The translations under genes were made by a program, and so were the position numbers. Positions 1 to 64,000 of a stretch of DNA of 64,000 nucleotides are shown one piece after another. Positions within the stretch are counted from its first letter, which is position 1; every line of letters begins with the position of its first letter. The DNA lies in the NCBI GenBank assembly GCA_017347465.1, contig AP021858.1, positions 124,001 through 188,000 of the forward strand. Reading direction: 5' to 3'. This DNA comes from Candidatus Nitrosymbiomonas proteolyticus (GTDB lineage Bacteria > Armatimonadota > Fimbriimonadia > Fimbriimonadales > Fimbriimonadaceae). The notes under the pieces are model-generated. The model made no database searches, was not told the origin of the DNA, and worked only from the letters and a program-made list of their open reading frames with translations.

Positions 1-555
1 GAACACGATCACGCCCGCCGCGACGGTGGTCAGGACGGCAGGATAGATCAGGGCAGAGACGATTTGGCTCCGGCGAGTGACTTCGCGCTCTTGAAAGTCG
101 GCCAAGCGAGCCGCAACCTCAGCGAACTGGCCGCTCGCCTCACCCGCTCTCAGGGTCTCGGTGAAGATGGGGGAGAAGAACTTCGGGAACTTCGCGAGGG
201 CTTGGGAGACCGGAAGGCCGCCGCGCACATCCTCGAGCGCTCCCTCGGCGACTCTCATCAGCGCCGGGCTTTCCGATTGCTCGCCCACCACCTGGATCGC
301 GCGGTCGAGCGGCAGCCCCGCAGCGGCAAGGTCCGCCAGTCGCCGCGTGAACAGCGCCAAGTCGGCTCGGCTCGCCCTTCCGGTGATCGCGCGTGGCGCG
401 CCGGGATGGGTCGGAGCCGACGATTCGCGCAGGTCGAGTACGAATCGGCCCTCGGCGAGGATCGACGAAATCGCGCCGTTCCGGTCGGGAGCCGTGATCG
501 TGCCCGACACCTTTTTCCCCGAAGGCTCGACCGCGACATAGGAGAACGTCGTCAC
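1..555 (-). CDS. gspF: Type II secretion system F family protein (GspF/PilC), partial: C-terminus beyond left edge
   Basis: This is the N-terminal part (about 185 residues) of a GspF/PilC inner-membrane platform protein of type II secretion or type IV pili. Read by hand, the minus strand begins VTTFSYVAVEPSGKKVSGTI, the usual opening of the family. A cytoplasmic helical T2SSF domain follows (LFTRRLADLAAAGLPLDRAI, then FPKFFSPIFTETLRAGEASG). The frame is entering its first membrane segment (IYPAVLTTVAAGVIVF) where the window ends. The GTG start is fixed by an in-frame TGA two codons upstream, and a G-rich Shine-Dalgarno-like run precedes it. The gene lies 40 bp downstream of gspE on the same strand, so the two are very probably co-transcribed. 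The pilus and secretion versions cannot be told apart here. Confidence 0.9.
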   Translation of the reverse strand, partial: MTTFSYVAVEPSGKKVSGTITAPDRNGAISSILAEGRFVLDLRESSAPTHPGAPRAITGRASRADLALFTRRLADLAAAGLPLDRAIQVVGEQSESPALMRVAEGALEDVRGGLPVSQALAKFPKFFSPIFTETLRAGEASGQFAEVAARLADFQEREVTRRSQIVSALIYPAVLTTVAAGVIVF

Positions 556-595
556 CGACGCTCACCCCCCTGTTCGAACCGCAACGCGCCCCTCC

Positions 596-2182
596 TCAAA
601 ACTCCTCTCTCTGGCAGACCCGAAGGACTTCCTCGGGCGTCGTTCGTCCATCGAGGACCGCCAGCTTGCCGTCCCCAAGCAACGTCCTCATGCCTTGGTT
701 CTTCACCGCATAGTCTTTGATCACGCTCGAAGAAGCGTGTTCGACGGTCATGCGCCGCACGGGTTCGTCAACCACCAAGAGTTCGAAGACGCCCTGCCGA
801 CCCCGAAAGCCGCTTCCGCTGCACTTATCGCAACCCTTTCCCCGCATGAGCTTCGCCGACGCCGCTTCCTTATCGGAGATGCCGACCGCTCGCAGAGCCT
901 CCGGCTTTTCTTCGGATGGCTCCGAACAGTGGGGACAGTTCCGGCGGACGAGCCGTTGGGCCAGAACGCCGATCATCGAACTCGCCGCAAGGTAGGGCTC
1001 GACGCCCATATCGAGCAGCCGCGTGACCGCACCTGCGGCGTCGTTGGTGTGGAGCGTGCTGAACACGAGGTGGCCGGTCAGAGAGGCGTGAACCGCGATC
1101 TCGGCGGTTTCGTAGTCGCGAATCTCACCCACCATAATCACGTCGGGGTCCTGCCGGACGATGCTGCGAAGGCCATTGGCGAACGAAAGGCCGATGTTGG
1201 CGCGAACCTGAATCTGCCCGATGCCGGGGACCTGGTATTCGACCGGGTCTTCGATCGTCAGGATGTTCTTGGAGGGGGAATAGATTTCTTGGAGGGCGGC
1301 ATAGAGCGTCGTGCTCTTTCCCGAGCCGGTCGGTCCGGTGCTCAGGATGATCCCGTAAGGCATTTCGATCACACGCCGGTAGCGCTCCAACTGGTCTTTC
1401 CGCATCCCAAGCTCTTCGAGCCCAAGCATCGCCGTGCCCTTATCGAGGATGCGCATCACGCCGCGCTCGCCAAACACCGTGGGCACGATCGAAACGCGAA
1501 CGTCGATCGCCCTGCCTGCGATCGTGAGCTTGATGCGGCCGTCTTGCGGCAGCCGCCGCTCGGCGATGTTCATTTCCGCGAGGATTTTGATGCGGGAGAT
1601 GAGCGCCGCGTGCATCCGTTTCGGAGGCTTCATTACGTCGCGGAGCATTCCATCGACGCGGTAGCGCACCTTCACCTCGCGCTCATAAGGTTCCACGTGA
1701 ATGTCGCTCGCGCCGTCCCGAACGGCCTGTGCAAAGATGAGGTTCACCATCTGGACGACCGCGCTTTCGGCGGCCATCTTTTGGAGGTCCGCAAGATCGA
1801 CGGTGTCATCGAATTCGGTGGGACCCGCCTCGTCGGAGTGCAGACCGGCCAGCATCCCTTCGAGGAACCTCTCCTCGATCCTGACGCGGAGGAAGCTGGG
1901 GTCGGCGCGAACCGGGCGCACCGGCATTCCCAACAGGATCCCAAGGTCGTCGACGGCGGCGAGAGAGGCCATCGAGGCGACTGCGACGATGAGAATCCCC
2001 TCTTCGACGTACAACGGCAGAACCTGGTGCTTGAGCGCGAACTCGCCCGGCGCCTTGTCGACGGCCGCAGGGTCGATCTTGATCGCCTCAAGATCGACAT
2101 AGACCAGACCGTTTCTGGGGTCGTCGAGCGTCTCGATCGCCCCGTTGGACAGTTGTGGGTTTTCAGGTTCGAAAGTACTCAT
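596..2182 (-). CDS. gspE: GspE/PilB-type secretion ATPase
   Basis: This is the cytoplasmic hexameric ATPase that powers pseudopilus or pilus assembly, about 528 residues. An N-terminal T2SSE_N-like domain (ALKHQVLPLYVEEGILIVAVAS) is followed by the ATPase core. The core has Walker A GPTGSGKST near residues 283-291, the Asp box IEDPVEY, Walker B DPDVIMVGEIRD and a His box (TLHTNDA). Near the C-terminus, CPHC and CDKC pairs form the zinc-binding CM domain typical of GspE/PilB. The open frame extends upstream to 2248, but ATG at 2182 gives the natural N-terminus, so I chose it. It is followed by gspF 40 bp downstream. A divergent exported protein starts about 200 bp away at 2385. Confidence 0.95.
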   Translation of the reverse strand: MSTFEPENPQLSNGAIETLDDPRNGLVYVDLEAIKIDPAAVDKAPGEFALKHQVLPLYVEEGILIVAVASMASLAAVDDLGILLGMPVRPVRADPSFLRVRIEERFLEGMLAGLHSDEAGPTEFDDTVDLADLQKMAAESAVVQMVNLIFAQAVRDGASDIHVEPYEREVKVRYRVDGMLRDVMKPPKRMHAALISRIKILAEMNIAERRLPQDGRIKLTIAGRAIDVRVSIVPTVFGERGVMRILDKGTAMLGLEELGMRKDQLERYRRVIEMPYGIILSTGPTGSGKSTTLYAALQEIYSPSKNILTIEDPVEYQVPGIGQIQVRANIGLSFANGLRSIVRQDPDVIMVGEIRDYETAEIAVHASLTGHLVFSTLHTNDAAGAVTRLLDMGVEPYLAASSMIGVLAQRLVRRNCPHCSEPSEEKPEALRAVGISDKEAASAKLMRGKGCDKCSGSGFRGRQGVFELLVVDEPVRRMTVEHASSSVIKDYAVKNQGMRTLLGDGKLAVLDGRTTPEEVLRVCQREEF

Positions 2183-2384
2183 TCTCGTTGGGCCAGTTGT
2201 CGCCTCAAAGCAGTACGAAGAACTTCCGCAATTCCTCACCCATCCCATGAATTCGTGGGTCGAACGCCCGGTCGTCCCCTTTCTGCCCGCCAGCGTTCGG
2301 CACGAATCGGAGCTCAGACTCGCCGTAACGGGTCCATTCGGCGATACGTCCAGACAACGAGACGACCGGGCAAACGAGGGAAAG

Positions 2385-2900
2385 ATGCTGTTTCGAGTTC
2401 TGTTTTCGTCAATTCTTGCGGCGCTCGGCCTCAGTCAAGAGGTCGAAGTCAAGCCCTACATGACCCTTCGCGGCTCCGACAGCAAGGTCGTGACGAGGGA
2501 GTACCGTCTCATCTCCTCTCATTCCGAATGGGACGCGCTTTGGCACAGGCACTCTGGGAAACTCGAAACCTCCGAGAAGCAACGCGGATTCCGAGTCGAC
2601 TTCAAAGCCTACCGCGTGATCGCGATCTTCCAGGGCAAGGGGTGGAACTCGCGCGGCGTGGTCGGGACGCTCCACGAAACAGACGGCGGATTGAGGCTTC
2701 GATTCGACGAACTGACCTACCAGACGTTTGGGCCTGACGGCGGCGGCGTGCGGGTTGCGGCGTACGGATTCTTCGTCGTTCCCAGGTCGTTCGACAGGGT
2801 GGTCTTGGAGGAAAACGTTCAGGGAATCATCGGCGATCCGCCCGTATGGAAACCCCGTGGCGCCTTGAGTTTACAGGCCGCCTCCATCATTCCAAAATAG
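2385..2900 (+). CDS. Exported hypothetical protein
   Basis: A 171-residue protein of unknown function. It starts MLFRVLFSSILAALGLSQ, a short signal-peptide-like hydrophobic stretch with a possible cleavage site before QEVEVK. The body has a SHSEWDALWHRH segment, then VDFKAYRVIAIFQG and short beta-rich stretches. This is loosely like the PrcB_C-type pattern (a W-rich helix followed by a strand ending in a Gly turn), but the match is weak. The open frame continues upstream to 2145 over the gspE start; ATG at 2385 is preferred because of the signal peptide and the GAGGG just upstream. It is divergent from gspE and followed by a DUF2961 gene after 85 bp. Confidence 0.7.
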   Translation: MLFRVLFSSILAALGLSQEVEVKPYMTLRGSDSKVVTREYRLISSHSEWDALWHRHSGKLETSEKQRGFRVDFKAYRVIAIFQGKGWNSRGVVGTLHETDGGLRLRFDELTYQTFGPDGGGVRVAAYGFFVVPRSFDRVVLEENVQGIIGDPPVWKPRGALSLQAASIIPK

Positions 2901-2985
2901 TCCACTTAGGCGGATCTGGTCCAAGAAAACGCCGATCTGCGCGAGACGGCCGTCTTATGAGTGATTCCACTCGGATGGGTGATCT

Positions 2986-4626
2986 ATGCTCACGTCAACG
3001 TTTCTCTTCGTCGTACTCGGAGTTCAAGCCATGCAAAACCCACAACAGCCCACGATGGGGCTTGGCGCCTTGGCCCGGCCGCAACCCGGCCGAAGCATGA
3101 GGTCTACCTCAACCTTTCGCGAAGGTCCCGATGGGAAGTACCTCCGCACAGCCAAGCCAAAAGGCGACCTCGAAGAAAAGAGCAACTACGACAACTTCCG
3201 GGTTCCGCCGGGCGAGACTCACACGTTGCTCGACGTCGAGGGACCGGGCGTGATCACCCACATCTGGATCACCTTTCTCGGCCCCGAACCTCAAGGATGG
3301 GCGCCGAACGGCTCCGCGTCGCACCAAGATATGCTGCTGAGAATCTACTGGGACGGGAACGAGAAACCCGCTGTCGAGGCCCCGGTCGGCGATTTCTTCG
3401 CAAACGCTTTTGGCAAAAGGAGCGAGGTGATCAGCCTACCGATCATCGTTGAGGACGGCGATTCCTACAACTCGTTCTGGCACATGCCGTTTCGCAAGTC
3501 TGCGCGCGTCGAAATCGTCAACCAAGGGGAGCAAAACATCAACCTGCTGTATTACAACATTGATTGGATCAAGTTGGACTCTCTCCCCCAAGATACGCCT
3601 TATTTCTATGCTCAGTACCGGCAGGAATACCCGGTCGAACAAGGCAAAGATTACCTCGTTCTGGAAACAGAAGGCAAGGGCCACTTGGTCGGCGTCACTT
3701 TGGCCGTCCGCACCCGAAGTCCTTCATGGTTTGGCGAAGGCGACGAAAAGATCTACATCGACGGCGAGGCCGAGCCCTCGATTTGGGGTACCGGCACGGA
3801 GGATTACTTCCTTTCTGCATGGGGCCTCAAAACGACCAGCACTCCGTACTTCGGCGTGCCGTATTTCGATCAATGGGGCATTGTCGGCGGGCACACGAGC
3901 GCGTATCGGTGGCACATCAACGACCCCATCGTGTTTCAGAAAGGCATCAAGGTGACCTTCGAGCACTTTGGGTGGATCTCTCCCGACGAGAACCCTGACT
4001 ACAGGTCGATGAGTTGGAACGAGCGGCAGGACGATTATTCGAGCGTTGCCTATTGGTATCAGGTGGGCCCTTCGACGTTTACCGCAAGAGCGCCTTCGGG
4101 AGCGGAACGAAGACTCCCGCCTATCGAGCGGATCGCGGCTTACGCAAGGGACGGCCACACGCACGGGGCAGGCTCATCGGCATCCCAGCAACTTGACCTC
4201 TACCCTAAGCCTCAAGTTCTTTACAAACCCGCTTCGACCGAGGGTGCCTGGATCGAGGTGCCCTTCGAAGTCAAGGTAAAGGAGCCTCTGCGTTTGCTGC
4301 TCAACCTGACTACCTCGTACGACTTTGGACGGTATCAGGCGTACCTGATTCCGCCGGGATCAGAGGATCGTCCAGGAGTCAAACTAGGGGGAGTAATCGA
4401 TCTTTATTCCGCCGAGGTCAGGAATCGGGAGGTCCACCTGCTCGACTTCTGGCCGGACCCTGGCAAATACGTTCTTAGGCTGGAGTGCGTAGGGCGCAAT
4501 CCGATGTCAGAGGGTTACTACCTCGGCATCGAGTCCGTTCTTCTCCGCGAGCGCCGGCCCAGGGTGCGAGAGATGGGACACGATAAGGATAAGGACTGGC
4601 GCAAAGATCCGAAGCTGTATGGATAG
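2986..4626 (+). CDS. DUF2961 (GH172-like) domain protein, exported
   Basis: A 546-residue protein matching DUF2961, a family now classed as GH172 and including difructose-anhydride-forming fructofuranosidases. Visible hallmarks are HTLLDVEGPGVITHIWITF (about residues 79-97), LLRIYWDGNEKPAVEAPVGDFF, FWHMPFRKSARVEIVNQG and the strongly conserved GTGTEDYFLSAWG (about 272-284). The N-terminus MLTSTFLFVVLGVQA looks like a signal peptide, so it probably acts outside the cytoplasm on glycans. The C-terminal part (about 420-530) is a separate beta-rich region. It follows the exported hypothetical gene by 85 bp, with no other carbohydrate gene directly beside it. Substrate cannot be deduced. Confidence 0.85.
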   Translation: MLTSTFLFVVLGVQAMQNPQQPTMGLGALARPQPGRSMRSTSTFREGPDGKYLRTAKPKGDLEEKSNYDNFRVPPGETHTLLDVEGPGVITHIWITFLGPEPQGWAPNGSASHQDMLLRIYWDGNEKPAVEAPVGDFFANAFGKRSEVISLPIIVEDGDSYNSFWHMPFRKSARVEIVNQGEQNINLLYYNIDWIKLDSLPQDTPYFYAQYRQEYPVEQGKDYLVLETEGKGHLVGVTLAVRTRSPSWFGEGDEKIYIDGEAEPSIWGTGTEDYFLSAWGLKTTSTPYFGVPYFDQWGIVGGHTSAYRWHINDPIVFQKGIKVTFEHFGWISPDENPDYRSMSWNERQDDYSSVAYWYQVGPSTFTARAPSGAERRLPPIERIAAYARDGHTHGAGSSASQQLDLYPKPQVLYKPASTEGAWIEVPFEVKVKEPLRLLLNLTTSYDFGRYQAYLIPPGSEDRPGVKLGGVIDLYSAEVRNREVHLLDFWPDPGKYVLRLECVGRNPMSEGYYLGIESVLLRERRPRVREMGHDKDKDWRKDPKLYG

Positions 4627-5070
4627 GGCTCGCCAGAGCCACCTCAATTCTGGCGTCAGTTCACTCCGCGAGCAGGCAGGCCCCTGCGCTGGGCGCCGCC
4701 CCCACTCCAATTGCCCTAACGCAGATATCCATTCGAGTCGCCTCCGCTGGCCTACATTTCCGAGCGCAGCTTTCGGGCTCGCTGGTTCCGTTTCACACGC
4801 TGGTTTATCGCGCCCCGATTCATGGCTCCCTCCCCCTGCCTGTCCCCCAGGCGCAGCCAGTCCGAGGAAGGGACCGAACTGCACCCGACAGGGAATGAGA
4901 AACACGCGCTGGGGACGAACTCCGGCCAGATCGAGTGCGCCGATGCCATAATTGGGCTACCCGAGTTGGGTCGCCGCTGCTTCCCGCCACCGAGGACCCG
5001 ATGCAGGGGAGAACGATTTTCAGTTGTTGAGGTTCTCACCTCTCAAACCCACAAACAGGAAGGCGAAATC
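4627..5070. other. 444-bp intergenic region, no gene seen
   Basis: No convincing reading frame was found. Just after the DUF2961 stop, CGCCAGA (4631-4637) can pair with TCTGGCG (4649-4655), but no T-tract follows, so it is only a weak terminator candidate. A second short hairpin, TTGAG/CTCAA (5027-5046), lies just ahead of the baeRF gene. The short frames here are arginine- and serine-rich shadows. Confidence 0.5.
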
Positions 5071-6225
5071 ATGAACTGGAAGGACCGAATGACTCGCGAC
5101 GAACTCGATCGAATTCGAAGCGCGAAGGCCGAGCGTCTCGTCAGCCTTTACTTACCTACGGCCCGCGCTGGGCGGGAGACCCTCCAGGGGCCGATCTACC
5201 TCAAGAACCTCCTCACCCAAGCCGAGCAAGAGCTTTCTGAACTTGGCCTGAGGTGGAATGAGATCGAAGAAGTCCTCGGAGCGGCACGGGCTCTCTTGGA
5301 CGACGACCACATCTGGGTCCACGCCTCCGACGGCTTTGCGATTTTCCTCTCGCCAGGACAGGCCGAGGGGTATCGACTCCCTGTCGGATTTGAAGAGAAG
5401 TGCGTCGTGGGCACGAGGTTTCATATCAAGCCGCTCTTGCCCTACTTTGCCAAAGACGGCGCGTTCTATATTCTCACTCTCAGCGAAAACCTCGTTCAGA
5501 TGTATCTGGCGACCCGTCACCAGATTCACACGCTCGAAGTCCCTGAGATGCCGACCAGCATGGCGGAGGCGCTCGCCGCACACGATCCGGAGTCGCAACT
5601 CCAGTTTCACACCTCCGCTGGGTCCGGCGGCGCAGGCGGGCGGGCGGCCATGTTTTTTGGCACGGGCGACGAGACCGGGATGGACAAGCAGAAGAAGGAG
5701 TTGCGGGAATACTTCGAGCGCGTCGATAGAGCCGTGACCCGATATGCCAACTCTGCGCCCCTTCCTCTGATCCTCGGAGGAGTCGACTACCTTTTGCCGA
5801 TCTACCGCAAGACCAACGAATTCCCAGGGTTGATCGACCCTCAGTTCGAAGGCAACTACGACCGTTCGACCCCCGAGGAGGTTCTGGAAAAAGCCTGGGA
5901 GCAAATCGCTCCCGTGTTCGCTCAGAGTCGGAAGAACGCGGAGGCCAAGTTCGCCGAGTTGAACGGAACCGGGCTCGCGTCCGCCGCTCTCGATGAGGTC
6001 GTCGCGCGGAGCTTCGAAGGCAGGGTCGATACGTTGTTCGTGGCTCTCGACCGCGAAGTCGCCGGTGAGTTCGACACCGAGCAGCACGCGGTTCAGTTGG
6101 GGGGCTCCGAGGACCTCACCGACCTCTGCGCCGTACAGACCTTGGCGCAAGGCGGCGCGGTGTACGCCCTTCCTGCGGCGGAAATGCCTGGACGGGGCGA
6201 ACTGGCCGCGATCTACCGGTACTGA
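5071..6225 (+). CDS. baeRF-type (bacterial archaeo-eukaryotic release factor-like) protein
   Basis: A 384-residue cytoplasmic protein resembling the baeRF3-type families, bacterial relatives of archaeal/eukaryotic peptide release factor aRF1/eRF1. Supporting segments are LVSLYLPTARAGRETLQGPIYLKNLL at the N-terminus, DDDHIWVHASDGFAIFLSPGQ, RFHIKPLLPYFAKDGAFYILTLSEN and, in the second half, PLILGGVDYLLPIYRKTN. These families are proposed to act on ribosomes or translation-linked stress, but their role is not established. The frame is open upstream to 4822; ATG at 5071, preceded by AGGAAGG, gives the natural N-terminus MNWKDRMTRDEL. It appears to be monocistronic. Its stop faces the stop of a convergent gene 7 bp away. 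Confidence 0.8.
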   Translation: MNWKDRMTRDELDRIRSAKAERLVSLYLPTARAGRETLQGPIYLKNLLTQAEQELSELGLRWNEIEEVLGAARALLDDDHIWVHASDGFAIFLSPGQAEGYRLPVGFEEKCVVGTRFHIKPLLPYFAKDGAFYILTLSENLVQMYLATRHQIHTLEVPEMPTSMAEALAAHDPESQLQFHTSAGSGGAGGRAAMFFGTGDETGMDKQKKELREYFERVDRAVTRYANSAPLPLILGGVDYLLPIYRKTNEFPGLIDPQFEGNYDRSTPEEVLEKAWEQIAPVFAQSRKNAEAKFAELNGTGLASAALDEVVARSFEGRVDTLFVALDREVAGEFDTEQHAVQLGGSEDLTDLCAVQTLAQGGAVYALPAAEMPGRGELAAIYRY

Positions 6226-6232
6226 GAGGCGA

Positions 6233-6859
6233 TCACTGCGCGGCGTCCAGCCACCTGAGAAAGGGTGAGCGTTTGTACGCTTGGATGAGCTCGAAAACAG
6301 GCTCGTCGCCCCTCACCCATCTAAGCACCTGGTGCGCTAGCCGTCCGTCGTGATCGTCGATCCAGGCCTCTGGCCAGTCGATCCGGCTGTGTTTCAGCCC
6401 AGGCAAAAGCACCTCGCTTGGCAGCAGGCTCAAGACGAGCGGCGTCCCCTCTTTCGATGCCGTGCTCATAAGGTGCGCGTGCAGGTAAGCGACCGCTTGC
6501 TCGATCGAAGCTCCATCGGTGCAGGTCGCCTCCACCCCTGCCCAACGGTTGACCATCCGAGCCGACCGGGCGTTTGCGCAGTACACAACCCTTGTGAAGT
6601 CGCCCGCAAGTTCGTCCAACGAATCCGTCACGGCCAGAGCGTGCTCTGCTTTCGCGCACGTGAACACCGTTTGGGCAAGCCGGAAGGCCAAGTCGACTTT
6701 CTCACTGTCAGGATCGAACAGCGTCAGGGTCATCGGCCGCTCGCCGAAGTAGCTGCTTAGCGACGCCAACACAGGTACCGACACCGCCAGATGTCCCGCA
6801 CCGATCAAAGCGACGTGTCCGTGCCCCATCTTTACTATGTGACGACCTGAAGCGAGCAT
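6233..6859 (-). CDS. Rossmann-fold NAD-binding protein, GH4-like, short
   Basis: A 208-residue protein. Near the N-terminus HVALIGAGHLAVSVPVLASL is a dinucleotide-binding glycine loop, followed by MTLTLFDPDSEKVDLAFRLAQ, in which the Asp after the second strand favours NAD(H). This resembles the N-terminal domain of the NAD-dependent glycosidase family 4 and lactate/malate dehydrogenases. It lacks the long C-terminal catalytic domain of GH4 (whole enzymes run to about 430 residues). Metal-site residues of GH4 were not identified. ATG at 6859 has AGAGGA four bases upstream; MGHGHVAL at 6826 is an alternative start. It is divergent from the 849-residue gene at 6890 and shares its 30-bp upstream gap. 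Confidence 0.65.
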   Translation of the reverse strand: MLASGRHIVKMGHGHVALIGAGHLAVSVPVLASLSSYFGERPMTLTLFDPDSEKVDLAFRLAQTVFTCAKAEHALAVTDSLDELAGDFTRVVYCANARSARMVNRWAGVEATCTDGASIEQAVAYLHAHLMSTASKEGTPLVLSLLPSEVLLPGLKHSRIDWPEAWIDDHDGRLAHQVLRWVRGDEPVFELIQAYKRSPFLRWLDAAQ

Positions 6860-6889
6860 CCATTCCTCTGGTAATATCCCTGCGCCCCC

Positions 6890-9439
6890 ATGGAAGACCC
6901 GTTCGATCGCGTCGACCTTACGACGTCCTATCTGTCGATCGAGTTCGGCACAGGCGGTCGGATGCTCCGACTGTGGGCCGGAGACCCTGACCTGCCGGAA
7001 GAGGGCGAAGAGTTCCAGTTTTCATTGAACCCGCTCACGTTCGGCGAGGAGGCATCGGATAGGTACCTCCCAGGCTCGATTCTGCTCGGGGCACGGTTGC
7101 GTCCCGACGAACCATGGGTATTGGACCGGAATCAAAGCGCGACGCCCCACGAGGAACTCGACAACGCCCAAGTCGAGTTCGAGTACGAGTTCGGATTGCT
7201 GCCGGAACTCCGGGTGACAGGTCGGTTCTATGAAGTCCGAGGTCCGAGGTCGTACTTGGTGTGGGACGTCAGGGTCGCGAACCGCGGACGCGTCAGCGTG
7301 GAGATTGGGGAGCTCGCGTTTCCGTTTGCGCTCATCAACGTGTTCGAGGGCGCGAGGGGGATGGATTCCTCGGGCAAAGGCATGGCCAACGACCGCGTGA
7401 GGATCCACCGGCACGCAGGGGGCGCGGGAAGCTACCTGTTTGCGACGAGGCTCAGCGGCGAATCTCCAAGCCTGTGCATCTTTCCCGGCGAAGACACCAC
7501 GTGGGACCTGATCAGCAGCGTTCCGGGGTCACTCTCGACCCCGCTCAGGTGGCCGGGCATCCCCGTCGTCTATCTCCTGAGCCGGGCCGCAGTCGAACGA
7601 GAGGGTTGGAGCGAGTGGCAGAGCAACCCGCAATCCCTTATCCTCGAACCCGGAGACTCTCGAACGTTTCAAACGTGTTTCGCGACTTCGAGCGCCGACC
7701 CGGGGGACGGACTCCAGCAACTTCTCAGCCAGTGCGGCCAACCCTCCATGCGCGTGCTTCCATCGGCGGTTGTGCCGGCTTCCGTAGGGGTCGCGATCGA
7801 GGTCACTGGGCCGGAGGTGGCCGAGTTCTATGCGAGCGCCCCGGCCTCGGTGGAATCTGACACCGACGAAAACGGAGGGTTCTGCTTCGTCAAGCCGCGT
7901 TCCCCTGGCCCTTGCCGCGTGCTTGAACGAGACGTCAAGGGCAGGCTCGCCCACGCCGACGTGCTGTTCCTTGAGCCCATCGATAGCCTGATCAAGAAGC
8001 GGGCGCAATGGATCGCGAGCCGCCAGGTTCACCACGGCCCCGACACTGTGCTTCATAAAGCGATCGTGCCCACCCACATCAAAACGGGGCAGCAAGTCAC
8101 GGGGCACGACGAATTCACGAGGCCTTTCACGGTCGAATCGTGCCTGAGCGACGCGCTCTTTCTGGCCGAGAAGAACACCTTGTACCCGGACGCACGGGAA
8201 ATCGAAATCGTCGAGGCGTTTGTGGAGGAGTTCGTTCTCGACGACCTCCAAAACCCAGGCACGTTCGCCGTCGGCTCGGCGTTCCCCGACCTCTTCTCGG
8301 CGTCGACGAACTTCCGCAACGCGCACTCTTATGTGCTTCTGACGCTCCTCTACGACTCACTCGGCCGATGCGCTGGAACCGGCGCCCCGCTTCGGAAGCC
8401 GCCCGAGGTCTACCTCGAACTCGCGGTTCGGACGCTCCAGGCGCTGTTCCAGTACGATTTGATCCCGTCGAGGGGGCTAAGGTGGCTCGACGCGCTCGTT
8501 TCCAGGCTCGAGGGCTTGGGGCAGGGGGACCTCGCGCTCGGCCTGAAGCAGGAACTAGACCACACCGCCCACCAGATTCTTCGCAATGCGCTTGCCGACC
8601 TCGTGGAGTTTGGCTGGGAGCCGACGGTCCCGGATCGCATCGGGTGGGCGGCCAGCCGGCTTGCGGACACCTACGTCGAAGAACTCTGCCTGTACGTATC
8701 GGCGACCGCGCGCTCGCTGGCGCCCGACTGGAAAACCTACTGCGCCGACCAGCGCCTTCCGATCGAAACTCGCTTCGCTTCCGGACCCACCCAACTCGAC
8801 CGCGCTGAACTCTCGTTGGGCTACTCGACCGTCGCGAACTCGCTTCGCCTTCTGGATGGGGTGCTGAGGGGCGCGTTTGAAGCGGCCGACTCCTTGCTTC
8901 GGATGGCGTTCGGAGGCATCATCGCCCCCTGGGGTCTCGTCCGAGAGGACGGAAGCGCGTCGATGGGCGTGTGCAACGACCCTGCGTCGAGGCAACGGGG
9001 GTTCGCGCCCTACAGCGGAGACATGGGGTTTACGCTTTACGAATACCTGCGCGGCGCGGCCACCTATGTCCTTCCCCACCCAGGCTACGGTGTGTTTTCG
9101 TTCGGTGGGCAGTTCGCCGTCGATGAGGTTGGGTACGCGATCCGCCCGTGGGACGGCTTGGGACGCCGAATTCACATGGGTCAGCTAGGGTGCGATTTGA
9201 ACTGCGATTACGGGAGGATCCTCGAAGCCAACGTCGATGCAAGGAAGCGCCACGCCACCGTGAGAGTCGAAAACCCCAGCCCGTTCCCAACGACTTGCAC
9301 GCTCACGGTAGCCGGCCTTTGGGGGAGCCGGTTCGAGGTGGGCGGCAAGGAAATCGGACTTACAGAAGGGGCGCTCCGCCACCGGCTCGACCTTCCGCCT
9401 TCAGGTATTGTGGAGGTCGAAATCCGGGTGAAGCCATGA
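6890..9439 (+). CDS. Large uncharacterised protein, possibly DUF5695 / alpha-toroid glycosidase-like
   Basis: An 849-residue protein without an evident signal peptide. The first third is beta-rich (SYLSIEFGTGGRMLRLW; YLVWDVRVANRGRVSVEIGELAFPFAL), like the sandwich domain of many polysaccharide-active enzymes. The second half is helical with repeated hydrophobic helices, consistent with an alpha/alpha toroid. The end is again beta-rich (RHATVRVENPSPFPTTCTLTVAG). The layout recalls DUF5695, but I cannot confirm this by eye. It overlaps the next gene by 4 bp (ATGA at 9436-9439), so the two are co-translated. A TAATAT box at 6872-6877 lies 12 bp ahead of the ATG, with no clear Shine-Dalgarno sequence. 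Confidence 0.7.
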   Translation: MEDPFDRVDLTTSYLSIEFGTGGRMLRLWAGDPDLPEEGEEFQFSLNPLTFGEEASDRYLPGSILLGARLRPDEPWVLDRNQSATPHEELDNAQVEFEYEFGLLPELRVTGRFYEVRGPRSYLVWDVRVANRGRVSVEIGELAFPFALINVFEGARGMDSSGKGMANDRVRIHRHAGGAGSYLFATRLSGESPSLCIFPGEDTTWDLISSVPGSLSTPLRWPGIPVVYLLSRAAVEREGWSEWQSNPQSLILEPGDSRTFQTCFATSSADPGDGLQQLLSQCGQPSMRVLPSAVVPASVGVAIEVTGPEVAEFYASAPASVESDTDENGGFCFVKPRSPGPCRVLERDVKGRLAHADVLFLEPIDSLIKKRAQWIASRQVHHGPDTVLHKAIVPTHIKTGQQVTGHDEFTRPFTVESCLSDALFLAEKNTLYPDAREIEIVEAFVEEFVLDDLQNPGTFAVGSAFPDLFSASTNFRNAHSYVLLTLLYDSLGRCAGTGAPLRKPPEVYLELAVRTLQALFQYDLIPSRGLRWLDALVSRLEGLGQGDLALGLKQELDHTAHQILRNALADLVEFGWEPTVPDRIGWAASRLADTYVEELCLYVSATARSLAPDWKTYCADQRLPIETRFASGPTQLDRAELSLGYSTVANSLRLLDGVLRGAFEAADSLLRMAFGGIIAPWGLVREDGSASMGVCNDPASRQRGFAPYSGDMGFTLYEYLRGAATYVLPHPGYGVFSFGGQFAVDEVGYAIRPWDGLGRRIHMGQLGCDLNCDYGRILEANVDARKRHATVRVENPSPFPTTCTLTVAGLWGSRFEVGGKEIGLTEGALRHRLDLPPSGIVEVEIRVKP

Positions 9440-9831
9440 ACGAAATACCTACTTGGTGGCTGGTGATATCGGGCGCTTTCTTTGGGATCGGAGTGCTGGC
9501 GTTTCTTGCCATGACGGCGCTTTTCCTCAGGCTGAGCGCGGTCGTCAACGAACTCAAGCCGAAAGTCGACAACATCAGCGCCAATCTCGAGGCCCTCACG
9601 GCCAACCTGGAGTCAACTTCTGCGCAGGCGAAGTCGACGATCACCACGGTGGGCTCGGGAACGGCGAACATCGTGCGGTCCGTGGAAACCGCGCTCGTGG
9701 GTTCGGCTAAGCGGCTCGAGGGCTTTGCGACGGTGATGTTCACCGCCCTCTCGATCCTGAAGCTGGTGAAGGAGTTTCAGGCCGTCCGCGGCAAGCCTCA
9801 CGTTGACAGTTCGAAGCCCGACGGGGTATAG
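9436..9831 (+). CDS. DUF948-like single-pass membrane protein
   Basis: A 131-residue protein with one N-terminal membrane helix (about residues 6-30, WWLVISGAFFGIGVLAFLAMTALFL). A hydrophilic, probably coiled-coil stretch follows (LKPKVDNISANLEALTANLESTSAQAKSTI), then a second amphipathic segment ending in LKLVKEF. This is the shape of DUF948 and general-stress-type proteins of unknown function. The start codon overlaps the stop of the preceding gene (ATGA), indicating translational coupling. The promoter of the downstream tRNA gene lies inside the last codons of this gene. Confidence 0.75.
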   Translation: MNEIPTWWLVISGAFFGIGVLAFLAMTALFLRLSAVVNELKPKVDNISANLEALTANLESTSAQAKSTITTVGSGTANIVRSVETALVGSAKRLEGFATVMFTALSILKLVKEFQAVRGKPHVDSSKPDGV

Positions 9832-9832
9832 T
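9803..9832 (+). promoter_or_regulatory. Sigma70-type promoter of tRNA-fMet
   Basis: A perfect -35 TTGACA (9803-9808), an 18-bp spacer and a -10 TATAGT (9827-9832) lie 12 bp before the tRNA 5' end. The promoter overlaps the end of the preceding coding sequence. This spacing puts transcription start within a few bases of the mature tRNA. Confidence 0.8.
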
Positions 9833-9844
9833 TTTCGTTCGCAC

Positions 9845-9921
<77 letters not shown>

Positions 9922-10023
9922 TCCCCTCCTTTGTCCGTTCTGGACACATGGGTCGCTTTTCAAAGTCGGCCACACCCCAACCCCGAGCGGACCCTCCTCC
10001 AGGCGCCGGAGGCCTCGCTCCTG

Positions 10024-10104
10024 GAGACCGTCCGGGATGCTCGCAACAACGTCACTACCACGGTCTACAACGCCGCGAGCCAGCTCTCAGCCACGGCCGA
10101 CCCC
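10024..10104 (+). pseudogene. RHS/YD-repeat protein remnant
   Basis: Within a short open frame (9931-10152) the translation contains RDARNNVTTTVYNAASQLSA followed by TADP. This matches the RHS/YD repeat pattern (D-A-x-x-N-V-T-x-x-x-Y-x-A-x-x-Q-L). Only about one repeat is recognisable. The sequence before and after is not RHS-like, and no ribosome-binding site or N-terminal domain is present. I read it as a decayed fragment of a once larger RHS gene. It lies directly after the tRNA and before a dispersed hairpin repeat, a plausible site of past insertion and deletion. Confidence 0.5.
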
Positions 10105-10193
10105 GTACCAATTGCAGTCACTCGTGGCTTACCCCAGAAATCAATCCCATAAACCGGCGGGTGGCCATCCCGTGGAATACGTCTACTTCCCAC

Positions 10194-10222
10194 GGGTGCC
10201 ACCCCAAACTTGCTTTGGGGTG
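10194..10222 (+). repeat. Dispersed hairpin repeat (solo copy)
   Basis: A 29-bp sequence identical to 36589-36617 and, in inverse orientation, 26/29 identical to 36848-36876. Its core CACCCCAAA (10200-10208) pairs perfectly with TTTGGGGTG (10214-10222) around a 5-nt loop. Similarity to the right end of the 36-kb element continues for some tens of bases after the hairpin (GGGGTGCTC..., GCGTGAAGCA). No T-tract follows, so it is not a simple terminator. Confidence 0.75.
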
Positions 10223-10375
10223 CTCGGGGGTGGGGCGTGAAGCACGAGGCTAAGGACACACTCGACGCGGCGGCTGGGTTCGGCACAGCCGAGGAAGCGC
10301 CCGCCGCTTGGGCCTTCCGGCCCTGGGGCGCTACGAATCGAGCCTCGAAAAGGCGCGTTCTTGCCAAGCCAGATT

Positions 10376-10948
10376 CTAAAGGATCAGGCCCTGGATGCTG
10401 GGGTGGCAGCGCAACCTTTCCATCGCCCTTGAGATCCGCTTGCGGACCTGCGGGGCGTTCATATCGCTGTTCGCGGCGATCTCTTCGGACGACATTCCGA
10501 GCGAATAGCGCATATGCAGCAACTCGCGATCCAGAACGTCGAGGGTATCGATCGCGGCCTTCAGAGCCTCACGCTCCCCGGCCAAAGCCCCCATTTCATA
10601 CGACAGAGATTGAACCTCGTCCACCGGAATATCAGCTATTCGCACTCTCACTTCCCTCCGACGGTGCGTTCGGACCGTGTTCGCCAGAAAGCCGACGAGC
10701 CACGATTCAAACGAACCCCTTGATTGGTCGAACTCTGGAATGCGGGCGAAAACCTGAAGCATCGTCTCTTGGACGATCTCTTCGTAGTCCTGGGGCTTGA
10801 GATTGTATCGGCGGACTATACGGTTCAGCGCCTCCCTTACCTTTCCGGCAAGGAGATCGCCGATTGGGCCGTCGCCTGACAAGTAACCCGGAATCAACTG
10901 TTCCGTATCGACATCGACAGACGCAGCGTCGCTAACCTCAACTCCCAT
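10376..10948 (-). CDS. ECF-type RNA polymerase sigma factor
   Basis: A protein of about 190 residues with sigma-70 regions 2 and 4. Region 2 is seen in YNLKPQDYEEIVQETMLQVF and FESWLVGFLANTVRTHRRR. Region 4 is LDVLDRELLHMRYSLGMSSEEIA followed by a helix-turn-helix (NAPQVRKRISRAMERLR). Size and the absence of region 3 indicate an ECF-like alternative sigma factor. A GTG at 10969 is possible, but ATG at 10948 has AAGGAG nine bases upstream and is preferred. No anti-sigma gene is adjacent on the same strand; a small zf-HC2 protein is encoded divergently about 490 bp away. Confidence 0.85.
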   Translation of the reverse strand: MGVEVSDAASVDVDTEQLIPGYLSGDGPIGDLLAGKVREALNRIVRRYNLKPQDYEEIVQETMLQVFARIPEFDQSRGSFESWLVGFLANTVRTHRRREVRVRIADIPVDEVQSLSYEMGALAGEREALKAAIDTLDVLDRELLHMRYSLGMSSEEIAANSDMNAPQVRKRISRAMERLRCHPSIQGLIL

Positions 10949-11436
10949 TCTCCCGTACTCCTTTAGCACATCCCCTTGCAGGGGAACCCGAAGACCCCTT
11001 TTCGGGACTTCGTTGAACCGCGTCTATCGACCCCGGAAAGCCCAAGGCCAACTACCGCGATTTCTATTCAGCCGATAGGTGATTGACGCCAAACCCTGAA
11101 ACTGTGACGCTTGGGGAACGGAAAACTCCGATTTCCAGTATTCATCACAGGTGCCGGCGCACATCCCATCGCAGGCGCTCGTAGACGCCCAGTTGGATTC
11201 TATCAAATGGACGCTCAACAGTGGCTCGCAAATGTACTAGCTTTGCCAAAACCCAGGTGAAATTGCCCTGCCGCAGCTTGGGCGGTACGGTTCGCCATGC
11301 CAGAAATCGAGGTCGGCGATTGTGACGGGGTTGATGGATTTTGCGAAACTTCCCGCATCGTGCCAGACCTGGTATGTTCGTGCGTCACAGTCAGGACCTC
11401 TAGCGTCAATACAAAGTGAAGCACAACTGATCCAGC
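10949..11436. other. 488-bp divergent intergenic region
   Basis: It separates the leftward sigma-factor gene from the rightward zf-HC2 gene and must hold promoters for both, but no clear -35/-10 pair stood out. Short minus-strand frames here have no family resemblance and no ribosome-binding site, so I do not call them. Confidence 0.5.
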
Positions 11437-11685
11437 ATGTTCCCCGAATCAACCCAACCCTATCAGGCTGAGGAGTCGTGTGCCGACGTCCGCGACCTGT
11501 TGCACGCGTTGATCGAGAACGACCTCGATGAAGACGACGCGAAGTGGGTTTTGCAGCACCTCGCCGAATGCGACGAATGCCGCGAAGCCCTCAAGCAGCA
11601 CGCCAAGCTGAGCGGCCTGGTGCTCCGCCATCTCCCTTGGCTTGGGATGGCTCATTTCGGCCAACGGGGCGCAACCGCGCATTAG
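11437..11685 (+). CDS. Small zf-HC2 (anti-sigma-type zinc-finger) protein
   Basis: An 82-residue soluble protein with the zf-HC2/ZAS motif: His41-x3-Cys45-x2-Cys48 (HLAECDEC), with an additional Cys at residue 15. In this family the motif binds zinc and usually forms the N-terminal cytoplasmic part of anti-sigma factors. Here no membrane helix or sensor domain follows, so it is a stand-alone ZAS module. A TMEM14-like membrane protein gene starts 42 bp downstream. An ECF sigma gene lies divergently upstream, making a sigma/anti-sigma relationship plausible but unproven. Confidence 0.75.
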   Translation: MFPESTQPYQAEESCADVRDLLHALIENDLDEDDAKWVLQHLAECDECREALKQHAKLSGLVLRHLPWLGMAHFGQRGATAH

Positions 11686-11727
11686 CGACCCTGACTTGAG
11701 CGGTCCCTTGCTGGTAGCCTTCTCAGC

Positions 11728-12078
11728 GTGAATAAGCTGCAGGGATTGCTGTTGATCTACGGCCTCTTAATGCTCGTGCTCGCGCTCGTTGCAGCGTCGA
11801 AGAGCCCTGCGTCCCTGATCGCCGGCGGCGGAGCAGGGCTCATTTGCATCGGCGCTGCTGCCCTAGCTAAGACCCACCCGGCCTGGGGCTACCGAATCGG
11901 GGGCGTGGTCGCGCTCGCCGTCCTTGGGCGCTTCTCAATGTCTTTGGTGAACGAGTTCAAGGTGTATCCGACCCTCGTGTTGGTCGTAGCTTCGGCGATC
12001 ACGTTCCTTGTGCTTCTTGGCGCGCACTTCGCCGCCAAGCTCAAGAGGCAGGGCGAAGCGGGAACGGAAAGTCCGTAA
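11728..12078 (+). CDS. TMEM14-family-like small membrane protein
   Basis: A 116-residue protein with four predicted membrane helices (about residues 6-24, 30-47, 54-73 and 82-104) and Gly/Ala-rich segments such as SLIAGGGAGLICIGAAAL. This resembles the TMEM14 family (UPF0136), whose eukaryotic members are mitochondrial inner-membrane proteins. The bacterial function is unknown. The start is GTG at 11728; a TAGCCT box lies eight bases upstream. The gene overlaps the 3' end of the convergent ygfZ gene by 38 bp. Confidence 0.75.
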   Translation: MNKLQGLLLIYGLLMLVLALVAASKSPASLIAGGGAGLICIGAAALAKTHPAWGYRIGGVVALAVLGRFSMSLVNEFKVYPTLVLVVASAITFLVLLGAHFAAKLKRQGEAGTESP

Positions 12079-13030
12079 CGACACCCCCGACCTGCGAATC
12101 GCCGGAGACGACTCTGACCCGGCTGTCGGGTTCGGCTGCTGATCTCCGCACGCGAGCCGAAGCGATCCAGCCATGGGCCGGAGACTTGGCTACCGACAGC
12201 ACTTGCCCGATATCTTGGCCCTGCAAGTCCTGAACCCTCGCGCCCCGTTCGACTTCCGAACTCAAGAACAGCCCTCGGCGAATCCAATTGACGTGGCCGC
12301 GGGCGTAGATTCGCATCAGCACCTCTTGGCCCACGTAGCATCCCTTGGCGTAGCTGATGGCCGCGGATTCGAACTGGGGCCCCAATTCGGGCGGAAGGGT
12401 CTTTTCGTCCCAATCCACACCCCTCGTCGGGATTCCGGCCGCGATCCGAACCGCCTCCCAAGTCTCGGACCGAACGGGAGGCAAACCGCCAAACTGCTCG
12501 CCCCAATCACTTTCGAAACTTCCTTCGGAGAAGAGGTCCCAACCCGTCAGTCCGCCGAACTCGAACCGGATGGCGACCGCGTTGCCCTCTCCTAGCGTGC
12601 CTCGCAAAACGCTCGCTCCGGCCGGGACTCCGAGGTTTTCGACGAGCGGGTCCGAACCGGGACCCCGAAGGAATGCGGCAGCGGGGGCATGGTGGCGCGA
12701 CCAGGTTACGTCTTCGAGAAAAACCGACTCTCGAACGAGGTCCTCGATCGCATCGAGACCGTCAGCGTCGGACGCCAAGAGCAAGCCCTCCACCGTTCGA
12801 CCGACGCGCAACACCGCTCGAAGCATCCCGGACCGCGTGCAGAGACAACTCCAAACGACCGCGCCGACCTGCAAGTCCCTGAGGTCCTGCGTCACCTGGC
12901 CTTGGAGCCAACTCAGGTGGTCCTCACCCCCGAGAAAACCGACCGCAACCGAACCCTCCTGATGCCGGGCCACTCCCTGCGTAAGGGCCTCGAAATCGTC
13001 TCGGCAATTGGAGTCGTGGCTCGAACCCAT
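12041..13030 (-). CDS. ygfZ: YgfZ/GcvT-domain folate-binding protein
   Basis: A 329-residue cytoplasmic protein. YgfZ/IBA57 proteins bind tetrahydrofolate and help assemble or repair certain Fe-S enzymes. The signature KGCYVGQE is intact at residues 229-236, with the invariant Cys at 231. The N-terminal region (LSWLQGQVTQDLRDL; FLEDVTW) and the C-terminal beta barrel are as in the GcvT-fold family. Start is ATG at 13030. The gene is convergent with the TMEM14-like gene, and its last codons overlap it. It is divergent from the DUF2993 gene at 13075. Confidence 0.9.
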   Translation of the reverse strand: MGSSHDSNCRDDFEALTQGVARHQEGSVAVGFLGGEDHLSWLQGQVTQDLRDLQVGAVVWSCLCTRSGMLRAVLRVGRTVEGLLLASDADGLDAIEDLVRESVFLEDVTWSRHHAPAAAFLRGPGSDPLVENLGVPAGASVLRGTLGEGNAVAIRFEFGGLTGWDLFSEGSFESDWGEQFGGLPPVRSETWEAVRIAAGIPTRGVDWDEKTLPPELGPQFESAAISYAKGCYVGQEVLMRIYARGHVNWIRRGLFLSSEVERGARVQDLQGQDIGQVLSVAKSPAHGWIASARVRRSAAEPDSRVRVVSGDSQVGGVVTDFPFPLRPAS

Positions 13031-13074
13031 CGTAGAGAACTACGCTTTGAGAAGCCCACAGGTAGCATGGCGGC

Positions 13075-13935
13075 ATGAATTTGCTCGCGTGGGGCGCTGC
13101 GCTGGGGCTTCTCTTCCATGTGGGGTCCGGTGAAGTGCGCCGCTTCGAGCGGTTGGCGGCGGAAGACATCGCTGCCAAGCTCGCCGGACCCGCCAAGGAA
13201 GTGGCCGTCCGTACGAAGTTCTCCTCCCTGATCGGGGCTGCGCAGGGGCGGCTCTCGAAGGTCGTGCTTCAGGCCAGACAGTTCACGACCGACGGGCTGC
13301 CCCTCCACACAGAGCCCTTCCGACCCCAGTCAGGCTCGATCGGGAGCTTGGAAATCGAACTCGAGGACTTCGAACTCACAGGGCTTCCTGTGCGCAAGCT
13401 CACGGCGTCGATCCCCGATTGCCGCTTCGACTTCGGGCTGGCGCGGCGCGAGGGCAAAGTGAGGCTCAGTCAGAGCGGGATCGGCGTGGGATGGGTTCAA
13501 GTCGAGGAAGACGCCCTTGAGACCTTCATCCTCAAGAAGTTTCGAGAAATCAAGGAGGTCAGCGTCAGGCTCGAAAAGGAGCACGTTTTCGTCAAGGGCC
13601 GTGGGGAGTTCCTGCTTTTCGACTCGAAGTTTGAAGTGATCGCGCGGTTTGCGGTCGAGGAGGGCGTCAGGTTTCTGCTCACGGATGCAAGAATCTGGTT
13701 CGACGGGCTCTCGACCGATGCCGTATCGAGACAGATATTGCTCGATACGCTCAACCCGGTCGTCGACCTCGATCGGGACCTCAAACTGCTGGGCGCGATC
13801 CGCGTGGAGAAGTTCAGCCTTCACGACGGGCTCTTGGAGGCGTGGGGCCAAGCTAGGATTCCTGAAGCTCCAGGTCTAGCGTCGAACCCCCTCGTGGGCG
13901 CTGGTGATCAGATCGTGTATCCTCAGGCAAGATGA
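13075..13935 (+). CDS. DUF2993 (LmeA-like) exported protein
   Basis: A 286-residue protein with a signal-like start (MNLLAWGAALGLLFHVGSG) and a DUF2993-like body. KLAGPAKEVAVRTKFSSLIGAAQGRLSKVV is followed by a DGLPLHTEP...GSLEIELEDFEL segment. DUF2993 proteins are lipid-binding, BPI-like periplasmic or surface proteins; LmeA of mycobacteria works in mannan elongation. A TAGCAT box sits six bases before the ATG. The stop overlaps the start of the downstream GT2 gene by 4 bp, suggesting a link to glycan or lipid synthesis. Confidence 0.75.
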   Translation: MNLLAWGAALGLLFHVGSGEVRRFERLAAEDIAAKLAGPAKEVAVRTKFSSLIGAAQGRLSKVVLQARQFTTDGLPLHTEPFRPQSGSIGSLEIELEDFELTGLPVRKLTASIPDCRFDFGLARREGKVRLSQSGIGVGWVQVEEDALETFILKKFREIKEVSVRLEKEHVFVKGRGEFLLFDSKFEVIARFAVEEGVRFLLTDARIWFDGLSTDAVSRQILLDTLNPVVDLDRDLKLLGAIRVEKFSLHDGLLEAWGQARIPEAPGLASNPLVGAGDQIVYPQAR

Positions 13936-14657
13936 GCCGATCCGCCGAGCCTGAGGTCAGCGTCATTGTGCCGGCGCTCAACGAGGAGGCCACGATCGGC
14001 GAAGTCGTGGAACGGATGCTCGCGCTTCCCCTTTCGGTTCAAGTGATCGTCGTGGACGACGGGAGTACAGATCGCACAGCGGCCGTGCTGGCCCCTTATG
14101 AGGATCGAATCCTCGTCCTCCGCAACGAGCGTCCGACCGGAAAGGGCAGCGCGATTCGGCAGGCCCTTCCTCACGTTCGGGGCGAGGCGGTCATCATTCA
14201 AGACGCCGACCTCGAATATGCCCCGGAGCAAATCCCCGAAATCGTCCGCCCGATCCTCCAAGGAGAGTCGGACGTGGTGTACGGTTCTCGCTTCACGCAG
14301 GGATTTCCCGAAGGAATGGCCTTGCCGAACAAGGTCGTGAACGTGTTGCTCGCGTGGACCGTTAGGCTCCTGTTTTTTCGCCGAATCACCGACGAAGCGA
14401 CGTGCTACAAGGCGTTTCGACGGGAGGTGCTCCTCGACATGGACCTCTCATGCAGGAGGTTCGAGTTCTGCCCTGAGGTAACCGCTAAGGCGATCCGGAT
14501 GAGAAGAGACATCCTTGAGGTTCCCATTGACTATGAGCCCCGGTCCAAAGCGGCGGGCAAGAAGATTCGCTGGACCGACGCTCCCGACGCCTTTTGGACG
14601 CTGCTGAAGTGGAGGTTTCGAGCTTGGAGGAGGCCCAGGAGGGAGAATTCTCCATGA
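13932..14657 (+). CDS. Family 2 glycosyltransferase (polyprenyl-phosphate sugar synthase-like)
   Basis: A 241-residue GT-A-fold transferase resembling dolichyl-phosphate mannose or undecaprenyl-phosphate sugar synthases. Visible elements are VIVPALNEEATIGEVV, VIVVDDGSTDRTAAVL, GKGSAIRQAL and QDADLEYAPEQIPEIV (with the DAD metal site). FRRITDEATCYKAFRREV follows. No C-terminal membrane helices are present, so it is likely peripheral on the inner membrane. It overlaps the preceding DUF2993 gene and the following dGTPase gene by 4 bp each, in a translationally coupled trio. Confidence 0.9.
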   Translation: MSRSAEPEVSVIVPALNEEATIGEVVERMLALPLSVQVIVVDDGSTDRTAAVLAPYEDRILVLRNERPTGKGSAIRQALPHVRGEAVIIQDADLEYAPEQIPEIVRPILQGESDVVYGSRFTQGFPEGMALPNKVVNVLLAWTVRLLFFRRITDEATCYKAFRREVLLDMDLSCRRFEFCPEVTAKAIRMRRDILEVPIDYEPRSKAAGKKIRWTDAPDAFWTLLKWRFRAWRRPRRENSP

Positions 14658-15697
14658 CAAGCGTTCGCGAACGGATTGAAGAACGTGAACGGGAATGGCT
14701 TTCGCCTTTCGCGGCTCTTGCCTGCCAAAGCGAGGGCAGGAAACGAGGCGAGGCGCCCGACCCCGTCCGAACCTGCTTCCAGCGCGATCGCGACCGGGTG
14801 CTCCACTCCAAATCCTTCCGACGGCTCAAGCACAAGACGCAGGTGTTCATCGACCCGCTGGGCGATCACTATCGAACCCGCCTCACTCACACGCTCGAAG
14901 TCGCGCAAATCGCCCGAACCATCGGCCGGGCGTTGCGGCTCAACGAGGACCTGATCGAATCCATCGCCCTCGCACACGATGTTGGGCACTCACCCTTTGG
15001 CCACGCAGGCGAATCGGCTCTCGACGAGGTCATTCGGGAGGTTCGCGCCCAGCGAAACGACCCCCAAGTGCCCGAAGGCTTTCGGCACTACGAGCAATCG
15101 CTTCGCGTCGTCGATGTGCTGGAGAACCTGAACCTGACCCACGAAACGTTGGCCGGAATCGCGGGGCACAGCAAGGGAAGGCTCGACCTCACAGATGCCG
15201 ACGGGAATCCCACATCGACTCTGGAGGCCGCGGTGGTGAGGATCGCCGATCGCGTTGCGTATCTCAACCATGACCTCGACGACGCCCTGCGGGCGGGAAT
15301 GGTGACGGAGGTGCCGGGGAAGGTCCGGCACCTGGGCGAAACGCACGGGCAGCGGGTCGGCGCGATGGTCGAAGACGTCGTCGAGAGCAGTTTGGACCGT
15401 CCGGTCATCCGCCTCTCTTCCCAGATGCTCGAAGCCACCAACTTCCTCAAGGAGTGGCTCTTTGAGAACGTCTACCACCAGTACCCGAAGCGATACAGCG
15501 ACATCCCGAAAGCCAAGGCGCTCGTTCGGGAACTGTTCCTCTACTACTGCGAACCAGGCAACCTCCCGCCTGGGTTCGAGGGAATTCAAGGCGCGATCGA
15601 TTACGTCGCAGGTATGTCGGACCGGTACGCTCTGGATACTTACGCAGAACTCAAGTTGCCGACGGCTTTTCGCGGCCGAAACTTTCGCAACAGCTAG
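14654..15697 (+). CDS. dgt: Deoxyguanosinetriphosphate triphosphohydrolase-like protein (HD domain)
   Basis: A 347-residue HD-domain dNTP triphosphohydrolase, hydrolysing dGTP/dNTPs to nucleoside and triphosphate. The metal site is seen in RTRLTHTLEVAQIAR (first His), ALAHDVGHSPFGHAGE (HD plus supporting His) and the distal YLNHDLDD Asp. The family opening RVLHSKSFRRLKHKTQVF is also present. ATG at 14654 overlaps the GT2 stop (ATGA). An open frame reaches 14594, but the downstream start fits the family better. Its stop overlaps that of the convergent antiporter gene by 4 bp. Confidence 0.93.
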   Translation: MTSVRERIEEREREWLSPFAALACQSEGRKRGEAPDPVRTCFQRDRDRVLHSKSFRRLKHKTQVFIDPLGDHYRTRLTHTLEVAQIARTIGRALRLNEDLIESIALAHDVGHSPFGHAGESALDEVIREVRAQRNDPQVPEGFRHYEQSLRVVDVLENLNLTHETLAGIAGHSKGRLDLTDADGNPTSTLEAAVVRIADRVAYLNHDLDDALRAGMVTEVPGKVRHLGETHGQRVGAMVEDVVESSLDRPVIRLSSQMLEATNFLKEWLFENVYHQYPKRYSDIPKAKALVRELFLYYCEPGNLPPGFEGIQGAIDYVAGMSDRYALDTYAELKLPTAFRGRNFRNS

Positions 15698-17355
15698 TCG
15701 GCGTCTTCGTTTTGAGTGATTTTCAGGACCTCGTTCGCCAAGTTTTCGCCCACCAGATTCTCTTCGTCGACGATCCCATCGACTCCGGTGTTTTCGAGGT
15801 CGGAGGCGTACAGGTTGTATCTCGCCCGGACTACGCAAGGCACCGATGGCGCGACCCTGCGAACGGCGTGGGCGGCGAGCACGGCGCTTTGGTGGTCGGA
15901 AAGCGCCACAACAGCGCCGCAGGCGCCTTTCAGCCCGGCGTGTTCGAGTACGGTGTCGTTCGTCCCGTCGCCCACCACGAACCTAAGACCCGTGCCTCGC
16001 CCGTCCCTTGCCGACCGCGGATTGACATCGAGCACCAGGACCGACGCGCCCGCTGCCTCGATCTTCCTTGCGGCCGCACGCCCGGCTTCGCCGAAACCGA
16101 TCACCACGAAATGATCCTTGATCTCTTCCAGGCGCTTGGTCGCCCGAATCTCCTCGGAAACGAACTTCCTTGGGGGCAGGAGCCGCTTGGTGACCTTCCG
16201 CGAGAACGAAGGCGCGAACGCGACGAGGTAGGGGGTCACGAGGAGCGTCAGGACGCTCGAAGACACCAGCAACTGGGCGATTTCATCGGGAAGCAAGCCT
16301 TGGGATCTCCCCACCTGGATCAGCACGAAGCTCAGCTCTCCCACCTGTCCTAAAACGATCCCGGTGCTGAGAGCCCAGAGCATCGTCATGCCAAAAAGCC
16401 GCACGCTGGCTAGGACGATAAGCACTTTGACCACCACGATCCCCACTGCGGTCAGCGCCACCCACCCGAAATTGCTCGCGATCCAACCGAAGTCCGCGAG
16501 CATCCCGATCGAAGTGAAGAACAGCGTCGAAAACAGAGTTCGCACCGAGGCGATGTCGGCTCGGATCGTCACGGCGTGCGAGGTTTCGGCCAGAAGCATC
16601 CCCGCGAGGAATGCGCCCAGCGCGGGCGAGATTCCGATCCGGTGAGCCGCCCATGCCGAACCGATGCAAACGGTCACCGAGACCAGCACCGGAAGCTCGC
16701 GGTTGCGGCCCATCGCTCGCGAGATCATGGCTCTCGGCGTGAAGTACTTGATCGCGATCAGAGAGAGGAGCACCACGAGCGATATCTGAGCGGCGATGAC
16801 CCCCAACTCTTGCCATTGGAGACCCGCCTGATGCTCGCCGCCCAGCATCGTCATCAGCAGCACAAGGGGAATCAGCGCGACGTCTTGAACCAACAGAATC
16901 CCCAGCGCGATGCGTCCATGGATGGCGTCGAGGTCGCCGCGATCTCGAAGCTGCTTGAGCACGACCACCGTGCTGCTGAGAGCGACGACCGCGCCCACCG
17001 CGAACGCCGAGCGCCATTCGAGCCCAAGTGCCGGGGCGAGGGCGATACCCAGCAGAGTCGTCAAAGTCACCTGAACGACCCCGCCACCGACGCCCACCCG
17101 CCCGAGCCTGCGAATGTGACGCCACGAGAACTCGAGACCGATGGTAAAGAGCAGCAGCGCCACGCCGAGCTCGGCGAGGTCATGGACCGCATCGACGCTC
17201 TCTACGACGCGAAGGAGCCCCGGACCCAGAACCGCGCCCGCGAGCATGTATCCGACCACCGCCGCCTGACGGAGCCGCTCGAAAATCGCCCCAAGCAGCA
17301 CTGCCCCGGCAAACACAAGGGCGATATCTTTGAGCAGGGTCCAACCGTCGCTCAT
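15694..17355 (-). CDS. Cation:proton antiporter (CPA2/KefB-type) with TrkA-N domain
   Basis: A 553-residue inner-membrane protein. About 12 hydrophobic segments fill residues 1-390, including VGYMLAGAVLGPGLL, the family motif LLFTIGLEFSWRHIRRLG and IGISPALGAFLAGMLLAET. A cytoplasmic Rossmann (TrkA-N/RCK) domain follows from about residue 415 (HFVVIGFGEAGRAAARKIEA; VVGDGTNDTVLEHAGL). It probably exchanges K+ or Na+ for H+, with nucleotide gating. It lies 59 bp after pyrE on the same strand and may be the last gene of the ccmE-ccmF-panD-pyrE run. A TAAACT box at 17365-17370, nine bases ahead of the ATG, offers its own promoter. Confidence 0.92.
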   Translation of the reverse strand: MSDGWTLLKDIALVFAGAVLLGAIFERLRQAAVVGYMLAGAVLGPGLLRVVESVDAVHDLAELGVALLLFTIGLEFSWRHIRRLGRVGVGGGVVQVTLTTLLGIALAPALGLEWRSAFAVGAVVALSSTVVVLKQLRDRGDLDAIHGRIALGILLVQDVALIPLVLLMTMLGGEHQAGLQWQELGVIAAQISLVVLLSLIAIKYFTPRAMISRAMGRNRELPVLVSVTVCIGSAWAAHRIGISPALGAFLAGMLLAETSHAVTIRADIASVRTLFSTLFFTSIGMLADFGWIASNFGWVALTAVGIVVVKVLIVLASVRLFGMTMLWALSTGIVLGQVGELSFVLIQVGRSQGLLPDEIAQLLVSSSVLTLLVTPYLVAFAPSFSRKVTKRLLPPRKFVSEEIRATKRLEEIKDHFVVIGFGEAGRAAARKIEAAGASVLVLDVNPRSARDGRGTGLRFVVGDGTNDTVLEHAGLKGACGAVVALSDHQSAVLAAHAVRRVAPSVPCVVRARYNLYASDLENTGVDGIVDEENLVGENLANEVLKITQNEDAD

Positions 17356-17414
17356 GCCACTGTGAGTTTACAGGCACGTAGCGATGCACCGTAAGACTTT
17401 GCTTTGAAAGCCGG

Positions 17415-17984
17415 CTACTTCCGAGTTCCCGGTTTAACGGCAGGGATCTCCGCAAGCCAATCGGGGACCTCGTCCGGGGCGTACGATGTCGCCCTCACCC
17501 GATGCGCGGCAAACAGCGGAACGCCCAAGTCGATCTCGCCCTCACTTCGGTCGATCAAGACGCCCACACCTGCGACCTCTGCGCCGTACTCGCCCAGCAC
17601 CTCGCAAACCTCTCGTACGGAAACACCAGTCGTCAACACGTCGTCCACCACCAACACACGGGACCCCCTCTCGACGCTGGCCCCCCTGCGTAGCGTCTTG
17701 CGTCCGTCCTCAGACTCGACATAAAGGGCTGGCAAGTCCATCTGACGCCCGACTTCATAGGCGATCAGGATTCCGCCCGTGGTTGGGCCGGCCACTCGAT
17801 CGACCTTAAAGGGTCCGAAGTGCCGGGCGATTTCCGCGCAGAGGGCCGACAGCACCGCGGGGTTTTCGAGCACGCGAAACTTCTCGAAGTAGGTGTCGCT
17901 GTGACGTCCGCTGGTGAGAATGAAGTGGCCTTTCAGCACCGCGCCCGAATCATCGAGCAGCTTGGCGAGATCAACCGACGACAC
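17415..17984 (-). CDS. pyrE: Orotate phosphoribosyltransferase
   Basis: A 189-residue enzyme that joins orotate and PRPP to give OMP in pyrimidine synthesis. It has the PRPP loop RVLVVDDVLTTGVSV, the flexible-loop region with basic residues (EDGRKTLRRG), the substrate segment GHFILTSGRHSDTYFEKF and VAGPTTGGILIAYEVGRQ. Its start lies inside the 3' end of panD (14-bp overlap), so the two are translationally coupled. It sits apart from other pyr genes. Confidence 0.95.
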   Translation of the reverse strand: MSSVDLAKLLDDSGAVLKGHFILTSGRHSDTYFEKFRVLENPAVLSALCAEIARHFGPFKVDRVAGPTTGGILIAYEVGRQMDLPALYVESEDGRKTLRRGASVERGSRVLVVDDVLTTGVSVREVCEVLGEYGAEVAGVGVLIDRSEGEIDLGVPLFAAHRVRATSYAPDEVPDWLAEIPAVKPGTRK

Positions 17985-18333
17985 TGTAAGGTTTCATCTC
18001 CCGGACCACCTCGTTGTTCTTGTCGAGGAGCAGAATCGTGGGTTCGATCACTTCGTCGGTCCAAGCGAACGCGCAGATCACGAGCCGATCGCCCTTCTCG
18101 AAGAAATGGGCCGCGCCCCCATTGAGGCCGATCACCCCTTTTGGCCCCGCGAAGGCATAGGTCGAAAGCCTTGCTGGTCGGTCCACGGCCCATATCTGAA
18201 CGAGCTCTCCGTCCAGCAACCCGGCGCGCTTCATCAGTTCACCGTCAATTTCGATGCTTCCCACATATTCGGGGTTCGCATAGGTGACGTGAGCGTGATG
18301 AAGTTTTGCCTTAAGGAGCTGCAACAAGCGCAT
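17971..18333 (-). CDS. panD: Aspartate 1-decarboxylase (pyruvoyl enzyme proenzyme)
   Basis: A 120-residue proenzyme of PanD, which makes beta-alanine from aspartate for pantothenate and CoA synthesis. The self-cleavage site Gly25-Ser26 is intact (YVGSIEID), which yields the pyruvoyl group. The start MRLLQLLKAKLHHAHVTYAN and GPKGVIGLNGGAAHFFEKGD are family-typical. Length is near the family norm. It overlaps ccmF (23 bp) and pyrE (14 bp), so all three are tightly packed. Confidence 0.96.
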   Translation of the reverse strand: MRLLQLLKAKLHHAHVTYANPEYVGSIEIDGELMKRAGLLDGELVQIWAVDRPARLSTYAFAGPKGVIGLNGGAAHFFEKGDRLVICAFAWTDEVIEPTILLLDKNNEVVREMKPYSVVG

Positions 18334-20698
18334 CTTCTTTTTCCGAAACTTCAGAGGCCTCTTCGGGGATTCCGGCAGGCTGGCCGGGCAACTTCCGAGC
18401 GGGCCGATACCTTCGGTACCAAGCCGCCATTATGCCACCGATTCCCATGATTCCAATCCCAAGCCAGACCAAACCCGTCATCGGCTTGTAAAACACTTCG
18501 ACGAAATACAGGGGCCGCACGAACTGGAGTTGAATGCTCGCCGCGCCCGACCGAGGATCGACGCTTTCGAGGGTGACGAAGTAGTCGGAGTCCAACACGG
18601 CGGGCTCCGGCTTCGTCCCGGTTTCCGTCAACTTGACGCCCGGAAGGATGTCGAAGCTGTGCGCCGCCGTCGTCACCGTAAGCCTCGCGCGAAACACGGT
18701 ATCGGTCGATCCGGCCTCACCCTCCGTCTCGATCCCTTTGAACGTGAATCGGTAGCCCTCGAAGTTTGCGGACTGGTTCGGCGTCAGGGGCGTGACTTCG
18801 CTCGCGTTGAATTGCATGGGGTGGAGCGTGAAGTAGATGTCGTTCACAAACCCCCGTTGGATGTGCGGCCACACCATGGGCCGGAATTCCCCACCCATGT
18901 TCGCGTAGTAGAACCCCGGCCTGGCGACGAAACTGTGCCGCTGAGAGGTCACGTCGAACACCACCTTGTTTTTCCGGTCGGTGAGTTCGGAAGTGTGCTC
19001 CTTCACGGCGACCTGATAGCCGAGGGCGTTCTGTGGCGCGCCTTCTTGAATCGTCAATTCGACCTTGTTTTCGAGGCCCCGCGACACCATCAGGCCAGCG
19101 AGCATGATCGCGACGCCGATGTGAGACAAGAACACCGACATCGACATCTTCATGCCGCGAGTCGATTCGAACATCCGCCAGACGTTCGACACGACCGCCA
19201 TCAAACAGAGTCCCGCTAGAATTAGAGTCCAAACCGGGGCTGACATGGCCGTTCCGAACGGCATATCGATCTTGCCGCTTAGATCGATGCGCCCACGGCC
19301 CGTCAAGACCATCGCAAGGAAAAGGAATCCCGCCGCACTGACCGTGATGCAAATCACCGCGTACAGCTTCTCCCACAGCTTCTTGAACCCAGTGCCCCGC
19401 CAACTGATGAGCGGCCCCAGCGCCATGAGGATCATCGTGGGAACGAAGAACCACACGAGGACCCTGTGGTAGAGCCATTCTTCGACGACCTTGGGCTGGC
19501 TGCCCGACAGGCTTTGGATCAACGGAACGCTCATTCCAACCGCCGTCGCAATCGCCAAGCAAGCGAGCAACACGGATCCCCATCGGTACGCCGCTTCCCG
19601 GTGCATGCCTGAGGTCGGGGGTTCGCCTCCTTCGGCAGTTCGCAGCCGACGCCAGCGCCACGCCCACAGCACGAGATAACCCAGCGTGAAACCTCCGCCT
19701 CCGCCGATCAACATCCAGAGCGCTGTGTTGTTCATTTGGGCGAAGCTGTGGACGCTGGTGTCGCCCAGGAAGCCCGACCTCGTCAGAAACGTTCCGTAAA
19801 GAAAGGCGATGAAGGGCAGGCCGGCAAGCAGCAAGTTGCTCACGATCCATTTGCCCTTCGTAATCTGCACGAGCACGCCATGGACGAAGATGGCGAGGAT
19901 CGCCCAAGGGACGAAACTGGTGTTTTCGACCGGGTCCCACATCCAGAAGCCGCCCCATCCGAGGGTTTCATAAGCCCAAAGCCCGCCCATCGCGAGCCCC
20001 AGACCCAAGAACGAGAGCGACAGGATCGCCCAAGGGCGGATGCGTTTGGTCCAATCGGCGAGATCGCCCGTCGCCATCGCAGCGACCCCAAAGGCGAACA
20101 GGGCGAGCAGCGACCCGAACCCCAAGAAGATGGTCGGCGGGTGGATGATGACCCAGTAGTTCTGAAGCGCCGGCGCGAGTCCCACTCCGTCTTCGGGGAT
20201 GTACGGCTTACCGCCAAACAGGTTCAACACGAAAGGAGACTCGAACGCGAGCATCCCCATGAGCGTGGCGAGGAACAGCGAACAGGTGATCGTGAACCAG
20301 CGGCGGTATTGCCCGGTACCCGTCGCGATCAGGCTCGCAAAGAGAGCTGCGGTCGTCGCCCACAGCAAGAAACTCCCTTCCTGCCCCGACCAGATTCCGG
20401 CGATCTTGTAGGGGATGGTGTTGAGCTTATCGGCGTGGCCGTACACGTAGGCGTATTCGAATTGGTCGCCGATGAACAGCGCGGCCAAGCTGCCAAAGAC
20501 CCCCAACACCGCGACGGTCCCGGCCCAAAGGCCGACGATCCCCACCCTTCGGCCCCACGAAACCCAAGGCGCAAGAAACCAGCCGAGGACGGAAGCGAGA
20601 AACAGCGCGACCGAAACCCACACCAAAGTGGAACCGAGGGACCCGGTTTGCAGCGCCCAACCCGGCGCGACAGGCAAATCTAATGGGGGAACGTCCAA
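18311..20698 (-). CDS. ccmF: Cytochrome c haem lyase subunit CcmF/NrfE family
   Basis: A 795-residue polytopic membrane protein of cytochrome c maturation system I, which attaches haem delivered by CcmE to apocytochrome c. The WWD domain is present (WGGFWMWDPVENTSFVPW, about residues 247-264). So are conserved flanks (IWSGQEGSFLLWA; YWVIIHPPTIFLGFGS) and a large periplasmic domain near residues 530-745 before a final membrane helix. Many hydrophobic segments (about 14) are visible. It begins 1 bp after the ccmE stop. CcmA-D and CcmG/H are not in this window. Confidence 0.95.
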   Translation of the reverse strand: MDVPPLDLPVAPGWALQTGSLGSTLVWVSVALFLASVLGWFLAPWVSWGRRVGIVGLWAGTVAVLGVFGSLAALFIGDQFEYAYVYGHADKLNTIPYKIAGIWSGQEGSFLLWATTAALFASLIATGTGQYRRWFTITCSLFLATLMGMLAFESPFVLNLFGGKPYIPEDGVGLAPALQNYWVIIHPPTIFLGFGSLLALFAFGVAAMATGDLADWTKRIRPWAILSLSFLGLGLAMGGLWAYETLGWGGFWMWDPVENTSFVPWAILAIFVHGVLVQITKGKWIVSNLLLAGLPFIAFLYGTFLTRSGFLGDTSVHSFAQMNNTALWMLIGGGGGFTLGYLVLWAWRWRRLRTAEGGEPPTSGMHREAAYRWGSVLLACLAIATAVGMSVPLIQSLSGSQPKVVEEWLYHRVLVWFFVPTMILMALGPLISWRGTGFKKLWEKLYAVICITVSAAGFLFLAMVLTGRGRIDLSGKIDMPFGTAMSAPVWTLILAGLCLMAVVSNVWRMFESTRGMKMSMSVFLSHIGVAIMLAGLMVSRGLENKVELTIQEGAPQNALGYQVAVKEHTSELTDRKNKVVFDVTSQRHSFVARPGFYYANMGGEFRPMVWPHIQRGFVNDIYFTLHPMQFNASEVTPLTPNQSANFEGYRFTFKGIETEGEAGSTDTVFRARLTVTTAAHSFDILPGVKLTETGTKPEPAVLDSDYFVTLESVDPRSGAASIQLQFVRPLYFVEVFYKPMTGLVWLGIGIMGIGGIMAAWYRRYRPARKLPGQPAGIPEEASEVSEKEDALVAAP

Positions 20699-20699
20699 C

Positions 20700-21089
20700 T
20701 TAACCTTGCTGTCCTTGATACTTGCTGGGGCACTTGATCAGCATTCGTTCCGCGTGAAATGCGCCCTCCTTCATTTCGCCGATCACCACGACTTGGCTCG
20801 CCTCGCCCATGTTTGCCGGAGGAGGGCCGTGGTAAACGACCGGCATGGAGTTCGCCTCTTCATCGAGGAGCGTAAACCGAACCTGGCGAACCTTCATGTC
20901 GCTGACGAGCGAAGCCTTGTCGATCTTCCCAACAACATGCAGGTTCTTGCCGCTCTTTGTGCCTGCCTCAGCGATCGTAACGTAGGGGCTTGCGTTCATC
21001 AAGAACGCGGTGACCATCCCAGTGATTGCGAGAGCTCCCACAATCACGGAAACGATCAAACCGAGCTTGCTTCCAGTTGTTCGACTCAT
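20700..21089 (-). CDS. ccmE: Cytochrome c maturation protein CcmE, Cys-type (CxxxY)
   Basis: A 129-residue periplasmic haem chaperone with an N-terminal anchor (about residues 9-30) and an OB-fold core (KNLHVVGKIDK; VRQVRFTLLDEEANSMPVVYHG). The classical haem-binding motif is HxxxY. Here the corresponding place reads Cys120-Pro-Ser-Lys-Tyr124, the rarer CxxxY form described from archaea and some sulfate reducers. No other His lies near it. ATG at 21089 has GGAGAGACT upstream, with TACAAT farther ahead as a likely -10. It heads the leftward run ccmE-ccmF-panD-pyrE. Confidence 0.9.
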   Translation of the reverse strand: MSRTTGSKLGLIVSVIVGALAITGMVTAFLMNASPYVTIAEAGTKSGKNLHVVGKIDKASLVSDMKVRQVRFTLLDEEANSMPVVYHGPPPANMGEASQVVVIGEMKEGAFHAERMLIKCPSKYQGQQG

Positions 21090-21195
21090 GAGTCTCTCCA
21101 GTTCGAATTGTAGCAGATGGAACCCAAAGGCGGCTGCCGGTGTTGGCGGATTGTGGAGGTTCCCGCAAGGAAAGCGAACTCAGGTGCCTGTCGGA

Positions 21196-21201
21196 TACAA
21201 T
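21196..21201 (+). promoter_or_regulatory. Candidate -10 box TACAAT, nine bases before the start codon
   Basis: TACAAT lies so close to ATG 21211 that transcription would begin at or just before the start codon. No Shine-Dalgarno sequence is seen between them, and no good -35 is visible. This fits a leaderless transcript. Confidence 0.4.
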
Positions 21202-21210
21202 GGACGAATC

Positions 21211-21813
21211 ATGCGGTTGCTGAAGGCGACGGGGATTGGGGTTTTGGCGCTCTCGTTGGGGGGCGCATTCTGGGCTGTGGCGCAGCGAGTGCCCACCGAC
21301 GCCCCGGAGGAGACTCCATCCAAGCCCATCGACATGAACGACCCCGATTTCGGCAACCTCCACATGTCGAGCCGGTTGGGAAGCTTCAAAATGCGAACCT
21401 TCCGGGGGAGGTTCGAGATCTCCTTCAGCGGCACCGCTCTGCTCAGTCATTACGAGGGGGCGCCGCTCGTCGTCGAAGGCAACCTACAAAAGGAATACGA
21501 CGCGAACAACAAGGTCGCCTATTTCGGTAGAGGAAAGATCGTGGGACTCGGGACTTTGCGGGCGCTGCAGTGGTTTGGGCGCGATCTCGAAGCCTCATGG
21601 CGCGGGACGGGCGTCGCGCAGCTTTACGGCGAGTTCGACGAGAAATTGGAAACCGGAAAGTACTGGTTCGACGACCCGACCGATCAGAGGCATTGGGGCA
21701 CGTTCGGCATGACGGTCACGGTCCCCCGTGACGACGTTTACGGTTCCGGCACGCCCGTTCCCAGGAGCCGCGCCGGATCGGGCGGCGGCGGAACCTCGAA
21801 CGCGCCGCAGTAG
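21211..21813 (+). CDS. Exported hypothetical protein
   Basis: A 200-residue protein that I do not recognise. It has a signal-peptide-like start (MRLLKATGIGVLALSLGGAFWAVAQ) and a beta-rich middle (MRTFRGRFEISFSGTALLSHYEGAPLVVEG; DLEASWRGTGVAQLYGEFD). The low-complexity tail is rich in Gly, Ser and Arg. The two-strand RGRFEISF...GTALL and SWRGTGVAQLYGEF segments may form a single beta sandwich. ATG at 21211 follows a TACAAT box by nine bases. It is divergent from ccmE and followed by an RNase H-fold gene after 3 bp. Confidence 0.7.
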   Translation: MRLLKATGIGVLALSLGGAFWAVAQRVPTDAPEETPSKPIDMNDPDFGNLHMSSRLGSFKMRTFRGRFEISFSGTALLSHYEGAPLVVEGNLQKEYDANNKVAYFGRGKIVGLGTLRALQWFGRDLEASWRGTGVAQLYGEFDEKLETGKYWFDDPTDQRHWGTFGMTVTVPRDDVYGSGTPVPRSRAGSGGGGTSNAPQ

Positions 21814-21816
21814 GGT

Positions 21817-22587
21817 TTGCTCAAGAACACATTCATCCACATCCCCGGCGTCGGGAGGATCGCCGAAAGGGCGCTCTGGGAAAGCGGTTGTCTCGAGTGG
21901 GGGCAGTATCTCGACAATCCCGGCCGGTTTTCGATCGGGACGGCCTCTCCATCAAAGGCGGTCGAGGTCCTCACAGAGAGCCAGAGGCACCTCGAATCCG
22001 GCACGCATCAGTACTTCCAGCGGGCGCTGGGGCTTGCTGAGTCGTGGCGAGCCTTCCCGGACTTCCGCGACGATTGCGTCTATCTCGACATCGAGACCGA
22101 CGGAGGGCAAGCGGGGGACAGCATCACGATGGTCGGGTTGTACGACGGCCTCGAGTTCCGGTGCCTCGTGCGCGACGAAGACCTTTCCCAGTTTCCCGAC
22201 CTGATCTCACACTACAAGATGATCGTGACCTTCTTCGGTTCCGGCTTCGACCTTCCAATGTTGCAGCGTAAATTTCCCAGCGTCGAATTCGACCAAATCC
22301 ACCTCGATCTCTGCCCGACTCTCAAGAAGCTCGGCCTGAGAGGAGGCCTCAAGAAGATCGAAGCGTCGCTCGGGCTGGCGCGTAGTGAAGACACCACCGG
22401 GCTGTCCGGCTGGGACGCCGTTAGGCTATGGAGGCGATTCGAGCGAGGCAGCGACCGCGCTCTCGAAACGCTGATCGCCTATAACCGCGAAGATGTCGTG
22501 AACCTGGAGTTCCTCGCAGAACTGGCGTACTCCCGGCTTCGACTTGCCACCCTTCCCGACGCCGCCCAACCTGCCGTCGAGTCGTAA
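21817..22587 (+). CDS. YprB-like ribonuclease H-fold (DEDD-type) protein
   Basis: A 256-residue protein resembling YprB/RNase_H_2 predicted 3'-5' exonucleases. The DxE metal site is in VYLDIETDGGQAGDSITMVG. FFGSGFDLPMLQRKF carries the next acidic residue, and YNREDVVNLEFL the last. The N-terminal part (HIPGVGRIAERALWESGCLEW) resembles the helical region common in this family. The start is TTG at 21817, 3 bp after the upstream stop; no ATG fits before the first conserved residues. Substrate is unknown. Confidence 0.82.
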   Translation: MLKNTFIHIPGVGRIAERALWESGCLEWGQYLDNPGRFSIGTASPSKAVEVLTESQRHLESGTHQYFQRALGLAESWRAFPDFRDDCVYLDIETDGGQAGDSITMVGLYDGLEFRCLVRDEDLSQFPDLISHYKMIVTFFGSGFDLPMLQRKFPSVEFDQIHLDLCPTLKKLGLRGGLKKIEASLGLARSEDTTGLSGWDAVRLWRRFERGSDRALETLIAYNREDVVNLEFLAELAYSRLRLATLPDAAQPAVES

Positions 22588-22631
22588 CGGCCCGCCCAAC
22601 GAGAGGAAATCGACAATTTGATTCGGTACAC

Positions 22632-22661
22632 TTGGCAACTCGTGGATCATCGTGATACAGT
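22632..22661 (+). promoter_or_regulatory. Candidate murA promoter
   Basis: TTGGCA (22632-22637), an 18-bp spacer and TACAGT (22656-22661) with an upstream TG dinucleotide (extended -10). The GTG start of murA lies 33 bp further on, preceded by a GGAGG-containing stretch. Confidence 0.5.
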
Positions 22662-22694
22662 GTTTGCACTACCTACCAAGGATGGAGGGTATCT

Positions 22695-23987
22695 GTGGAC
22701 ATCTTGAGAATTGAAGGCGGGCGGCCGTTACACGGGTCGCTCCGCGTGCCGGGAAGCAAGAACGCTTCTCTCGCCATCTTGTCGTCGGTCGTGCTCGCGC
22801 AGGACCCGGTCGTGCTTCATAACGTCCCCAACGTGCGCGACACCCGCGTGATGTCGGACCTTTTGGAGCTTTTCGGCGCGCGCGTCGAATGGAACGGAGA
22901 TTCGATTTCCATCGACTGCAGCGAGATCCACCCCGCGAAGCTCGATCCTGAGGTCGCGCGGCAAATCCGAACCTCGTTCTATCTGCTGGGTCCCCTACTG
23001 GCGCGTTTGGGCCATGCGGCGATCCCAGCTCCCGGAGGCTGCCGCATCGGCGCTCGGCCCGTGGATTTTCACCTCAACGGTTTGGGGCGGCTGGGCGCAG
23101 TCATCGACCTGGACATGGGCGAGTACGTGGGACGAACCGACGGCTTGAAGGGCGCGGACCTCTACCTCGACTTCCCCAGCGCGGGAGCGACCCAACACCT
23201 GATGGCGACGGCGACGATGGCAGAAGGCGTCACCGTCATTCATAACGGAGCGATCGAACCCGAAGTCGTCGTGCTCGCCGAGTTCCTCAACAATCTTGGA
23301 GCGAGGATCGAAGGCGCGGGGACCGGCATCATCACCGTTACCGGCGTTTCCCGGCTTCATGGCCGGCCGTTTCACATCCCAAGTGACCGGCTGCAAGCGG
23401 GGACCTACATGCTCGCAGGGGCGATCACGAGAGGCGAGGTCACCGTCAACGGCATCCTTCCCGAATCCCAATCCGCTCTCACCAGCAAGCTCAAGGAATC
23501 CGGTGCGAAGGTGGTCGAAGGCAACGACTGGATCCGCGTGTCCTCCGACCGCAGACTCGACGCGATCAACGTCAAGACCATGCCCTACCCGGGGTTCCCG
23601 ACTGACATGCAGCAGCCCATGGCCGCTGTACTCACGTTGGCCGACGGAGTCAGCGTCGTCGAAGAGACCATTTACGAAAGCAGGATCGGGCACGTCCCCG
23701 AACTCAATCGAATGGGTGCGAAAATCCGGTTGGAAGGGCGCTCCGCCGTCATCACCGGCGTAGAACATCTCAAGGGAGCGAATCTCGAAGCGAGCGACTT
23801 GCGCGCGGGGGCCGCCCTGAGCCTCGCGGCCCTAGCGGCTGAAGGAGAGTCCTACATAAGGAACGTTCATTTTATCGACCGTGGGTATCAGGACTTCGAG
23901 TCCCAGTTGCGGTCGCTCGGAGCCGTGATCGAGCGCATTCCCGCTTCGGAATCCCCGATCCTGGAGCACTCCGAGGTACGGCCCTAA
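22695..23987 (+). CDS. murA: UDP-N-acetylglucosamine 1-carboxyvinyltransferase
   Basis: A 430-residue enzyme for the first committed step of peptidoglycan synthesis, moving enolpyruvate from PEP to UDP-GlcNAc. Lys22 (PGSKNASLAIL) is present. The loop cysteine is also present (Cys116 in PGGCRIGARPVD), so it is the fosfomycin-sensitive rather than the Asp type. FPTDMQQPMAAVL and DLRAGAALSLAALAAEG are also typical. It starts with GTG after a GGATGGAGG stretch. mreB follows after 4 bp, so the pair links wall precursor synthesis to cell shape. Confidence 0.97.
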   Translation: MDILRIEGGRPLHGSLRVPGSKNASLAILSSVVLAQDPVVLHNVPNVRDTRVMSDLLELFGARVEWNGDSISIDCSEIHPAKLDPEVARQIRTSFYLLGPLLARLGHAAIPAPGGCRIGARPVDFHLNGLGRLGAVIDLDMGEYVGRTDGLKGADLYLDFPSAGATQHLMATATMAEGVTVIHNGAIEPEVVVLAEFLNNLGARIEGAGTGIITVTGVSRLHGRPFHIPSDRLQAGTYMLAGAITRGEVTVNGILPESQSALTSKLKESGAKVVEGNDWIRVSSDRRLDAINVKTMPYPGFPTDMQQPMAAVLTLADGVSVVEETIYESRIGHVPELNRMGAKIRLEGRSAVITGVEHLKGANLEASDLRAGAALSLAALAAEGESYIRNVHFIDRGYQDFESQLRSLGAVIERIPASESPILEHSEVRP

Positions 23988-23991
23988 GAAC

Positions 23992-25005
23992 TTGAAACTC
24001 GTACCCGAAATCGGAATCGACCTCGGCACAGCGAACATCCTTGTCTATCGTCGAGGCAAGGGCATCGTGTTGCAGGAGCCTACCGTGGTGGCCATCAACA
24101 CCTCGAACGGCAAAGTCCTGGCCGTCGGCAACGAAGCGCGGGAGATGCTGGGACGCACTCCCGGAAACATCCAAGCGATCCGGCCTCTGAAAGACGGGGT
24201 TATCGCCGACTACACGACCACCCTCAAGATGCTGGAGTACCTCCTCGAAAAGGTCGTCGGAAAGCGGGTCGTTTTCAAGCCCAGAGTGCTGATCTGCGTG
24301 CCCAGCGGGGTGACGAACGTCGAACGACGCGCCGTGATTCAAGCTGCGATCGCGGCGGGAGCCGGCGAGGCCATGACGATCGAAGAACCGATGGCCGCCG
24401 CAATCGGCGCGGGCCTTCCCATCGCATTGGCCGGGGGCAACATGGTCGTCGATATCGGCGGCGGGACCACCGACGTCGCCGTCATCAGCCTCGGTGGGAT
24501 CGTGCTCTCGCAAAGCATCCGCATCGGCGGCAACAAGATGGACGAGGCGATCATCCGGCACATCCGCAACGCCTACAACCTCATGATCGGCGAGCCCAGC
24601 GCTGAGGAAATCAAGATCAGAATTGGGTCCGCTTATCCCCTCCAGCAAGAGCTTCGAATGGAGATCCGGGGCCGAGACATGGTCGCGGGTTTGCCGAAGT
24701 CCGTCGAGGTATCGAGCGAGGAGATTCGAGAGGCCCTCAGCGAACCGGTTCGTCAAATCGCCGAGAAGCTCTGCCAGGTCCTCGAAGTCACCCCGCCTGA
24801 ACTCGCCAGCGACATCATCGAACGGGGGATCGTCCTTACGGGAGGAGGCGCTTTGCTAAGGGGACTCGATCGGCTGTTGAGGAGCGTGACCGACATACCG
24901 GTTCGAGTTGCCGAGAATGCGCTACACTGTGTCGCCGCAGGCACCGGACGCGCACTGGAATCCTACGAGGCCATTCGCCTGAGCGGCGCGGTCAGCACAA
25001 TATGA
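23992..25005 (+). CDS. mreB: Rod shape-determining protein MreB
   Basis: A 337-residue actin-family protein forming membrane-bound filaments that guide wall synthesis. The phosphate-1 loop IGIDLGTANILVY, the second loop VVDIGGGTTDVAVISLGG and the adenosine motif GIVLTGGGALLRGLDRLL are all visible. The start is TTG at 23992, 4 bp after the murA stop. Its stop overlaps the next gene (ATGA). The usual mreC and mreD partners do not follow. Confidence 0.96.
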   Translation: MKLVPEIGIDLGTANILVYRRGKGIVLQEPTVVAINTSNGKVLAVGNEAREMLGRTPGNIQAIRPLKDGVIADYTTTLKMLEYLLEKVVGKRVVFKPRVLICVPSGVTNVERRAVIQAAIAAGAGEAMTIEEPMAAAIGAGLPIALAGGNMVVDIGGGTTDVAVISLGGIVLSQSIRIGGNKMDEAIIRHIRNAYNLMIGEPSAEEIKIRIGSAYPLQQELRMEIRGRDMVAGLPKSVEVSSEEIREALSEPVRQIAEKLCQVLEVTPPELASDIIERGIVLTGGGALLRGLDRLLRSVTDIPVRVAENALHCVAAGTGRALESYEAIRLSGAVSTI

Positions 25006-25679
25006 ACCCAACGACGTGGCAAAGAGGTCGGTCGTCCTTGACCAAGGTTGGGGTCGTCGCGCTTCTGGCTTCGTTCGTCCTGGGAGGACAGCCGCAAGGA
25101 CCGGCCGCCCAAGAGACAGGCCCGACCGGCGGACTTCCGACGTTGCGACCCTCGGAGCGGGAAATGGCGATGGTGGCTGAGCAGGAGGGCGGGCTTTCGC
25201 ATCGCCCCACCGAGTCGATCGATCCCAAGATCCTAGCCGAGCCGACCACGACGCTCGAAGCCGCGACGACGTTTCAAAAGGTCGAGACGGCCCTGCGGCG
25301 CGTCGTCCTCGTAGACTCCGCAGCGGTACCGCTCAAGAGCGGAGCTTCGAGTTCGGCCGCCACTCGGAATCAAGTGATCGACGAATTGGACCGGCTGTTC
25401 GAATTGTGCCGCCCGAAGTTCAAGTTCACCCCTCGGCTGAGCGAGTTCGACGACGGAGTCCTTTCGATTCCCGCCGATCAGCCGCAACGCGTGAAGTTGG
25501 AGAGGTTGATCGCCTGGGGGTGCGTGGGCCGAGTCGCTCCGTTGGCGACCTCAAAGGAGACTTCAATCGGTTTGGCGGACTTCGGCGATGCCGTGGGCCT
25601 GTTCTTGGCTCGGATGGCCGACCTCACCCACACGCCAAGCTCCCAATGGAGCCCCTACATGAACGCCCACGGCGGCTAA
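25002..25679 (+). CDS. Exported protein with a weak SLH-like C-terminus
   Basis: A 225-residue protein. It begins with a basic stretch, then a hydrophobic signal segment (TKVGVVALLASFVLGG, about residues 14-29) and a Pro/Gly/Glu-rich linker. The C-terminal third has the rhythm of an S-layer homology module: VKLERLIAWGCVGRVAP then GLADFGDAVGLFLARMADL. The typical SLH opening motif is not clear, so this is tentative. It overlaps mreB by 4 bp and is thus translationally coupled to it, occupying the position where mreC is commonly found. Confidence 0.7.
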   Translation: MNPTTWQRGRSSLTKVGVVALLASFVLGGQPQGPAAQETGPTGGLPTLRPSEREMAMVAEQEGGLSHRPTESIDPKILAEPTTTLEAATTFQKVETALRRVVLVDSAAVPLKSGASSSAATRNQVIDELDRLFELCRPKFKFTPRLSEFDDGVLSIPADQPQRVKLERLIAWGCVGRVAPLATSKETSIGLADFGDAVGLFLARMADLTHTPSSQWSPYMNAHGG

Positions 25680-25681
25680 GG

Positions 25682-25969
25682 TCAATCGCGGCGAATCACC
25701 GAGCGGACGCCCGGCACCCATTCCCGAAGGCGTTGCTCGATCCCATTGCGGAGAGTGATTTCAGAGAGCGGGCAACCTCGGCAGGTCCCCCGAAATCGCA
25801 CCGAAACGTTGCCCTTCTCATCGACGCCGATCAATTCGATCCGCCCCCCATGTGACCTTGCGTACGCCTGCACTTCCACCATCGCATCGCGGACTTCATC
25901 GAGCAACGGCCCAGACTCCAGAAACGGAGTTGGCTTCCTTCGTCCGAAAAGTCCAGATAAGAACGTCAT
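25682..25969 (-). CDS. NifU C-terminal domain (Nfu-type) protein
   Basis: A 95-residue protein with the Nfu/NifU-like domain: VRDAMVEVQAYARSHGGRIELIGVD, then VRFRGTCRGCPLSEITLRNGIEQRL. The Cys-x2-Cys pair (CRGC) binds an Fe-S cluster for transfer to target proteins. It is the single-domain form. ATG at 25969 is chosen; the open frame runs further upstream but without a better start. A TATACT box lies 11 bases ahead, and AGGA gives a weak Shine-Dalgarno. It faces the hypothetical gene of the murA run tail to tail. Confidence 0.9.
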   Translation of the reverse strand: MTFLSGLFGRRKPTPFLESGPLLDEVRDAMVEVQAYARSHGGRIELIGVDEKGNVSVRFRGTCRGCPLSEITLRNGIEQRLREWVPGVRSVIRRD

Positions 25970-26015
25970 GGGGTCCTTTGAGTATACGGCATTGTCAAGT
26001 ATCGTTGGGGGTGGG

Positions 26016-27941
26016 TCATGTCTCCTTGCGCACCCAAACCTGCATGGCGTTGGCTCCTCGATTGCACCAGGCCATGTAGGGAATGAATCGGGCGGTAACG
26101 GGCGAAATATCCGACTTCTCAAGCGGCGCATAAAGGTCGGCTCCGTCTGGGAGATTCTCCAAGCTGCCCTTCACCCACCACTCCGAGAGCCCATGCCCCA
26201 TCGAATTCGACTCGCACAGTTGGGGGCGCGCTGCTACGTCGGCCACGAATCGGTGCGGTGCGGCGCCCAGGTCCGCTTCTTCCAGGCAGTAGACAATCGG
26301 CCCCACCATCAGGCAAGCGCGTCCCAAGGCCGAGAGGTTCTTGGGGTTGGAGACGTACCATCTCGGCTCGGCGGAGAAATCCGCGCTCAAGGTATCCCCT
26401 TGCTTCCACTCGCGGCGGATCACGGCATAGCCCCGCTCGATTTTCGGCTCGAACCGCTCGAAGTTCCACGCGAAGGACGCGCTCTCACACCACCAGGGCA
26501 CACGAAGCGCCACCGCGACCTGCGCCCCCGTTGGTCCTTGGAACTGAACGGTCACGACGCCGGGATTCGGATAGGCGCCTCCGATCTGAAATCGGGCCTC
26601 TCCCTCCTCTTTCGGCGTCGAAATCCGAGAAGCGACGGGAAGGTGAATCCACAACGTGGAACCCTCGGGACCCCGGCCAACCGAAGCGATTCTGCTCCCG
26701 ATCGATCCGATCAGGCGCGCGACGTTCGGCGGACAGCAGGCACACGAAAACCAAGGAGTTCGAGAGTGCTCGCCGTGGCTTTCGAGCGGGTTCGTGTAGA
26801 AGTACCTGTCGCCGCTGAGAGAAACGCCGCTCAGCATCCCGTTGTAGAGAGCGCGCTCGACGACGTCCCAGTAGCGGGCCTCTCCGGTGAGCCGTCCCAT
26901 TCGCTCACCCCAAAGGGCCAAACCAACCGCCGCGCAGGTTTCAGCGTAAGCCGTTCGATGGGGCAAATCGTAATCCGTCGTAAACCCCTCGTTGTGGGCA
27001 GCGGGCCCAATTCCCCCTGTGATGTACATCCTTTGGGTCGTCAAGTTATCCCAAACCCGCTGAAGGGCCGCCTCGGTAGGGTCGCCCAGATCGCACGTCT
27101 CGGAGGCAGCGGCGTAGAGGTACATCGACCGAACGGCGTGTCCGACCACAAACGAATGCTCGCTCACCGGGGCATGGTCCTGAAGGTACTCGCCGCTGTA
27201 GCTCCCCTCGTTTCGCACCATTTGAGGCATCCAGGGGCTCAGCTTCATCGCTTCTGCGTCTGCGATCTCGTTCTCAAAGATCGACGGCCGGCGCCCCCTC
27301 TGGTCGACCATCCACTTGGCGAGATGCCAATACTCGCCCCTGGCCCCCACGCCCAACTCACACTCGTCGAGCCGAATCAGCGCAAGCTCCAACTCCTCAT
27401 GCCCGCAAAATCCAACCCGCTTGCCGGGTCCGAACGTCGCCGCGATGTGGTCCGCTGCCCTCTTCGCAACTCCGTAGAGCCCCGAGTCCCCGAAGGCTTG
27501 CCTGTGGGCGACCCCGGCCTCGATCAGATGGCCCATGCAGTACATTTCGTGCAGGGCGGATAGGTTGGTGAACTTCTTGTCAGGGTGCATCAACTGAAAG
27601 AAAGTGTCTATGTATCCTGACGGTTCTTGTGCATTTGCGACGATGGAAACCACTTCTTCGACGCAGGGTCGAATCGGATGATCGGGGTGTTGTTGAACAG
27701 CGTAGGCGGCTGCTTCGAGCCACTTGTAGACGTCGCTGTCGTCGTAATATCTCCCCTGGTGGCCGCCACTTTCGCCCCGAGCGCTCCGTCGGAAGTTCTC
27801 AAGCCTACCGGTCGACTCGATCTGCTCCAACTGCGCTCGGAGCCCCACATCGAAGATCGCCTCCTGCCGCGCCCGCCAAAACGGATCGGAAATCGATACC
27901 CAACGGGCTTCGAGGGGACGCATCGACGACGGCATAGACAT
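26016..27941 (-). CDS. GH127-family (beta-L-arabinofuranosidase-like) glycoside hydrolase
   Basis: A 641-residue enzyme resembling GH127/DUF1680, zinc-thiolate glycosidases that release beta-L-arabinofuranose or similar sugars. The catalytic set is visible. Glu334 and Cys336 lie in TAYAETCAAVG, and Cys400, Cys402 and Cys403 in FSCACCPPNVARLIG, matching the C-x-C-C zinc site. Other family parts are SDVYKWLEAAAYAV and MYITGGIGP. No signal peptide is visible, so it may act on imported oligosaccharides. A TAAACT box lies six bases upstream of the ATG. No transporter is adjacent. Confidence 0.9.
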   Translation of the reverse strand: MSMPSSMRPLEARWVSISDPFWRARQEAIFDVGLRAQLEQIESTGRLENFRRSARGESGGHQGRYYDDSDVYKWLEAAAYAVQQHPDHPIRPCVEEVVSIVANAQEPSGYIDTFFQLMHPDKKFTNLSALHEMYCMGHLIEAGVAHRQAFGDSGLYGVAKRAADHIAATFGPGKRVGFCGHEELELALIRLDECELGVGARGEYWHLAKWMVDQRGRRPSIFENEIADAEAMKLSPWMPQMVRNEGSYSGEYLQDHAPVSEHSFVVGHAVRSMYLYAAASETCDLGDPTEAALQRVWDNLTTQRMYITGGIGPAAHNEGFTTDYDLPHRTAYAETCAAVGLALWGERMGRLTGEARYWDVVERALYNGMLSGVSLSGDRYFYTNPLESHGEHSRTPWFSCACCPPNVARLIGSIGSRIASVGRGPEGSTLWIHLPVASRISTPKEEGEARFQIGGAYPNPGVVTVQFQGPTGAQVAVALRVPWWCESASFAWNFERFEPKIERGYAVIRREWKQGDTLSADFSAEPRWYVSNPKNLSALGRACLMVGPIVYCLEEADLGAAPHRFVADVAARPQLCESNSMGHGLSEWWVKGSLENLPDGADLYAPLEKSDISPVTARFIPYMAWCNRGANAMQVWVRKET

Positions 27942-27947
27942 GCCGTG

Positions 27948-27953
27948 AGTTTA
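27948..27953 (-). promoter_or_regulatory. Candidate -10 box TAAACT before the GH127 gene
   Basis: On the minus strand TAAACT lies six bases upstream of ATG 27941, with no Shine-Dalgarno sequence. The same TAAACTCAC sequence occurs ahead of the antiporter gene (minus strand, 17362-17370). Confidence 0.35.
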
Positions 27954-27970
27954 CTGTCGAAACCTCTGGC

Positions 27971-28681
27971 CTAGCCGGACTTGGGGGGATTGAACTTTGC
28001 GCCCTGCATCTTCGCCCAAGTCGCCTTCTGGCCGACCGTGAGTACAGCGACCATCTTGCCTTCGGCGACCTTCTTGGCGGCCTCGATGGTCTTCTTATCC
28101 TCGGCTGCGCGCTTCTCCATCAGAGCTTGGACCTTCTCCACATAAGCTTTGACCGCTTTTTCGTCCTTCGAGTCCTTTGGCTTGGGAACAGCCTCGAACT
28201 CCTTGCGCCGCTTGGCTTGAAGGGCATCGACTTGGGATCGGAAGGCGTTGTGGGCCGCCGTCACCTGCGACTTCTGTTGCGCGGTGAGACCGAGTTCCTT
28301 GGCGACCTCTTCGATGAGAAACGAAACAGCTCCGAGGGACTGGAGCGTCACTTCGCGAAGCCTCTTCTTCTGAGAGGCAGAAAGCTCCCCGAGCGCCTTC
28401 CCATGGAAGGTCTCCGACGCCGCTTGAATCTTCTTTCGAGCCGCCTCTTGCTGGGCCTCCGTCTTCGGGTCCGACTTCATGATCGGATCGACCTGCGCCT
28501 TGAGCGAGGCGAAGTGGCTGTCGATCTTCTTCTTCTGACTCTCACTCAGCTTGACTTCTTTCTGCACGGCCTCGAACTGCAAGAGCCCTACCATGTCGGA
28601 GTTCAGCGTTCGGGGGAAGCTTGATTGAGCTGCCGACACACCGCTGGCCGCAAGCAACAGAAGAAGGAGGAAGGCTCTCAT
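27971..28681 (-). CDS. Exported Spy/LTXXQ-like helical protein
   Basis: A 236-residue protein with a clear signal peptide (MRAFLLLLLLAASGVSAAQ). Two repeats of a helical pattern follow: VKLSESQKKKIDSHFASLKAQ...LSASQKKRLREVTLQ and LGLTAQQKSQVTAAHNAFRSQ...LTVGQKATWAKM. The L-[ST]-x-x-Q pattern is typical of Spy/CpxP-like periplasmic proteins that respond to envelope stress or metals. The sequence is rich in Lys and Ala and probably fully helical. The open frame goes upstream to 28738, but the signal peptide fixes ATG 28681. TATAGT lies six bases upstream. Confidence 0.8.
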   Translation of the reverse strand: MRAFLLLLLLAASGVSAAQSSFPRTLNSDMVGLLQFEAVQKEVKLSESQKKKIDSHFASLKAQVDPIMKSDPKTEAQQEAARKKIQAASETFHGKALGELSASQKKRLREVTLQSLGAVSFLIEEVAKELGLTAQQKSQVTAAHNAFRSQVDALQAKRRKEFEAVPKPKDSKDEKAVKAYVEKVQALMEKRAAEDKKTIEAAKKVAEGKMVAVLTVGQKATWAKMQGAKFNPPKSG

Positions 28682-28687
28682 AGTTTC

Positions 28688-28693
28688 ACTATA
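28688..28693 (-). promoter_or_regulatory. Candidate -10 box TATAGT before the Spy-like gene
   Basis: TATAGT on the minus strand ends six bases before ATG 28681, which would give a leaderless or nearly leaderless mRNA. No consensus -35 is visible 16-18 bp upstream. Confidence 0.45.
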
Positions 28694-28780
28694 CTTGCCT
28701 ACGGACGGCAGGCACTGAGAGGCTCGTCTTTGGGCCAAAGGACCAGAAACCTTCGCGCCGCAGCGCCTCCGTTCGTTTTG

Positions 28781-31700
28781 TTAAGTCCGGTGAGCCAGAG
28801 CCTTAGATTCGTCCGCCGACATGACGGTAACCTCCGCGCCGGGCACCGCCTTGGGGATTCTGCGAAGCAGCCCATCTTGGGGATCGACTGTCAATGCCGG
28901 AAAAATCGGCACAACCTGCTTCCCCACAAGCACGTCGAGGCGCAAACCATAGTCGCCGGGATGATCTGCCAGCAGTTTACTGAGCCGCTTGAGATCGGCC
29001 TCGGTCGCACGGCTGATCTGAATCACCACGGTCCCCGCCATCGAATCTGGACTCGCTAAGTCCAAGTCGAGCGGGGGGTCCAGCCTTTGAAGCTGATCCA
29101 ACCTCACCTCGATGTCCTTCTCGCCGCCGTTACGCCGCTCGCGGTGCATGACGGCGCCCTCTACCTGCACAACGGTGTCGTTCTCTACTTGGACCCCAAG
29201 TTTTGCGAAAGTCTTTGCGAACACGATCACCCCCACCTGGCCCGAAAAATCCTCCAATCGAAACGACGCCATTTTCTCGCCTGTTCGCTTCGTGACTAGA
29301 GTCCGTACATTGGAAACGACGCCAGCCATACGCACCGGCGTACCGTCGTCCAGTTCCGTAATGGCGCCGCAGCGATGGGTGGACATCTGCGGCAAGAGCC
29401 TTTCGTAACCCCGCAACGGGTGATCGGACACATAAACTCCGAGCACTTCCTTCTCCATGGAAGTAAGCTGAGCCCTGTCAGGCGGTTCCGCTTCAGGAAG
29501 CTCCGGGTAATGAACCACATCGGCGACTTGCTCGCCCTCGCCAAACAACGATACTTGCCCCGCGTTTCTGTCGCGATTCGCGGAATCGGCAAACGAAATG
29601 GCGCCATCTACGTACCCCAAAAGGGTCAAGCGATTTTGGCCGAACTCATCCAACGCACCTGCCTTGATCAACGCCTCGAGCACGGGCTTCGTCGCTCCCA
29701 TTGGCTTCAGCCGTTCGGCAGCTTCATAGAGGTGTCGGAAGGGGCCGTTCGCCGCTCGCTCCTCGATGAGCGACGACACCATTCCCGTTCCGACGCCCTT
29801 GATCGCCGCCAACCCAAACCGGATTGCCGATCCTTCCACACCGAAGCTAATCCCCGACCGATTGATGCTGGGCTGCAGCACAGGGATTCTTTGCCTCCGG
29901 CACTCATCGATCAGCGTTATGACCCGATCCTCCTTTTCCATGTAGGCCCCCAAGAGGGCAGCCATGTACTCTACAGCATAGTGCGCCTTCAAATAGGCCG
30001 TTTGATAAGCCAAGATCGCATAGCACACCGCATGCGCCTTGTTAAATGCGTAGCCCGCAAAAGGTTCAAGCCGGGTCCAAATCCTCTTCGCAACCCTTTG
30101 CTCCACGCCGTTGGCCGCGCATCCCTTGAGGAAATCCTCGAGCAAAGCGTCGAGAGCACTCTTGTCCTTCTTGCTCATCGCTTTGCGCAAGAGGTCGGCC
30201 TTTCCAAGGGTGAAGCCAGCCACAGCCCGAACCGACTTTAGCACCTGATCTTGATAGACGATCACCCCGTAAGTCTCTTCCAGAATGGGCTGCATGCGAT
30301 CGTCTAGGAACTCCGGCTTCTTGCGACCGTACTTTGCATCGATGTATTCCGGAATGTGTTTGATGGGTCCAGGTCGAAACAAAGCGACCATCGCGGATAG
30401 CTCCTTCACATTGCGCGGCTTAAGTTCCTGAATGTGACGCCTCATTCCGGGAGACTCGAGTTGGAAGACTCCCGTCGTGTCGCCTCTACCCAGCATCTCA
30501 AACGTGGCTTCGTCGTCTAAGGGGATGCTGCCGATGTCGAGATGCTCTCCGCGAGTTTCGGCGACGATTCGGACGGTCTGAGCGAGCACCGTGAGGTTGG
30601 AGAGGCCCAAAAAGTCCATCTTCAGGAGGCCCATCTTCTCCAAAACGCCCATCTCGAACGCCGTGATGGGCTGGCCCTCGTTGCCGCGGTACAGCGGGAC
30701 ATATTCGACCAGCGGTTCGCCGCTAATCACGAGCCCGGCTGCGTGGACTCCACAGTGTCTAATTCGCCCCTCGACAGACTTAGCTTTTTCGACGATCTCG
30801 CGCACTTCCGGATCAGAGGCCACAAGTTGCTTGAACTCGGCGATTTCTTCGAGCGCCCTTTCCAACGTGATTCCCGGCGTGTTCGGAATGCACTTGCAGA
30901 TCCTGTCGGCCTCTTGGGGCGGCTTACCAAGGACCCTCGACGTGTCACGAATCGCAGCCTTGGCGCCCATGGTCCCAAAAGTCACGATTTGTGCAACCCG
31001 TTCGGACCCGTACTTGCTGGTAACGTACTGAATCATCTCCTCGCGTCGGGCGTCCTCGAAGTCCATGTCGATGTCGGGCATCGACACTCGCTCCGGATTC
31101 AGAAACCTCTCAAAAGTGAGGTCGTAGTGGAGAGGATCGACCTCCGTAATTCCGATCGCATAGGAAACGAGGGAGCCCGCTGCAGAGCCCCGCACCCCAT
31201 AGTGGATGCCCTGCTCGCGCGCGTAGTTCGCAAACTCCCGCACGAGCAAGAAGTACGACTCAAAACCCGTGTTCTCGATCACGTCGAGCTCGAACTTGAG
31301 CCTCTCCCAAGCCGCTTCATCGCACTCTTGGACGCGACCGGGCAGAGACTCCGTTGCGAGCTTCCTCAAGTACGACCCTGGAGTCTCACCTTCCGGCAAC
31401 TCCGGAAGCGGCATCCCCGCCCGGTTGGACGCGAGCTCGACTTCGCACATGTCCGCCACATATCCCGTGTTCCCAATCGCCTCAGGCACGTCTGCAAAGA
31501 GGGCCTCCATCTCTTCCTGAGATTTCAGATAGAACTCTCTTGTGTTGAACTTCATGCGCTTGCTATTTGACAAAACGTCGTTTGTCTGGATGCAAAGCAG
31601 AAGTTCGTGCGAGTCGTGGTCCGTCTTACACAGGTAGTGCGCGTCGTTGGTGGCGACCAGAGGAATGTCGAGTTCCTTCGAGAGTCGCAGGAGCTGGGGC

Positions 31701-32263
31701 CGAATGCGCTCCTGCTGGTCGAGGCGGTGGTCTTGCAGCTCGATGAAGTAGTTGCCCTCTCCAAATATCTCTTTGTACATGCCAGCGAGGTAATTCGCTT
31801 GTACATAATCATCCCGAAGTAGCGCCCGACAAATCTCGCTGCTGAGGCACGTGCTCGTGCCGATCAGACCCGCGCCATACTGCCGCAACAACTCATGATC
31901 GATCCGCGGCTTGGAATAAAAGCCCTCGAGCGCAGCGACCGTCGCCAGCTTGCAGAGATTTCGGTAGCCCTCAAGGTTCTTGGCCAACAACAGGAGGTGG
32001 GCGCGGTCGTTGTCTTCCCTTCCCGAACGCTTCTTGTGGCCGTTGGGAGCGACATACGCCTCCATCCCGATCAGCGGCTTGATCCCGGCATCCTTGCACG
32101 CCCAATAGAACTCCATCACGCCGAACATCACGCCGTGATCGGTGATCGCCAAACTGTCCATCCCCAGTTCCTTGGCGCGCCCGACCATCGCCGGAATCCG
32201 GTTCGCTCCGTCGAGGAGACTGAACTCCGTATGGTTGTGCAAATGGACGAATCTCTGGGACAT
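28781..32263 (-). CDS. dnaE: DNA polymerase III subunit alpha
   Basis: The replicative polymerase, about 1160 residues. The N-terminal PHP domain keeps the full metal-binding pattern (FVHLHNHTEFSLLDG, then AITDHGVMFGVMEFY). This suggests that PHP exonuclease activity may be retained, unlike in E. coli. The polymerase palm carries PDIDMDFEDARREEM with the catalytic Asp pair. FGTMGAKAAIRDTSRVLG and the helix-hairpin-helix and OB regions (RMAGVVSNVRTLVTKRTGEKM) are in the normal order. A TTG at 32278 is possible, but ATG 32263 gives the natural MSQRFVHLHNH start. It appears to be monocistronic. Confidence 0.96.
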   Translation of the reverse strand: MSQRFVHLHNHTEFSLLDGANRIPAMVGRAKELGMDSLAITDHGVMFGVMEFYWACKDAGIKPLIGMEAYVAPNGHKKRSGREDNDRAHLLLLAKNLEGYRNLCKLATVAALEGFYSKPRIDHELLRQYGAGLIGTSTCLSSEICRALLRDDYVQANYLAGMYKEIFGEGNYFIELQDHRLDQQERIRPQLLRLSKELDIPLVATNDAHYLCKTDHDSHELLLCIQTNDVLSNSKRMKFNTREFYLKSQEEMEALFADVPEAIGNTGYVADMCEVELASNRAGMPLPELPEGETPGSYLRKLATESLPGRVQECDEAAWERLKFELDVIENTGFESYFLLVREFANYAREQGIHYGVRGSAAGSLVSYAIGITEVDPLHYDLTFERFLNPERVSMPDIDMDFEDARREEMIQYVTSKYGSERVAQIVTFGTMGAKAAIRDTSRVLGKPPQEADRICKCIPNTPGITLERALEEIAEFKQLVASDPEVREIVEKAKSVEGRIRHCGVHAAGLVISGEPLVEYVPLYRGNEGQPITAFEMGVLEKMGLLKMDFLGLSNLTVLAQTVRIVAETRGEHLDIGSIPLDDEATFEMLGRGDTTGVFQLESPGMRRHIQELKPRNVKELSAMVALFRPGPIKHIPEYIDAKYGRKKPEFLDDRMQPILEETYGVIVYQDQVLKSVRAVAGFTLGKADLLRKAMSKKDKSALDALLEDFLKGCAANGVEQRVAKRIWTRLEPFAGYAFNKAHAVCYAILAYQTAYLKAHYAVEYMAALLGAYMEKEDRVITLIDECRRQRIPVLQPSINRSGISFGVEGSAIRFGLAAIKGVGTGMVSSLIEERAANGPFRHLYEAAERLKPMGATKPVLEALIKAGALDEFGQNRLTLLGYVDGAISFADSANRDRNAGQVSLFGEGEQVADVVHYPELPEAEPPDRAQLTSMEKEVLGVYVSDHPLRGYERLLPQMSTHRCGAITELDDGTPVRMAGVVSNVRTLVTKRTGEKMASFRLEDFSGQVGVIVFAKTFAKLGVQVENDTVVQVEGAVMHRERRNGGEKDIEVRLDQLQRLDPPLDLDLASPDSMAGTVVIQISRATEADLKRLSKLLADHPGDYGLRLDVLVGKQVVPIFPALTVDPQDGLLRRIPKAVPGAEVTVMSADESKALAHRT

Positions 32264-32450
32264 GAGAAGGGTGCGCAAGCCGCGAGGGCCGCTCTTATTC
32301 TGACGCCCTGAGACCCCTGTTCGACGCAGGTTTTCGAGTTCTCCAAAGACGAACTTCTGCGCTCTGATTGCCGGCAGTTGCTAATCCGAAGCAACGCCGG
32401 CGGTATAGTTGTTGAAACACCCGAATCATGCACGACAGGGAGGAGAAACG

Positions 32451-33134
32451 ATGCCGACGACGTTGACGACACTCATTGCGCCCGCTCTCGCGGCCACGCT
32501 CGCCGCTGCCCCGATGGAGCCGGAAACGGGCCCCTCGCTGAGGCGGACCGCACAGCCGGTCTCCGAAATGAACACGCTCTACGGACCGACCGGACTGTTC
32601 GTGATCCCGACGGCTTATGTCGCCGATCGCAATACCTTGAGCTTTGGGACCGCCTTCGGTGAGGACCTTCGCGGGCCCTCCGCCAATTGGGGGGTCTTCG
32701 ACGGGATCGAGGTCGGGGGCGCGTTTATCGACCGCGAGGGCGAGTCGAACAAGGGGATCGTGAACGCCAAGATCAACATCATCCCCGAGAACTTCAAGTG
32801 GTTTGAAGTGGGGGTCGGAGTGATCGATGCCGCCGACGCGCTCGAACAGACCCTCTACGTGGTGGCCTCCGCCGACTTGGTCGTTCCCGACCGGCTAAAA
32901 AACCAAGCGATCGGGCTGCGGGGCCACGTAGGCGCCGGGACCGGGATGTTCCAAGACCAAGTCTTTGGCGGCGGTGAGCTTTGGCTGGATGAGAAGTTTA
33001 GCCTGGTGGGAGAGTGGGATACGCGCAACTTCAACGGCGGGTTCCGCTACGTCCACGATTCGAGCTTCCGATTGCAGATCGGATTCCAGCACACCGACTT
33101 CTTTCTGAGCGCCGGATACATCCTTCGATTCTAA
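32451..33134 (+). CDS. Predicted outer-membrane beta-barrel protein (YjbH-like pattern)
   Basis: A 227-residue exported protein. A short signal-like start (TLIAPALAATLAAAP) leads to TLYGPTGLFVIPTAYVADRNTLSFGTAFGED, a pattern seen in YjbH-like and related barrels. Alternating strands follow (FKWFEVGVGVID; QAIGLRGHVGAGTG; SLVGEWDTRNFNGGFRY; DFFLSAGYILRF). The C-terminal Phe matches the outer-membrane beta-signal. This supports a two-membrane envelope. A strong GGAGGAG Shine-Dalgarno sequence precedes ATG 32451. A terminator hairpin follows at 33175. Confidence 0.75.
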   Translation: MPTTLTTLIAPALAATLAAAPMEPETGPSLRRTAQPVSEMNTLYGPTGLFVIPTAYVADRNTLSFGTAFGEDLRGPSANWGVFDGIEVGGAFIDREGESNKGIVNAKINIIPENFKWFEVGVGVIDAADALEQTLYVVASADLVVPDRLKNQAIGLRGHVGAGTGMFQDQVFGGGELWLDEKFSLVGEWDTRNFNGGFRYVHDSSFRLQIGFQHTDFFLSAGYILRF

Positions 33135-33174
33135 CGCGACCTTCTCGCCAGTTCTCTCGCCGCCGGCGCGAAAG

Positions 33175-33210
33175 CGGGGGCCAGGGCTTTCGACCCTTGG
33201 TCCCCGTTTT
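33175..33210 (+). terminator. Rho-independent terminator after the outer-membrane protein gene
   Basis: A stem of about 12 bp (CGGGGGCCAGGG with CCCTTGGTCCCCG, allowing two G-U pairs) around a CTTTCGA loop, followed by TTTTG. It separates the barrel gene from the groES promoter. Confidence 0.75.
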
Positions 33211-33303
33211 GTCTTCCCAAGCGCCCCCATAAAACCCCAGCCGATGCCACCCGATTGGGGCGCAGGAAAATGGCAATCTGCCGCGATGTCTGCCAATACC
33301 CCC

Positions 33304-33333
33304 TTGACACTCCACTTCGCAGAAAGGTACAAA
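33304..33333 (+). promoter_or_regulatory. groES promoter
   Basis: A perfect -35 TTGACA (33304-33309), an 18-bp spacer and TACAAA (33328-33333), directly followed by the CIRCE-like operator. This is one of the strongest promoter-like sequences in the window. Confidence 0.8.
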
Positions 33334-33360
33334 TTGGCAGTCCGAAGCAAGGACTGCTAA
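33334..33360. promoter_or_regulatory. CIRCE-like operator (HrcA-type)
   Basis: An inverted repeat TTGGCAGTC-N9-GACTGCTAA with exactly the nine-base spacer of CIRCE (consensus TTAGCACTC-N9-GAGTGCTAA). One arm position is mismatched, and the C-to-G change in one arm is balanced by the matching change in the other. It directly follows the -10 box, so bound HrcA would block transcription of groES under non-stress conditions. No hrcA gene is in this window. Confidence 0.75.
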
Positions 33361-33393
33361 TCAACTATTCCATCAGGAGGAAAAAACCCAACC

Positions 33394-33684
33394 ATGTCCA
33401 AACTCAAACCGCTCGGCGACAAGGTCGTCGTTCAGGTGCTCGACAAGGAAGAGAAGACCGTCGGCGGGATTTACCTTCCCGACACGGCGCAGAAAAAGCC
33501 CCAGGAGGGCAAGGTGATCGCGGTCGGCCAAGGCCGAGTTCTCGACAACGGCGAGCGCAACAAGCTCACGGTCAAATCCGGCGATCGAGTGCTCTTCAGC
33601 AAGTACGGAGGCAATGAGGTCACGATCGACGGCGAAGAGTACACGATCCTCGACGAGGATCAGATCTACGCGGTGCTCGGGTAG
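33394..33684 (+). CDS. groES: Co-chaperonin GroES
   Basis: A 96-residue GroES (Hsp10) that caps the GroEL folding chamber. The family sequence is complete: [20 protein letters not shown] with the mobile loop [15 protein letters not shown], then VIAVGQGRV and [21 protein letters not shown]. An AGGAGG Shine-Dalgarno sequence lies 11 bp ahead of the ATG. It is driven by the TTGACA promoter with the CIRCE-like operator. groEL lies 636 bp downstream rather than directly after, because another gene and a tandem repeat intervene. Confidence 0.98.
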
Positions 33685-33749
33685 GAGAGTCATCCGCGGA
33701 TTCGCTCGTTGGCATGTTGGACTTTAGCGTAGGATCGATCGAGCCGCCC

Positions 33750-34160
33750 ATGAATCGGACCGAGAAGATCGAGTCGTTCGAAGACCTTGAAATCTGGCAA
33801 GTTGCCATGAACCTTCTTGTCGAAGTCTACGACTGGGTCGAGGAGTTCCCTTCTGCGGAGCGGTACGGGCTGACTAGTCAGCTCACGCGCTCGGCCGTTT
33901 CAATTCCGTCGAACATTGCCGAGGGGTGGGGCCGAAGTCGAGGTCCGGGACAAGCCCAGTTCATGAGGTATGCCCGAGGGTCGACGTACGAACTCCTCAC
34001 GCAACTCGAAGCTGCAAGGCGACTCGGATTCGGAAATGCGGCCCGCGCGCAGAGCTTGAGAGAAGGTTATGTGAAACTCGGTAAGCAACTGAACGCATAT
34101 CTCTCTTGGCTGGAGTCCAAGATCGTCCGCGAGGACACGGCCTCGTACGGCGACGAATGA
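33750..34160 (+). CDS. Four-helix bundle protein (23S rRNA intervening-sequence type)
   Basis: A 136-residue helical protein of the four helix bundle family first known from 23S rRNA intervening sequences. Hallmarks are SFEDLEIWQVAMNLLVEVY, GLTSQLTRSAVSIPSNIAEGWGR and FMRYARGSTYELLTQLEAAR. Function is unknown. The open frame begins at 33714, but ATG 33750 gives the family N-terminus MNRTEKIESFEDLEIW. It lies between groES and groEL, where no gene is expected, 65 bp after groES. It is followed at once by the C/A-rich tandem repeat, suggesting that gene and repeat were inserted together. Confidence 0.9.
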   Translation: MNRTEKIESFEDLEIWQVAMNLLVEVYDWVEEFPSAERYGLTSQLTRSAVSIPSNIAEGWGRSRGPGQAQFMRYARGSTYELLTQLEAARRLGFGNAARAQSLREGYVKLGKQLNAYLSWLESKIVREDTASYGDE

Positions 34161-35951
<1,791 letters not shown>

Positions 35952-35966
35952 GTCCTACCGCGACCC

Positions 35967-36009
35967 GAACGAGGGGCGGCGCCGATGGCCCGCCTCTCGT
36001 TCCCCTTTG
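35967..36009 (+). terminator. Terminator of the groES-groEL unit
   Basis: A 13-bp stem (GAACGAGGGGCGG with CCGCCTCTCGTTC, one G-U pair) with a 10-nt loop, followed by CCCCTTTGA. It begins 16 bp after the groEL stop. Confidence 0.7.
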
Positions 36010-36231
36010 ACCGATCCGCTCGCAAGAGTCGCAGGGCCATCTGCGGTGCGGTTCGATCTTCTATTGCCCACAACGAGACCGAATCCGACGCGGTTTTCGA
36101 GGTATCCCCGTTCCGATTCGCTGGTCAAACCCGGGTAGGAAGTTCTACCTACCTCGTTATATCGAGGACTTTAGCAGGAGTCCTCGGTCTCCGTAACGAA
36201 CTCGAAGTACAATCAATGAGGATTGACCCCG

Positions 36232-36531
36232 ATGCCGAACGGCAGACTCCACGACAATCCACTGAGTGACTTCACAATCTACGGGCTTCGTCCGTTTCCG
36301 CCGGACATCATGGAACTCTTGGAGCGGATCCAAACTTGGGCTAGAGCTTCCGGTGGCTTTCCACTCGGCGAGAATTGGCCCTACTCGCCGAAAGAATTTG
36401 AGTGGGTACAAGGCGAGAACCTCGATGAGGCGCGCCGTCTCTTGCTCAGCTTTGCGGAAATGCTCGAAGCGGGTCGAGGAGATGAGGTCCTGCTCGACCC
36501 CAGGAAGCGCAAACCGTTCAAGAAACCTTGA
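36232..36531 (+). CDS. Conserved-looking small hypothetical protein
   Basis: A 99-residue protein that I cannot place in a named family. It begins MPNGRLHDNPLSDFTIYGLR, then PFPPDIMELLERIQTWARASG, an Asn-Trp-Pro-Tyr turn (PLGENWPYSPKEFEW) and a helix LDEARRLLLSFAEMLEAG. The sequence has the balance of a real soluble protein. ATG 36232 has GAGGA ten bases upstream and TACAAT at 36208-36213 as a likely -10; an ATG at 36223 is also in frame. It stands alone between the groEL terminator and the MITE-like element. Confidence 0.65.
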   Translation: MPNGRLHDNPLSDFTIYGLRPFPPDIMELLERIQTWARASGGFPLGENWPYSPKEFEWVQGENLDEARRLLLSFAEMLEAGRGDEVLLDPRKRKPFKKP

Positions 36532-36588
36532 CATTGAGGTTGCCCGCGAGGTGGCAAAGGTGAGCGCCATGATGACTTGATCCAATCT

Positions 36589-36617
36589 GGGTGCCACCCC
36601 AAACTTGCTTTGGGGTG
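36589..36617 (+). repeat. Left terminal hairpin repeat of the 288-bp element
   Basis: Identical over 29 bp to the copy at 10194-10222. The 9-bp stem CACCCCAAA/TTTGGGGTG encloses CTTGC. Confidence 0.8.
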
Positions 36618-36847
36618 ATGCTCAGCCTCCCCTTAAGCGATCCTGCGGTCCAAGCGGCAGGTGGCTCCGATCGGCGGAGGGTTCATGCCGTTCGTCCGGG
36701 GAAGGTCCTGAATCCCATCGTCAGAGCCGTAGATCCGCTGCAAGGGTGCTCGGGCGGGTCATTCACTCCGAAAGGCAACATCTCTTCCGAAGCGCCCCGA
36801 TATTGAGTGCGCGAAGCTTGCTTCACGCTTTGAACCCGGCCCCGGAG

Positions 36848-36876
36848 CACCCCAATACGAGTTTGGGGTGGCACCC
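36848..36876 (-). repeat. Right terminal hairpin repeat of the 288-bp element
   Basis: Inverse copy of the left end with three mismatches, all in or next to the loop; the stem is preserved for 8 bp. Confidence 0.8.
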
Positions 36877-37136
36877 GGCGGGATTGAAATGAACTCCCTG
36901 ATCTCCCGGACAAACGGCGCGACTTATCCGGCTGTCCCGGGCACCCGGAAAGAACCCCTCACCCCCTGGTCACGGACGGGCGAGGGGGAATCTCGTTCGT
37001 TTTCCCGGAGTGCTCTGCGGATTAGACACGGGGCGCCTGGCAGGACACGTTGCAGCCTAAGACAGGGTCGTGACGACTCAAAAACCGTCCACCTTCTGAG
37101 ACTCCCGCAAGGCACGACCTGGAGTTCGCTCGCGCT

Positions 37137-38501
<1,365 letters not shown>

Positions 38502-41090
38502 TTACGGCTGCATTTCGAACCGAACTTGATCGACGAACACGTCGAAGAAGCTGCTCGCGCGCCTCCAGACGACGATGCCGCGGATCTTGCCGTCAGCGTG
38601 AATCAATTGCGCGAGGTCTGTCGTGACTACGACTTCAACCTGCGCATCTGAGGAGCCGACCGCGCCCAGAGGGAAGGACCGAATCGAGTCGTTCTGACCT
38701 CCGAAGAGGTGCAGCGCCCCCGTGACACCCGACTGCGCCGTCCTAGCTTCGACCCGAATCCGGAGTTCGGAGAGCGAGCCGCCAGGTACGGTGTTCTCGA
38801 ACCTGACCGCTGCGACCGGCGTCATGTCGTTGAACTCGCTCCCGCCCCGCATCCGCCAGTAGCTGTTATTGCTGGTGGGCAAGTCAGAAGCCGACCCGCT
38901 CTGGGTGCTTCCCGCGTATTGGACGACGTTTTCCGGCGCCATCGAGTATTGGACACCGGTCACGACGAGGGCAAAGTCCGCGTCGACCTCCGGGCTTTCG
39001 AGTCGGGCGTCTTGGTTGATCTCTGAGGCGATCACCTGGACAGTCCAGACTCCGCTTTGGGGGCTCGGAACGATGACGCATTCGAGCGTGTCGCGGGTGT
39101 TGGCTGACCCTCCGACCGTCGAAACGTTTCCTGCCGTCAGCCCGTTGTTGCCCCAATACACCGAGCCGTTGGGCGCTGTGACTTTCAGGCTCAGATCGTT
39201 GATCCGATGGATCGTGGCATTGGGGACCTGAGGCGGATCGAGGTACGCCATCGAAGCGACGAACTCGGGTTCACCCGCCGGCACCCACACCCTGTAAGTC
39301 TTGGTCTGCAGGTTCATCAGGGCGTCTCGCTCGTTGATCAGCATCATCTTGTTGCGAGCGTTGTAGATGTTGGTGACGTCCGCGGTCCCCCAACCCTGCT
39401 TGTAGCGCGAGAGGTCAGCGGTCGTTCCCGAAAACGCATAGCGGTACGCTCGGTTGGCGAGCATCGCCTTCACGAGCGGCGCCTTGGGCCGGTTGTCGAA
39501 CACGGTGGCTCCGGTCGCCGGGTTCCCAAAGATGCCGTTATGCCACATCTGGAAGAACAGTCCTGCATACCCCGCCGTCATCGGCGTCGCGGCGCTCGTT
39601 CCTCCAAAGCTCGAAGTGTAGGAAGTGCTGTTGGTCGAGTACGGGCAATAGATCTGGTCGTAGAAAAACGCCAAATCAGGTTTGATGCGTCCGTCGCTGG
39701 CCGGACCGATGCTCGCGCCGCCATTCCACCGGTCGTCGGTGCGAGATTCGGTGCCGAGGTGGTAGACGCCTCCAACGGAGATGATGTTCTTGGCCCAGGC
39801 TTGAGGCCGGGAGCTCTGGTTTCCGGTGTTGCTCTGCGATTGGAAGATCGTGATGTCGTTCCGGAACAGAATATCATCCATCTCTTGGGAAACGGAGTTG
39901 TACAGAGTCGTCAGCGTGCTGCCCCAACTATTGGATTGGAAGCAAGCGTAATAGGGGCCCGAAAGGAGCTGCTGCGTATGCGTGAAACGGTTTCCGAAGG
40001 TTTGGTACCCCGCGAAGATCGGCTGGCCCGCGGGCAACATCCCACGTCCCGTCGGATTGGCGGTCCCCGTGCCGAAGACGATGCCGGTCGTGGGGGTGCC
40101 GTGCGTCATGGAACCGGAGCCCGACGAGTGAAAGAGGATCGGGTTGAGCTGGAAATCTGCGTGCGTCGATAGAACGTTGCCGTCCATGACCTCGCCGCGA
40201 ACGCCCTGACCCGTAAACCCGAGCGTCGTTTGAAGGAAGTTCGCGCCGCCGACCTGCCGAACGACGTTCATGTCGTCTTGGGGCGGGCTCCAGGGGTCGA
40301 CGAAGCAAACCTCATCCATGCTGAGCACCGCGCGCAGTTGCGCCGCGTCGAGCGTCGCCTGCATGAGGTACCCGGGGTCTTCGGTCGGGTGTACCTTTCC
40401 ACCGAGAAGTTCGATCTGGAGCGCGACCGCAGCCTTGTGGTCGGGTCCCCATTTGAACACCGAAATGTAATAGCGCTGGGTAGGCAACTTGCCGGAAACC
40501 AACGCTGACGAAAGCTCGGGCGAGAGCTTCAGCCCAGGGTCGAAGGCCGCTACGGCCCGAACGAAGGGCATCGCCTCGACGAGGGACTTAGCCGCCGCGT
40601 CCATTCGAACGACGTAGGCCTGATGGGGGAAGTACGTCCAGATCGTTCCTCCGGCCTGCCGAATCTCCTGTCGATACTCTTCCAAAGGTTGAGTGACGAA
40701 TTGAACGAAGTACGTTTGGGCTCCGCTCTTCGCTTTGAGCGACGGATGGACCGGCGCTTGAGCCTGGGACGGATCGAACGAGCCGTAAAGGGTCTCGATC
40801 GTGGTCTGTTGCTCGGCGACCCGATCGACGCTCGCGCCGTCCTGGCTGATGGCGAAATAAGCGTTGGCAGACCGCCCCGAACGCTCCGTCCAGCTTGCGA
40901 CCAGAGTGTCGCTCCCTGGAAGCCGAATTGCGTAGGGCGACTCCACCTTAGCGGATGTCACATGAAAGGCGTCGGCGCGGCCGAGCGACAAAACCGAGGC
41001 TTTGCCCGATTGCTGAACGCGCAAGAGATCCGAGTCCGTGGGCGTCATCGCGCCCATTGCCAGCCACGCGGCGGCAAGCAGATGCGTCAT
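38502..41090 (-). CDS. Secreted S8 (subtilisin-like) serine protease
   Basis: A secreted protease of about 862 residues. A signal-like start (MTHLLAAAWLAMGAM) and a long propeptide region (QTYFVQFVTQPLEEYRQEIR; ending EVCFVDPW) precede the catalytic domain. The domain shows a candidate Asp in GVRGEVMDGNVLSTHADF, the His in SMTHGTPTTGIVFG and the Ser in GGTSAATPMTAGYAGLFF. The C-terminal part is beta-rich (LSLKVTAPNGSVYWGNN; GVWTVQVIASEI), like a proprotein-convertase P-domain, then a jelly-roll-like end. The frame opens at 41117, but ATG 41090 starts the signal peptide. It lies next to a carboxypeptidase gene on the same strand. Confidence 0.9.
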   Translation of the reverse strand: MTHLLAAAWLAMGAMTPTDSDLLRVQQSGKASVLSLGRADAFHVTSAKVESPYAIRLPGSDTLVASWTERSGRSANAYFAISQDGASVDRVAEQQTTIETLYGSFDPSQAQAPVHPSLKAKSGAQTYFVQFVTQPLEEYRQEIRQAGGTIWTYFPHQAYVVRMDAAAKSLVEAMPFVRAVAAFDPGLKLSPELSSALVSGKLPTQRYYISVFKWGPDHKAAVALQIELLGGKVHPTEDPGYLMQATLDAAQLRAVLSMDEVCFVDPWSPPQDDMNVVRQVGGANFLQTTLGFTGQGVRGEVMDGNVLSTHADFQLNPILFHSSGSGSMTHGTPTTGIVFGTGTANPTGRGMLPAGQPIFAGYQTFGNRFTHTQQLLSGPYYACFQSNSWGSTLTTLYNSVSQEMDDILFRNDITIFQSQSNTGNQSSRPQAWAKNIISVGGVYHLGTESRTDDRWNGGASIGPASDGRIKPDLAFFYDQIYCPYSTNSTSYTSSFGGTSAATPMTAGYAGLFFQMWHNGIFGNPATGATVFDNRPKAPLVKAMLANRAYRYAFSGTTADLSRYKQGWGTADVTNIYNARNKMMLINERDALMNLQTKTYRVWVPAGEPEFVASMAYLDPPQVPNATIHRINDLSLKVTAPNGSVYWGNNGLTAGNVSTVGGSANTRDTLECVIVPSPQSGVWTVQVIASEINQDARLESPEVDADFALVVTGVQYSMAPENVVQYAGSTQSGSASDLPTSNNSYWRMRGGSEFNDMTPVAAVRFENTVPGGSLSELRIRVEARTAQSGVTGALHLFGGQNDSIRSFPLGAVGSSDAQVEVVVTTDLAQLIHADGKIRGIVVWRRASSFFDVFVDQVRFEMQP

Positions 41091-41201
41091 AGCTGATGTG
41101 TCCTCCCAAGGCGGCAACCCGCCAAGCGGCCTTTTGGCACTTCGACCATTGTACGATATGTTGCCCGGAATCCGGCCCCGATCCCCCGATCACCCGCAGA
41201 A

Positions 41202-42917
41202 TTACTGGGCTTCTAAGTCAAGTTTGACTTGAATTGCGCCCGCCCTTTCGTGGCTGATCCGAACCTCATAGGCGTTCCCTGCGCGCAAGACCCACTCGAA
41301 AACCGCTACATCGTCCGTGGGGTTGCTCGCGCCTCCGAAACCGCTGGCCGAAATGTGATTGCGCCCCACGAGTTGCCCGCTTTCGGATCGAAGGAGCCCG
41401 CTGATGAGCCATTCAGGAGAGGCCGCTCCCTCGCCCGATTCCTCGTGTCCGGCGCACCGAATCTCGGCGACCACGCCTCTGCAGAGCTTGCGATCGGCCG
41501 CGATTCTCGATACGTTCGTGGGGAGCCACCCGGTGTTTTGGACGGCGACTCGAACTCGCGCGGTCGAACCGTCAATGGCCTCGACCCGCGTCTCCCGCAA
41601 CTCCAGCTTGGGCGAGCAAAGCGCCTGCCAAATCACCCAGTCCCCCAACGGCTTCACTTCGCTTTCGAGGAACTGGGGCGGCGGGTTCCGAAAGGCAAAC
41701 GCGAAGTCCCAGCCCCCGATTTCGACCTTGCCGAGTTGGGGGTGTTCGAACTCCTTCCAATCGACATGGCCCTTGCCCTCCAGCTTGTCGTCGGACCACT
41801 TGATGAGTTTCAGGTCATCGTCTTCGGGGTGTTCCCGGAACCAATCGATGTACTTGTAGTCGGTGATGCCCGCTTGGCGTTGAGGCGACCAGATTTCGGT
41901 CGTCCAAGCATAGACCCCGCGGTGTTCGTACATCCAATCGTCGAACACTCCGGTGATCACTTCCTTTGGGTGGTACCGAAACTCGTGGTAGTTGCTGATC
42001 GCGGGATAGCCGGTCATCTCTTTGCCCTTTTCGCCCAGCTTCTGGTACGTCCAGAGGTCCTCAGCGGGGATATCGTCGTCGGGCATTCGACTCGGGGGCC
42101 TCAGATGAACCCCACTAAAGGTATGAAACGTAACGGCTCCGCAGATGTTGGGCCGTTCGCAGATGGCCGACACGGCGGCCCGGATTTCGGGTTCGCTGGT
42201 CGGGAAGGGTCCCGCGCCGTACTGTTCATGCTCCAACCGCCACGCGCTGGGGAAGTTCCGGTTCATGTCCAGACCCTCCTTGACTTTCCTCTGCCGGATC
42301 GTCATTCCGTCCCAGTTGTGGAGCAGCCCTTCGGGAAGAAGTCGATAGAACGTTCCCTCGCGCTCGGTCGGGCCTCGGCGAACCATCAGTCTGGGGTCTG
42401 CCGCGCAGACCCTCCACGCGCCGTTCGGGTCCTGCACCCGCATCGACAGCACCCTACCGTCCCCGTCCAAGTCCTTCTTTTCGATGCCGTAATAGTCGTC
42501 CTCTTCGTAAGGATATGGCCGGGTCGAAGAGCGAATGATTCGCGGCGGGGTTTCGAGGGCCCATTCCGCGCCGTCGGGATTGAGCCTGGGCACCAAGTAA
42601 AACGTTCTCGTGTCGAGCGCGTGGGTGACGTCCGGGATCGAGCCGTATTCTGTGCAGAGCGTATGGATGAGGCGGAGGATGGCCGTGCAAGCGCTGACCT
42701 CGGACGCATGGATGTTTCCGTCGCACCAGAAGGCGGGCTTTTCAGCAGGGGTCCCGGTTGCGCGGTTGGTCAGCGTCACGATCCAGATTTCGCGGCCCTC
42801 ATGGGATTTCCCGATCGTTCCGAGTTCGACCCAATCAGGAAATTCGTCGCGATAGGCTTCCAGAGCGCGCGTCAGTTCCTCGTAGCGAATGTACTTGTCG
42901 AAGGGGACTTGAGGCAT
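41202..42917 (-). CDS. M14-family zinc carboxypeptidase
   Basis: A 571-residue metallocarboxypeptidase. The zinc motif HxxE is NIHASE, the third ligand His is in TFHTFSGVHLRPP and the catalytic Glu is in AWTTEIWSPQ. The substrate-binding Arg region is LVPRLNPDGAEWAL, and the prodomain-like start is FDKYIRYEELTRALEAYRDEF. The C-terminal 120 residues are beta-rich (VRVAVQNTGWLPTNVS). There is no visible signal peptide. The gene lies 111 bp before the S8 protease start on the same strand, so the two may work on the same peptides, though they need not share a compartment. Confidence 0.92.
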   Translation of the reverse strand: MPQVPFDKYIRYEELTRALEAYRDEFPDWVELGTIGKSHEGREIWIVTLTNRATGTPAEKPAFWCDGNIHASEVSACTAILRLIHTLCTEYGSIPDVTHALDTRTFYLVPRLNPDGAEWALETPPRIIRSSTRPYPYEEDDYYGIEKKDLDGDGRVLSMRVQDPNGAWRVCAADPRLMVRRGPTEREGTFYRLLPEGLLHNWDGMTIRQRKVKEGLDMNRNFPSAWRLEHEQYGAGPFPTSEPEIRAAVSAICERPNICGAVTFHTFSGVHLRPPSRMPDDDIPAEDLWTYQKLGEKGKEMTGYPAISNYHEFRYHPKEVITGVFDDWMYEHRGVYAWTTEIWSPQRQAGITDYKYIDWFREHPEDDDLKLIKWSDDKLEGKGHVDWKEFEHPQLGKVEIGGWDFAFAFRNPPPQFLESEVKPLGDWVIWQALCSPKLELRETRVEAIDGSTARVRVAVQNTGWLPTNVSRIAADRKLCRGVVAEIRCAGHEESGEGAASPEWLISGLLRSESGQLVGRNHISASGFGGASNPTDDVAVFEWVLRAGNAYEVRISHERAGAIQVKLDLEAQ

Positions 42918-43022
42918 GAAGCGAGGTTACCCAGTCGCAGAAAACTGGGCAGGTTTCTATAAATGATGATAAAGTATGAATTGGGCGCCTTCCGACGAGG
43001 ACGCCCAGGAGGGAAGGAATCG

Positions 43023-44582
43023 ATGCTGAGTTTGTTGTTGGCAGGGACGATGTTCGCGGTCGACGTGCTCCCGGACATGGGCGTTTGGGGGGATTATCTG
43101 GGCGAGGCGTACATCGGAACGACCTCATCGAGCGAGCCGCCCGCCGGTCGTCGCGCCATTCGCATTTCGACGGCAACCGTCAATTACGGACCCGGCCGCT
43201 TGGAGCTTCGCGGCGGGGAAATCGTTGGCAGCCAGCAGCGCGTCTACCAGAGGGTCTTTCGCGACGACGGCGGTTGGTACGACCGCGAGGCCGGTTGGTT
43301 CGTATACCATGCGTCTCACGGACACATTCACTTCAACGACTGGACCGTCTTTCACCTTCGGGAACTGTTGCCCGATGGGACGCCCGGTGAGATTGTGCGA
43401 ACGGGAGACAAAACGAGCTTCTGCATCCTCGAACTTCTCACCTACAACAGCTCGCTGCCCGGCTACGGCACACCGCCGTCCTACAGCAGTTGTGGTCAGA
43501 TTCAGGGTCTCCGGCCCGGTCGCGCGGACATTTACAGTAGCGGCCTGACGGATCAATACATCGACATTGTAGGCATGCCAGACGGCGATTACTGGCTTGA
43601 GGCCGAGGTGGACCCGGACAATCTGGTCCTGGAGGCCGACGAAACGAACAACGTCGCCGGGATCCCGTTCACCATCGGCCCGGTTCCGGCCACGGTCGAT
43701 GATGCCTACGAGAACAACGATTCGAGAGCGCAAGTGGACGCCTTGCCGGAGGGCGCGCCGAATAGCGCCAATTTGGGATTGGTACTCACGCCGAAGGTCA
43801 TTCACGACCTCTCGATGAACGACGACGACTGGTTCAAATTGAGGCTCCACGCTTCCGAAGAGGGCGATTACATCCGAATCGCTTCGGGCTACCTAAGGAC
43901 CGGCAACCTCAACCTGCAACTCCTCAACGCGGCGGGATCTGTCATTCAGACCTCCACGAACAGCCACAACGTTGAGACGATCAACTTGAGGGGGCTCCCC
44001 GCAGGCACGTACTACGTCAGGGTGTACAACTCGACCAGCACCAGCAACCCGAATTACCGGCTTGAGGTCGTGCCCGGAGCGAACGCGCCCCCAACCGTGG
44101 TCGTTACCGAACCCTCGGTTACGATGTACGTCGAGTATGCGGAAGAGACGTTCCCCGTTCACTGGAACGGCTCGGACCCGGATGGCGACCCGAAGTGGGT
44201 GTCGCTGTTCCTCACCCCCAGCAAGGACGATCCGAGCGGAGCGATCGAGATTCCGGGATACCAGAACCTTTACGGTTACATGGGCCAGGTGAACGTGAAC
44301 ACGGTCACGCTTCCGATTGGGAAGTGGTACGTGATGGTTCAGGCGACCGACGGGGGCGCCTACTCCGAGTCTTGGGCGCCGGCGAGCGTGACGTTGTTCA
44401 TCCACGGCGACCTCAACTTGGATGGGGCGCTCACGATGGCCGATTTCGATCTGCTTAGGCCGTGGGTCGAAGACGCTGAGGTGGTGATTCTGCCGCCCGG
44501 GTGGCATCGGATCGCCGACATGAACCACGACGACGTGGTCGATCACCAGGACTTGGAGATGCTCCGCGCCCTCATTGGGTAG
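43023..44582 (+). CDS. Lysyl oxidase-domain protein with PPC and dockerin-like domains
   Basis: A 519-residue exported protein. The N-terminal lysyl oxidase domain (about 45-220) has the copper-binding His96-x2-His99-x-His101-x-His103. Lys130 (TGDKTSFCILE) and Tyr171 (GRADIYSSGL) align with the two residues forming the LTQ cofactor in animal lysyl oxidase, and QYIDI...EADETNNV follows as in animal enzymes. A PPC-like domain (about 226-350) and an Ig-like region come next. Two dockerin-like calcium loops (GDLNLDGALTMADFDLL, ADMNHDDVVDHQDLEML) end it. GGAGGGAAGG before ATG 43023 sets the start over 42963. It probably oxidises lysines in surface proteins. Confidence 0.88.
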   Translation: MLSLLLAGTMFAVDVLPDMGVWGDYLGEAYIGTTSSSEPPAGRRAIRISTATVNYGPGRLELRGGEIVGSQQRVYQRVFRDDGGWYDREAGWFVYHASHGHIHFNDWTVFHLRELLPDGTPGEIVRTGDKTSFCILELLTYNSSLPGYGTPPSYSSCGQIQGLRPGRADIYSSGLTDQYIDIVGMPDGDYWLEAEVDPDNLVLEADETNNVAGIPFTIGPVPATVDDAYENNDSRAQVDALPEGAPNSANLGLVLTPKVIHDLSMNDDDWFKLRLHASEEGDYIRIASGYLRTGNLNLQLLNAAGSVIQTSTNSHNVETINLRGLPAGTYYVRVYNSTSTSNPNYRLEVVPGANAPPTVVVTEPSVTMYVEYAEETFPVHWNGSDPDGDPKWVSLFLTPSKDDPSGAIEIPGYQNLYGYMGQVNVNTVTLPIGKWYVMVQATDGGAYSESWAPASVTLFIHGDLNLDGALTMADFDLLRPWVEDAEVVILPPGWHRIADMNHDDVVDHQDLEMLRALIG

Positions 44583-44666
44583 CGAGCCGAGACGGAAGAT
44601 GGATGGCCTGGCGGGTTCCGCCGGGCCCCGTCTCATTCCTCCGCGCGAGACCTTGCCGCCAAACAG

Positions 44667-44695
44667 TTGTTCGTACCCGCAAGCTCAGCCATAAT
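44667..44695 (+). promoter_or_regulatory. Promoter of the dCMP deaminase-wecA-wecB-uppP-pth run
   Basis: TTGTTC (44667-44672), a 17-bp spacer and CATAAT (44690-44695). The start codon follows nine bases later without a Shine-Dalgarno sequence, so the transcript would be leaderless or nearly so. Confidence 0.6.
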
Positions 44696-44704
44696 AGCTA
44701 ATCG

Positions 44705-45184
44705 ATGGCGGAGCGCCCGAGTTGGGACGACTACTTTATGCAGATCGCGCACCTGGTCAAGACCAGGGCGACGTGCCCCAGGCGGCAGGTCGGTGCGGTC
44801 ATCGTTCGTGAAAGACGAATCCTCGCCACAGGATATAACGGCGCGCCGCGAGGGCTGCAACACTGCCCGGACGGCGGTCCCGAGCATGACTGGCCTCGGG
44901 GCTGCATGAAAGCTGGGCACTGCATTCGGTCACTCCACGCCGAGCAGAACGCCCTCCTGCAAGCTGCGATGATCGGGATTGCGTGCCAAGGCGCGACGAT
45001 GTACGTTACTTGCCAGCCGTGCAACACCTGCGCGAAGATGATCATCAATGCGGGCATCGAGCGGGTGATCTATGAAGGCGACTATCCGGATGACTTCTCG
45101 CTGGAGTTGTTCCGCGAGTCCAAGCTTCAGGTCCATGTGTTCAGCGAAGGTCAATTGAAGGACGTCGATCTGGTGGTTCGATGA
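44705..45184 (+). CDS. dCMP deaminase family protein (ComEB-like)
   Basis: A 159-residue zinc deaminase that probably converts dCMP to dUMP, feeding thymidylate synthesis. The zinc-site His and catalytic Glu are in SLHAEQNALLQ, and the two Cys ligands are in VTCQPCNTCAKMI. A family insert (GPEHDWPRGCMKAGHCIR) with extra Cys/His residues is present, as in dCMP deaminases. It overlaps the next gene by 4 bp (ATGA). The -10 box CATAAT lies nine bases before the ATG. Confidence 0.92.
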   Translation: MAERPSWDDYFMQIAHLVKTRATCPRRQVGAVIVRERRILATGYNGAPRGLQHCPDGGPEHDWPRGCMKAGHCIRSLHAEQNALLQAAMIGIACQGATMYVTCQPCNTCAKMIINAGIERVIYEGDYPDDFSLELFRESKLQVHVFSEGQLKDVDLVVR

Positions 45185-46275
45185 TCTCGCCGCTGCACAC
45201 TATGCTCGCCGCCGGAGGTGGGTTCCTCGAGGGTTACCGGGCGCCCCTTCTGACCCTTGTGATTGCGCTCTTCGTGAGTTGGCTGAGCACACCGTTCGTT
45301 CGAAAGGTCGCCATTCAAAGAGGGGTCATGGACGACCCGACCCAAGATGACCGCCGCATCCACACTGCGCCCGTGCCACGCTGGGGCGGTCTTGCGATTT
45401 TTGGCGCGATCGTCGTCGCGCTCGCGGTCGTCCTGCCACTTGCCTACCCTCACAACCCTTACCCCAGCTACCTATTGGGCATGGCGGGGCTGGGGGCGCT
45501 GATCGTTGTGATGGGGGCGCTCGACGACTTGTACCAGTTCCCTGCTTCGGTTCAGGCGCTCTTCCTGCTAGCGATCGGCCTTGCGGTGCAGTTTCTCAAC
45601 GGAGGCGCGGGACGGGTCCAAATCGCCGGCATCGAGACGCCCCTGCTCGCGGGTGGGGGAACTTGGGTCGATTTTGGTTGGCTGGCGTTCCCGATCACCG
45701 CCATCTACATCTTCGTGATCACCAAGACGATGGACACGATCGACGGGATGGATGGGCTCGCGGCGGGGATCGCGGCCATCGCAGGCGCAACCCTCTCCGT
45801 CATGGCCACGCAAAAGGTTTTTCAGGTCCTTGCGCTCAACCCTGAGTCCGCTACCATCGGTTCGGTGGTGGGAGAGCAGCCGCGCGTGGCCCTGATTGCG
45901 GCCGCGATTGCGGGGGCTTCTCTCGGGTTTCTCAAGCACAACTATAACCCTGCCAAGATTTTCATGGGCACGGGCGGAGCGCAACTCCTTGGGTTCCTGC
46001 TTGCGTGCATCAGCATCGTTGGCGCGTGGAAAACGGCGGCTGCGGTGGCGCTGTTCGTACCGATTTTCGTGTTCGGAGTGCCGATCATCGACGCAGTTAT
46101 CGTCGTGATTCGCCGCATTCTCAACAAGAGCCCGATCACTCAGGCGGACAAACGCCATCTCCACCACTCCCTTCTCGAAAAAGGGCTTTCCCAGCGGCAG
46201 GCCGTCTGGGTTCTCTACCTAGCGGCTCTCACTCTGAGCGGAGCGATCCTCGTGGTGGTCAAGCTGTATGGGTAA
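45181..46275 (+). CDS. wecA: UDP-GlcNAc:undecaprenyl-phosphate GlcNAc-1-phosphate transferase (MraY/WecA/TagO family)
   Basis: A 364-residue polytopic inner-membrane enzyme that starts lipid-linked glycan synthesis on undecaprenyl phosphate. Family motifs are DRRIHTAPVPRWGGLAIF, GALDDLYQFPASVQ, TMDTIDGMDGLAAG and NPAKIFMGTGGAQLLGF. The cytoplasmic loop ends in KRHLHHSLLEKGLSQRQAV (HLHH is typical of WecA/TagO, not MraY). About ten membrane helices are visible. It overlaps the genes on both sides. With wecB and uppP downstream, it suggests a pathway for a surface polysaccharide or teichoic-like polymer. Confidence 0.92.
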   Translation: MISPLHTMLAAGGGFLEGYRAPLLTLVIALFVSWLSTPFVRKVAIQRGVMDDPTQDDRRIHTAPVPRWGGLAIFGAIVVALAVVLPLAYPHNPYPSYLLGMAGLGALIVVMGALDDLYQFPASVQALFLLAIGLAVQFLNGGAGRVQIAGIETPLLAGGGTWVDFGWLAFPITAIYIFVITKTMDTIDGMDGLAAGIAAIAGATLSVMATQKVFQVLALNPESATIGSVVGEQPRVALIAAAIAGASLGFLKHNYNPAKIFMGTGGAQLLGFLLACISIVGAWKTAAAVALFVPIFVFGVPIIDAVIVVIRRILNKSPITQADKRHLHHSLLEKGLSQRQAVWVLYLAALTLSGAILVVVKLYG

Positions 46276-47398
46276 GCCCAAGGTGATGTTCGTGGTCGGG
46301 ACCCGGCCCGACGCGATCAAGACCGCCCCTGTGGTCTTGGAGTTTCGAAAGCACGAACGGGTCGAGACGGTCTTGGTATCCACGGGGCAACACCGTGAGA
46401 TGCTCGCGCAGGCCCTCGAAGCGTTCGGGTTGCGGCCAGCCGTGGACCTCGCCGTGATGCGACACGAGCAAACGCTCGCCGAACTGACGGCAAGGGTTCT
46501 TGCGGGCTTGGACGAAGTGATCGTCGACGTTGCGCCCGACTACATCCTCGCCCAGGGAGACACGACCACTACGTTTTGCGCGAGCCTGGCAGCGTTCTAC
46601 CGAAGGATCCCCTACGGCCATATCGAAGCCGGTCTTCGCACTGAAACGGTCTCCAACCCGTTCCCTGAAGAGTTCAATCGGCGAACGACGAGCCTCGTTG
46701 CCAAGCACCATTTCGCCCCGACGCGATGGGCGGCGAACAACCTGCTCCGAGAAGGATATTGTCAGGAGTCGATCTTTGTTACCGGAAACACCGGGATCGA
46801 CGCAGTCCTCGATGTGGCGGCGCGAGGCGAGCAAACGTGGTACCCGGACTTTGAGGGAAGGGTGGTGCTACTCACGACGCACCGGCGAGAGAATTGGGGC
46901 GCGCCGCAAGACCGGATCGCTCGCGCCGCCCGGACGATCGTGGACGAGGTTCCGGACACCCTGCTTGTTGTGCCCATGCACCGAAACCCCCAGGTGCGCG
47001 AGTCCCTCAAGCGCCGACTGGGGGGACACGACCGGGTGCAGCTCATCGAGCCTCCGGACTACAGCGAGTTCGTCAAGTTGATGCAGCGGAGCTACCTGAT
47101 CTTGACGGACTCCGGTGGGGTTCAGGAAGAAGCGCCCGCGTTTGGCGTGCCCGTACTGGTTTTGAGGGACACCACAGAGCGGCCCGAAGGGGTAGAGGCA
47201 GGATCCGCCAGGTTGGTGGGAACGGTCGAAGCGTCGATCCTCACAGCGAGCCGTGAACTCCTCTCCGACCCCGAATCGCGGGCCAAGATGGCAAAGACGC
47301 GAAGCCCTTATGGAGACGGCCGCGCGTCCCAGCGAATCCGTAGCGTGGTGCTGCCGTTCTTGGGCATCGAGTGTGAGCCGGAGAGTCCATGGGGTTAG
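46268..47398 (+). CDS. wecB: Non-hydrolysing UDP-N-acetylglucosamine 2-epimerase
   Basis: A 376-residue cytoplasmic enzyme interconverting UDP-GlcNAc and UDP-ManNAc. It has KVMFVVGTRPDAIKTAPVV, VLVSTGQHREML, AQGDTTTTFCASLAAFY, HIEAGLRTE, NPFPEEFNRR and the nucleotide-binding end LTDSGGVQEEAPAFGVPVLV. It overlaps wecA by 8 bp and uppP by 10 bp. ManNAc from this enzyme commonly goes into enterobacterial-type or teichoic linkage glycans, which fits the neighbouring WecA-type transferase. Confidence 0.95.
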   Translation: MGKPKVMFVVGTRPDAIKTAPVVLEFRKHERVETVLVSTGQHREMLAQALEAFGLRPAVDLAVMRHEQTLAELTARVLAGLDEVIVDVAPDYILAQGDTTTTFCASLAAFYRRIPYGHIEAGLRTETVSNPFPEEFNRRTTSLVAKHHFAPTRWAANNLLREGYCQESIFVTGNTGIDAVLDVAARGEQTWYPDFEGRVVLLTTHRRENWGAPQDRIARAARTIVDEVPDTLLVVPMHRNPQVRESLKRRLGGHDRVQLIEPPDYSEFVKLMQRSYLILTDSGGVQEEAPAFGVPVLVLRDTTERPEGVEAGSARLVGTVEASILTASRELLSDPESRAKMAKTRSPYGDGRASQRIRSVVLPFLGIECEPESPWG

Positions 47399-48264
47399 TC
47401 GAGGCGATTGCCCTCGGCATTGTGCAAGGACTTACTGAGTTCTTGCCGATTTCAAGCACGGCCCACATCCGAATCGTTCCTTCGCTCGTCGGTTGGCCCG
47501 ATCCGGGCGCAGCCTTCACGGCGGTCATCCAATTGGGAACCATCGTGGCCGTTATCGTATATTTTTGGGGCGATCTTTGTAGATTCTTTCTCGGATGGCT
47601 TGCGGGAATGCGGGATCCCCACCGCCGCTCGTCGCTCGAGTGGCGAATGGGATGGGCGATCGTCGTGGGAACCATCCCCATAGCGATCTTCGGGCTGCTC
47701 TTCAAGGATTCCATCGAAGGGTCGCTTCGCTCGCTGTACGTGATCGCCATCGCTCTGATCGCCCTTGGACTCCTCATGATGGTCGCCGAGATCGTGGGAC
47801 GAAGGGATCGTTCGCTGGAGGGCGTGCGACTTCGCGACGGGTTGTGGGTAGGCTTTTGGCAGGCACTGGCACTGATCCCTGGCGCGAGTCGAAGCGGAAC
47901 GACGATTACGGGGGGCCTTTTTGCGGGGCTCGACCGGCCGACTGCCGCCCGATTCTCGTTCCTGCTGTCGGTGCCTTCGATCGTGCTCGCGGCGCTCTTC
48001 AACCTGGCAGAGCACAAAGACCTGTTTCTCACCGGCAAAGCGGAGCTCTTTGCGCCTTCGCTCGTGGCCTCGCTCGCCGCTCTCATCAGCGGGTATGCCT
48101 CGATCGCCTTCCTCCTTCGATTCCTGCAAAAGCACGGCACGTGGGTTTTTGTCGCCTACCGGGTCGTGCTCGGGGGTTTGATTCTCGTGCTTCTCGCCAA
48201 CGGCAGCCTCGAACCCCTCGATTCGGCGTCGGAAGCACAGGCCGAAGTCGCGGCTACCCGGTAA
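47389..48264 (+). CDS. uppP: Undecaprenyl-diphosphatase (BacA/UppP)
   Basis: A 291-residue membrane enzyme that recycles undecaprenyl diphosphate to the monophosphate carrier. Both signature regions are present: GLTEFLPISSTAHIRIV (with Ala-His-Ile-Arg instead of the common Gly-His-Leu) and LIPGASRSGTTITGGLFAG. About eight hydrophobic segments fit the family. It supplies the carrier used by the upstream WecA-type enzyme and by peptidoglycan synthesis. The wecB stop lies inside its first codons. Confidence 0.95.
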   Translation: MGLVEAIALGIVQGLTEFLPISSTAHIRIVPSLVGWPDPGAAFTAVIQLGTIVAVIVYFWGDLCRFFLGWLAGMRDPHRRSSLEWRMGWAIVVGTIPIAIFGLLFKDSIEGSLRSLYVIAIALIALGLLMMVAEIVGRRDRSLEGVRLRDGLWVGFWQALALIPGASRSGTTITGGLFAGLDRPTAARFSFLLSVPSIVLAALFNLAEHKDLFLTGKAELFAPSLVASLAALISGYASIAFLLRFLQKHGTWVFVAYRVVLGGLILVLLANGSLEPLDSASEAQAEVAATR

Positions 48265-48273
48265 GATCGTCTC

Positions 48274-48903
48274 GTGTTTCGAAGGAGGAGTCAGCCAAGC
48301 GCTCCTGTGGAGTGGCTTCTTGTGGGTCTGGGGAACCCCGGTCCCGAGTATGCCGGAACGCGGCACAACGTCGGCTTCATGGTGATCGATGCGTTGCGGG
48401 ATCGGTACGGCGCCCCGCTGAAACGCTCCAAGCACCAGTCGATCTTCGGGGGAGCGCGAATCGAAGGCGTCCAGGTCGTTTTGGCCAAGCCGATGACTTT
48501 CATGAACCTCAGTGGCCGGGCCGTTGCGCCTCTGATTCGCGAGTTCGGCCTGCCCCTCGACCGGCTGCTCGTCATCGCCGACGAAGTGGATCTGCCGTTG
48601 GGGAAGATTCGGATGAGGTCCGAAGGGGGGGCTGGCGGCCATAACGGGCACAAGTCGATCATTCAATCGCTCGGCTCGAACCAATACGCTCGGCTCAGGA
48701 TCGGCGTGGGGCGTTCGGAGGCCGGGGACACGGCCGATCACGTTTTGAGCCGGTTTCTGCCCGAAGAGCGCTCGATCGTCGGCGAGGTCCTCGTGCGGGC
48801 TGTGGAGTCGTGCGTCGCCTTGCTAACACTAGGGATCGATCGGGCGATGCAAATCACGAATTCTGGGGGGGGAGCCTTCGGCGAAGGGGCCGCGCCGGAC
48901 TAG
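48274..48903 (+). CDS. pth: Peptidyl-tRNA hydrolase
   Basis: A 209-residue enzyme that frees tRNA from prematurely released peptidyl-tRNA. Conserved elements are LLVGLGNPGPEYAGTRHNVGF (catalytic His), KPMTFMNLSGRAV (Asn), LLVIADEVDLPLG (Asp) and RSEGGAGGHNGHKSII. The start is GTG at 48274; TAAGAT, overlapping the uppP stop, ends six bases upstream and might give a second leaderless start. It ends the dCMP deaminase-wecA-wecB-uppP run and is followed by a strong bidirectional terminator. Confidence 0.95.
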   Translation: MFRRRSQPSAPVEWLLVGLGNPGPEYAGTRHNVGFMVIDALRDRYGAPLKRSKHQSIFGGARIEGVQVVLAKPMTFMNLSGRAVAPLIREFGLPLDRLLVIADEVDLPLGKIRMRSEGGAGGHNGHKSIIQSLGSNQYARLRIGVGRSEAGDTADHVLSRFLPEERSIVGEVLVRAVESCVALLTLGIDRAMQITNSGGGAFGEGAAPD

Positions 48904-48915
48904 GAAAGAGAAAAA

Positions 48916-48957
48916 GGGGCCGCATCTCCAGGGAGATGCGGCCCCTCCTTCTCTTTT
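48916..48957. terminator. Bidirectional terminator between pth and a PEP-CTERM gene
   Basis: A perfect 14-bp stem (GGGGCCGCATCTCC with GGAGATGCGGCCCC, tight loop). The plus side is followed by CTTCTCTTTT, and the minus side runs into TTTTT. It serves both converging genes. Confidence 0.9.
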
Positions 48958-48971
48958 CGCGGGGTGGGGTC

Positions 48972-49811
48972 TTACTTGCGTCGGCGTCGGATCAGAGCCG
49001 CTGCGCCAAGGCCAAGCGCCACCATCGTTGCGGGCTCAGGTACTGGGCTGCCGTAGACGATGAACGGGAAGTCCTGCACCACAGCGCCAGCCGTGGGAGG
49101 GTTGCCCGGATCTTCAGCGTCTTGCCAACTCGTTGCGGCTTGCAGGAACTGCCGCCCGTTGAACCCGGCGATCCCGCGGCCCGAGGCTACGAGCGCAGGA
49201 GCCCAGGGGCCGCTGCTCAGCGAGCCGCCGGTCTGCCAATCGAGCCAGTACGTGCCCGCCGTCAAGACCACTCCGCCAAGGTTTGCGCTGTTGCGATAAA
49301 CGGGTCTCGTGGTGTCCGGCGGGATGCCGAGCCCCGCAGGGTGCGTCGAACTCGCTGTTCGATAGATTCCTGCAAACGTGGAGCTTGAGAGCACATTCGT
49401 GGTGGTGTCGCCCCAGACGACCGAGCTACCGGAGTCGCCAGGCCGGCCGTTCCAGATTCGGAGGCTCAGGAAGTTCATCGACGAACCAGTCGCGCTGCCG
49501 CCAGTCTGATAGGCGAAGAAATCGATCGAATCGACGGTCCAGAAGGCATCACCGATGGCGAAGTCGTCGGCAACGCGGTTCCCAGCGGACTGCTGGTGCC
49601 CAAACCCAAGGATCGCGTTGGCGTTGTCGCCATCGTTCGCGAGCTCGCTCCATTGGGTTCCCGAAGGCGCGCCCGTGCCGTCACCGGCGGTCGCTCCAGT
49701 TTCGAGACCGATCGTCGACAGCCCCCAGTTCTCGCCGTTGCTGTAGAGCTGGATCGAAAAAGCGCTGCCTGCAAATACCACCGACAAACAAACAAGTCCA
49801 AACTTTCGCAT
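48972..49811 (-). CDS. PEP-CTERM sorting-domain surface protein
   Basis: A 279-residue exported protein. It has a signal peptide (MRKFGLVCLSVVFAGSAFS), a Gly/Ser/Thr-rich beta-type body and a PEP-CTERM tail VPEPATMVALGLGAAALIRRRRK (signal motif, membrane segment, basic end). This tail directs processing by an exosortase and surface or matrix display. The exosortase is not in the window. ATG 49811 has TTGGAGAA upstream; the frame opens earlier at 49841. The body is unlike the three PEP-CTERM proteins at 57-60 kb. Confidence 0.9.
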   Translation of the reverse strand: MRKFGLVCLSVVFAGSAFSIQLYSNGENWGLSTIGLETGATAGDGTGAPSGTQWSELANDGDNANAILGFGHQQSAGNRVADDFAIGDAFWTVDSIDFFAYQTGGSATGSSMNFLSLRIWNGRPGDSGSSVVWGDTTTNVLSSSTFAGIYRTASSTHPAGLGIPPDTTRPVYRNSANLGGVVLTAGTYWLDWQTGGSLSSGPWAPALVASGRGIAGFNGRQFLQAATSWQDAEDPGNPPTAGAVVQDFPFIVYGSPVPEPATMVALGLGAAALIRRRRK

Positions 49812-50105
49812 AGAGTTCTCCAAGAATTGGCTGTAATTCACCCGATCGCCATTCAGGCGTTAGACGCAAGTCTGAACGCGAACGTGCATTGATTGTATTG
49901 AAAAAAACAGCCATTGCGGCCTTCCATGGGCAGGTTCCGGTATTTTTGCTGGTCACAATCCGAGGAAATCCAGAGAGAATCTGGCAATTGTCCGTGGAGC
50001 GGCTTGGCAAGGGGGAAAGTCGGGCGCGTTTGGTGGGGCGGGTCGCGCGGCGGGCAAACAATAAAAGACTTCTAAAACGCCCGAAAAGTCGCACGAAAAA
50101 TCCCC

Positions 50106-50134
50106 TTGAAAATCAAGCGGTAGTGGTGTATCAT
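50106..50134 (+). promoter_or_regulatory. nrdR-nrdJ promoter
   Basis: TTGAAA (50106-50111), exactly 17 bp, then TATCAT (50129-50134). Transcription would start near 50141, within the downstream NrdR box. Confidence 0.7.
50111..50126. promoter_or_regulatory. Upstream degenerate NrdR box
   Basis: It matches the NrdR box consensus (ACACWATATATWGTGT) at 9 of 16 positions, with the outer halves best kept (CAA and TAGTG). It starts 32 bp before the downstream box, the known spacing of paired NrdR boxes, and overlaps the promoter spacer. Confidence 0.4.
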
Positions 50135-50142
50135 GTCTTTGC

Positions 50143-50158
50143 GCACAATATCTTGTGT
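50143..50158. promoter_or_regulatory. NrdR box
   Basis: GCACAATATCTTGTGT matches the NrdR box consensus at 14 of 16 positions and is palindromic (CACAA/TTGTG). Its place at the transcription start would let NrdR repress its own gene and nrdJ. Confidence 0.7.
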
Positions 50159-50172
50159 AGGCGGTCAGAGCC

Positions 50173-50679
50173 ATGAAGTGCCCGTACTGCGGATTCGCCG
50201 ACCAGAAGGTCCTCGATTCGAGGCCCGCCCGCGAGGGTGAGGCGATTCGCCGCCGGAGAGAGTGCGTCCGATGCGGACGCCGCTTCACGACTTTCGAGGA
50301 ACCTGAGCGCCCCCGCCTTTACGTCGTCAAAAGAAACGGCGAGCGCGAGGAGTTCAATCGCGAGAAAGTGATGGCCGGAATGCTCGTCGCCTGCCGCAAG
50401 CGCCCCGTTCCGTTCGACCAGCTTCAAGCGGCAGCCGAACGCATCGAACGCGACCTGTTTCAGGAGTTCGAGGGCGAGGTCTCGTCCCAAGCGATTGGCG
50501 AGCGGGTCATGGCCGAGCTGATGCGAACCGATTCGGTCGCTTATGTGCGCTATGCGAGTGTTTACCGCGAGTTTCAAACCTTGTCGGAGTTCCAGGACAT
50601 CGTGAACCGGATCGCCGACGAACAAGGGGCCAATGAGGGCGGCCTCTTTCCAAGGCCGCGCGCGGCCCAGAAAAACTGA
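50173..50679 (+). CDS. nrdR: Transcriptional repressor NrdR
   Basis: A 168-residue nucleotide-sensing repressor of ribonucleotide reductase genes. The N-terminal zinc ribbon has two CxxC pairs (MKCPYCGFADQKVLDSR and RRECVRCGRRFTTFE). The ATP-cone domain starts with VVKRNGEREEFNREKVMAGM and ends RYASVYREF. It is followed after 18 bp by nrdJ, its expected target, and paired NrdR boxes lie at its own promoter. The gene order and operator make autoregulation with nrdJ likely. Confidence 0.97.
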   Translation: MKCPYCGFADQKVLDSRPAREGEAIRRRRECVRCGRRFTTFEEPERPRLYVVKRNGEREEFNREKVMAGMLVACRKRPVPFDQLQAAAERIERDLFQEFEGEVSSQAIGERVMAELMRTDSVAYVRYASVYREFQTLSEFQDIVNRIADEQGANEGGLFPRPRAAQKN

Positions 50680-50697
50680 TCCAGGGAGGGAGAACTC

Positions 50698-53600
50698 ATG
50701 AAGATTCAACGTCACTTTACGACTCAAGGCCTCGACCCCTACGAGGGGATCGAGTTCGTTTCGCGCAAGAGCGAGATCAAGAACCCCGATGGCTCCACCG
50801 TGTTCCTGATGGAAGACATCAAGGTTCCGAAGTCGTGGTCGCAGGTTGCGACGGATATCCTCGCGCAGAAGTACTTCCGCAAGGCCGGAGTTCCCCGGGC
50901 GGACGGCACTTCCGGCTCAGAGACCGACTTGCGCCAGGTCTGCCATCGGCTGGCTGGTTGTTGGAAGTTTTGGGGGGAGAAGTATAACTATTTCGATTCT
51001 CCCGAGGACGCCAACGCGTTCTATGACGAGATCGTACACATGTTGGCCCGGCAGGTTGCCGCTCCGAACAGCCCGCAGTGGTTCAACACCGGCTTGCACT
51101 TCGCGTATGGCATCGAAGGCACCCCGCAGGGACACTATTATGTTGACCCTGAGAGTGGAAAGCTGAACAAAAGCAAAAATGCCTACGAGCGACCCCAACC
51201 TCACGCGTGCTTCATTCTGAGCGTCACCGACGACTTGGTGAACCCGGGAGGCATCATGGACCTCTGGACGCGCGAGGCCCGGATTTTCAAGTACGGCTCA
51301 GGAGTCGGAACCAACTTCAGCAAGCTCCGCGGGGAGAACGAGTCGCTTTCTGGCGGAGGCAAATCGAGCGGGCTTATGAGCTTCTTGCGCGTGGGCGACC
51401 GCTCGGCCGGCGCCATCAAGTCCGGTGGAACGACTCGAAGGGCCGCGAAGATGGTGTGCCTCGACGTCGATCACCCCGATATCGAGAACTTCATCAACTG
51501 GAAGGTCAGGGAGGAACAGAAAGTCGCCTCGCTAGTCGCGGGCTCGCAGATTCATCAGCGACGCCTCAACGCGATCATGAGATCGTGCCACCTGTTTGCG
51601 GCCTCGGGCGCCGGCAATCCAGACGACGCGTTCGATCCACGAAGGAACCGCGAGCTTCGAAAAGAGGTCGCCGAGGCAAAGGCGGCGGGAGTGTCCCTCA
51701 ACTACATTCAACGAGTGATCCAACTTGCAAAGCAGGGCTTCACGGGCGTCGAGTTTCCCACCTACGACACGGGCTACGAAAGTGAAGCCTATATGACGGT
51801 TGCCGGCCAGAACTCAAACAATTCAGTCCGAATTCCGAACGAGTTCTTTCGGGCGGTAGATGGCGACGGGCAGTGGGAGTTGGTCAGGCGCACCGACCGC
51901 AAGGTGGCCAAGTCGGTCCGGGCGAAAGACCTTTGGGATCAGGTCTGCTATGCGGCGTGGTCGTGCGCCGATCCCGGCATTCAATACGATTCGACCATCA
52001 ACGAGTGGCACACGTGCCCTGCGGACGGCAGGATCAACGCCAGCAACCCGTGCTCAGAATATATGTTCCTCGACGACACGGCCTGCAACCTCGCGTCGAT
52101 CAACCTTATTCGGTTTTACGACCCGGAGACGGGACAGTTTGACGTCGACGGATATCGTCACGCGATTCGGCTATGGACCCTCGTGCTCGAAATCAGCGTG
52201 CTCATGGCCCAATTTCCCAGCCCGGAGATCGCTAAGCTGAGTTACGAGTTTCGCACGTTGGGGCTGGGCTACGCGAACCTCGGCGCGTTGCTGATGCAAA
52301 TGGGGATCCCGTACGACGGGCCTCAAGGAAGGGCGATTTGTGGAGCTTTGACTTCGATTCTTGGAGGCGAGTCGTACGCCGTGAGCGCGGAGATGGCGGT
52401 CGAGCTTGGGCCGTTTTCTGGGTACGCCCGGAACCGAGACGCGATGCTCCGGGTCATTCGCAACCATCGGCGAGCCGCCTACAACGCGCCGTCGAGCCAA
52501 TATGAGGGCCTCTCCGTCCTTCCGGTCGGGATCGACCCTGACGAGTGCCCGACGGACATGCTCAAGGCAGCCCGCGAGGCGTGGGACCGTGCCTCCTCGT
52601 TGGGCGAAGCGCATGGGTTCCGCAACGCCCAGGTGACCGTGCTCGCTCCGACTGGAACCATCGGGCTCTTGATGGATTGCGACACCACCGGCATCGAGCC
52701 CGATTTCGCGCTCGTCAAGTTCAAGAAGCTGGCGGGAGGGGGCTACTTCAAGATCATCAACCAATCCATCCCGCCCGCGCTGAGAAGGCTCGGTTACGGC
52801 GAGGAGCAGATCGAAGATATCGTTGCTTATTGCGTCGGACACAAGACGCTGCGCGGCGCTCCCCATGTCAACCCCGAATCGCTCCAAGCCAAGGGCTTCA
52901 CGGCCGAAGCTCTCGCCAAAATCGAAGGCGCGCTCGAAAACGCGTTTGATCTCTCGTTCGCATTCAACAAGTTCACCTTGGGCGAGGATTTCTGCAGGCA
53001 GTACTTGGGCTTTTCAGACAGCCAACTCAACGACTTTGGGTTCGATATGCTGGCGGCGCTCGGTTTCACCCGCCCTCAAATCGAGGAGGCCAGCGAATAC
53101 GTTTGCGGAGCGATGACGATCGAGGGCGCCCCTCATCTGAAGCTCGAGCACTATCCGGTCTTCGACTGCGCCAACAAGTGTGGGAAGCGGGGGGCGCGCT
53201 GTATTTCGGCGGAAGGGCACATTCGCGCGATGGCAGCCGCCCAACCCTTCCTTTCGGGCGCGATCAGCAAGACGATCAACCTTCCTTCGGACGCGACGGT
53301 GAGCGACATTGGGGAGGCGTATCGGCTCTCGTGGGAGCTCGGCCTGAAGGCGAACGCCCTGTATCGGGACGGCTCCAAGCTGAGCCAGCCCCTCAACTCC
53401 AGTTCGGACGAGGCCACGGCCGCGCTGCTCGAGGCCGCCATGGGCGACGACGACGCGAGCGAGGACGCGATCGCTCAGGCGGCGCAGAAGTTGGTGTACC
53501 GCTACATCGCCAGGCGGCGGCTGCTTCCCACGCGGCGCAAGGGCTACACCCAAAAAGCGCTCATCGGCGGACACAAGGTCTACCTGAGAACGGGCGAGTT

Positions 53601-54342
53601 CGAAGACGGATCGCTCGGCGAGATATTCATCGACATGCACCGCGAAGGCGCAGCTTTCCGAAGCTTGATGAACTGCTTTGCAATTGCGATTTCGCTCGGG
53701 CTGCAGTACGGCGTACCGCTCGAAGAGTTCGTCGAGGCGTTCGTTTTCACGCGGTTCGAGCCGAGCGGAATTGTCCAGGGACACAACAATATCAAGATGT
53801 CGACCTCGGTGATCGACTACATCTTCCGCGAGCTTGCGATGTCGTATATGGGCCGGTACGACCTGGTGCAGGTCAAGCCCGAAGACCTTCGTCACGATGC
53901 GATGGGCAACCCTTCGGACATCCCTGAGTTCGAGGACGAAGCCGAGGGCGAGGAGTTCGAGGGGACAGCGCCGGGTTACGCCCACGACGACCATGCGGGC
54001 CGCGGCTTTGTCGCCGACGTGGCACCTCCCGAAGACACCTCGCAATCGGTGTTGCCCTTCGACAACGGTTCTTCGAAGAGCGTAGGCTCGCCGACATGGC
54101 AGGTGGAACAGGCCGCCAAGTCGAAGCTGCGGCCATCTCCCAAGGCCGTGGTCGGGGGAGAGCAGCCAGCTTCCGCAAGACCCGCTCCGATCCGTTCCGA
54201 TGTCCTCAGCGCCCAGATTCGGGAAGCGCGACTCAAGGGCTATGAGGGCGACCCTTGCGGCAACTGCGGGGCGTTCACGATGGTCCGCAACGGCGTGTGC
54301 CTCAAGTGCGACACGTGCGGCGAAACGAGCGGTTGTTCCTAG
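50698..54342 (+). CDS. nrdJ: Vitamin B12-dependent (class II) ribonucleotide reductase
   Basis: A 1214-residue adenosylcobalamin-dependent enzyme that makes deoxyribonucleotides with or without oxygen. Typical stretches are [33 protein letters not shown], the active-site region [41 protein letters not shown] and a C-terminal zinc ribbon with redox cysteines ([20 protein letters not shown], then CGETSGC). No N-terminal ATP-cone is seen. GGGAGGGAG precedes the ATG, 18 bp after nrdR. No other reductase class is in the window. Confidence 0.97.
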
Positions 54343-54507
54343 GTAGGATCGGACCCCTGGGATAACACCCGCTTTCGACCCTCGAAGGACACTCCAGTCA
54401 GAGTCTAGGGCCTTTCCCGCGAACTCGGGACGTCGAAATGTCTCCCCGCATTGAGACGTCGCAACCTCGTTGTAGAATGAATCAGGAAGGAGGGTCCTGA
54501 AGGAGGC

Positions 54508-56160
54508 GTGAACCCGACAGAAGTTAGAATCGAACTGTTCGATGGCCTGCGTGTGGTTTCGCAGGGCCGAAAGCTTGAGTTTACGCGCAGGCAAACGGGC
54601 CTCCTGCTCGCGCATCTCGGATTGGGCCTAGGCCGGTCGCTGAGCCGGGAGGAGTTGATCTGCCTACTCTGGCCCGATGACGACGCGGCTACCTCGAGGC
54701 AGCGACTTCGGCAGCGGCTCCATGTGCTGAAATCGACCCTCAATCGGTGGGTCCCCGGAGCGGGTGCGGTCGTTGTCTCCGATGCCGAGGAAGTCCTCCT
54801 CGATTCTGCAGTGTGCTCTTCGGATTGGGGGGACTTCGCCGAGAGTATGAGAAAGGGCCGGAGCGCTCTCGAACCGGATCAAGCAAGAGAGAGTTTCCGC
54901 AACGCTGTGGGCCTCGCCCAGGGTCCGCTGCTTCGGGGCTTCTATCACGATAGCGTTGCGTCAGCTCGAATGCACGCGGACGATGAACTCCAAGTGGCGC
55001 TGAATTGGCTGGTGAAAGACGCCCTGTCGAGCAATGAACTGGATCACGTCGCCGAAGACTGCCGCAGGCTCCTCGCATTGGATGAGCTGAGCGAGCAGAG
55101 CCACCTGCTCTCCATGCGCGCTTGGGGGCGTTTGGGCCGCTCAAGCGCCGTTGAGCGTCAATGCGCCCAATGGAAGCGTCTTGCGAAGGACGATCTCGGC
55201 GTCGAACCCTCGCTTGAATTCGTCGAAGGCTACGAGCTTGCGCTGAGCGAGAGTCGGCAGGCTCCCAAACTGAGCAAGCCCAGCCCCCTTGTGAAGACCG
55301 AGTCGTTGCTGCCGAAGCCAGTCTCCGATCTCGTCCCTTTGACCGCATCTCAACCGACATCGAGGAGGAGGCCTCACTCGGGCTGGCTCGCCCTGTCGGT
55401 TCTGCTCATCTTGAGCATCGCCGTCGCCGTCTTGCTGGCGAACTCTCGAAGCGGAACTCCGGTTCCCTCCGCGTCGAAAGTGGACTTTGGGAAGGGTTGG
55501 ACGAGCGATCGGGACCTCTCGGTGCATTTCGGGCAGGCATACGGAAAGGGCTTCAAGGGACCCAGGATTGAAAACGGCGTGTTGGTCCTTTCGGACGGCT
55601 TCACGGGGATTTCATCAAGCGTCTGGTGGCGTCAGCGTGTCAACACCCGTGTATTTACTTCGAAGTTCAGGTTCCGTGCCAAGAATCCGCCGGGGAATCC
55701 GGGGGGACTTGCCGATGGTTTCGCTTTTGTTCTCCAAGACGACGGGCTGGATGCCTTGGGCGCCGGGGGGATGGACCTCGGCTGTGGCGGCATCGTGCAG
55801 AGTGCAGCCGTATTCTTTGACTTTTATGCTCCCGAAGCCGCCCACGGCCCCAAGGGAATCTACTGGGGCGTGAGCCTGAATGGCGCAAGCCCGATCGCCG
55901 GCAGGTTTGCCGACGTGGACTTTGAGATCGACGCCGAGTTTGAGGTTACGGTGACCTACGACGGCGAGCATACGGTTCAGATGCATATGAGGAACCTCAA
56001 GAGCCAGAAGTCGGACACCATCGAACTGAAGCGGAGGATCAATTCCCTGTTTCCCGAGGGGTTGGCGTTTGTGGGTTTCACGGCCGGAACCGGAATGGGT
56101 TGGTCCCGTGTGGAAATCCTCGATTGGGAGTTCATCTCGGGCCAGCTACCCCAGAAATGA
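54508..56160 (+). CDS. Membrane-tethered SARP/BTAD-type regulator with external L-type lectin domain
   Basis: A 550-residue protein with an unusual order of domains. Residues 1-95 are a winged-helix OmpR/SARP-type DNA-binding domain (FTRRQTGLLLAHLGLG; EELICLLWPDDDAATSRQRLRQRLHVLK). Residues 105-245 are a BTAD-like helical domain (AEDCRRLLALDELSEQSHLL). RRRPH (287-291) precedes one membrane helix (about 293-311), giving an N-in orientation. Residues 325-545 resemble an L-type lectin (GLADGFAFVLQDDGLDALGAGG; IVQSAAVFFDFYAPE). This suggests a one-step receptor and transcription factor sensing a surface glycan. The start is GTG; AGGAGG ends one base before it, with a second GGAAGGAGG further up. 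Confidence 0.82.
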   Translation: MNPTEVRIELFDGLRVVSQGRKLEFTRRQTGLLLAHLGLGLGRSLSREELICLLWPDDDAATSRQRLRQRLHVLKSTLNRWVPGAGAVVVSDAEEVLLDSAVCSSDWGDFAESMRKGRSALEPDQARESFRNAVGLAQGPLLRGFYHDSVASARMHADDELQVALNWLVKDALSSNELDHVAEDCRRLLALDELSEQSHLLSMRAWGRLGRSSAVERQCAQWKRLAKDDLGVEPSLEFVEGYELALSESRQAPKLSKPSPLVKTESLLPKPVSDLVPLTASQPTSRRRPHSGWLALSVLLILSIAVAVLLANSRSGTPVPSASKVDFGKGWTSDRDLSVHFGQAYGKGFKGPRIENGVLVLSDGFTGISSSVWWRQRVNTRVFTSKFRFRAKNPPGNPGGLADGFAFVLQDDGLDALGAGGMDLGCGGIVQSAAVFFDFYAPEAAHGPKGIYWGVSLNGASPIAGRFADVDFEIDAEFEVTVTYDGEHTVQMHMRNLKSQKSDTIELKRRINSLFPEGLAFVGFTAGTGMGWSRVEILDWEFISGQLPQK

Positions 56161-56342
56161 CCCCGGCGCTCCGACGTTGGCGGGCCATTTCGAAGCGAAT
56201 TCGCTCCGATTTCGAAGTGTGACGGCAGAATCACGCCTACGTAACGACCGAGTTCCTATCCTATCCCCCGTCGCTCGGCCCAGCGCACCGGTTTCCCGGA
56301 TTTCGGAAAGCCTTCGGAGCCGCCGTGCGACGGGGGGACACG

Positions 56343-56966
56343 GTGAACAAGCATCCGATTTGCAAGGGGCCAGAAAGCCCAGGGAGGGGTTGGGAGAGAG
56401 AACCTCTGGGTCGGCAACGAATCGAGGCCGACGTCTTGGTGCGGCGATACGGCAACGACGTGGCCAACTACGTTCTCGGCTTTCGGCGAGTTCGATACGA
56501 GGACGCTGAAGAGATCGCGGCCGATACGCTTCTGACCGCCTTGGAACTTGCGCCGACTCTCCGTCCTTCGGCGTGCGTGCGGTCGTGGCTCTTTGCGATC
56601 GCGAGGCTCCGGATCGCAGACCATTTTCGGAAGGCGCTCGCCGCCAAGCGCCCCCAAGAGAGAAACCGCATCGCGAGTCTGGAGGAGATCGAAGGGGGGC
56701 GGGACGGGCCGCTTGCCCATGACCCGGTGCCTGAAGTCGTTGAGCGTCTTCATCATGAGTCGGTGGTTCGCGCGGCCCTTGCCGAGTTGAACGGCCTTGA
56801 GCGGAGGGCCCTGATCGGCCACTACGTCGCGGGGAAGAGCATTCACGAACTATCTCGGGAGTTCGGGAAGAGCCCCAAGGCGGTGGAATGTCTCTTGTCG
56901 AGGGCGAAGGCGAGAGCAAGGAGCGCGGTCGCCGAAGCCGACTCGCCTTGCGGCAGTTTCGACTGA
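56343..56966 (+). CDS. ECF-type sigma factor
   Basis: A 207-residue sigma-70-family protein. Region 2 is VLVRRYGNDVANYVLGFRRV followed by YEDAEEIAADTLLTALEL and SWLFAIARLRIADHFRKAL. Region 4 is LAELNGLERRALIGHYVAGKS followed by the helix-turn-helix IHELSREFGKSPKAVECLLSRAKAR. There is no visible anti-sigma partner. GTG 56343 with a GGGGGG run five bases upstream is preferred; GTG 56325 is also in frame. It follows the lectin-receptor regulator by 182 bp and precedes three PEP-CTERM genes, suggesting a shared regulatory circuit. Confidence 0.87.
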   Translation: MNKHPICKGPESPGRGWEREPLGRQRIEADVLVRRYGNDVANYVLGFRRVRYEDAEEIAADTLLTALELAPTLRPSACVRSWLFAIARLRIADHFRKALAAKRPQERNRIASLEEIEGGRDGPLAHDPVPEVVERLHHESVVRAALAELNGLERRALIGHYVAGKSIHELSREFGKSPKAVECLLSRAKARARSAVAEADSPCGSFD

Positions 56967-57035
56967 TAGCGGGCCCCGTCGATCGGGACTGTGTCCTTCC
57001 CCGCGACGGGGCCAACTTGAGGCCGTTGTGGGCCT

Positions 57036-57713
57036 CTAACCTCGCGCTTTTCGCCTCTTCTTTGCCCCAGCCGCCAGAACTGACGCGACCGAGAGAGCCA
57101 TCAACGTACCGGGCTCAGGCACTGCGGCGTACAACTCGATCTCTTCGATGCACACCGCTTGGCCGTAAGCCGTGACGTCGATCTTGACGTCCGTGACTCC
57201 GACCTGGGGAGCGAACGAATAGAGGTGCCGCAGCGAGTCCGTCGACGTGTAGTCTTGGAGTTCGACGCTGCCGATCACCTGCCACGTCTTGCCGGGGTCG
57301 AAGAACGGGAGCGCATCCGTCGAGACTTTGACGATGTACAGACCTGAGGTGCGCTCGTTCCAGGTCAAGGAACTGTCGCGCCCCCATGCGATTCGGTCGA
57401 TCGTTGCGGGCGTAGGCAGGCTGATGCCCGCCGTGGCGGTTTGCGTGGTTGGAATCCAGCTCGCTCCCGAGGAGCCCACCCCGTCCCCGAAGTTGATGTT
57501 GCCATTGTTTCCGTACCATCCGTCGTTGAGTCCCGAGATCGCGTGGAACGGGTAACCCGAAATCACGCTGCTGGCATGGGGTTGCGCCCCAAGAGTGGCC
57601 AGAGCTACGTTTCCGGCTTGGGGCACGCCCCCGATTTCGATGAGGTTCAGTTGAGCCATCGTAAGGGGCGTAACGAACAGCGCCGCGCCCCAGATGAGAA
57701 CGATTCGTGTCAT
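57036..57713 (-). CDS. PEP-CTERM surface protein, discoidin-like body
   Basis: A 225-residue exported protein: signal peptide (MTRIVLIWGAALFVTPLTMAQ), a beta-rich body and the tail VPEPGTLMALSVASVLAAGAKKRRK. The body (AISGLNDGWYGNNG; ISLPTPATIDRIAWGRDSS; VTDVKIDVTAYGQAVCIEEIELY) has the strand pattern of F5/8 type C (discoidin) domains, which bind sugars or lipids. AAAGGAG lies eight bases before the ATG. It is convergent with the ECF sigma gene. Confidence 0.88.
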   Translation of the reverse strand: MTRIVLIWGAALFVTPLTMAQLNLIEIGGVPQAGNVALATLGAQPHASSVISGYPFHAISGLNDGWYGNNGNINFGDGVGSSGASWIPTTQTATAGISLPTPATIDRIAWGRDSSLTWNERTSGLYIVKVSTDALPFFDPGKTWQVIGSVELQDYTSTDSLRHLYSFAPQVGVTDVKIDVTAYGQAVCIEEIELYAAVPEPGTLMALSVASVLAAGAKKRRKARG

Positions 57714-57848
57714 GGATTGTCTCCTTTGTAGAAAGAACGGGCGGGGTCGGAAAGTGCTGGGGGCCAGACTCGTTGAACCGGCCCCCGATGGCTCCTTTCA
57801 GTGCCGTGCACTCAACCCACCCATGAAGGTTCTATGCGCAAATGCCGA

Positions 57849-58469
57849 TTAGCGGCGACGGCTCCTCCTTCGGACGAGGGCGATCGCCCCCAGAGCCAAA
57901 GTTCCGAGTGTCGCCGGCTCCGGAACCGTCGAAAACTTGAAGTTCGGGCCGGTATAGGTCGTGTAGGAGCCCATAGAGTTTCCCCCGTCGGAGACTCCTC
58001 CCCAGCCGTTGTAACGAGCTCCATTCGCCAGAACGGTGATCTCAGGCGCGTACGTTTCCGTGGCGTGCAGGTTCGTAGTGTGAGCGTCAATTCCGTTGTG
58101 GCCCCAGATGATGTAGTCCCTGCCCGTGATGAGTTGCACAGGGGTCACGGCCTTGTACCGAAAGAACCCATCGAGCGTTTCGACAGTCCCAGCACTAAGA
58201 TCTGCGTAGGCAACCAACACGTCAGTGTCCCACTCGAAGACTCCAACCTCGACGCTGGACGCGAATCCGTCCATTTCCAGGTCAAAATTGCCCAGATCGG
58301 TCAGCCAGATATCTTGGTTCGGCACGAACCGCCAGCCAAGCTTTCCAGTCCATAAATGCCAAGATGTGACGGCCGTCATCTGGATGGCTGCCGACGAAGC
58401 GAGGGCGGGCGCGGCAATCGCCGCCGCTACCCCAATCGATGCCAAGGCCCGAAGAGTGATTGATTTCAT
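57849..58469 (-). CDS. PEP-CTERM surface protein
   Basis: A 206-residue exported protein: signal peptide (MKSITLRALASIGVAAAIAAPALA), a body containing WHLWTGKLGWRFVPNQDIWLTDLG and RDYIIWGHNGIDAHT, and the tail VPEPATLGTLALGAIALVRRRSRR. The body has the look of a small beta sandwich with no named family recognised. The open frame runs to 58676, but AAGGAG ahead of ATG 58469 and the signal peptide decide the start. It lies 135 bp upstream of the other leftward PEP-CTERM gene, so the two may share a transcript. Confidence 0.87.
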   Translation of the reverse strand: MKSITLRALASIGVAAAIAAPALASSAAIQMTAVTSWHLWTGKLGWRFVPNQDIWLTDLGNFDLEMDGFASSVEVGVFEWDTDVLVAYADLSAGTVETLDGFFRYKAVTPVQLITGRDYIIWGHNGIDAHTTNLHATETYAPEITVLANGARYNGWGGVSDGGNSMGSYTTYTGPNFKFSTVPEPATLGTLALGAIALVRRRSRRR

Positions 58470-58810
58470 TTGTTGTTGCTCCTTTTCAGTCATTGGGTGC
58501 GCCCCATTTGGGCGCCCATCAAGGGAAGTCGCAAGAACGCCACAAAACCCCTCACCGGCCCTCAAAAATGCTGCCCCAGAGGATGATTCCGCCCCCCTCG
58601 CTGCGGGCTGGTGGCATCGGCCGGACCCGCTGGGAGCCCCTTTTCCAACGCCGAAGTATTGCGGATTCTGTCGCAAGCCCAGGTCGCTTTCCTATACTTT
58701 ACAGCTTTGAATACTAACTTTCCGTCACACAATGGACGCTATCGGACAAGTACGTATTAGGCGAACCACTTCTCGGTTCCATCTTTTCAATCACGAAAAA
58801 GGAGTGTGAA
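58470..58810. other. 341-bp divergent region between two PEP-CTERM genes
   Basis: An imperfect palindrome (GCGCCCCATTTGGGCGCC core, near 58498-58515) lies close to the leftward gene and could be an operator or an RNA hairpin. Further right are T/A-rich boxes, for example TATACT near 58694, but no confident -35/-10 pair. No gene is seen. Confidence 0.5.
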
Positions 58811-59725
58811 ATGACGAATCATAAGTCATATGGCCGCGCGTTTGCGTGGCGCACGATGATGTTGGCCTTTTCGGCCACCTCACTGGCGAGCCTCGCGCTT
58901 GCGGATCCGTTTGTCGTCGATTCCGATATGTTCGGGTACGACATTACCGTTACTCGATATGGCTCACTGGCTGACGCTATGGCGCAGCAGAACGCCGTAT
59001 CTGGGCCTCACACCGTGCTCGGCGCCGACCCCTCCGATCCGAGGGGAGGAATGCGAGACGTGTGGATGGGATTCTATAAGGATAGGCCCTCGTATTACAA
59101 CAACTTCGCCGGTTTGATGACCGCGTGGTATTTCACGCTCGATCCCAACCAAGGCGACGGGTGGGGTAACCCCAACAATACGAATACCGGCTTCGTTCAG
59201 GTCTACGACAACATGGCGGATTCGGTCGTATCCTGGACCGGCGGCTGGAGTACCTTAGCTCCCGGCGTCGGTGACGGAAGCAGTTTCACCTTCACCGTCA
59301 CCGGCGGGATGCACGCCGATCCCGCCGAGTACCCGAGGCTTTGGGCAGCTCCTGAAATCGGGGGCGCGGGCGAAATCACGAAGGGCATCTTCCATGAATA
59401 CTACGTGAGCGCGACCGTTACCGGCCTGACCGCCAACGACGACGGCTTCGGGTGGTATGAGTCCATGGACGCTCCCGGAGGCATCTCCGGCGGGTTCACC
59501 GGCATCTTCGAGAATCAGAGCACGACGCGGCCTGAACTCAACGGGTTCTATTACTTCAGCGGTGCGCTGAACATGGACAACTGGGCGGTTGCGAACGGAG
59601 GCACTTGGGGCGGCGGGGTGTACAGTCCGTACGCCTACTTCGGCGCGGTGCCGGAGCCTGGCAGCATGGCTGCGCTCGGTCTCGGGATGCTTGCGCTCAA
59701 GTTGCGCCGGCGCTCCCGACGCTGA
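58811..59725 (+). CDS. PEP-CTERM surface protein
   Basis: A 304-residue exported protein: signal region (RTMMLAFSATSLASLALA), a Gly/Asn/Trp-rich body and the tail VPEPGSMAALGLGMLALKLRRRSRR. The body includes GYDITVTRYGSLADAM and YPRLWAAPEIGGAGEI; no named domain was recognised. A strong AAAAAGGAG lies before the ATG. It is divergent from the second leftward PEP-CTERM gene and is followed by a terminator, so it is monocistronic. Confidence 0.88.
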   Translation: MTNHKSYGRAFAWRTMMLAFSATSLASLALADPFVVDSDMFGYDITVTRYGSLADAMAQQNAVSGPHTVLGADPSDPRGGMRDVWMGFYKDRPSYYNNFAGLMTAWYFTLDPNQGDGWGNPNNTNTGFVQVYDNMADSVVSWTGGWSTLAPGVGDGSSFTFTVTGGMHADPAEYPRLWAAPEIGGAGEITKGIFHEYYVSATVTGLTANDDGFGWYESMDAPGGISGGFTGIFENQSTTRPELNGFYYFSGALNMDNWAVANGGTWGGGVYSPYAYFGAVPEPGSMAALGLGMLALKLRRRSRR

Positions 59726-59759
59726 TCCAAGGCTTCTCATCTTAGTTTCTCCCTTTGTT

Positions 59760-59792
59760 CCCCCGGAGTTCGCTCCGGGGGTTCATTGCTTT
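59760..59792 (+). terminator. Terminator after a PEP-CTERM gene
   Basis: A perfect 9-bp stem (CCCCCGGAG with CTCCGGGGG) capped by a stable TTCG tetraloop, followed by TTCATTGCTTT. Confidence 0.8.
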
Positions 59793-59889
59793 GTGAGGAA
59801 GGCGCTTCGCGAGCGGTCCGAAACCCCCCAGATGGGTCCTTTCGCCGCGCCGGTCCCCCGGAAGTTGCAGTAGAATTGTTTATACGTTT

Positions 59890-61977
59890 ATGTCGATCGT
59901 CACCTACGACAGTCCGTTTCAGTTGACGGGGGACTTCGAACCCAGGGGAGACCAAGCGGCCGCCATCGAGGGCTTGGTCGAGGGTGTCGAAGCCGGATGT
60001 CGATTCCAGACCCTTTTGGGCGCGACGGGCACAGGAAAGACGTACACGATGGCGAGCGTGGTGGCGAAGGCACAGCGGCCCGCCTTGGTGATCGCCCACA
60101 ACAAGACGCTTGCGGCGCAACTGTGCCAAGAGTTTCGAGCGTTCTTTGCCGACAACGCGGTCGAGTTCTTCATCAGCTACTACGATTACTATCAGCCTGA
60201 GGCCTACATCCCGCAGACCGACACGTACATCGAGAAGGACTCCAGCATCAACGAGGAGATCGACCGGCTGCGGCACTCGGCGACTCAATCGTTGCTGCAG
60301 CGGCGGGATGTGCTGATCGTAGCGAGCGTGTCGTGCATCTACGGGCTGGGCTCGCCGGACCTCTACGCGGAGTCGGTCGTTACCTTCGAGCAAGGCGCGA
60401 AAATGGACCTGCGACAAGCGATCCAGAAGCTCGTTCAGATGCAGTTCACGAGGAACGACACCGTTCTCGACCGGGGAACGTTTCGGGTTCGCGGCGACAC
60501 GTTGGAGATTCAGCCCAAGGATGAAGAGATCGTCACGCGAGTCGAGTTCTTTGGCAATCAGGTGGAGCGGATTCGGCTGTTCGACCCGCTCACCCGCGAC
60601 GTATTGGAAGAGCCCAAGCGCGTGAGCGTCTTCCCGGCGACCCACTATGTGACGCCTTGGGAAAAGCTCGACGCCGTCATCGAGCAAATTCAAGAGGAGT
60701 GCGCGCTTCAGGTCGGCTGCTTCAAGGAGAACGGAAAGCTCCTCGAGGCGCAGCGGCTCGAACAGCGCGTGACTTTCGACTTGGAGATGATGCGCGAGGT
60801 GGGCTATTGTTCCGGGATCGAAAACTACTCGCGATACTTCGATGGCCGCGCTCCGGGAACGCCGCCCTACACTCTGCTCGATTTCCTTCCGCGAGACGCG
60901 CTCGTGTTCATCGACGAGTCTCACCAAACGCTGCCGCAGATTCGAGCGATGTACAACGGTGACCGGCAACGCAAATCCGTTCTCGTGGATTTCGGTTTCC
61001 GGCTGCCTTCGGCTTTGGACAACCGTCCGCTCAAGTTCGAGGAGTTCTTGGAGCGGGTCCCCCAGGTGGTGTTCGTGAGCGCGACGCCGGGAGATTTCGA
61101 GGCGAACAACGAATCCAATCGAGTTCAACAGGTCATTCGCCCGACGTACATTGTCGATCCGGAGGTCGAGATCCGGCCGACGCAAGGTCAAATCGACGAC
61201 TTGTTGGGTGAAGTGCAGCGCCGAGTGGCCAAGGGCGAACGCACGCTCGTGACCACGCTGACGAAGCGGATGGCGGAGGACCTCTCGAACTACCTGCGCG
61301 AACTCGGAATCAAGGTGAATTACCTTCACTCGAACGTACACTCCTTGGAGCGGCCCGAGATATTGCGGGACCTCCGGCTTGGGGTCTATGACGTGGTGGT
61401 GGGCGTCAACTTGTTGCGCGAGGGGCTGGACCTTCCCGAAGTTTCGCTGGTAGCGATTCTGGATGCCGACAAGGAGGGTTTCCTCCGGTCGGAGACCTCG
61501 CTCGTGCAGACGATCGGCCGTGCGGCCCGCAACGTGCAGGGCATGGTGCTCCTCTATGCGGACAACCTCACCGGCTCGATGCAGCGCGCGATAGAGGAGA
61601 CCAATCGGCGAAGGCAGATTCAACTCGACTACAACGAAGAGCACGGCATCGTTCCGAAGACCGTCCAGAAGTCCGTTCGAGAGACGGTGAGGTCGTTCGA
61701 TCCGGACGCAGCTCAGGCGGCCGCGATGGGAACGGCCGAGGGAAGGTCGGGTTATGGGGACGGCGGGGCGAAGATCGAGGAGCCTCCGGTCAACCTCGCT
61801 GACCTGCCGGTGCTCATCGAAGAACTCGAGCGCCAGATGAAGCGCTACGCTCGGGAGATGGAGTTTGAGAAAGCGGCGGCGGCTCGCGACGAAATCTTCG
61901 CTCTGAGAAAGTACTTGGGCGTCAGCGAAGGGCGGCTGGGAACCGGCAAACGCAAGCTCCCTGGGCGTTCGCGCTAG
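59890..61977 (+). CDS. uvrB: Excinuclease ABC subunit UvrB
   Basis: A 695-residue nucleotide-excision-repair helicase that checks DNA damage after UvrA loading. It shows Walker A GATGTGKTYTMASVV, the beta-hairpin region YYDYYQPEAYIPQTDTYIEK, DSSINEEIDRLRHSAT, the DESHQTLPQI box, VTTLTKRMAEDLSNYL and VGVNLLREGLDLPEVSLV. The C-terminal UVR motif (LERQMKRYAREMEFEKAAAARDEI) contacts UvrC. TAGAAT (59871-59876) lies 13 bases before the ATG. Its stop faces that of the next gene 8 bp away. Confidence 0.98.
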   Translation: MSIVTYDSPFQLTGDFEPRGDQAAAIEGLVEGVEAGCRFQTLLGATGTGKTYTMASVVAKAQRPALVIAHNKTLAAQLCQEFRAFFADNAVEFFISYYDYYQPEAYIPQTDTYIEKDSSINEEIDRLRHSATQSLLQRRDVLIVASVSCIYGLGSPDLYAESVVTFEQGAKMDLRQAIQKLVQMQFTRNDTVLDRGTFRVRGDTLEIQPKDEEIVTRVEFFGNQVERIRLFDPLTRDVLEEPKRVSVFPATHYVTPWEKLDAVIEQIQEECALQVGCFKENGKLLEAQRLEQRVTFDLEMMREVGYCSGIENYSRYFDGRAPGTPPYTLLDFLPRDALVFIDESHQTLPQIRAMYNGDRQRKSVLVDFGFRLPSALDNRPLKFEEFLERVPQVVFVSATPGDFEANNESNRVQQVIRPTYIVDPEVEIRPTQGQIDDLLGEVQRRVAKGERTLVTTLTKRMAEDLSNYLRELGIKVNYLHSNVHSLERPEILRDLRLGVYDVVVGVNLLREGLDLPEVSLVAILDADKEGFLRSETSLVQTIGRAARNVQGMVLLYADNLTGSMQRAIEETNRRRQIQLDYNEEHGIVPKTVQKSVRETVRSFDPDAAQAAAMGTAEGRSGYGDGGAKIEEPPVNLADLPVLIEELERQMKRYAREMEFEKAAAARDEIFALRKYLGVSEGRLGTGKRKLPGRSR

Positions 61978-61985
61978 CGACGCGC

Positions 61986-64000
61986 CTACTCATCCGCGCA
62001 CCGAACGCGCCCGACGTTGATGTGTCCCCAGCCCCCGGTCTCTTCGTCCACGATCAAGAGGCGGAGCTTCTTGCCACGGTGCTTGGCAACGTCCCACACA
62101 ACCTCTCGCATCCGCTCGGAGTTCTGCCCCCGCGCGACTTCGAGTTCTTTCCCCTCCCCATCGACGAGAGCCACATAGACGTTCGAGCCCGATCCTCCCC
62201 CACGAGCAGGCGCATCTTGGGCTTGGTGAGGAGGAACGGCGGCGAGGTGATACGGCCCGTATAGGTGTCGTCGTACCCACCTTTCCCATTCTCGCAGGTG
62301 CCGATGAACGCCTCACCGGGCGCGACGCCGAAGTTCATCCGCGTGGAATAGGTCGGAGTCTCTGCGAAGTTCCCTTGGACTTCCCAACCTGGCATCCGCC
62401 AATCCGAGAAGTCGAAGGCGGGATCGACGTAGAACACCCACGGCCCTGCCGAGAAGTCGAGCCCTCGCCACTTCCCGACGAGCCGGACCGGCTTGCCGTT
62501 CCAATCCGGCGTGAAGTCGGCTCGCAGACTCGTGCTTAGCGCCCCAGGTTGCTCAGGTCCCGAACGCACAGAGTAGGCGACGGCTCGATCGCCCACTTCG
62601 GCGACGAAGTGCCCGGAAAACTCCTCAGGCGCGAGCCCCACGAAGTCGGCCGAGATCCCGATCTCGTTCGGTGTCGAACTCGTGCCCGGTCGCAATTGAA
62701 GAGTTGCCGAAATCAGGTGCGGGTAGATGCCGGCAACGATTTGGCTCTTGCTTCCCGAGCGTCGCCGGACCTCGATCCGTCGCCGGGGCGCTTGGGTCGT
62801 TCGGGCCGAGTAGTCCACCGCATCGTAGGCGACCTTGCCCCCCTCAGAAGGGATCGCTCCGTCGATTCCCACGGCCCATTTCTCCTGATCGTCGATGTAA
62901 ACGTCCCCGTATTTGTCAAGCAGCCAAGCGATGGCCGCGAGCCCAGAGCCCTCGCCCCAGTCAAACCCTGTTCGTCCGTTTTGTTGATCCGTGCCGCCAT
63001 GTCCCGTGTTTTCGGGTTGCAACCCCGGCGGGTAGTTGGGGTTGGGATAGAGGTTGAGTTCGACGTGGAGGGGATGGTTGATCAGCGTCATCGAGGCCCG
63101 AGCCGCCGCGACGCCCCGCTCGAAGTAATCCCGTCGGCCAAGCGTCGCGCCAAAGTCCGCAAGCGTACATCCGAACTGCGCCTGCCGTGCGTCGAGGTAC
63201 TCGCCGTCGGAATTCTGCACGCCAAACCCTCCGAACGTGTAAGCAGCCTTGCGGAATGACACCGACCAGACGTTCTGATAGAGCGCCATGATGTCGAGCG
63301 CCTTCAGGGCGTACTTTCTCAGCTCGTACGAGGGGGGCCTGGGCGTTCCCGAAGACGCGATGGGTCCCTCCGTTAGGTCGGCGACCTTCCAGAGCGCCTC
63401 GGCCGCCCATTGCATGCAAAGCGTGTTCTGAGGAGGCGAAAGCGTGTGTGCGTCGTGCATCGCCACGTCGTCGAGCGCGCCGTTCGCTTGAAGACACTGC
63501 TTGGGTGAGCAAGAGAAGAAAGTCTCGAAATCGTAGTACCGCTGCTGGTCGATCACGTTCGTCACGAGGAACCCGGCCGCCCGATGCGCGGACTGCTTGG
63601 CTCGCGCCACGGTGTCGGCGATCCTCCCGAGTTCTTTGGCTTCGACCTCGGACAAGGGATCGGCTCGCCCTGCCTTTTGCGCCGCGGCAACGCGACCGAC
63701 GAGATCCGACCAAGTCGACACGTATTCGGCCAGGAACCATGCCGGTAGCGCGGACTGGGCGCTGTGATCGAGAATCGGCACGACTTCGTGCTCCTTCGTG
63801 AGCCAGGTCGGGAACGACGAATCGCCGTTCTGGAAGCGCATCATGAGCTCCGCCATTTCGCGGCATTGGCGGAGAATCTCCTCACGTCTCGGGCAGTCCT
63901 CGAATTCGAGCCAGCGGAGCATCCATATCCCCTTCCAGGCCATGTTGGTGAGGTCGTAGTAGCAGTCTTGCCTCGGCATGATCAGGCACCCGCGCCACTG
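61986..64000 (-). CDS. Large alpha-toroid-like hypothetical protein; frameshifted near the C-terminus, N-terminus beyond right edge
   Basis: The frame is open to the right edge (QWRGCLI before MPRQDCYYDL), so the N-terminus is missing. About 650 residues are visible before a break. The first half is helical (YYDLTNMAWKGIWMLRWLEF; FPTWLTKEHEVVPILDH), like alpha/alpha-toroid carbohydrate enzymes. The second half is beta-rich (KPVRLVGKWRGLDFSAGPWVFYVDP; ITSPPFLL). Near 62197-62201 a run of five C (G on the coding strand) shifts the frame; six would give VGGGSGSNVYVALVDGEG and continue to a natural end at 61986 (GGWGHINVGRVRCADE). As sequenced, the frame ends at 62054 with a basic, low-quality tail. 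It is a mutation, sequencing error or slippage site. Confidence 0.6.

Follow-up and report, generated by a model that had tools for sequence, protein, structure and literature searches.

The gene at 43023–44582 (+ strand) of the window, the whole stretch of 64,000 nucleotides analysed here, encodes a protein of 519 amino acids with a lysyl oxidase (LOX) fold, and its possession of a complete predicted copper/LTQ site was supported by sequence, profile and fold. Three further domains follow, in the order LOX, PPC, fibronectin-like domain and calcium-loop tail, and by its sequence the protein is a member of a little-described multidomain bacterial LOX group common to several phyla. Considering its sequence, its predicted structure and the analogy with characterized relatives, we think it rather likely that the product is a secreted LOX-family copper/LTQ enzyme, which would oxidise extracellular primary amines while its accessory domains hold it near the surface or the substrate. 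LOX enzymes are best known for hardening the animal matrix, where the related animal enzyme cross-links collagen. A bacterial LOX that is conserved across phyla in multidomain form, is probably secreted and has an intact predicted site and a collagenase-type accessory domain offers a defined protein for testing bacterial surface cross-linking by lysine oxidation.

Gene, start codon and probable secretion

The host genome (Armatimonadota) is a single contig of 2.81 Mb that is 99% complete, and the product of 43023–44582 was its only match to PF01186 (n = 1). The ATG at 43023 is preceded by AGGGAAGGAATCG, and residue numbers counted from it agree with those of the first-pass annotation. An alternative in-frame start lies upstream at 42963; the start at 43023 was preferred because of its better ribosome-binding stretch and its agreement with the relatives. 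Residues 1–13 (43023–43061, +) make up a short hydrophobic N-terminus, which reads as a probable secretion signal, and similar hydrophobic stretches begin the relatives too, ahead of a conserved DLLPDI. The gene product is thus probably secreted, judging from this N-terminus, although the signal starting at 43023 is short and contains no basic residue, which counts against a secreted oxidase.

The lysyl oxidase domain and its predicted copper/LTQ site

The first-pass annotation regarded the protein as a lysyl oxidase, and its identity was borne out by PF01186, whose match of 44.3 bits (E = 2e-11) clears the cut-off of 20.4, and by human LOXL2, the best solved relative in both sequence and fold. 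The PF01186 match, the LOXL2 profile match and a model of the LOX domain alone place the catalytic domain at residues 14–222 (43062–43688, +). LOXL2 (5ze3_A) was aligned to this domain by phmmer at 4.3e-6 and by the LOX family profile at 3.3e-16, with the same residue pairing. In both alignments, H96, H99, H101 and H103 (43308–43331, +) paired with the four histidines of WHDCHRHYH, K130 (43410–43412, +) with the lysine of GHKASFC, and Y171 (43533–43535, +) with the tyrosine of CWDMY. The LOXL2 residues are presumably H623/626/628/630, K653 and Y689, with an offset of 317. All six residues named in the first-pass annotation therefore fall on LOXL2 copper or LTQ positions, the histidines forming the predicted copper motif and K130 and Y171 being the predicted LTQ lysine and tyrosine; its remark that K130 and Y171 align without gaps in their local segments was also correct, the gaps falling between the segments.

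The six catalytic residues, together with C134 (43422–43424) and C157 (43491–43493), a candidate disulfide pair (43422–43493, +), were invariant in all 32 rows of an alignment covering Armatimonadota, Planctomycetota, Zixibacteria, Eisenbacteria and Myxococcota. The AlphaFold models of the whole protein (from 32 rows) and of the LOX domain alone had pLDDT values of 88.6 and 92.0, respectively, and LOXL2 ranked first against both in the fold comparison (Foldseek, VIA-align). It superposed on the whole model over 174 residues at 2.6 Å (Z 15.7), and on the LOX-only model 5ze3_A did so over 174 residues at 2.5 Å (Z 16.2).

A survey by Grau-Bove et al. in 2015 reported, in the parts used here, that the first copper-site histidine, the position of H96, is absent from bacteria (PMC4448552). 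This statement fails for bacteria at large, because that histidine was present in 32/32 aligned members and in six relatives from other branches (L056, L065, L067, L069, L073 and L074). It was absent from three proteins, two of Streptomyces clavuligerus and one of Gemmatirosa (L062–L064). Since its replacement barely changes copper binding or activity, according to the same parts of the survey (PMC4448552), the first histidine should be read as a marker and not as a key to function.

Distribution and phylogeny

LOX was found in 10 of 61 genomes (the host and its relatives), in 21 of 291 Armatimonadota genomes, 20 of them in the same order as the host, and in 9 of the 198 genomes from the class to which the Planctomycetota record L026 belongs; the patchiness within Armatimonadota (10/61, 21/291) counts against the secreted-oxidase reading. 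The LOX domain of CP054189.1 (Chthonomonadaceae bacterium H1_ARM1), the closest named record found, was identical to that of the window protein, and most other near records are labelled Fimbriimonadaceae or Chthonomonas (Armatimonadota). A scan of species genomes yielded 33 loci, belonging to Armatimonadota and Planctomycetota, with one each from Eisenbacteria, Zixibacteria, Myxococcales and an unclassified source. The 32-row alignment comprised the window protein and 31 of these loci, L012 (identical LOX domain) and L043 (contig end) being dropped. In a 51-row tree, 38 rows formed one clade (98/94), which split into 20 rows from Armatimonadota (92/91) and 18 that are mostly from Planctomycetota (98/91); because of long branches, the places of L056, human LOXL2 and L064 are unsure.

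Three LOX-like open frames from the class of L026 (L070, L071 and L072; 302, 451 and 418 residues, respectively), with PEP-CTERM-like ends, formed a clade of their own (100/98). They retain the LTQ lysine and tyrosine and have lost copper histidines (H99 is F in 3/3) and both cysteines, so that by sequence they appear to be dead enzymes. As such relatives show that loss is possible, retention of the copper histidines in 32/32 members is informative. A short LOX in genome G313 (L065; 301-residue open frame) has two dockerin-like loops in front and the four-histidine motif YHPCHDHYHF. It gave the top PF01186 score of the search over the class of L026 (6.3e-34), and its partner in the tree was human LOXL2 (97/83, on long branches).

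Accessory domains behind the catalytic domain

The PPC-like and dockerin-like repeats described in the first-pass annotation were recovered, and a third domain between them had been missed. The PPC domain occupies residues 223–353 (43689–44081, +) and matched PF04151 at 27.4 bits, above the cut-off of 25.9. The closest folds to residues 227–351 were the collagen-binding domains of collagenases (5iku: Z 12.6, 106 residues, 2.1 Å), of the clostridial type, which themselves belong to the PPC type. The missed domain, at residues 353–460 (44079–44402, +), is predicted to be a fibronectin-like or CbhA-type domain, with fold matches to CelAly B1 (9kvu: Z 11.4, 93 residues, 2.5 Å) and to the fibronectin-like module of CbhA (3pdd: Z 10.4, 89 residues, 2.0 Å). 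The order of LOX, PPC, fibronectin-like domain and calcium tail is seen again in other members from Armatimonadota and Planctomycetota, and in a small number of further phyla; at E ≤ 0.05, LOX was matched in 32, PPC in 29, CARDB in 27 and Dockerin_1 in 17 of the 32 aligned members.

Two models of T9SS sorting tails, PF18962 (28.7 bits) and TIGR04183 (25.9 bits), also exceeded their cut-offs, at residues 284–340. Because these matches sit within the PPC domain and not at the C-terminus, a T9SS sorting tail was rejected; annotation pipelines may mislabel PPC-bearing proteins as T9SS-sorted.

The calcium-loop tail and the search for a cohesin

Residues 461–516 (44403–44570, +) form a double calcium-loop, dockerin-like tail, in which the sequence and the AlphaFold model both indicate two loop-helix units. 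PF00404 (Dockerin_1) matched this tail at 15.4 bits, under its cut-off of 22.9, and scored better in other members (best E 1.4e-8 among the 17 matched). The tail profile found both dockerins (2y3n, 1.9e-12) and proteins of the EF-hand type (8.7e-15), so the tail is best called a calcium-loop pair, with no finer class. The wording ‘dockerin-like’ was thus fair, whereas plain ‘dockerin’ would not have been, given the score below the cut-off.

The first-pass annotation further suggested that this repeat could attach to a cohesin elsewhere and called for a genome search, which found none. No cohesin was matched in the host genome even at E ≤ 10, a level that a very divergent cohesin could still escape, and a cohesin partner in the host was therefore rejected. 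Nor did any cohesin exceed the cut-off in the 10 genomes searched from the order that carry LOX, the host included; one of them (G040) held a sub-threshold fragment of 16.9 bits. Outside the order, 2 of 15 LOX-bearing genomes had a cohesin over the cut-off, an Eisenbacteria and a Zixibacteria genome, of which the Zixibacteria genome alone also carries a dockerin-type LOX tail, and weaker matches occurred in G304. As no cohesin was found in the host, or over the cut-off in the genomes searched from its order, and the tail is the sole dockerin-like stretch found in the host genome, the docking idea is unsupported here.

Conservation was compared in alignments of PPC (29 of the 32 rows, omitting the near-duplicates L021, L025 and L042) and of the tail (25 of the 32 rows, omitting L030 and L044, which have other C-termini, and L025, L035, L038, L039 and L042, which are near-duplicates or of odd length). 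Identity to the window protein was 46–71% for LOX, 31–53% for PPC and 15–34% for the tail, which was the least conserved part; so variable a sequence is not expected of a tail that has to fit a fixed lock-and-key partner. If the tail were a true dockerin by which the enzyme joins a cohesin scaffold, this would account for the two calcium-loop units and for the match of the tail profile to cellulosomal dockerins, and a complex of peptidases joined by cohesin and dockerin has been hypothesised, in the part of the source used, for the planctomycete family Nemodlikiaceae (PMC6461901), so that docking is conceivable in some members of the group. For the window protein, however, the sub-cut-off PF00404 score, the cohesin counts (none in the host and, over the cut-off, 0/10 in the genomes searched from the order and 2/15 elsewhere) and the divergence of the tail relative to LOX make this explanation extremely improbable.

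Gene neighbourhood and proposed function

Next to the LOX gene, in divergent orientation, lies a gene for an M14 zinc carboxypeptidase (41202–42917, −; PF00246, 154.7 bits), followed by one for an S8 subtilase (38502–41117, −; PF00082, 50.6 bits). By tblastn, with some flanks shorter than 6 kb, M14 turned up close to LOX at 4 of the 33 loci (L012, L014, L016 and L019) and S8 at 7 of 33 (L012, L016, L017, L019, L026, L028 and L034). S8 adjoins LOX in two phyla, including three Planctomycetota loci whose S8 proteins are just 26–28% identical to that of the window, and the host genome has five S8 genes. As a clue to function, the peptidase neighbourhood is a lead only. Downstream, at 45181–48264, are genes that we take, from reading by eye, to be UDP-GlcNAc transferase-like, UDP-GlcNAc 2-epimerase-like and UppP-like, and the product of 48972–49841 (−) presumably ends in a PEP-CTERM-like segment, likewise read by eye. 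A cyclophilin-like gene directly precedes LOX in L016, L017 and L019 (in L017 by similarity alone).

The enzyme may work as follows. Copper bound by the histidines would make K130 and Y171 self-process to LTQ. The LTQ enzyme would then convert primary amines to aldehydes, most probably those on lysines of proteins at the surface or outside the cell, giving off ammonia and hydrogen peroxide, and protein cross-links may form from these aldehydes. The three accessory modules (PPC, fibronectin-like and calcium-loop) would take up calcium in their folds and hold the enzyme close to the surface or the substrate, and the tail would not serve as a cellulosome-type dockerin plug. Amine oxidation gains support from the LOX of the archaeon Haloterrigena turkmenica, an example of an active prokaryotic LOX that depends on copper: in the part of the report used here, it oxidised both lysine polymers and peptides when supplied with copper and was inhibited by BAPN (PMC6452851). 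On the other side, LOX activity was not detectable in its host (PMC6452851). Cross-linking of surface or matrix proteins by the window enzyme is possible. Collagen-like proteins (PF01391) occurred in 9 of 61 genomes, the host having none; with 2 of 10 LOX-bearing and 7 of 51 LOX-lacking genomes positive, there was no association, and a collagen-like substrate was rejected.

The archaeal enzyme also prefers several small amines, such as taurine and histamine, to free lysine; its specificity is relaxed, and its authors suggest nitrogen supply, as far as the part used here goes (PMC6452851). Its example, the S8 and M14 genes adjoining LOX in the window and S8 near LOX in three Planctomycetota loci would suit a nutritional amine oxidase that gains ammonia from the small amines or peptides which the adjoining secreted peptidases release and has no role in cross-linking. 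However, S8 or M14 neighbours occur in some loci only, and three accessory domains with a calcium tail better fit a held enzyme with a large substrate, so that we judge a nutritional role unlikely, if still worth weighing. The archaeal LOX further oxidises amikacin, capreomycin and polymyxin, according to the same part of the report (PMC6452851), as would be expected of an oxidase with a protective role, the inactivation of cationic antibiotics or peptides of the aminoglycoside or polymyxin kind. Protection would, however, leave the accessory domains unexplained, and a Pfam search of ten neighbour proteins revealed none for resistance or defence; we hold it to be quite improbable. Oxidation of extracellular amines by a secreted, locally held enzyme is thus the reading that we prefer.

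A possible origin of the LOX domain from CARDB

We tentatively suggest, giving it somewhat less than an even chance, that the catalytic domain of LOX proteins, animal ones among them, is in origin a bacterial adhesion sandwich of the CARDB type carrying an inserted copper/LTQ segment. As part of the same tentative reading, the multidomain LOX proteins of Planctomycetota and Armatimonadota would keep the insertion joint visible, and the family would also have shed the copper site again, as in the LOX-like proteins that lack copper histidines. CARDB PF07705 matched the protein at 29.3 bits (cut-off 22.7), covering only profile positions 73–99 of 101, at the C-terminus of LOX, and the LOX profile found 2kl6 (0.0065) and 3idu (0.0066) after LOXL2. 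Against the LOX-only model, CARDB domains took fold ranks 2–4 (Z 8.2, 7.7 and 7.6) in alignments of 106–110 residues, near the whole domain length. In hhalign comparisons with a CARDB set from the order's loci (17 of 19 pieces; L106, with stops, and L107, out of register, left out), LOX reached 94.3%, LOX with the insert removed 95.2% and the insert alone 0.5%, reversed controls giving at most 1.0%. Against such an origin, the C-terminal 35 residues hold the signal (96.5%) while the N-terminal half alone reached 0.4%, the fibronectin-like domain reached 59% against a smaller CARDB set, and Ig-like domains of glycosidases tied at Z 7.6. Insertion into a CARDB domain is therefore a fair hypothesis and not a result; if true, the link would tell where the LOX catalytic domain came from.

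Comparison with known systems

Bacterial LOX as such is already known and has been in print since 2015; the 2015 survey, in the parts used here, lists five bacterial clades, Armatimonadota and Planctomycetota not being among them (PMC4448552). In the open PMC literature, which does not cover subscription journals, nothing joined lysyl oxidase with Armatimonadetes or contained ‘bacterial lysyl oxidase’, none of the matches listed joined LOX to Planctomycetes, Phycisphaerae or Armatimonadota, and lysyl oxidase together with dockerin or with CARDB appeared, judging from the listings, on unrelated subjects only.

The window LOX shares with human LOXL2 (5ze3) the fold, the four copper-site histidines, the LTQ lysine and tyrosine and the first cysteine after the LTQ lysine, at about 20–25% identity, and LOXL2 has more cysteines. 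LOXL2 carries SRCR domains in front of its catalytic domain, whereas the window protein has PPC, fibronectin-like and calcium-loop domains behind LOX. With the LOX of H. turkmenica it has in common a prokaryotic origin and the conserved catalytic core; that enzyme differs in its 308 amino acids and its N-terminal autoinhibitory part, and comparable C-terminal domains are not described in the part of the report used here (PMC6452851). The bacterial LOX proteins of the 2015 survey and those of S. clavuligerus (L062 and L063) likewise share PF01186, three copper histidines and the LTQ pair, but those of the survey are, in the parts used, mostly single-domain and reported to lack the first histidine, which is found in 32/32 members here (PMC4448552).

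Among non-oxidases, the collagen-binding domains of clostridial collagenases (ColG s3b and ColH; 5iku, 1nqd and 3jqw) have the fold predicted for residues 227–351 (Z about 12, 2.1–2.3 Å), and at 16–21% identity the likeness is one of predicted fold. The CARDB domain of PF1109 (3idu and 2kl6) resembles the window LOX in sequence in its C-terminal strand pair and E..E.NN motif, and in fold over the whole sandwich, and differs from it in being without the copper/LTQ insertion.

Follow-up and report, generated by a model that had tools for sequence, protein, structure and literature searches.

A candidate membrane-anchored AfsR/SARP-type regulator with a divergent L-type-lectin-fold sensor in Candidatus Nitrosymbiomonas proteolyticus

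The window, that is, the whole 64,000-nucleotide stretch of DNA analysed here, contains on its + strand a gene (54508..56160, GTG start) for a protein of 550 aa in which a winged helix and a BTAD domain (wHTH-BTAD) are followed by a linker, a transmembrane (TM) helix and an L-type-lectin fold. The protein is probably a one-component transmembrane transcription regulator, with an AfsR/SARP-type wHTH-BTAD part in the cytoplasm, a single helix in the membrane and a divergent lectin-fold sensor in the periplasm. A more specific reading, which we put forward tentatively, is that a periplasmic glycan is sensed directly by a lectin fold devoid of the metal pair, in which case the protein would be a one-protein glycan-to-DNA switch and one of an undescribed modular group of membrane-anchored BTAD regulators.

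The gene and its integrity

The frame is open throughout between 54508 and 56160 on the + strand, exactly as it had been given in an earlier note on this DNA, and the coordinates of the intact 550-aa ORF were thus correct. In none of 1000 shuffles was a frame of 550 codons kept open, which together with the codon comparison with a sister genome (see below) rules out a chance ORF. The same intact frame is present in a second complete genome, CP054189.1, and a frame error or assembly artefact fusing two genes could therefore be ruled out as well. A Shine-Dalgarno-like sequence, AGGAAGGAGGG, lies 13 bp upstream from the GTG start, and a weak candidate for a sigma70-like promoter (TTGAGA-16-TAGAAT, 54451..54478, + strand) is found approximately 30 bp before the start codon, where the search returned one such candidate against 0.4 expected. 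With a GC content of 0.60 and a GC3 of 0.71 the gene resembles its neighbours, so a foreign origin was rejected on the basis of composition, and an antiphage defence protein was likewise rejected since PADLOC gives no match.

The N-terminal half is of the AfsR/SARP type

The winged helix spans approximately residues 5-100 (54520..54807, + strand) and is of the OmpR-like kind. It is matched only weakly by the Pfam family Trans_reg_C (E 0.025 at residues 22-77, hmmscan), while AfsR was found by a sequence search of the PDB (phmmer) with 1.3e-5 over residues 14-235, and a profile search with the N-terminal halves of relatives gave AfsR at 4e-16 and EmbR at 3e-13. These matches cover the winged helix, which makes it a recognisable DNA-binding domain, and W55-P56, R47 and R64 in it are conserved with the relatives. 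Next comes the BTAD domain (PF03704, residues 106-238, 54823..55221, + strand), which exceeds the Pfam cut-off with an E value of 1e-12, and an OmpR-like winged helix at the N-terminus followed by BTAD is what characterizes the SARP/AfsR type. The AlphaFold2 (AF2) model of residues 1-250 is poor (pLDDT 45), and the Foldseek matches under 0.001 were three in number, all of them AfsR. The winged-helix and BTAD assignment for residues 1-245 that had been read from the bare sequence is therefore borne out by both the Pfam and the AfsR profile match.

Features of the large SARP proteins are absent: Pfam and NCBIfam gave no NB-ARC and no TPR family match outside BTAD, and the protein has 550 aa only. 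The same two collections gave no anti-sigma match, and the N-terminal sigma-binding domain of RsgI is absent. As far as the sequence tells, residues 1-245 constitute a SARP-like module that is complete, and from this architecture it is a fair inference that the wHTH-BTAD part acts on DNA directly and without a phosphorelay.

One membrane helix and the expected topology

Between the DNA-binding half and the membrane lies a linker (residues 246-292, 55243..55383, + strand) that by composition is basic and rich in Pro and Ser, with Arg286-288 near its end. The hydropathy profile supports one membrane segment only, at residues 293-311 (55384..55440, + strand), with a Kyte-Doolittle mean of 2.78 over 19 residues, no charges inside and Arg-Arg-Arg just before it. 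This agrees with the membrane-spanning helix proposed earlier and places a transmembrane region in the same chain as the DNA-binding domain. Since Arg286-288 directly precede the helix, the positive-inside rule makes an N-in/C-out orientation likely, and there is good support for a cytoplasmic DNA-binding half and a periplasmic lectin fold.

The earlier note had the protein sense a surface or environmental sugar, and this had to be corrected. Omp85/BamA is encoded in the genome (E 2e-36), the cell should therefore be diderm, and the C-terminal half should face the periplasm and not the cell surface. The sensor would then meet saccharides that cross the outer membrane or belong to the envelope, and not the outer surface itself.

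The C-terminal half has the fold of L-type lectins

Residues from about 325 to 544 (55480..56139, + strand) form the putative sensor domain, and the likeness to L-type lectins appears in Pfam, in the PDB by sequence, in profile searches and in the predicted fold. With hmmscan the Pfam family Lectin_L-type_dom (PF18483) matched residues 355-530 with E 2.5e-9, or 1.4e-10 when the domain was searched alone, at a score of 37.7 bits that lies below the curated cut-off of 78.3 bits. When the PDB was searched by sequence (phmmer), legume lectins (phytohaemagglutinins) were found at 2e-6 over residues 363-544, and a profile made from the relatives returned a long list of legume lectins from 1e-34 to 1e-18. 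A single-sequence AF2 model of residues 324-550, of low confidence (pLDDT 55, pTM 0.58), shows the expected strands, and in a Foldseek search of this model against the PDB the best 50 matches were legume lectins without exception (best E 3e-9, TM about 0.6). Sequence homology and jelly-roll fold thus both place the domain among the L-type lectins, although with a Pfam score under the curated cut-off. The domain searches and structure prediction that the earlier note had called for uphold its lectin proposal for residues 325-545, and the lack of lectin similarity that it had named as refuting this proposal is not the case.

The metal site is degenerate and the ligand may be of either kind

In legume-type lectins a Ca2+ and a Mn2+ ion are held by Glu, Asp, Asn, Asp, and His, and sugar binding depends on these metals (PMC5008829). 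With the list of ligands taken from the same source, we compared the site across 34 aligned lectin domains of Armatimonadota. In the corresponding stretch of the window protein (residues 434-454, 55807..55869, + strand) these positions read F436, D438, P442, G447, and Y452, so that Asp438 is the one canonical ligand out of five that is kept. Because four of the five are lost, Ca2+-dependent glycan binding, as stated for L-type lectins in the earlier note, is not expected here. Among the sugar-contact residues the canonical Asp403 in the loop A motif Ala-Asp-Gly (402-404, 55711..55719, + strand), which is invariant in alignment A1, and Gly420-421 in loop B are kept, the Asn of loop C is lost, and Tyr440 is found near the aromatic position.

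The lectin clade nearest to the window protein consists of lectin domains from other Armatimonadota proteins, several of them large and multidomain, and is supported by values of 99/97, but the branch of the window protein is long. In this clade Lys mostly takes the place of the Glu and Thr that of the His, with Asp and Asn unchanged. Judging from the alignment, the lectin family tolerates change at the metal site and the window protein has gone furthest. The closest lectin domain by path is found at the end of a 1119-aa ORF (L137, G157:C1:392000-399500, - strand), which is a secreted multidomain protein with a repeat region and fn3-like parts.

From these residues both metal-free sugar binding and a non-sugar ligand seem possible, and a saccharide is what we lean towards, weakly, as the ligand of the lectin fold. 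It is conceivable, at perhaps a one-in-four level of belief, that the protein is the same membrane regulator with its lectin fold repurposed for a non-sugar ligand such as a nucleotide, a peptide, a protein partner or an envelope component. There is precedent for this in DORN1, an L-type lectin receptor kinase of plants that has changed loops and binds ATP (PMC5008829), and the loss of four metal ligands, including the loop-C Asn, in a fold that in legume lectins needs its metals for sugar points in the same direction. Against it, Asp403 and Gly420-421 are retained, and it is sugar-contact residues of this type that are missing from DORN1; moreover, with Glu to Lys and His to Thr altered in the nearest clade, the loss of metal ligands may be ordinary bacterial variation. 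DORN1 shares with the window protein an L-type lectin sensor, one membrane helix, a cytoplasmic effector and the lesson that the ligand need not be a sugar. It differs in its kinase effector and in keeping the metal ligands while having lost the sugar-contact residues, roughly the reverse of what we find here.

How the signal might reach the promoter

In the mechanism that we propose for the membrane regulator, the AfsR/SARP-type winged helix and BTAD in the cytoplasm would act directly on a promoter, the single helix would cross the inner membrane, and the divergent L-type-lectin-fold domain would sense in the periplasm. The ligand, probably a saccharide or a saccharide-containing oligomer, imported or of the envelope, would be held at the loop face of the lectin without the classical Ca2+/Mn2+ pair. 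Its binding would alter how the BTAD halves dimerise or are placed and in this way affect the recruitment of RNA polymerase, on the pattern of ToxR/CadC-like regulators. Such a regulator may have originated when a lectin module was put into the sensor slot of a BTAD-TM-X regulator, where X is a beta-propeller, TPR or TolB-like part in the relatives.

Transcription control from the membrane has precedent in the transmembrane transcription regulators (TTRs; ToxR, CadC, TcpP), a recognised and common class with over 50,000 predicted members (PMC10269533); BTAD, SARP, and Armatimonadota are not named in the main text of that paper. The window protein has in common with the TTRs a cytoplasmic DNA-binding domain, a single helix and an extracytoplasmic sensor in one polypeptide with no phosphorelay, and differs in the BTAD that follows the winged helix and in the lectin-fold sensor. 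In ToxR and CadC the winged helix directly precedes the TM helix and the periplasmic sensor, with no BTAD between, so the resemblance is one of working principle only. Compared with the SARP/AfsR-EmbR proteins, the winged helix and BTAD are shared (with the AfsR match over residues 14-235), whereas NB-ARC/ATPase, TPR or FHA parts are missing and the protein is membrane-anchored and not soluble. Regulators of the SARP/AfsR type bind to direct repeats in a promoter and recruit RNA polymerase.

Signalling by ligand-triggered proteolysis, which we regard as improbable, would involve a periplasmic cleavage after which an M50 (RseP-like) protease frees a soluble wHTH-BTAD part, as in RsgI/RseA-type pathways. 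RsgI anti-sigma factors with C-terminal carbohydrate-binding modules do signal through cleavage within the TM helix (PMC12203970, PMC4711584), residues 1-245 would be a complete module once released from behind the long linker, and the genome encodes M50 proteases; such proteases are, however, found in 14 of 14 control genomes, so their presence is uninformative, the protein offers no evidence of a cleavage site, and ToxR/CadC-like regulators act without release. The RsgI anti-sigma-I factors of Clostridium thermocellum (PMC4711584) resemble the window protein in being single-pass proteins with a C-terminal carbohydrate-binding fold outside and transcription control in the cytoplasm, but RsgI holds a sigma factor whereas the cytoplasmic part of the window protein is itself a DNA-binding regulator. 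We favour, weakly, dimer geometry over proteolysis as the way in which the signal would pass.

Few sugar-binding folds have been studied as well as that of the L-type lectins, which in plants signal through kinases. If the proposal is true, a lectin wired to a DNA-binding regulator would connect a saccharide to a promoter by the shortest path and provide a convenient two-part module in which to test signalling by lectin folds.

Distribution of the fused form and comparison with the sister genome

The fused architecture was found in one species only, i.e. in 2 genomes, when 113 genomes of the order and 291 of the phylum Armatimonadota were scanned. One scan of the phylum scored four candidates per genome, and a second listed the lectin matches; BTAD was absent from the inspected loci of these matches, which comprised all but about twenty weaker ones. 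No fused homologue was present in the plasmids or viral contigs searched, and a scan of 84,980 genomes, of a type that detects close relatives only, returned just the sister genome and one unfused BTAD protein. Within the part of the literature covered, nothing relevant on lectin-BTAD or LysM-BTAD membrane regulators was found. The view that no family with this domain order had been described thus held in both the 291-genome homologue search and the literature searched. The restriction to one species counts against the proposed mechanism, as it leaves the joint working of the two halves without support from deeper comparison.

The second copy (L033) is intact and 98% identical, and is carried by CP054189.1, a complete MAG of Chthonomonadaceae bacterium H1_ARM1; this MAG is apparently genome G094, from the same species, in our order and phylum scans. 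Between the window and this genome 27 codons have changed synonymously and 10 nonsynonymously, corresponding to a dN/dS of about 0.12 for the whole gene and 0.15 for the DNA-binding half, with zero amino-acid changes in linker and helix. In the lectin half just two codons differ, and the near-identical stretch extends into the next gene. Unusual purifying selection on the lectin half was considered and rejected, since the quiet stretch runs past the end of the gene and is best explained as a recombination patch; divergent blocks alternate with near-identical ones along the whole locus, so that the small number of changes in the lectin half says nothing about selection on the sensor. Inside nrdJ (50698-54342), encoding a ribonucleotide reductase, positions 53000-53250 of the window hold 59 substitutions in 250 bp, mostly synonymous, against the 97% identical sister genome, which looks like a segment recombined from a diverged relative.

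An inert fusion of a BTAD regulator with the lectin domain of a secreted protein, kept by drift and with no specific sensing role, would fit the restriction to one species and the long branches of both halves, but we consider it the least likely reading, given the intact frame in both genomes, the excess of synonymous over nonsynonymous codon changes, the unchanged linker and helix, the strong membrane helix between the parts, which is flanked by the right charges, and a long branch that argues for an old and not a fresh lectin half.

Other membrane-anchored BTAD proteins in the phylum

Many BTAD proteins of Armatimonadota are AfsR-like with an ATPase, and some carry a membrane helix at the same place as the window protein, followed by other parts. 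An SBBP beta-propeller follows the helix in three proteins according to Pfam (L121:1193-3604, L150:819-3467, L133:1028-3481) and in five more by likeness (L113, L128, L129, L131, L132). In L107:67-2487 and L126 the extracytoplasmic part is of TPR type with a stretch labelled TolB-like by eye, and in L122:829-2928, L091:1162-3135 and L016 it is TPR-like. These proteins (L121, L133, L150, L107, L122, L091) share with the window protein the order of BTAD, helix and extracytoplasmic part and a like position of the helix; they differ in having an SBBP beta-propeller, TPR or TolB-like sensor, and the BTAD halves are not mutual closest relatives. Inspection by eye also showed a BTAD protein with a C-terminal response-regulator-like receiver instead (L147, 407-aa ORF, - strand) and one with a TIR-like and an ATPase part (L085, 783-aa ORF, + strand).

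In a tree of 86 BTAD halves a long branch sets the window protein apart. Parsimony requires the TM state to change seven times on this tree, at least three of these changes being forced by well-supported branches, and the membrane form therefore seems to have arisen repeatedly. The statement in the earlier note that SARP/BTAD proteins are normally soluble was in this respect incomplete, both for the several membrane-anchored BTAD proteins with other sensors in the phylum and for the TTRs as a known, common class (PMC10269533). Membrane-bound BTAD regulators are not unique to the window protein. The lectin seems to be one of several fillings of the sensor slot in BTAD-TM-X regulators, and membrane-anchored BTAD proteins with exchangeable sensors apparently constitute an undescribed modular class in Armatimonadota. 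The window protein points to a wider and apparently unnamed set of such regulators in a poorly studied phylum.

Gene neighbourhood and possible targets

An ECF-like sigma factor gene (56325..56966, + strand; TIGR02937 E 1.1e-16, Sigma70_r2, r4_2) starts 164 bp downstream from the regulator gene and is a possible partner of it. Four PEP-CTERM proteins are encoded around the gene within about 11 kb (48972-49841, 57036-57713 and 57849-58676 on the - strand, 58811-59725 on the + strand), and the genome has 75 PEP-CTERM matches, most of them above cut-off. For this reason the PEP-CTERM/envelope polysaccharide programme is the first place where targets should be sought. A conserved operon as a clue to the targets was rejected: in five relatives the surroundings of uvrB contain no homologue of nrdJ, of the ECF gene or of the regulator gene, and with no conserved neighbourhood in these five the context says little.

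Lectin genes beside BTAD genes in relatives

A gene for a PEP-CTERM L-type lectin is adjacent to one for a BTAD-TPR protein in three relatives. The lectin gene is followed on the same strand by that of a soluble BTAD-TPR protein with a gap of 73 bp in G017 (L185:4496-7109) and of 48 bp in G099 (L186:4342-6951), and the two genes are convergent in G025 (L187:4541-7330). The adjacency occurs in three of the seven genomes with that lectin clade, in three genera, and is missing from the four others; assuming roughly 10 BTAD genes per 3300 genes, where the gene numbers are rough, the probability of this by chance is about 8e-6. The pairs in G017 and G099 are probably one event; their BTAD proteins are 38.5% identical over the whole length. 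In the BTAD tree the G017 protein is not close to that of the window. These pairs suggest that in this family lectin-type proteins function together with BTAD regulators, a link independent of the fusion, and they point to a repeated connection between L-type lectins and BTAD regulators in Armatimonadota. The lectin gene in G025 (L187:4541-5270) is split over two overlapping frames, i.e. by a frameshift or an assembly error.

Follow-up and report, generated by a model that had tools for sequence, protein, structure and literature searches.

The 64,000-nucleotide stretch of DNA analysed here (the window) holds a cluster at 54508-59725 at which, on balance, two separate regulatory layers probably meet, namely a family-wide ECF/anti-sigma regulon and a species-specific pairing of a SARP with an orphan sigma factor. 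In the family-wide layer the divergent 10376 ECF/11437 zf-HC2 pair would recognise CGTCACA-N15-GACAAT, and the 10376 ECF would control itself, its anti-sigma and ∼9-13 of 71 PEP-CTERM genes genome-wide, PEP3 (58811) among them. In the species-specific layer a membrane-anchored SARP with a lectin-like ectodomain would be made from a housekeeping promoter and, upon an outside signal, would bind three 11-bp-spaced heptads at 56189-56217, by a weak -10 at 56226, switching on the orphan 56325 ECF sigma. The fullest version of this reading, in which a membrane-tethered SARP whose ectodomain probably came from a secreted PEP-CTERM lectin activates the orphan ECF via a SARP box, atop an ECF/anti-sigma PEP-CTERM regulon replacing sigma54/PrsR control, is put forward tentatively and is given somewhat less than an even chance. 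The initial annotation, which had read the same genes as a single surface-sensing circuit, is supported in part.

The cluster lies in the gap between nrdJ and uvrB and consists of a SARP/lectin regulator, an ECF sigma gene and three PEP-CTERM genes (Table 1). The genes and their order are as previously described, but that description (a sigma gene, then three PEP-CTERM genes) hid their orientation, as PEP1 and PEP2 run on the minus strand, convergent with the sigma gene, and PEP3 alone shares the plus strand with the regulator and the sigma gene. All three PEP-CTERM proteins carry PF07589 tails over the cut-off with the PEP motif, hydrophobic stretch and basic tail, and the genome encodes one exosortase. 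The discoidin-like body ascribed to PEP1 did not hold up, with no Pfam or PDB sequence match and a single-sequence AlphaFold model (pLDDT 30) too poor for fold searching. Because the genome has ∼72 PEP-CTERM genes in 2.81 Mb, frequently paired, adjacency is cheap evidence (the chance of a given gene adjoining one is roughly 5%); the three within 3 kb form the densest PEP-CTERM group. Defence models gave no matches.

Table 1. Features of the two loci (positions in the window)
Feature	Position	Strand	Evidence
Second ECF sigma factor	10376..10969	-	Sigma70_r2 3.4e-13
Motif CGTCACA-N15-GTCAAT upstream of second ECF gene	11083..11109	-	motif scan
PEP-CTERM promoter motif upstream of zinc-finger anti-sigma gene	11383..11409	+	motif scan
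82-aa zf-HC2 anti-sigma-like protein, partner encoded divergently from second ECF	11437..11685	+	PF13490 E 6.9e-10
Predicted sigma70-type promoter of lectin-SARP gene, TTGAGA-N16-TAGAAT	54451..54478	+	consensus scan, 10/12 matches
SARP/BTAD regulator, single TM helix, L-type-lectin-like C-terminal domain	54508..56160	+	Pfam, PDB, TM prediction
Candidate SARP operator TTCGAAG-CGAA-TTCGCTC-CGAT-TTCGAAG	56189..56217	+	three heptads, 11-bp period
Possible -10, CAGAAT, weak	56226..56231	+	sequence; post hoc; 8 bp past last heptad
Orphan ECF sigma factor; alternative start GTG 56343	56325..56966	+	Sigma70_r2 3.8e-9, r4_2 1.3e-8
PEP-CTERM protein 1 (PEP1)	57036..57713	-	PF07589 21.4 bits
PEP-CTERM protein 2 (PEP2), ATG at 58469	57849..58469	-	PF07589 25.7 bits
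PEP-CTERM promoter motif CGTCACA-N15-GACAAG before PEP3	58723..58750	+	24.2 bits, best motif in window
PEP-CTERM protein 3 (PEP3)	58811..59725	+	PF07589 28.2 bits

A shared -35/-10 element before the PEP-CTERM genes had been suggested as a check on the circuit, and a predicted one does exist, as CGTCACA-N15-GACAAT precedes 9-13 of the 71 genes. The majority are without it, however, and while PEP3 has a predicted ECF-type promoter 61 bp ahead of its start, the motif scan found neither the family motif nor a common promoter upstream of PEP1 and PEP2. At the single spacing, perfect copies stand before 6 of the 71 genes and near-perfect copies before 12 (expected 0 and 0.37), and no perfect copies were found before these genes at other spacings. 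The full matrix includes some sites later scored with it; a matrix trained on relatives alone recovers 9 of the 71 upstream regions, and none when the spacing is shifted or the opposite strand is read (threshold 17). Six of the 14 exact copies in the genome sit 22-73 bp before PEP-CTERM starts. Among relatives with a homologue of the second ECF, 4 of 6 copies in G001 and 5 of 6 in G010 precede PEP-CTERM genes, as do tested copies in G024 and G035, while in 11 family members without the homologue none of 20 tested copies does (hand-picked sites, not blinded), nearly all being inside ORFs. None of 7 sampled PEP-CTERM genes in G028 has the motif, and with these 7 genes in 400 kb as the whole sample there is no power to ask whether the -10 variant co-varies in that genome.

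The sigma factor that the motif tracks is not the one in the cluster. It belongs to the ECF/zf-HC2 pair 45 kb away, which is the likely controller of a PEP-CTERM regulon, an arrangement that differs from the sigma54 control of Proteobacteria. The pair has, as predicted from its sequence, an adjacent zinc-binding anti-sigma and an autoregulatory promoter; the motif stands before both members, as expected for autoregulation, and the zinc-finger protein, which the RsrA model matches at E 4.5e-6 (below that model's cut-off), is a putative anti-sigma. Several other ECFs are encoded in the genome, the comparison with the motif covering the 10376 and 56325 sigmas only. Homologues of the 10376 sigma occur in 27 of 60 relatives, and because identity falls from 52% in the same genus to 27-39% outside it, the divergent arrangement with a zinc-finger gene and the motif are what suggest orthology there. 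The intergenic region between the two genes has facing motif copies in G000, G001, G035, G028 and G006, and G011, G010, G020 and G017 each have one or more copies; in G024 the pair is present with no motif above 12 bits nearby. Overall, the ECF/zinc-finger loci contain 8 matches above 17 bits in 84 kb and control ECF loci 0 in 196 kb, and in several genera the motif is linked both to PEP-CTERM genes and to this pair. The idea that an ECF rather than sigma54 wires the PEP-CTERM genes looks right, but via a different ECF, and the claim that the 56325 sigma drives its neighbours is not supported, as PEP1 and PEP2 share no promoter and the PEP3 motif tracks the other pair.

The 550-aa regulator at the head of the cluster, described as lectin-type, has a BTAD (PF03704, E 1e-12, 49.1 bits versus a cut-off of 22.1), one TM helix near residues 293-311 and an L-type-lectin-like domain (PF18483, E 2.5e-9, 37.7 bits, under the Pfam cut-off of 78.3; PDB legume lectins, E 6e-7). 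Positions 6-246 of the AfsR model align with it, its OmpR-type wHTH is weak (Trans_reg_C 15.1 bits, below the cut-off of 26.2), and its single-sequence AlphaFold model (pLDDT 43) is too poor for fold searching. The canonical Ca/Mn ligands of L-type lectins are E-D-N-D-H. Aligned to legume lectins, the domain keeps 1 of these 5, as EFDTLYN..D..H is matched by FFDFYAPE..G..Y and the first Asp alone is retained. Since most canonical metal/sugar ligands are missing, the sensing of matrix sugars is doubtful and this part of the earlier proposal is weakened; in the two-layer reading the ectodomain would sense an outside signal. In G017 a lectin and a BTAD gene adjoin, 74 bp apart, which in this one case, among ten BTAD matches, is suggestive of an origin by fusion.

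SARPs bind heptad direct repeats 11 or 22 bp apart, the last 8 bp from the -10 (PMC10936776, PMC10972967), and a putative operator of this pattern, with the 8-bp distance to a weak -10, directly precedes the orphan sigma gene. The array, recognised post hoc after inspection, is the top-scoring 11-bp triple within 64 kb (P 0.005, region shuffles) and has no second exact copy in the genome. With up to 3 mismatches the genome holds 9 matches including this one (control 1); the look-alikes elsewhere, mostly inside ORFs, were rejected as targets. In the two-layer reading the box would work, and both it and the CGTCACA motif would be bound. The proposed step from receptor to sigma thus gains some support but is not proven. 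The sigma itself, as annotated, has regions 2 and 4 and no anti-sigma-like ORF beside its gene. Most of its nearest relatives (36-40% identical) have a large TM/TPR protein as partner, and because this partner is missing at the locus the orphan would be controlled by amount. The motif scan found no family PEP-CTERM motif before it, and its targets are probably not the CGTCACA regulon.

The local cluster is not conserved. Neither the 54508 regulator, the 56325 sigma nor their adjacency was found in 60 relatives, which counts against the circuit as first drawn, with a lectin receptor activating the adjoining sigma and that sigma transcribing the neighbouring PEP-CTERM genes. That circuit is favoured by adjacency, the SARP-box-like operator and the promoter of PEP3, but PEP1 and PEP2 lack this promoter, the motif sits before another ECF/anti-sigma pair and not before the 56325 sigma gene, and it precedes PEP-CTERM genes in relatives without this sigma (G010 has no homologue at E 1e-5), making the circuit very improbable. 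A cluster without functional meaning, in which the SARP-lectin gene peculiar to this species and the orphan sigma gene came by chance into an nrdJ-uvrB gap that gathered PEP-CTERM genes, is rather unlikely but carries appreciable weight. Such neighbours are common with so many PEP-CTERM genes, the two regulators precede uvrB in 0 of 20 relatives, some of which do carry PEP-CTERM genes at that place, and G001 has neither regulator; against this, genes in two strains are under purifying selection (dN/dS 0.12 for the regulator versus strain H1_ARM1) and the array ahead of the sigma is unusual.

The two DNA elements also admit other readings. CGTCACA-N15-GACAAT could be a promoter of the housekeeping sigma whose -35 is overlaid by an activator site, as GACAAT resembles TATAAT/TACAAT at several positions and plain TATAAT-type elements precede other PEP-CTERM genes here; the rigid spacing, the position ahead of an ECF gene and its anti-sigma and a -35 nearly identical to that of ECF41 promoters make this unlikely. 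The 56189-56217 array, which doubles as an imperfect palindrome, may be no SARP box but an inverted repeat to which some other activator or repressor binds, or it may form a weak hairpin. The GCGAATTCGC palindrome and two TTCGAA palindromes within the array speak for this and the 11-bp triple repeat adjoining a SARP gene speaks against it, as does the failure to detect a terminator-like site there; we give it not far short of an even chance.

In Proteobacteria, PEP-CTERM genes are controlled by PrsK/PrsR with sigma54 (Haft 2006, PMC1569441), and pepA is RpoN-dependent (PMC9850573). In the two-layer reading, as in that system, some of the PEP-CTERM genes have a common cis element upstream, and the element and its regulator go together from genome to genome. 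The element here is a -35/-10 pair with an ECF/zinc-finger anti-sigma pair, whereas there it is a -24/-12 site (GG-N10-GC, with prsR/prsK genes) with an enhancer-binding protein. The ECF41 promoter, TGTCACA-N16-CGTC (PMC3426412), has a nearly identical -35 and about the same spacing, and the motif here likewise stands before the sigma gene. The ECF41 -10 is CGTC rather than GACAAT, however, its partner is a COE gene rather than a zf-HC2 protein, and the 10376 sigma ends after region 4 and, at 197 aa, leaves no room for the ECF41-type C-terminal extension. Haft and colleagues pointed out that, in Proteobacteria and beyond, different regulators and motifs must serve many of the PEP-CTERM genes (Haft 2006, PMC1569441). 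The Armatimonadota family now has a concrete candidate, for which the -35/-10 element is defined, the sigma/anti-sigma pair is named and the target genes are listed.

With SARPs (AfsR, DnrI, ActII-ORF4, PimR) the 54508 regulator has the BTAD and, as a weak match, the OmpR-type wHTH in common, the candidate operator resembles their 11-bp heptad repeats 8 bp from the -10, and, as PimR acts on the regulator gene pimM, it is proposed to act on a regulator gene. Where the compared SARPs end in NOD/TPR or nothing, it continues into a TM helix and a lectin-like ectodomain that make up its C-terminal half, and it comes from the phylum Armatimonadota. ToxR/CadC-type membrane one-component regulators have an N-terminal winged helix, one TM helix and a C-terminal outside sensor, an architecture that the 54508 regulator appears to share, but with a BTAD between wHTH and TM helix and a lectin-like ectodomain, and they are not known as membrane-bound activators of an ECF gene. 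A SARP that a membrane helix connects with a lectin-like domain is an unusual receptor design, and here it comes with an operator predicted from sequence.

A lectin receptor that senses matrix sugars and drives an ECF sigma factor, which in turn controls adjacent PEP-CTERM genes, was the circuit proposed by the initial annotation. Its components stand, as sigma is a normal ECF factor by domain content and the PEP-CTERM tails are real in all three neighboring proteins. The window spans bases 124001-188000 of a complete genome of 2.81 Mb, which encodes one exosortase and about 72 PEP-CTERM genes. A near-identical strain, CP054189.1 (Chthonomonadaceae bacterium H1_ARM1), shows 97% DNA identity across 17.5 kb. 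Comparing the two strains gives a dN/dS of 0.12 for the regulator, 0.10-0.34 for the PEP genes and 0.34 for sigma, the last from only 8 changes, so all of them look functional.

Features of the locus, in gene order, and of the divergent ECF pair
Feature	Position	Strand	Remark
nrdR
nrdJ
Regulator (SARP-lectin)	54508-56160	+
BTAD	residues 106-238		regulator
TM helix	near residue 293		regulator
Lectin-like region	residues 355-530		regulator
Candidate SARP operator	56189-56217		TTCGAAG-CGAA-TTCGCTC-CGAT-TTCGAAG; upstream of sigma
Sigma (ECF)	56325-56966	+
PEP1	57036-57713	-
PEP2	57849-58469	-
PEP3	58811-59725	+
uvrB		+
Second ECF sigma	10376-10969	-	one half of divergent pair
zf-HC2 protein	11437-11685	+	other half; 82 aa, RsrA-like

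Of 71 PEP-CTERM upstream regions of the genome, 6 carry a perfect copy of the bipartite element GTCAC-N16-GACAA (0 in shuffles) and 12 a near-perfect one (0.37 in shuffles), an enrichment confined to that one spacing. The genome holds 14 exact copies, 6 of them 22-73 bp upstream of PEP-CTERM starts. The element also precedes PEP-CTERM genes in the relatives G001, G010, G024 and G035, and a relatives-only matrix matched 9 of the 71 upstream regions at 17 bits, with none at shifted spacing or on the reverse strand. Copies elsewhere than before PEP-CTERM genes occur at genome 455004 and 2507406 (position 1500 of excised loci L183 and L194), the former about 200 bp ahead of a possible secreted protein.

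The -35/-10 motif sought genome-wide is thus shared by a subset that includes PEP3, but the motif scan of the window found none before PEP1, PEP2, sigma or the regulator. Control of the PEP-CTERM genes by sigma is not supported, as G010 carries the motif with no sigma homologue at E 1e-5. PEP1 and PEP2, two of the three local PEP-CTERM genes, are oriented against sigma, and G001, G010, G024 and G035 have no full-length regulator. Nor is the neighborhood conserved, with the cluster found before uvrB in 0 of 20 relatives; PEP-CTERM genes adjoin uvrB in G001 and G018 (L106, L107), without regulator or sigma.

The window's next strong motif copies, 11384(+) and 11108(-), flank the divergent pair and face both genes (10376-11685). 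Second-ECF homologues occur in 27 of 60 relatives (52% identity within the genus, beyond which we infer orthology). The divergent zinc-finger layout with facing copies recurs in G001, G035, G028 and G006, and at least one copy lies at the second-ECF locus in G011, G010, G020 and G017. Second-ECF loci totalling 84 kb yield 8 matches above 17 bits, and 196 kb at other ECF loci yields 0. Where the second ECF is missing (11 family genomes), none of 20 motif copies hand-picked by eye precedes a PEP-CTERM gene. The simplest reading is that the second ECF and its predicted anti-sigma would form an autoregulated pair controlling part of the PEP-CTERM set, and this pair is likely the controller of the regulon across the family. 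All regulatory statements on the regulator, sigma, motif and second ECF pair are predictions from sequence.

The BTAD, TM helix and lectin-like region of the regulator mark it as a predicted membrane-tethered SARP-type activator. SARPs recognize direct repeats spaced at 11 or 22 bp, the final one 8 bp from the -10 (PMC10936776), and their sites often consist of three heptads with 4-nt spacers (PMC10972967). The array upstream of sigma resembles such sites in its three heptads, 11-bp period and 8 bp to CAGAAT. It is the best 11-bp triple within the window and the sole exact copy in the genome; shuffling the region it lies in gives P 0.005, which is a guide only, as the array was spotted before the test was set up. 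The proposed regulator-sigma link thereby gains a candidate site, with that reservation. Directly after the array, a second 11-bp-period triple, TGACGGC-AGAA-TCACGCC-TACG-TAACGAC (56220-56248), overlaps the proposed -10.

Legume lectins coordinate metal through E, D, N, D and H. They align with the regulator's lectin part (E 6e-7) and the ADG loop is retained, but the ligand positions read F, D, P/E, G and Y. With most replaced, sugar binding of the usual kind is doubtful. Among 60 relatives the regulator has no protein match beyond its SARP part, save one to the lectin part. Only 4 relatives encode L-type lectins, three as secreted PEP-CTERM proteins (G058, G001 and G017) and one, G047, as a protein that likewise looks secreted. 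The G017 lectin gene ends up 74 bp ahead of one for a BTAD regulator (L131 8496-11109), an adjacency that echoes the fusion and possibly hints at its origin. Sigma's closest relatives share 36-40% identity; for most of the best, the next gene encodes a protein of 1000-1390 aa that has a TM helix and a TPR-like C-terminus. In the sigma-related ECF subgroup at L097-L103 (G031, G052, G005, G050, G001), most members are paired with such a protein, possibly a new kind of anti-sigma partner.

In Proteobacteria, PEP-CTERM genes are under sigma54 with PrsR/PrsK (PMC1569441, PMC9850573), and in Nostoc their control is partly SigJ-dependent (PMC12188702); our literature search found no paper linking PEP-CTERM with 'ECF sigma' and 'regulon'. 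The ECF41 promoter is TGTCACA-N16-CGTC (PMC3426412). While the motif's -10 and the second-ECF protein are unlike those of ECF41, its -35 is close to the ECF41 -35.
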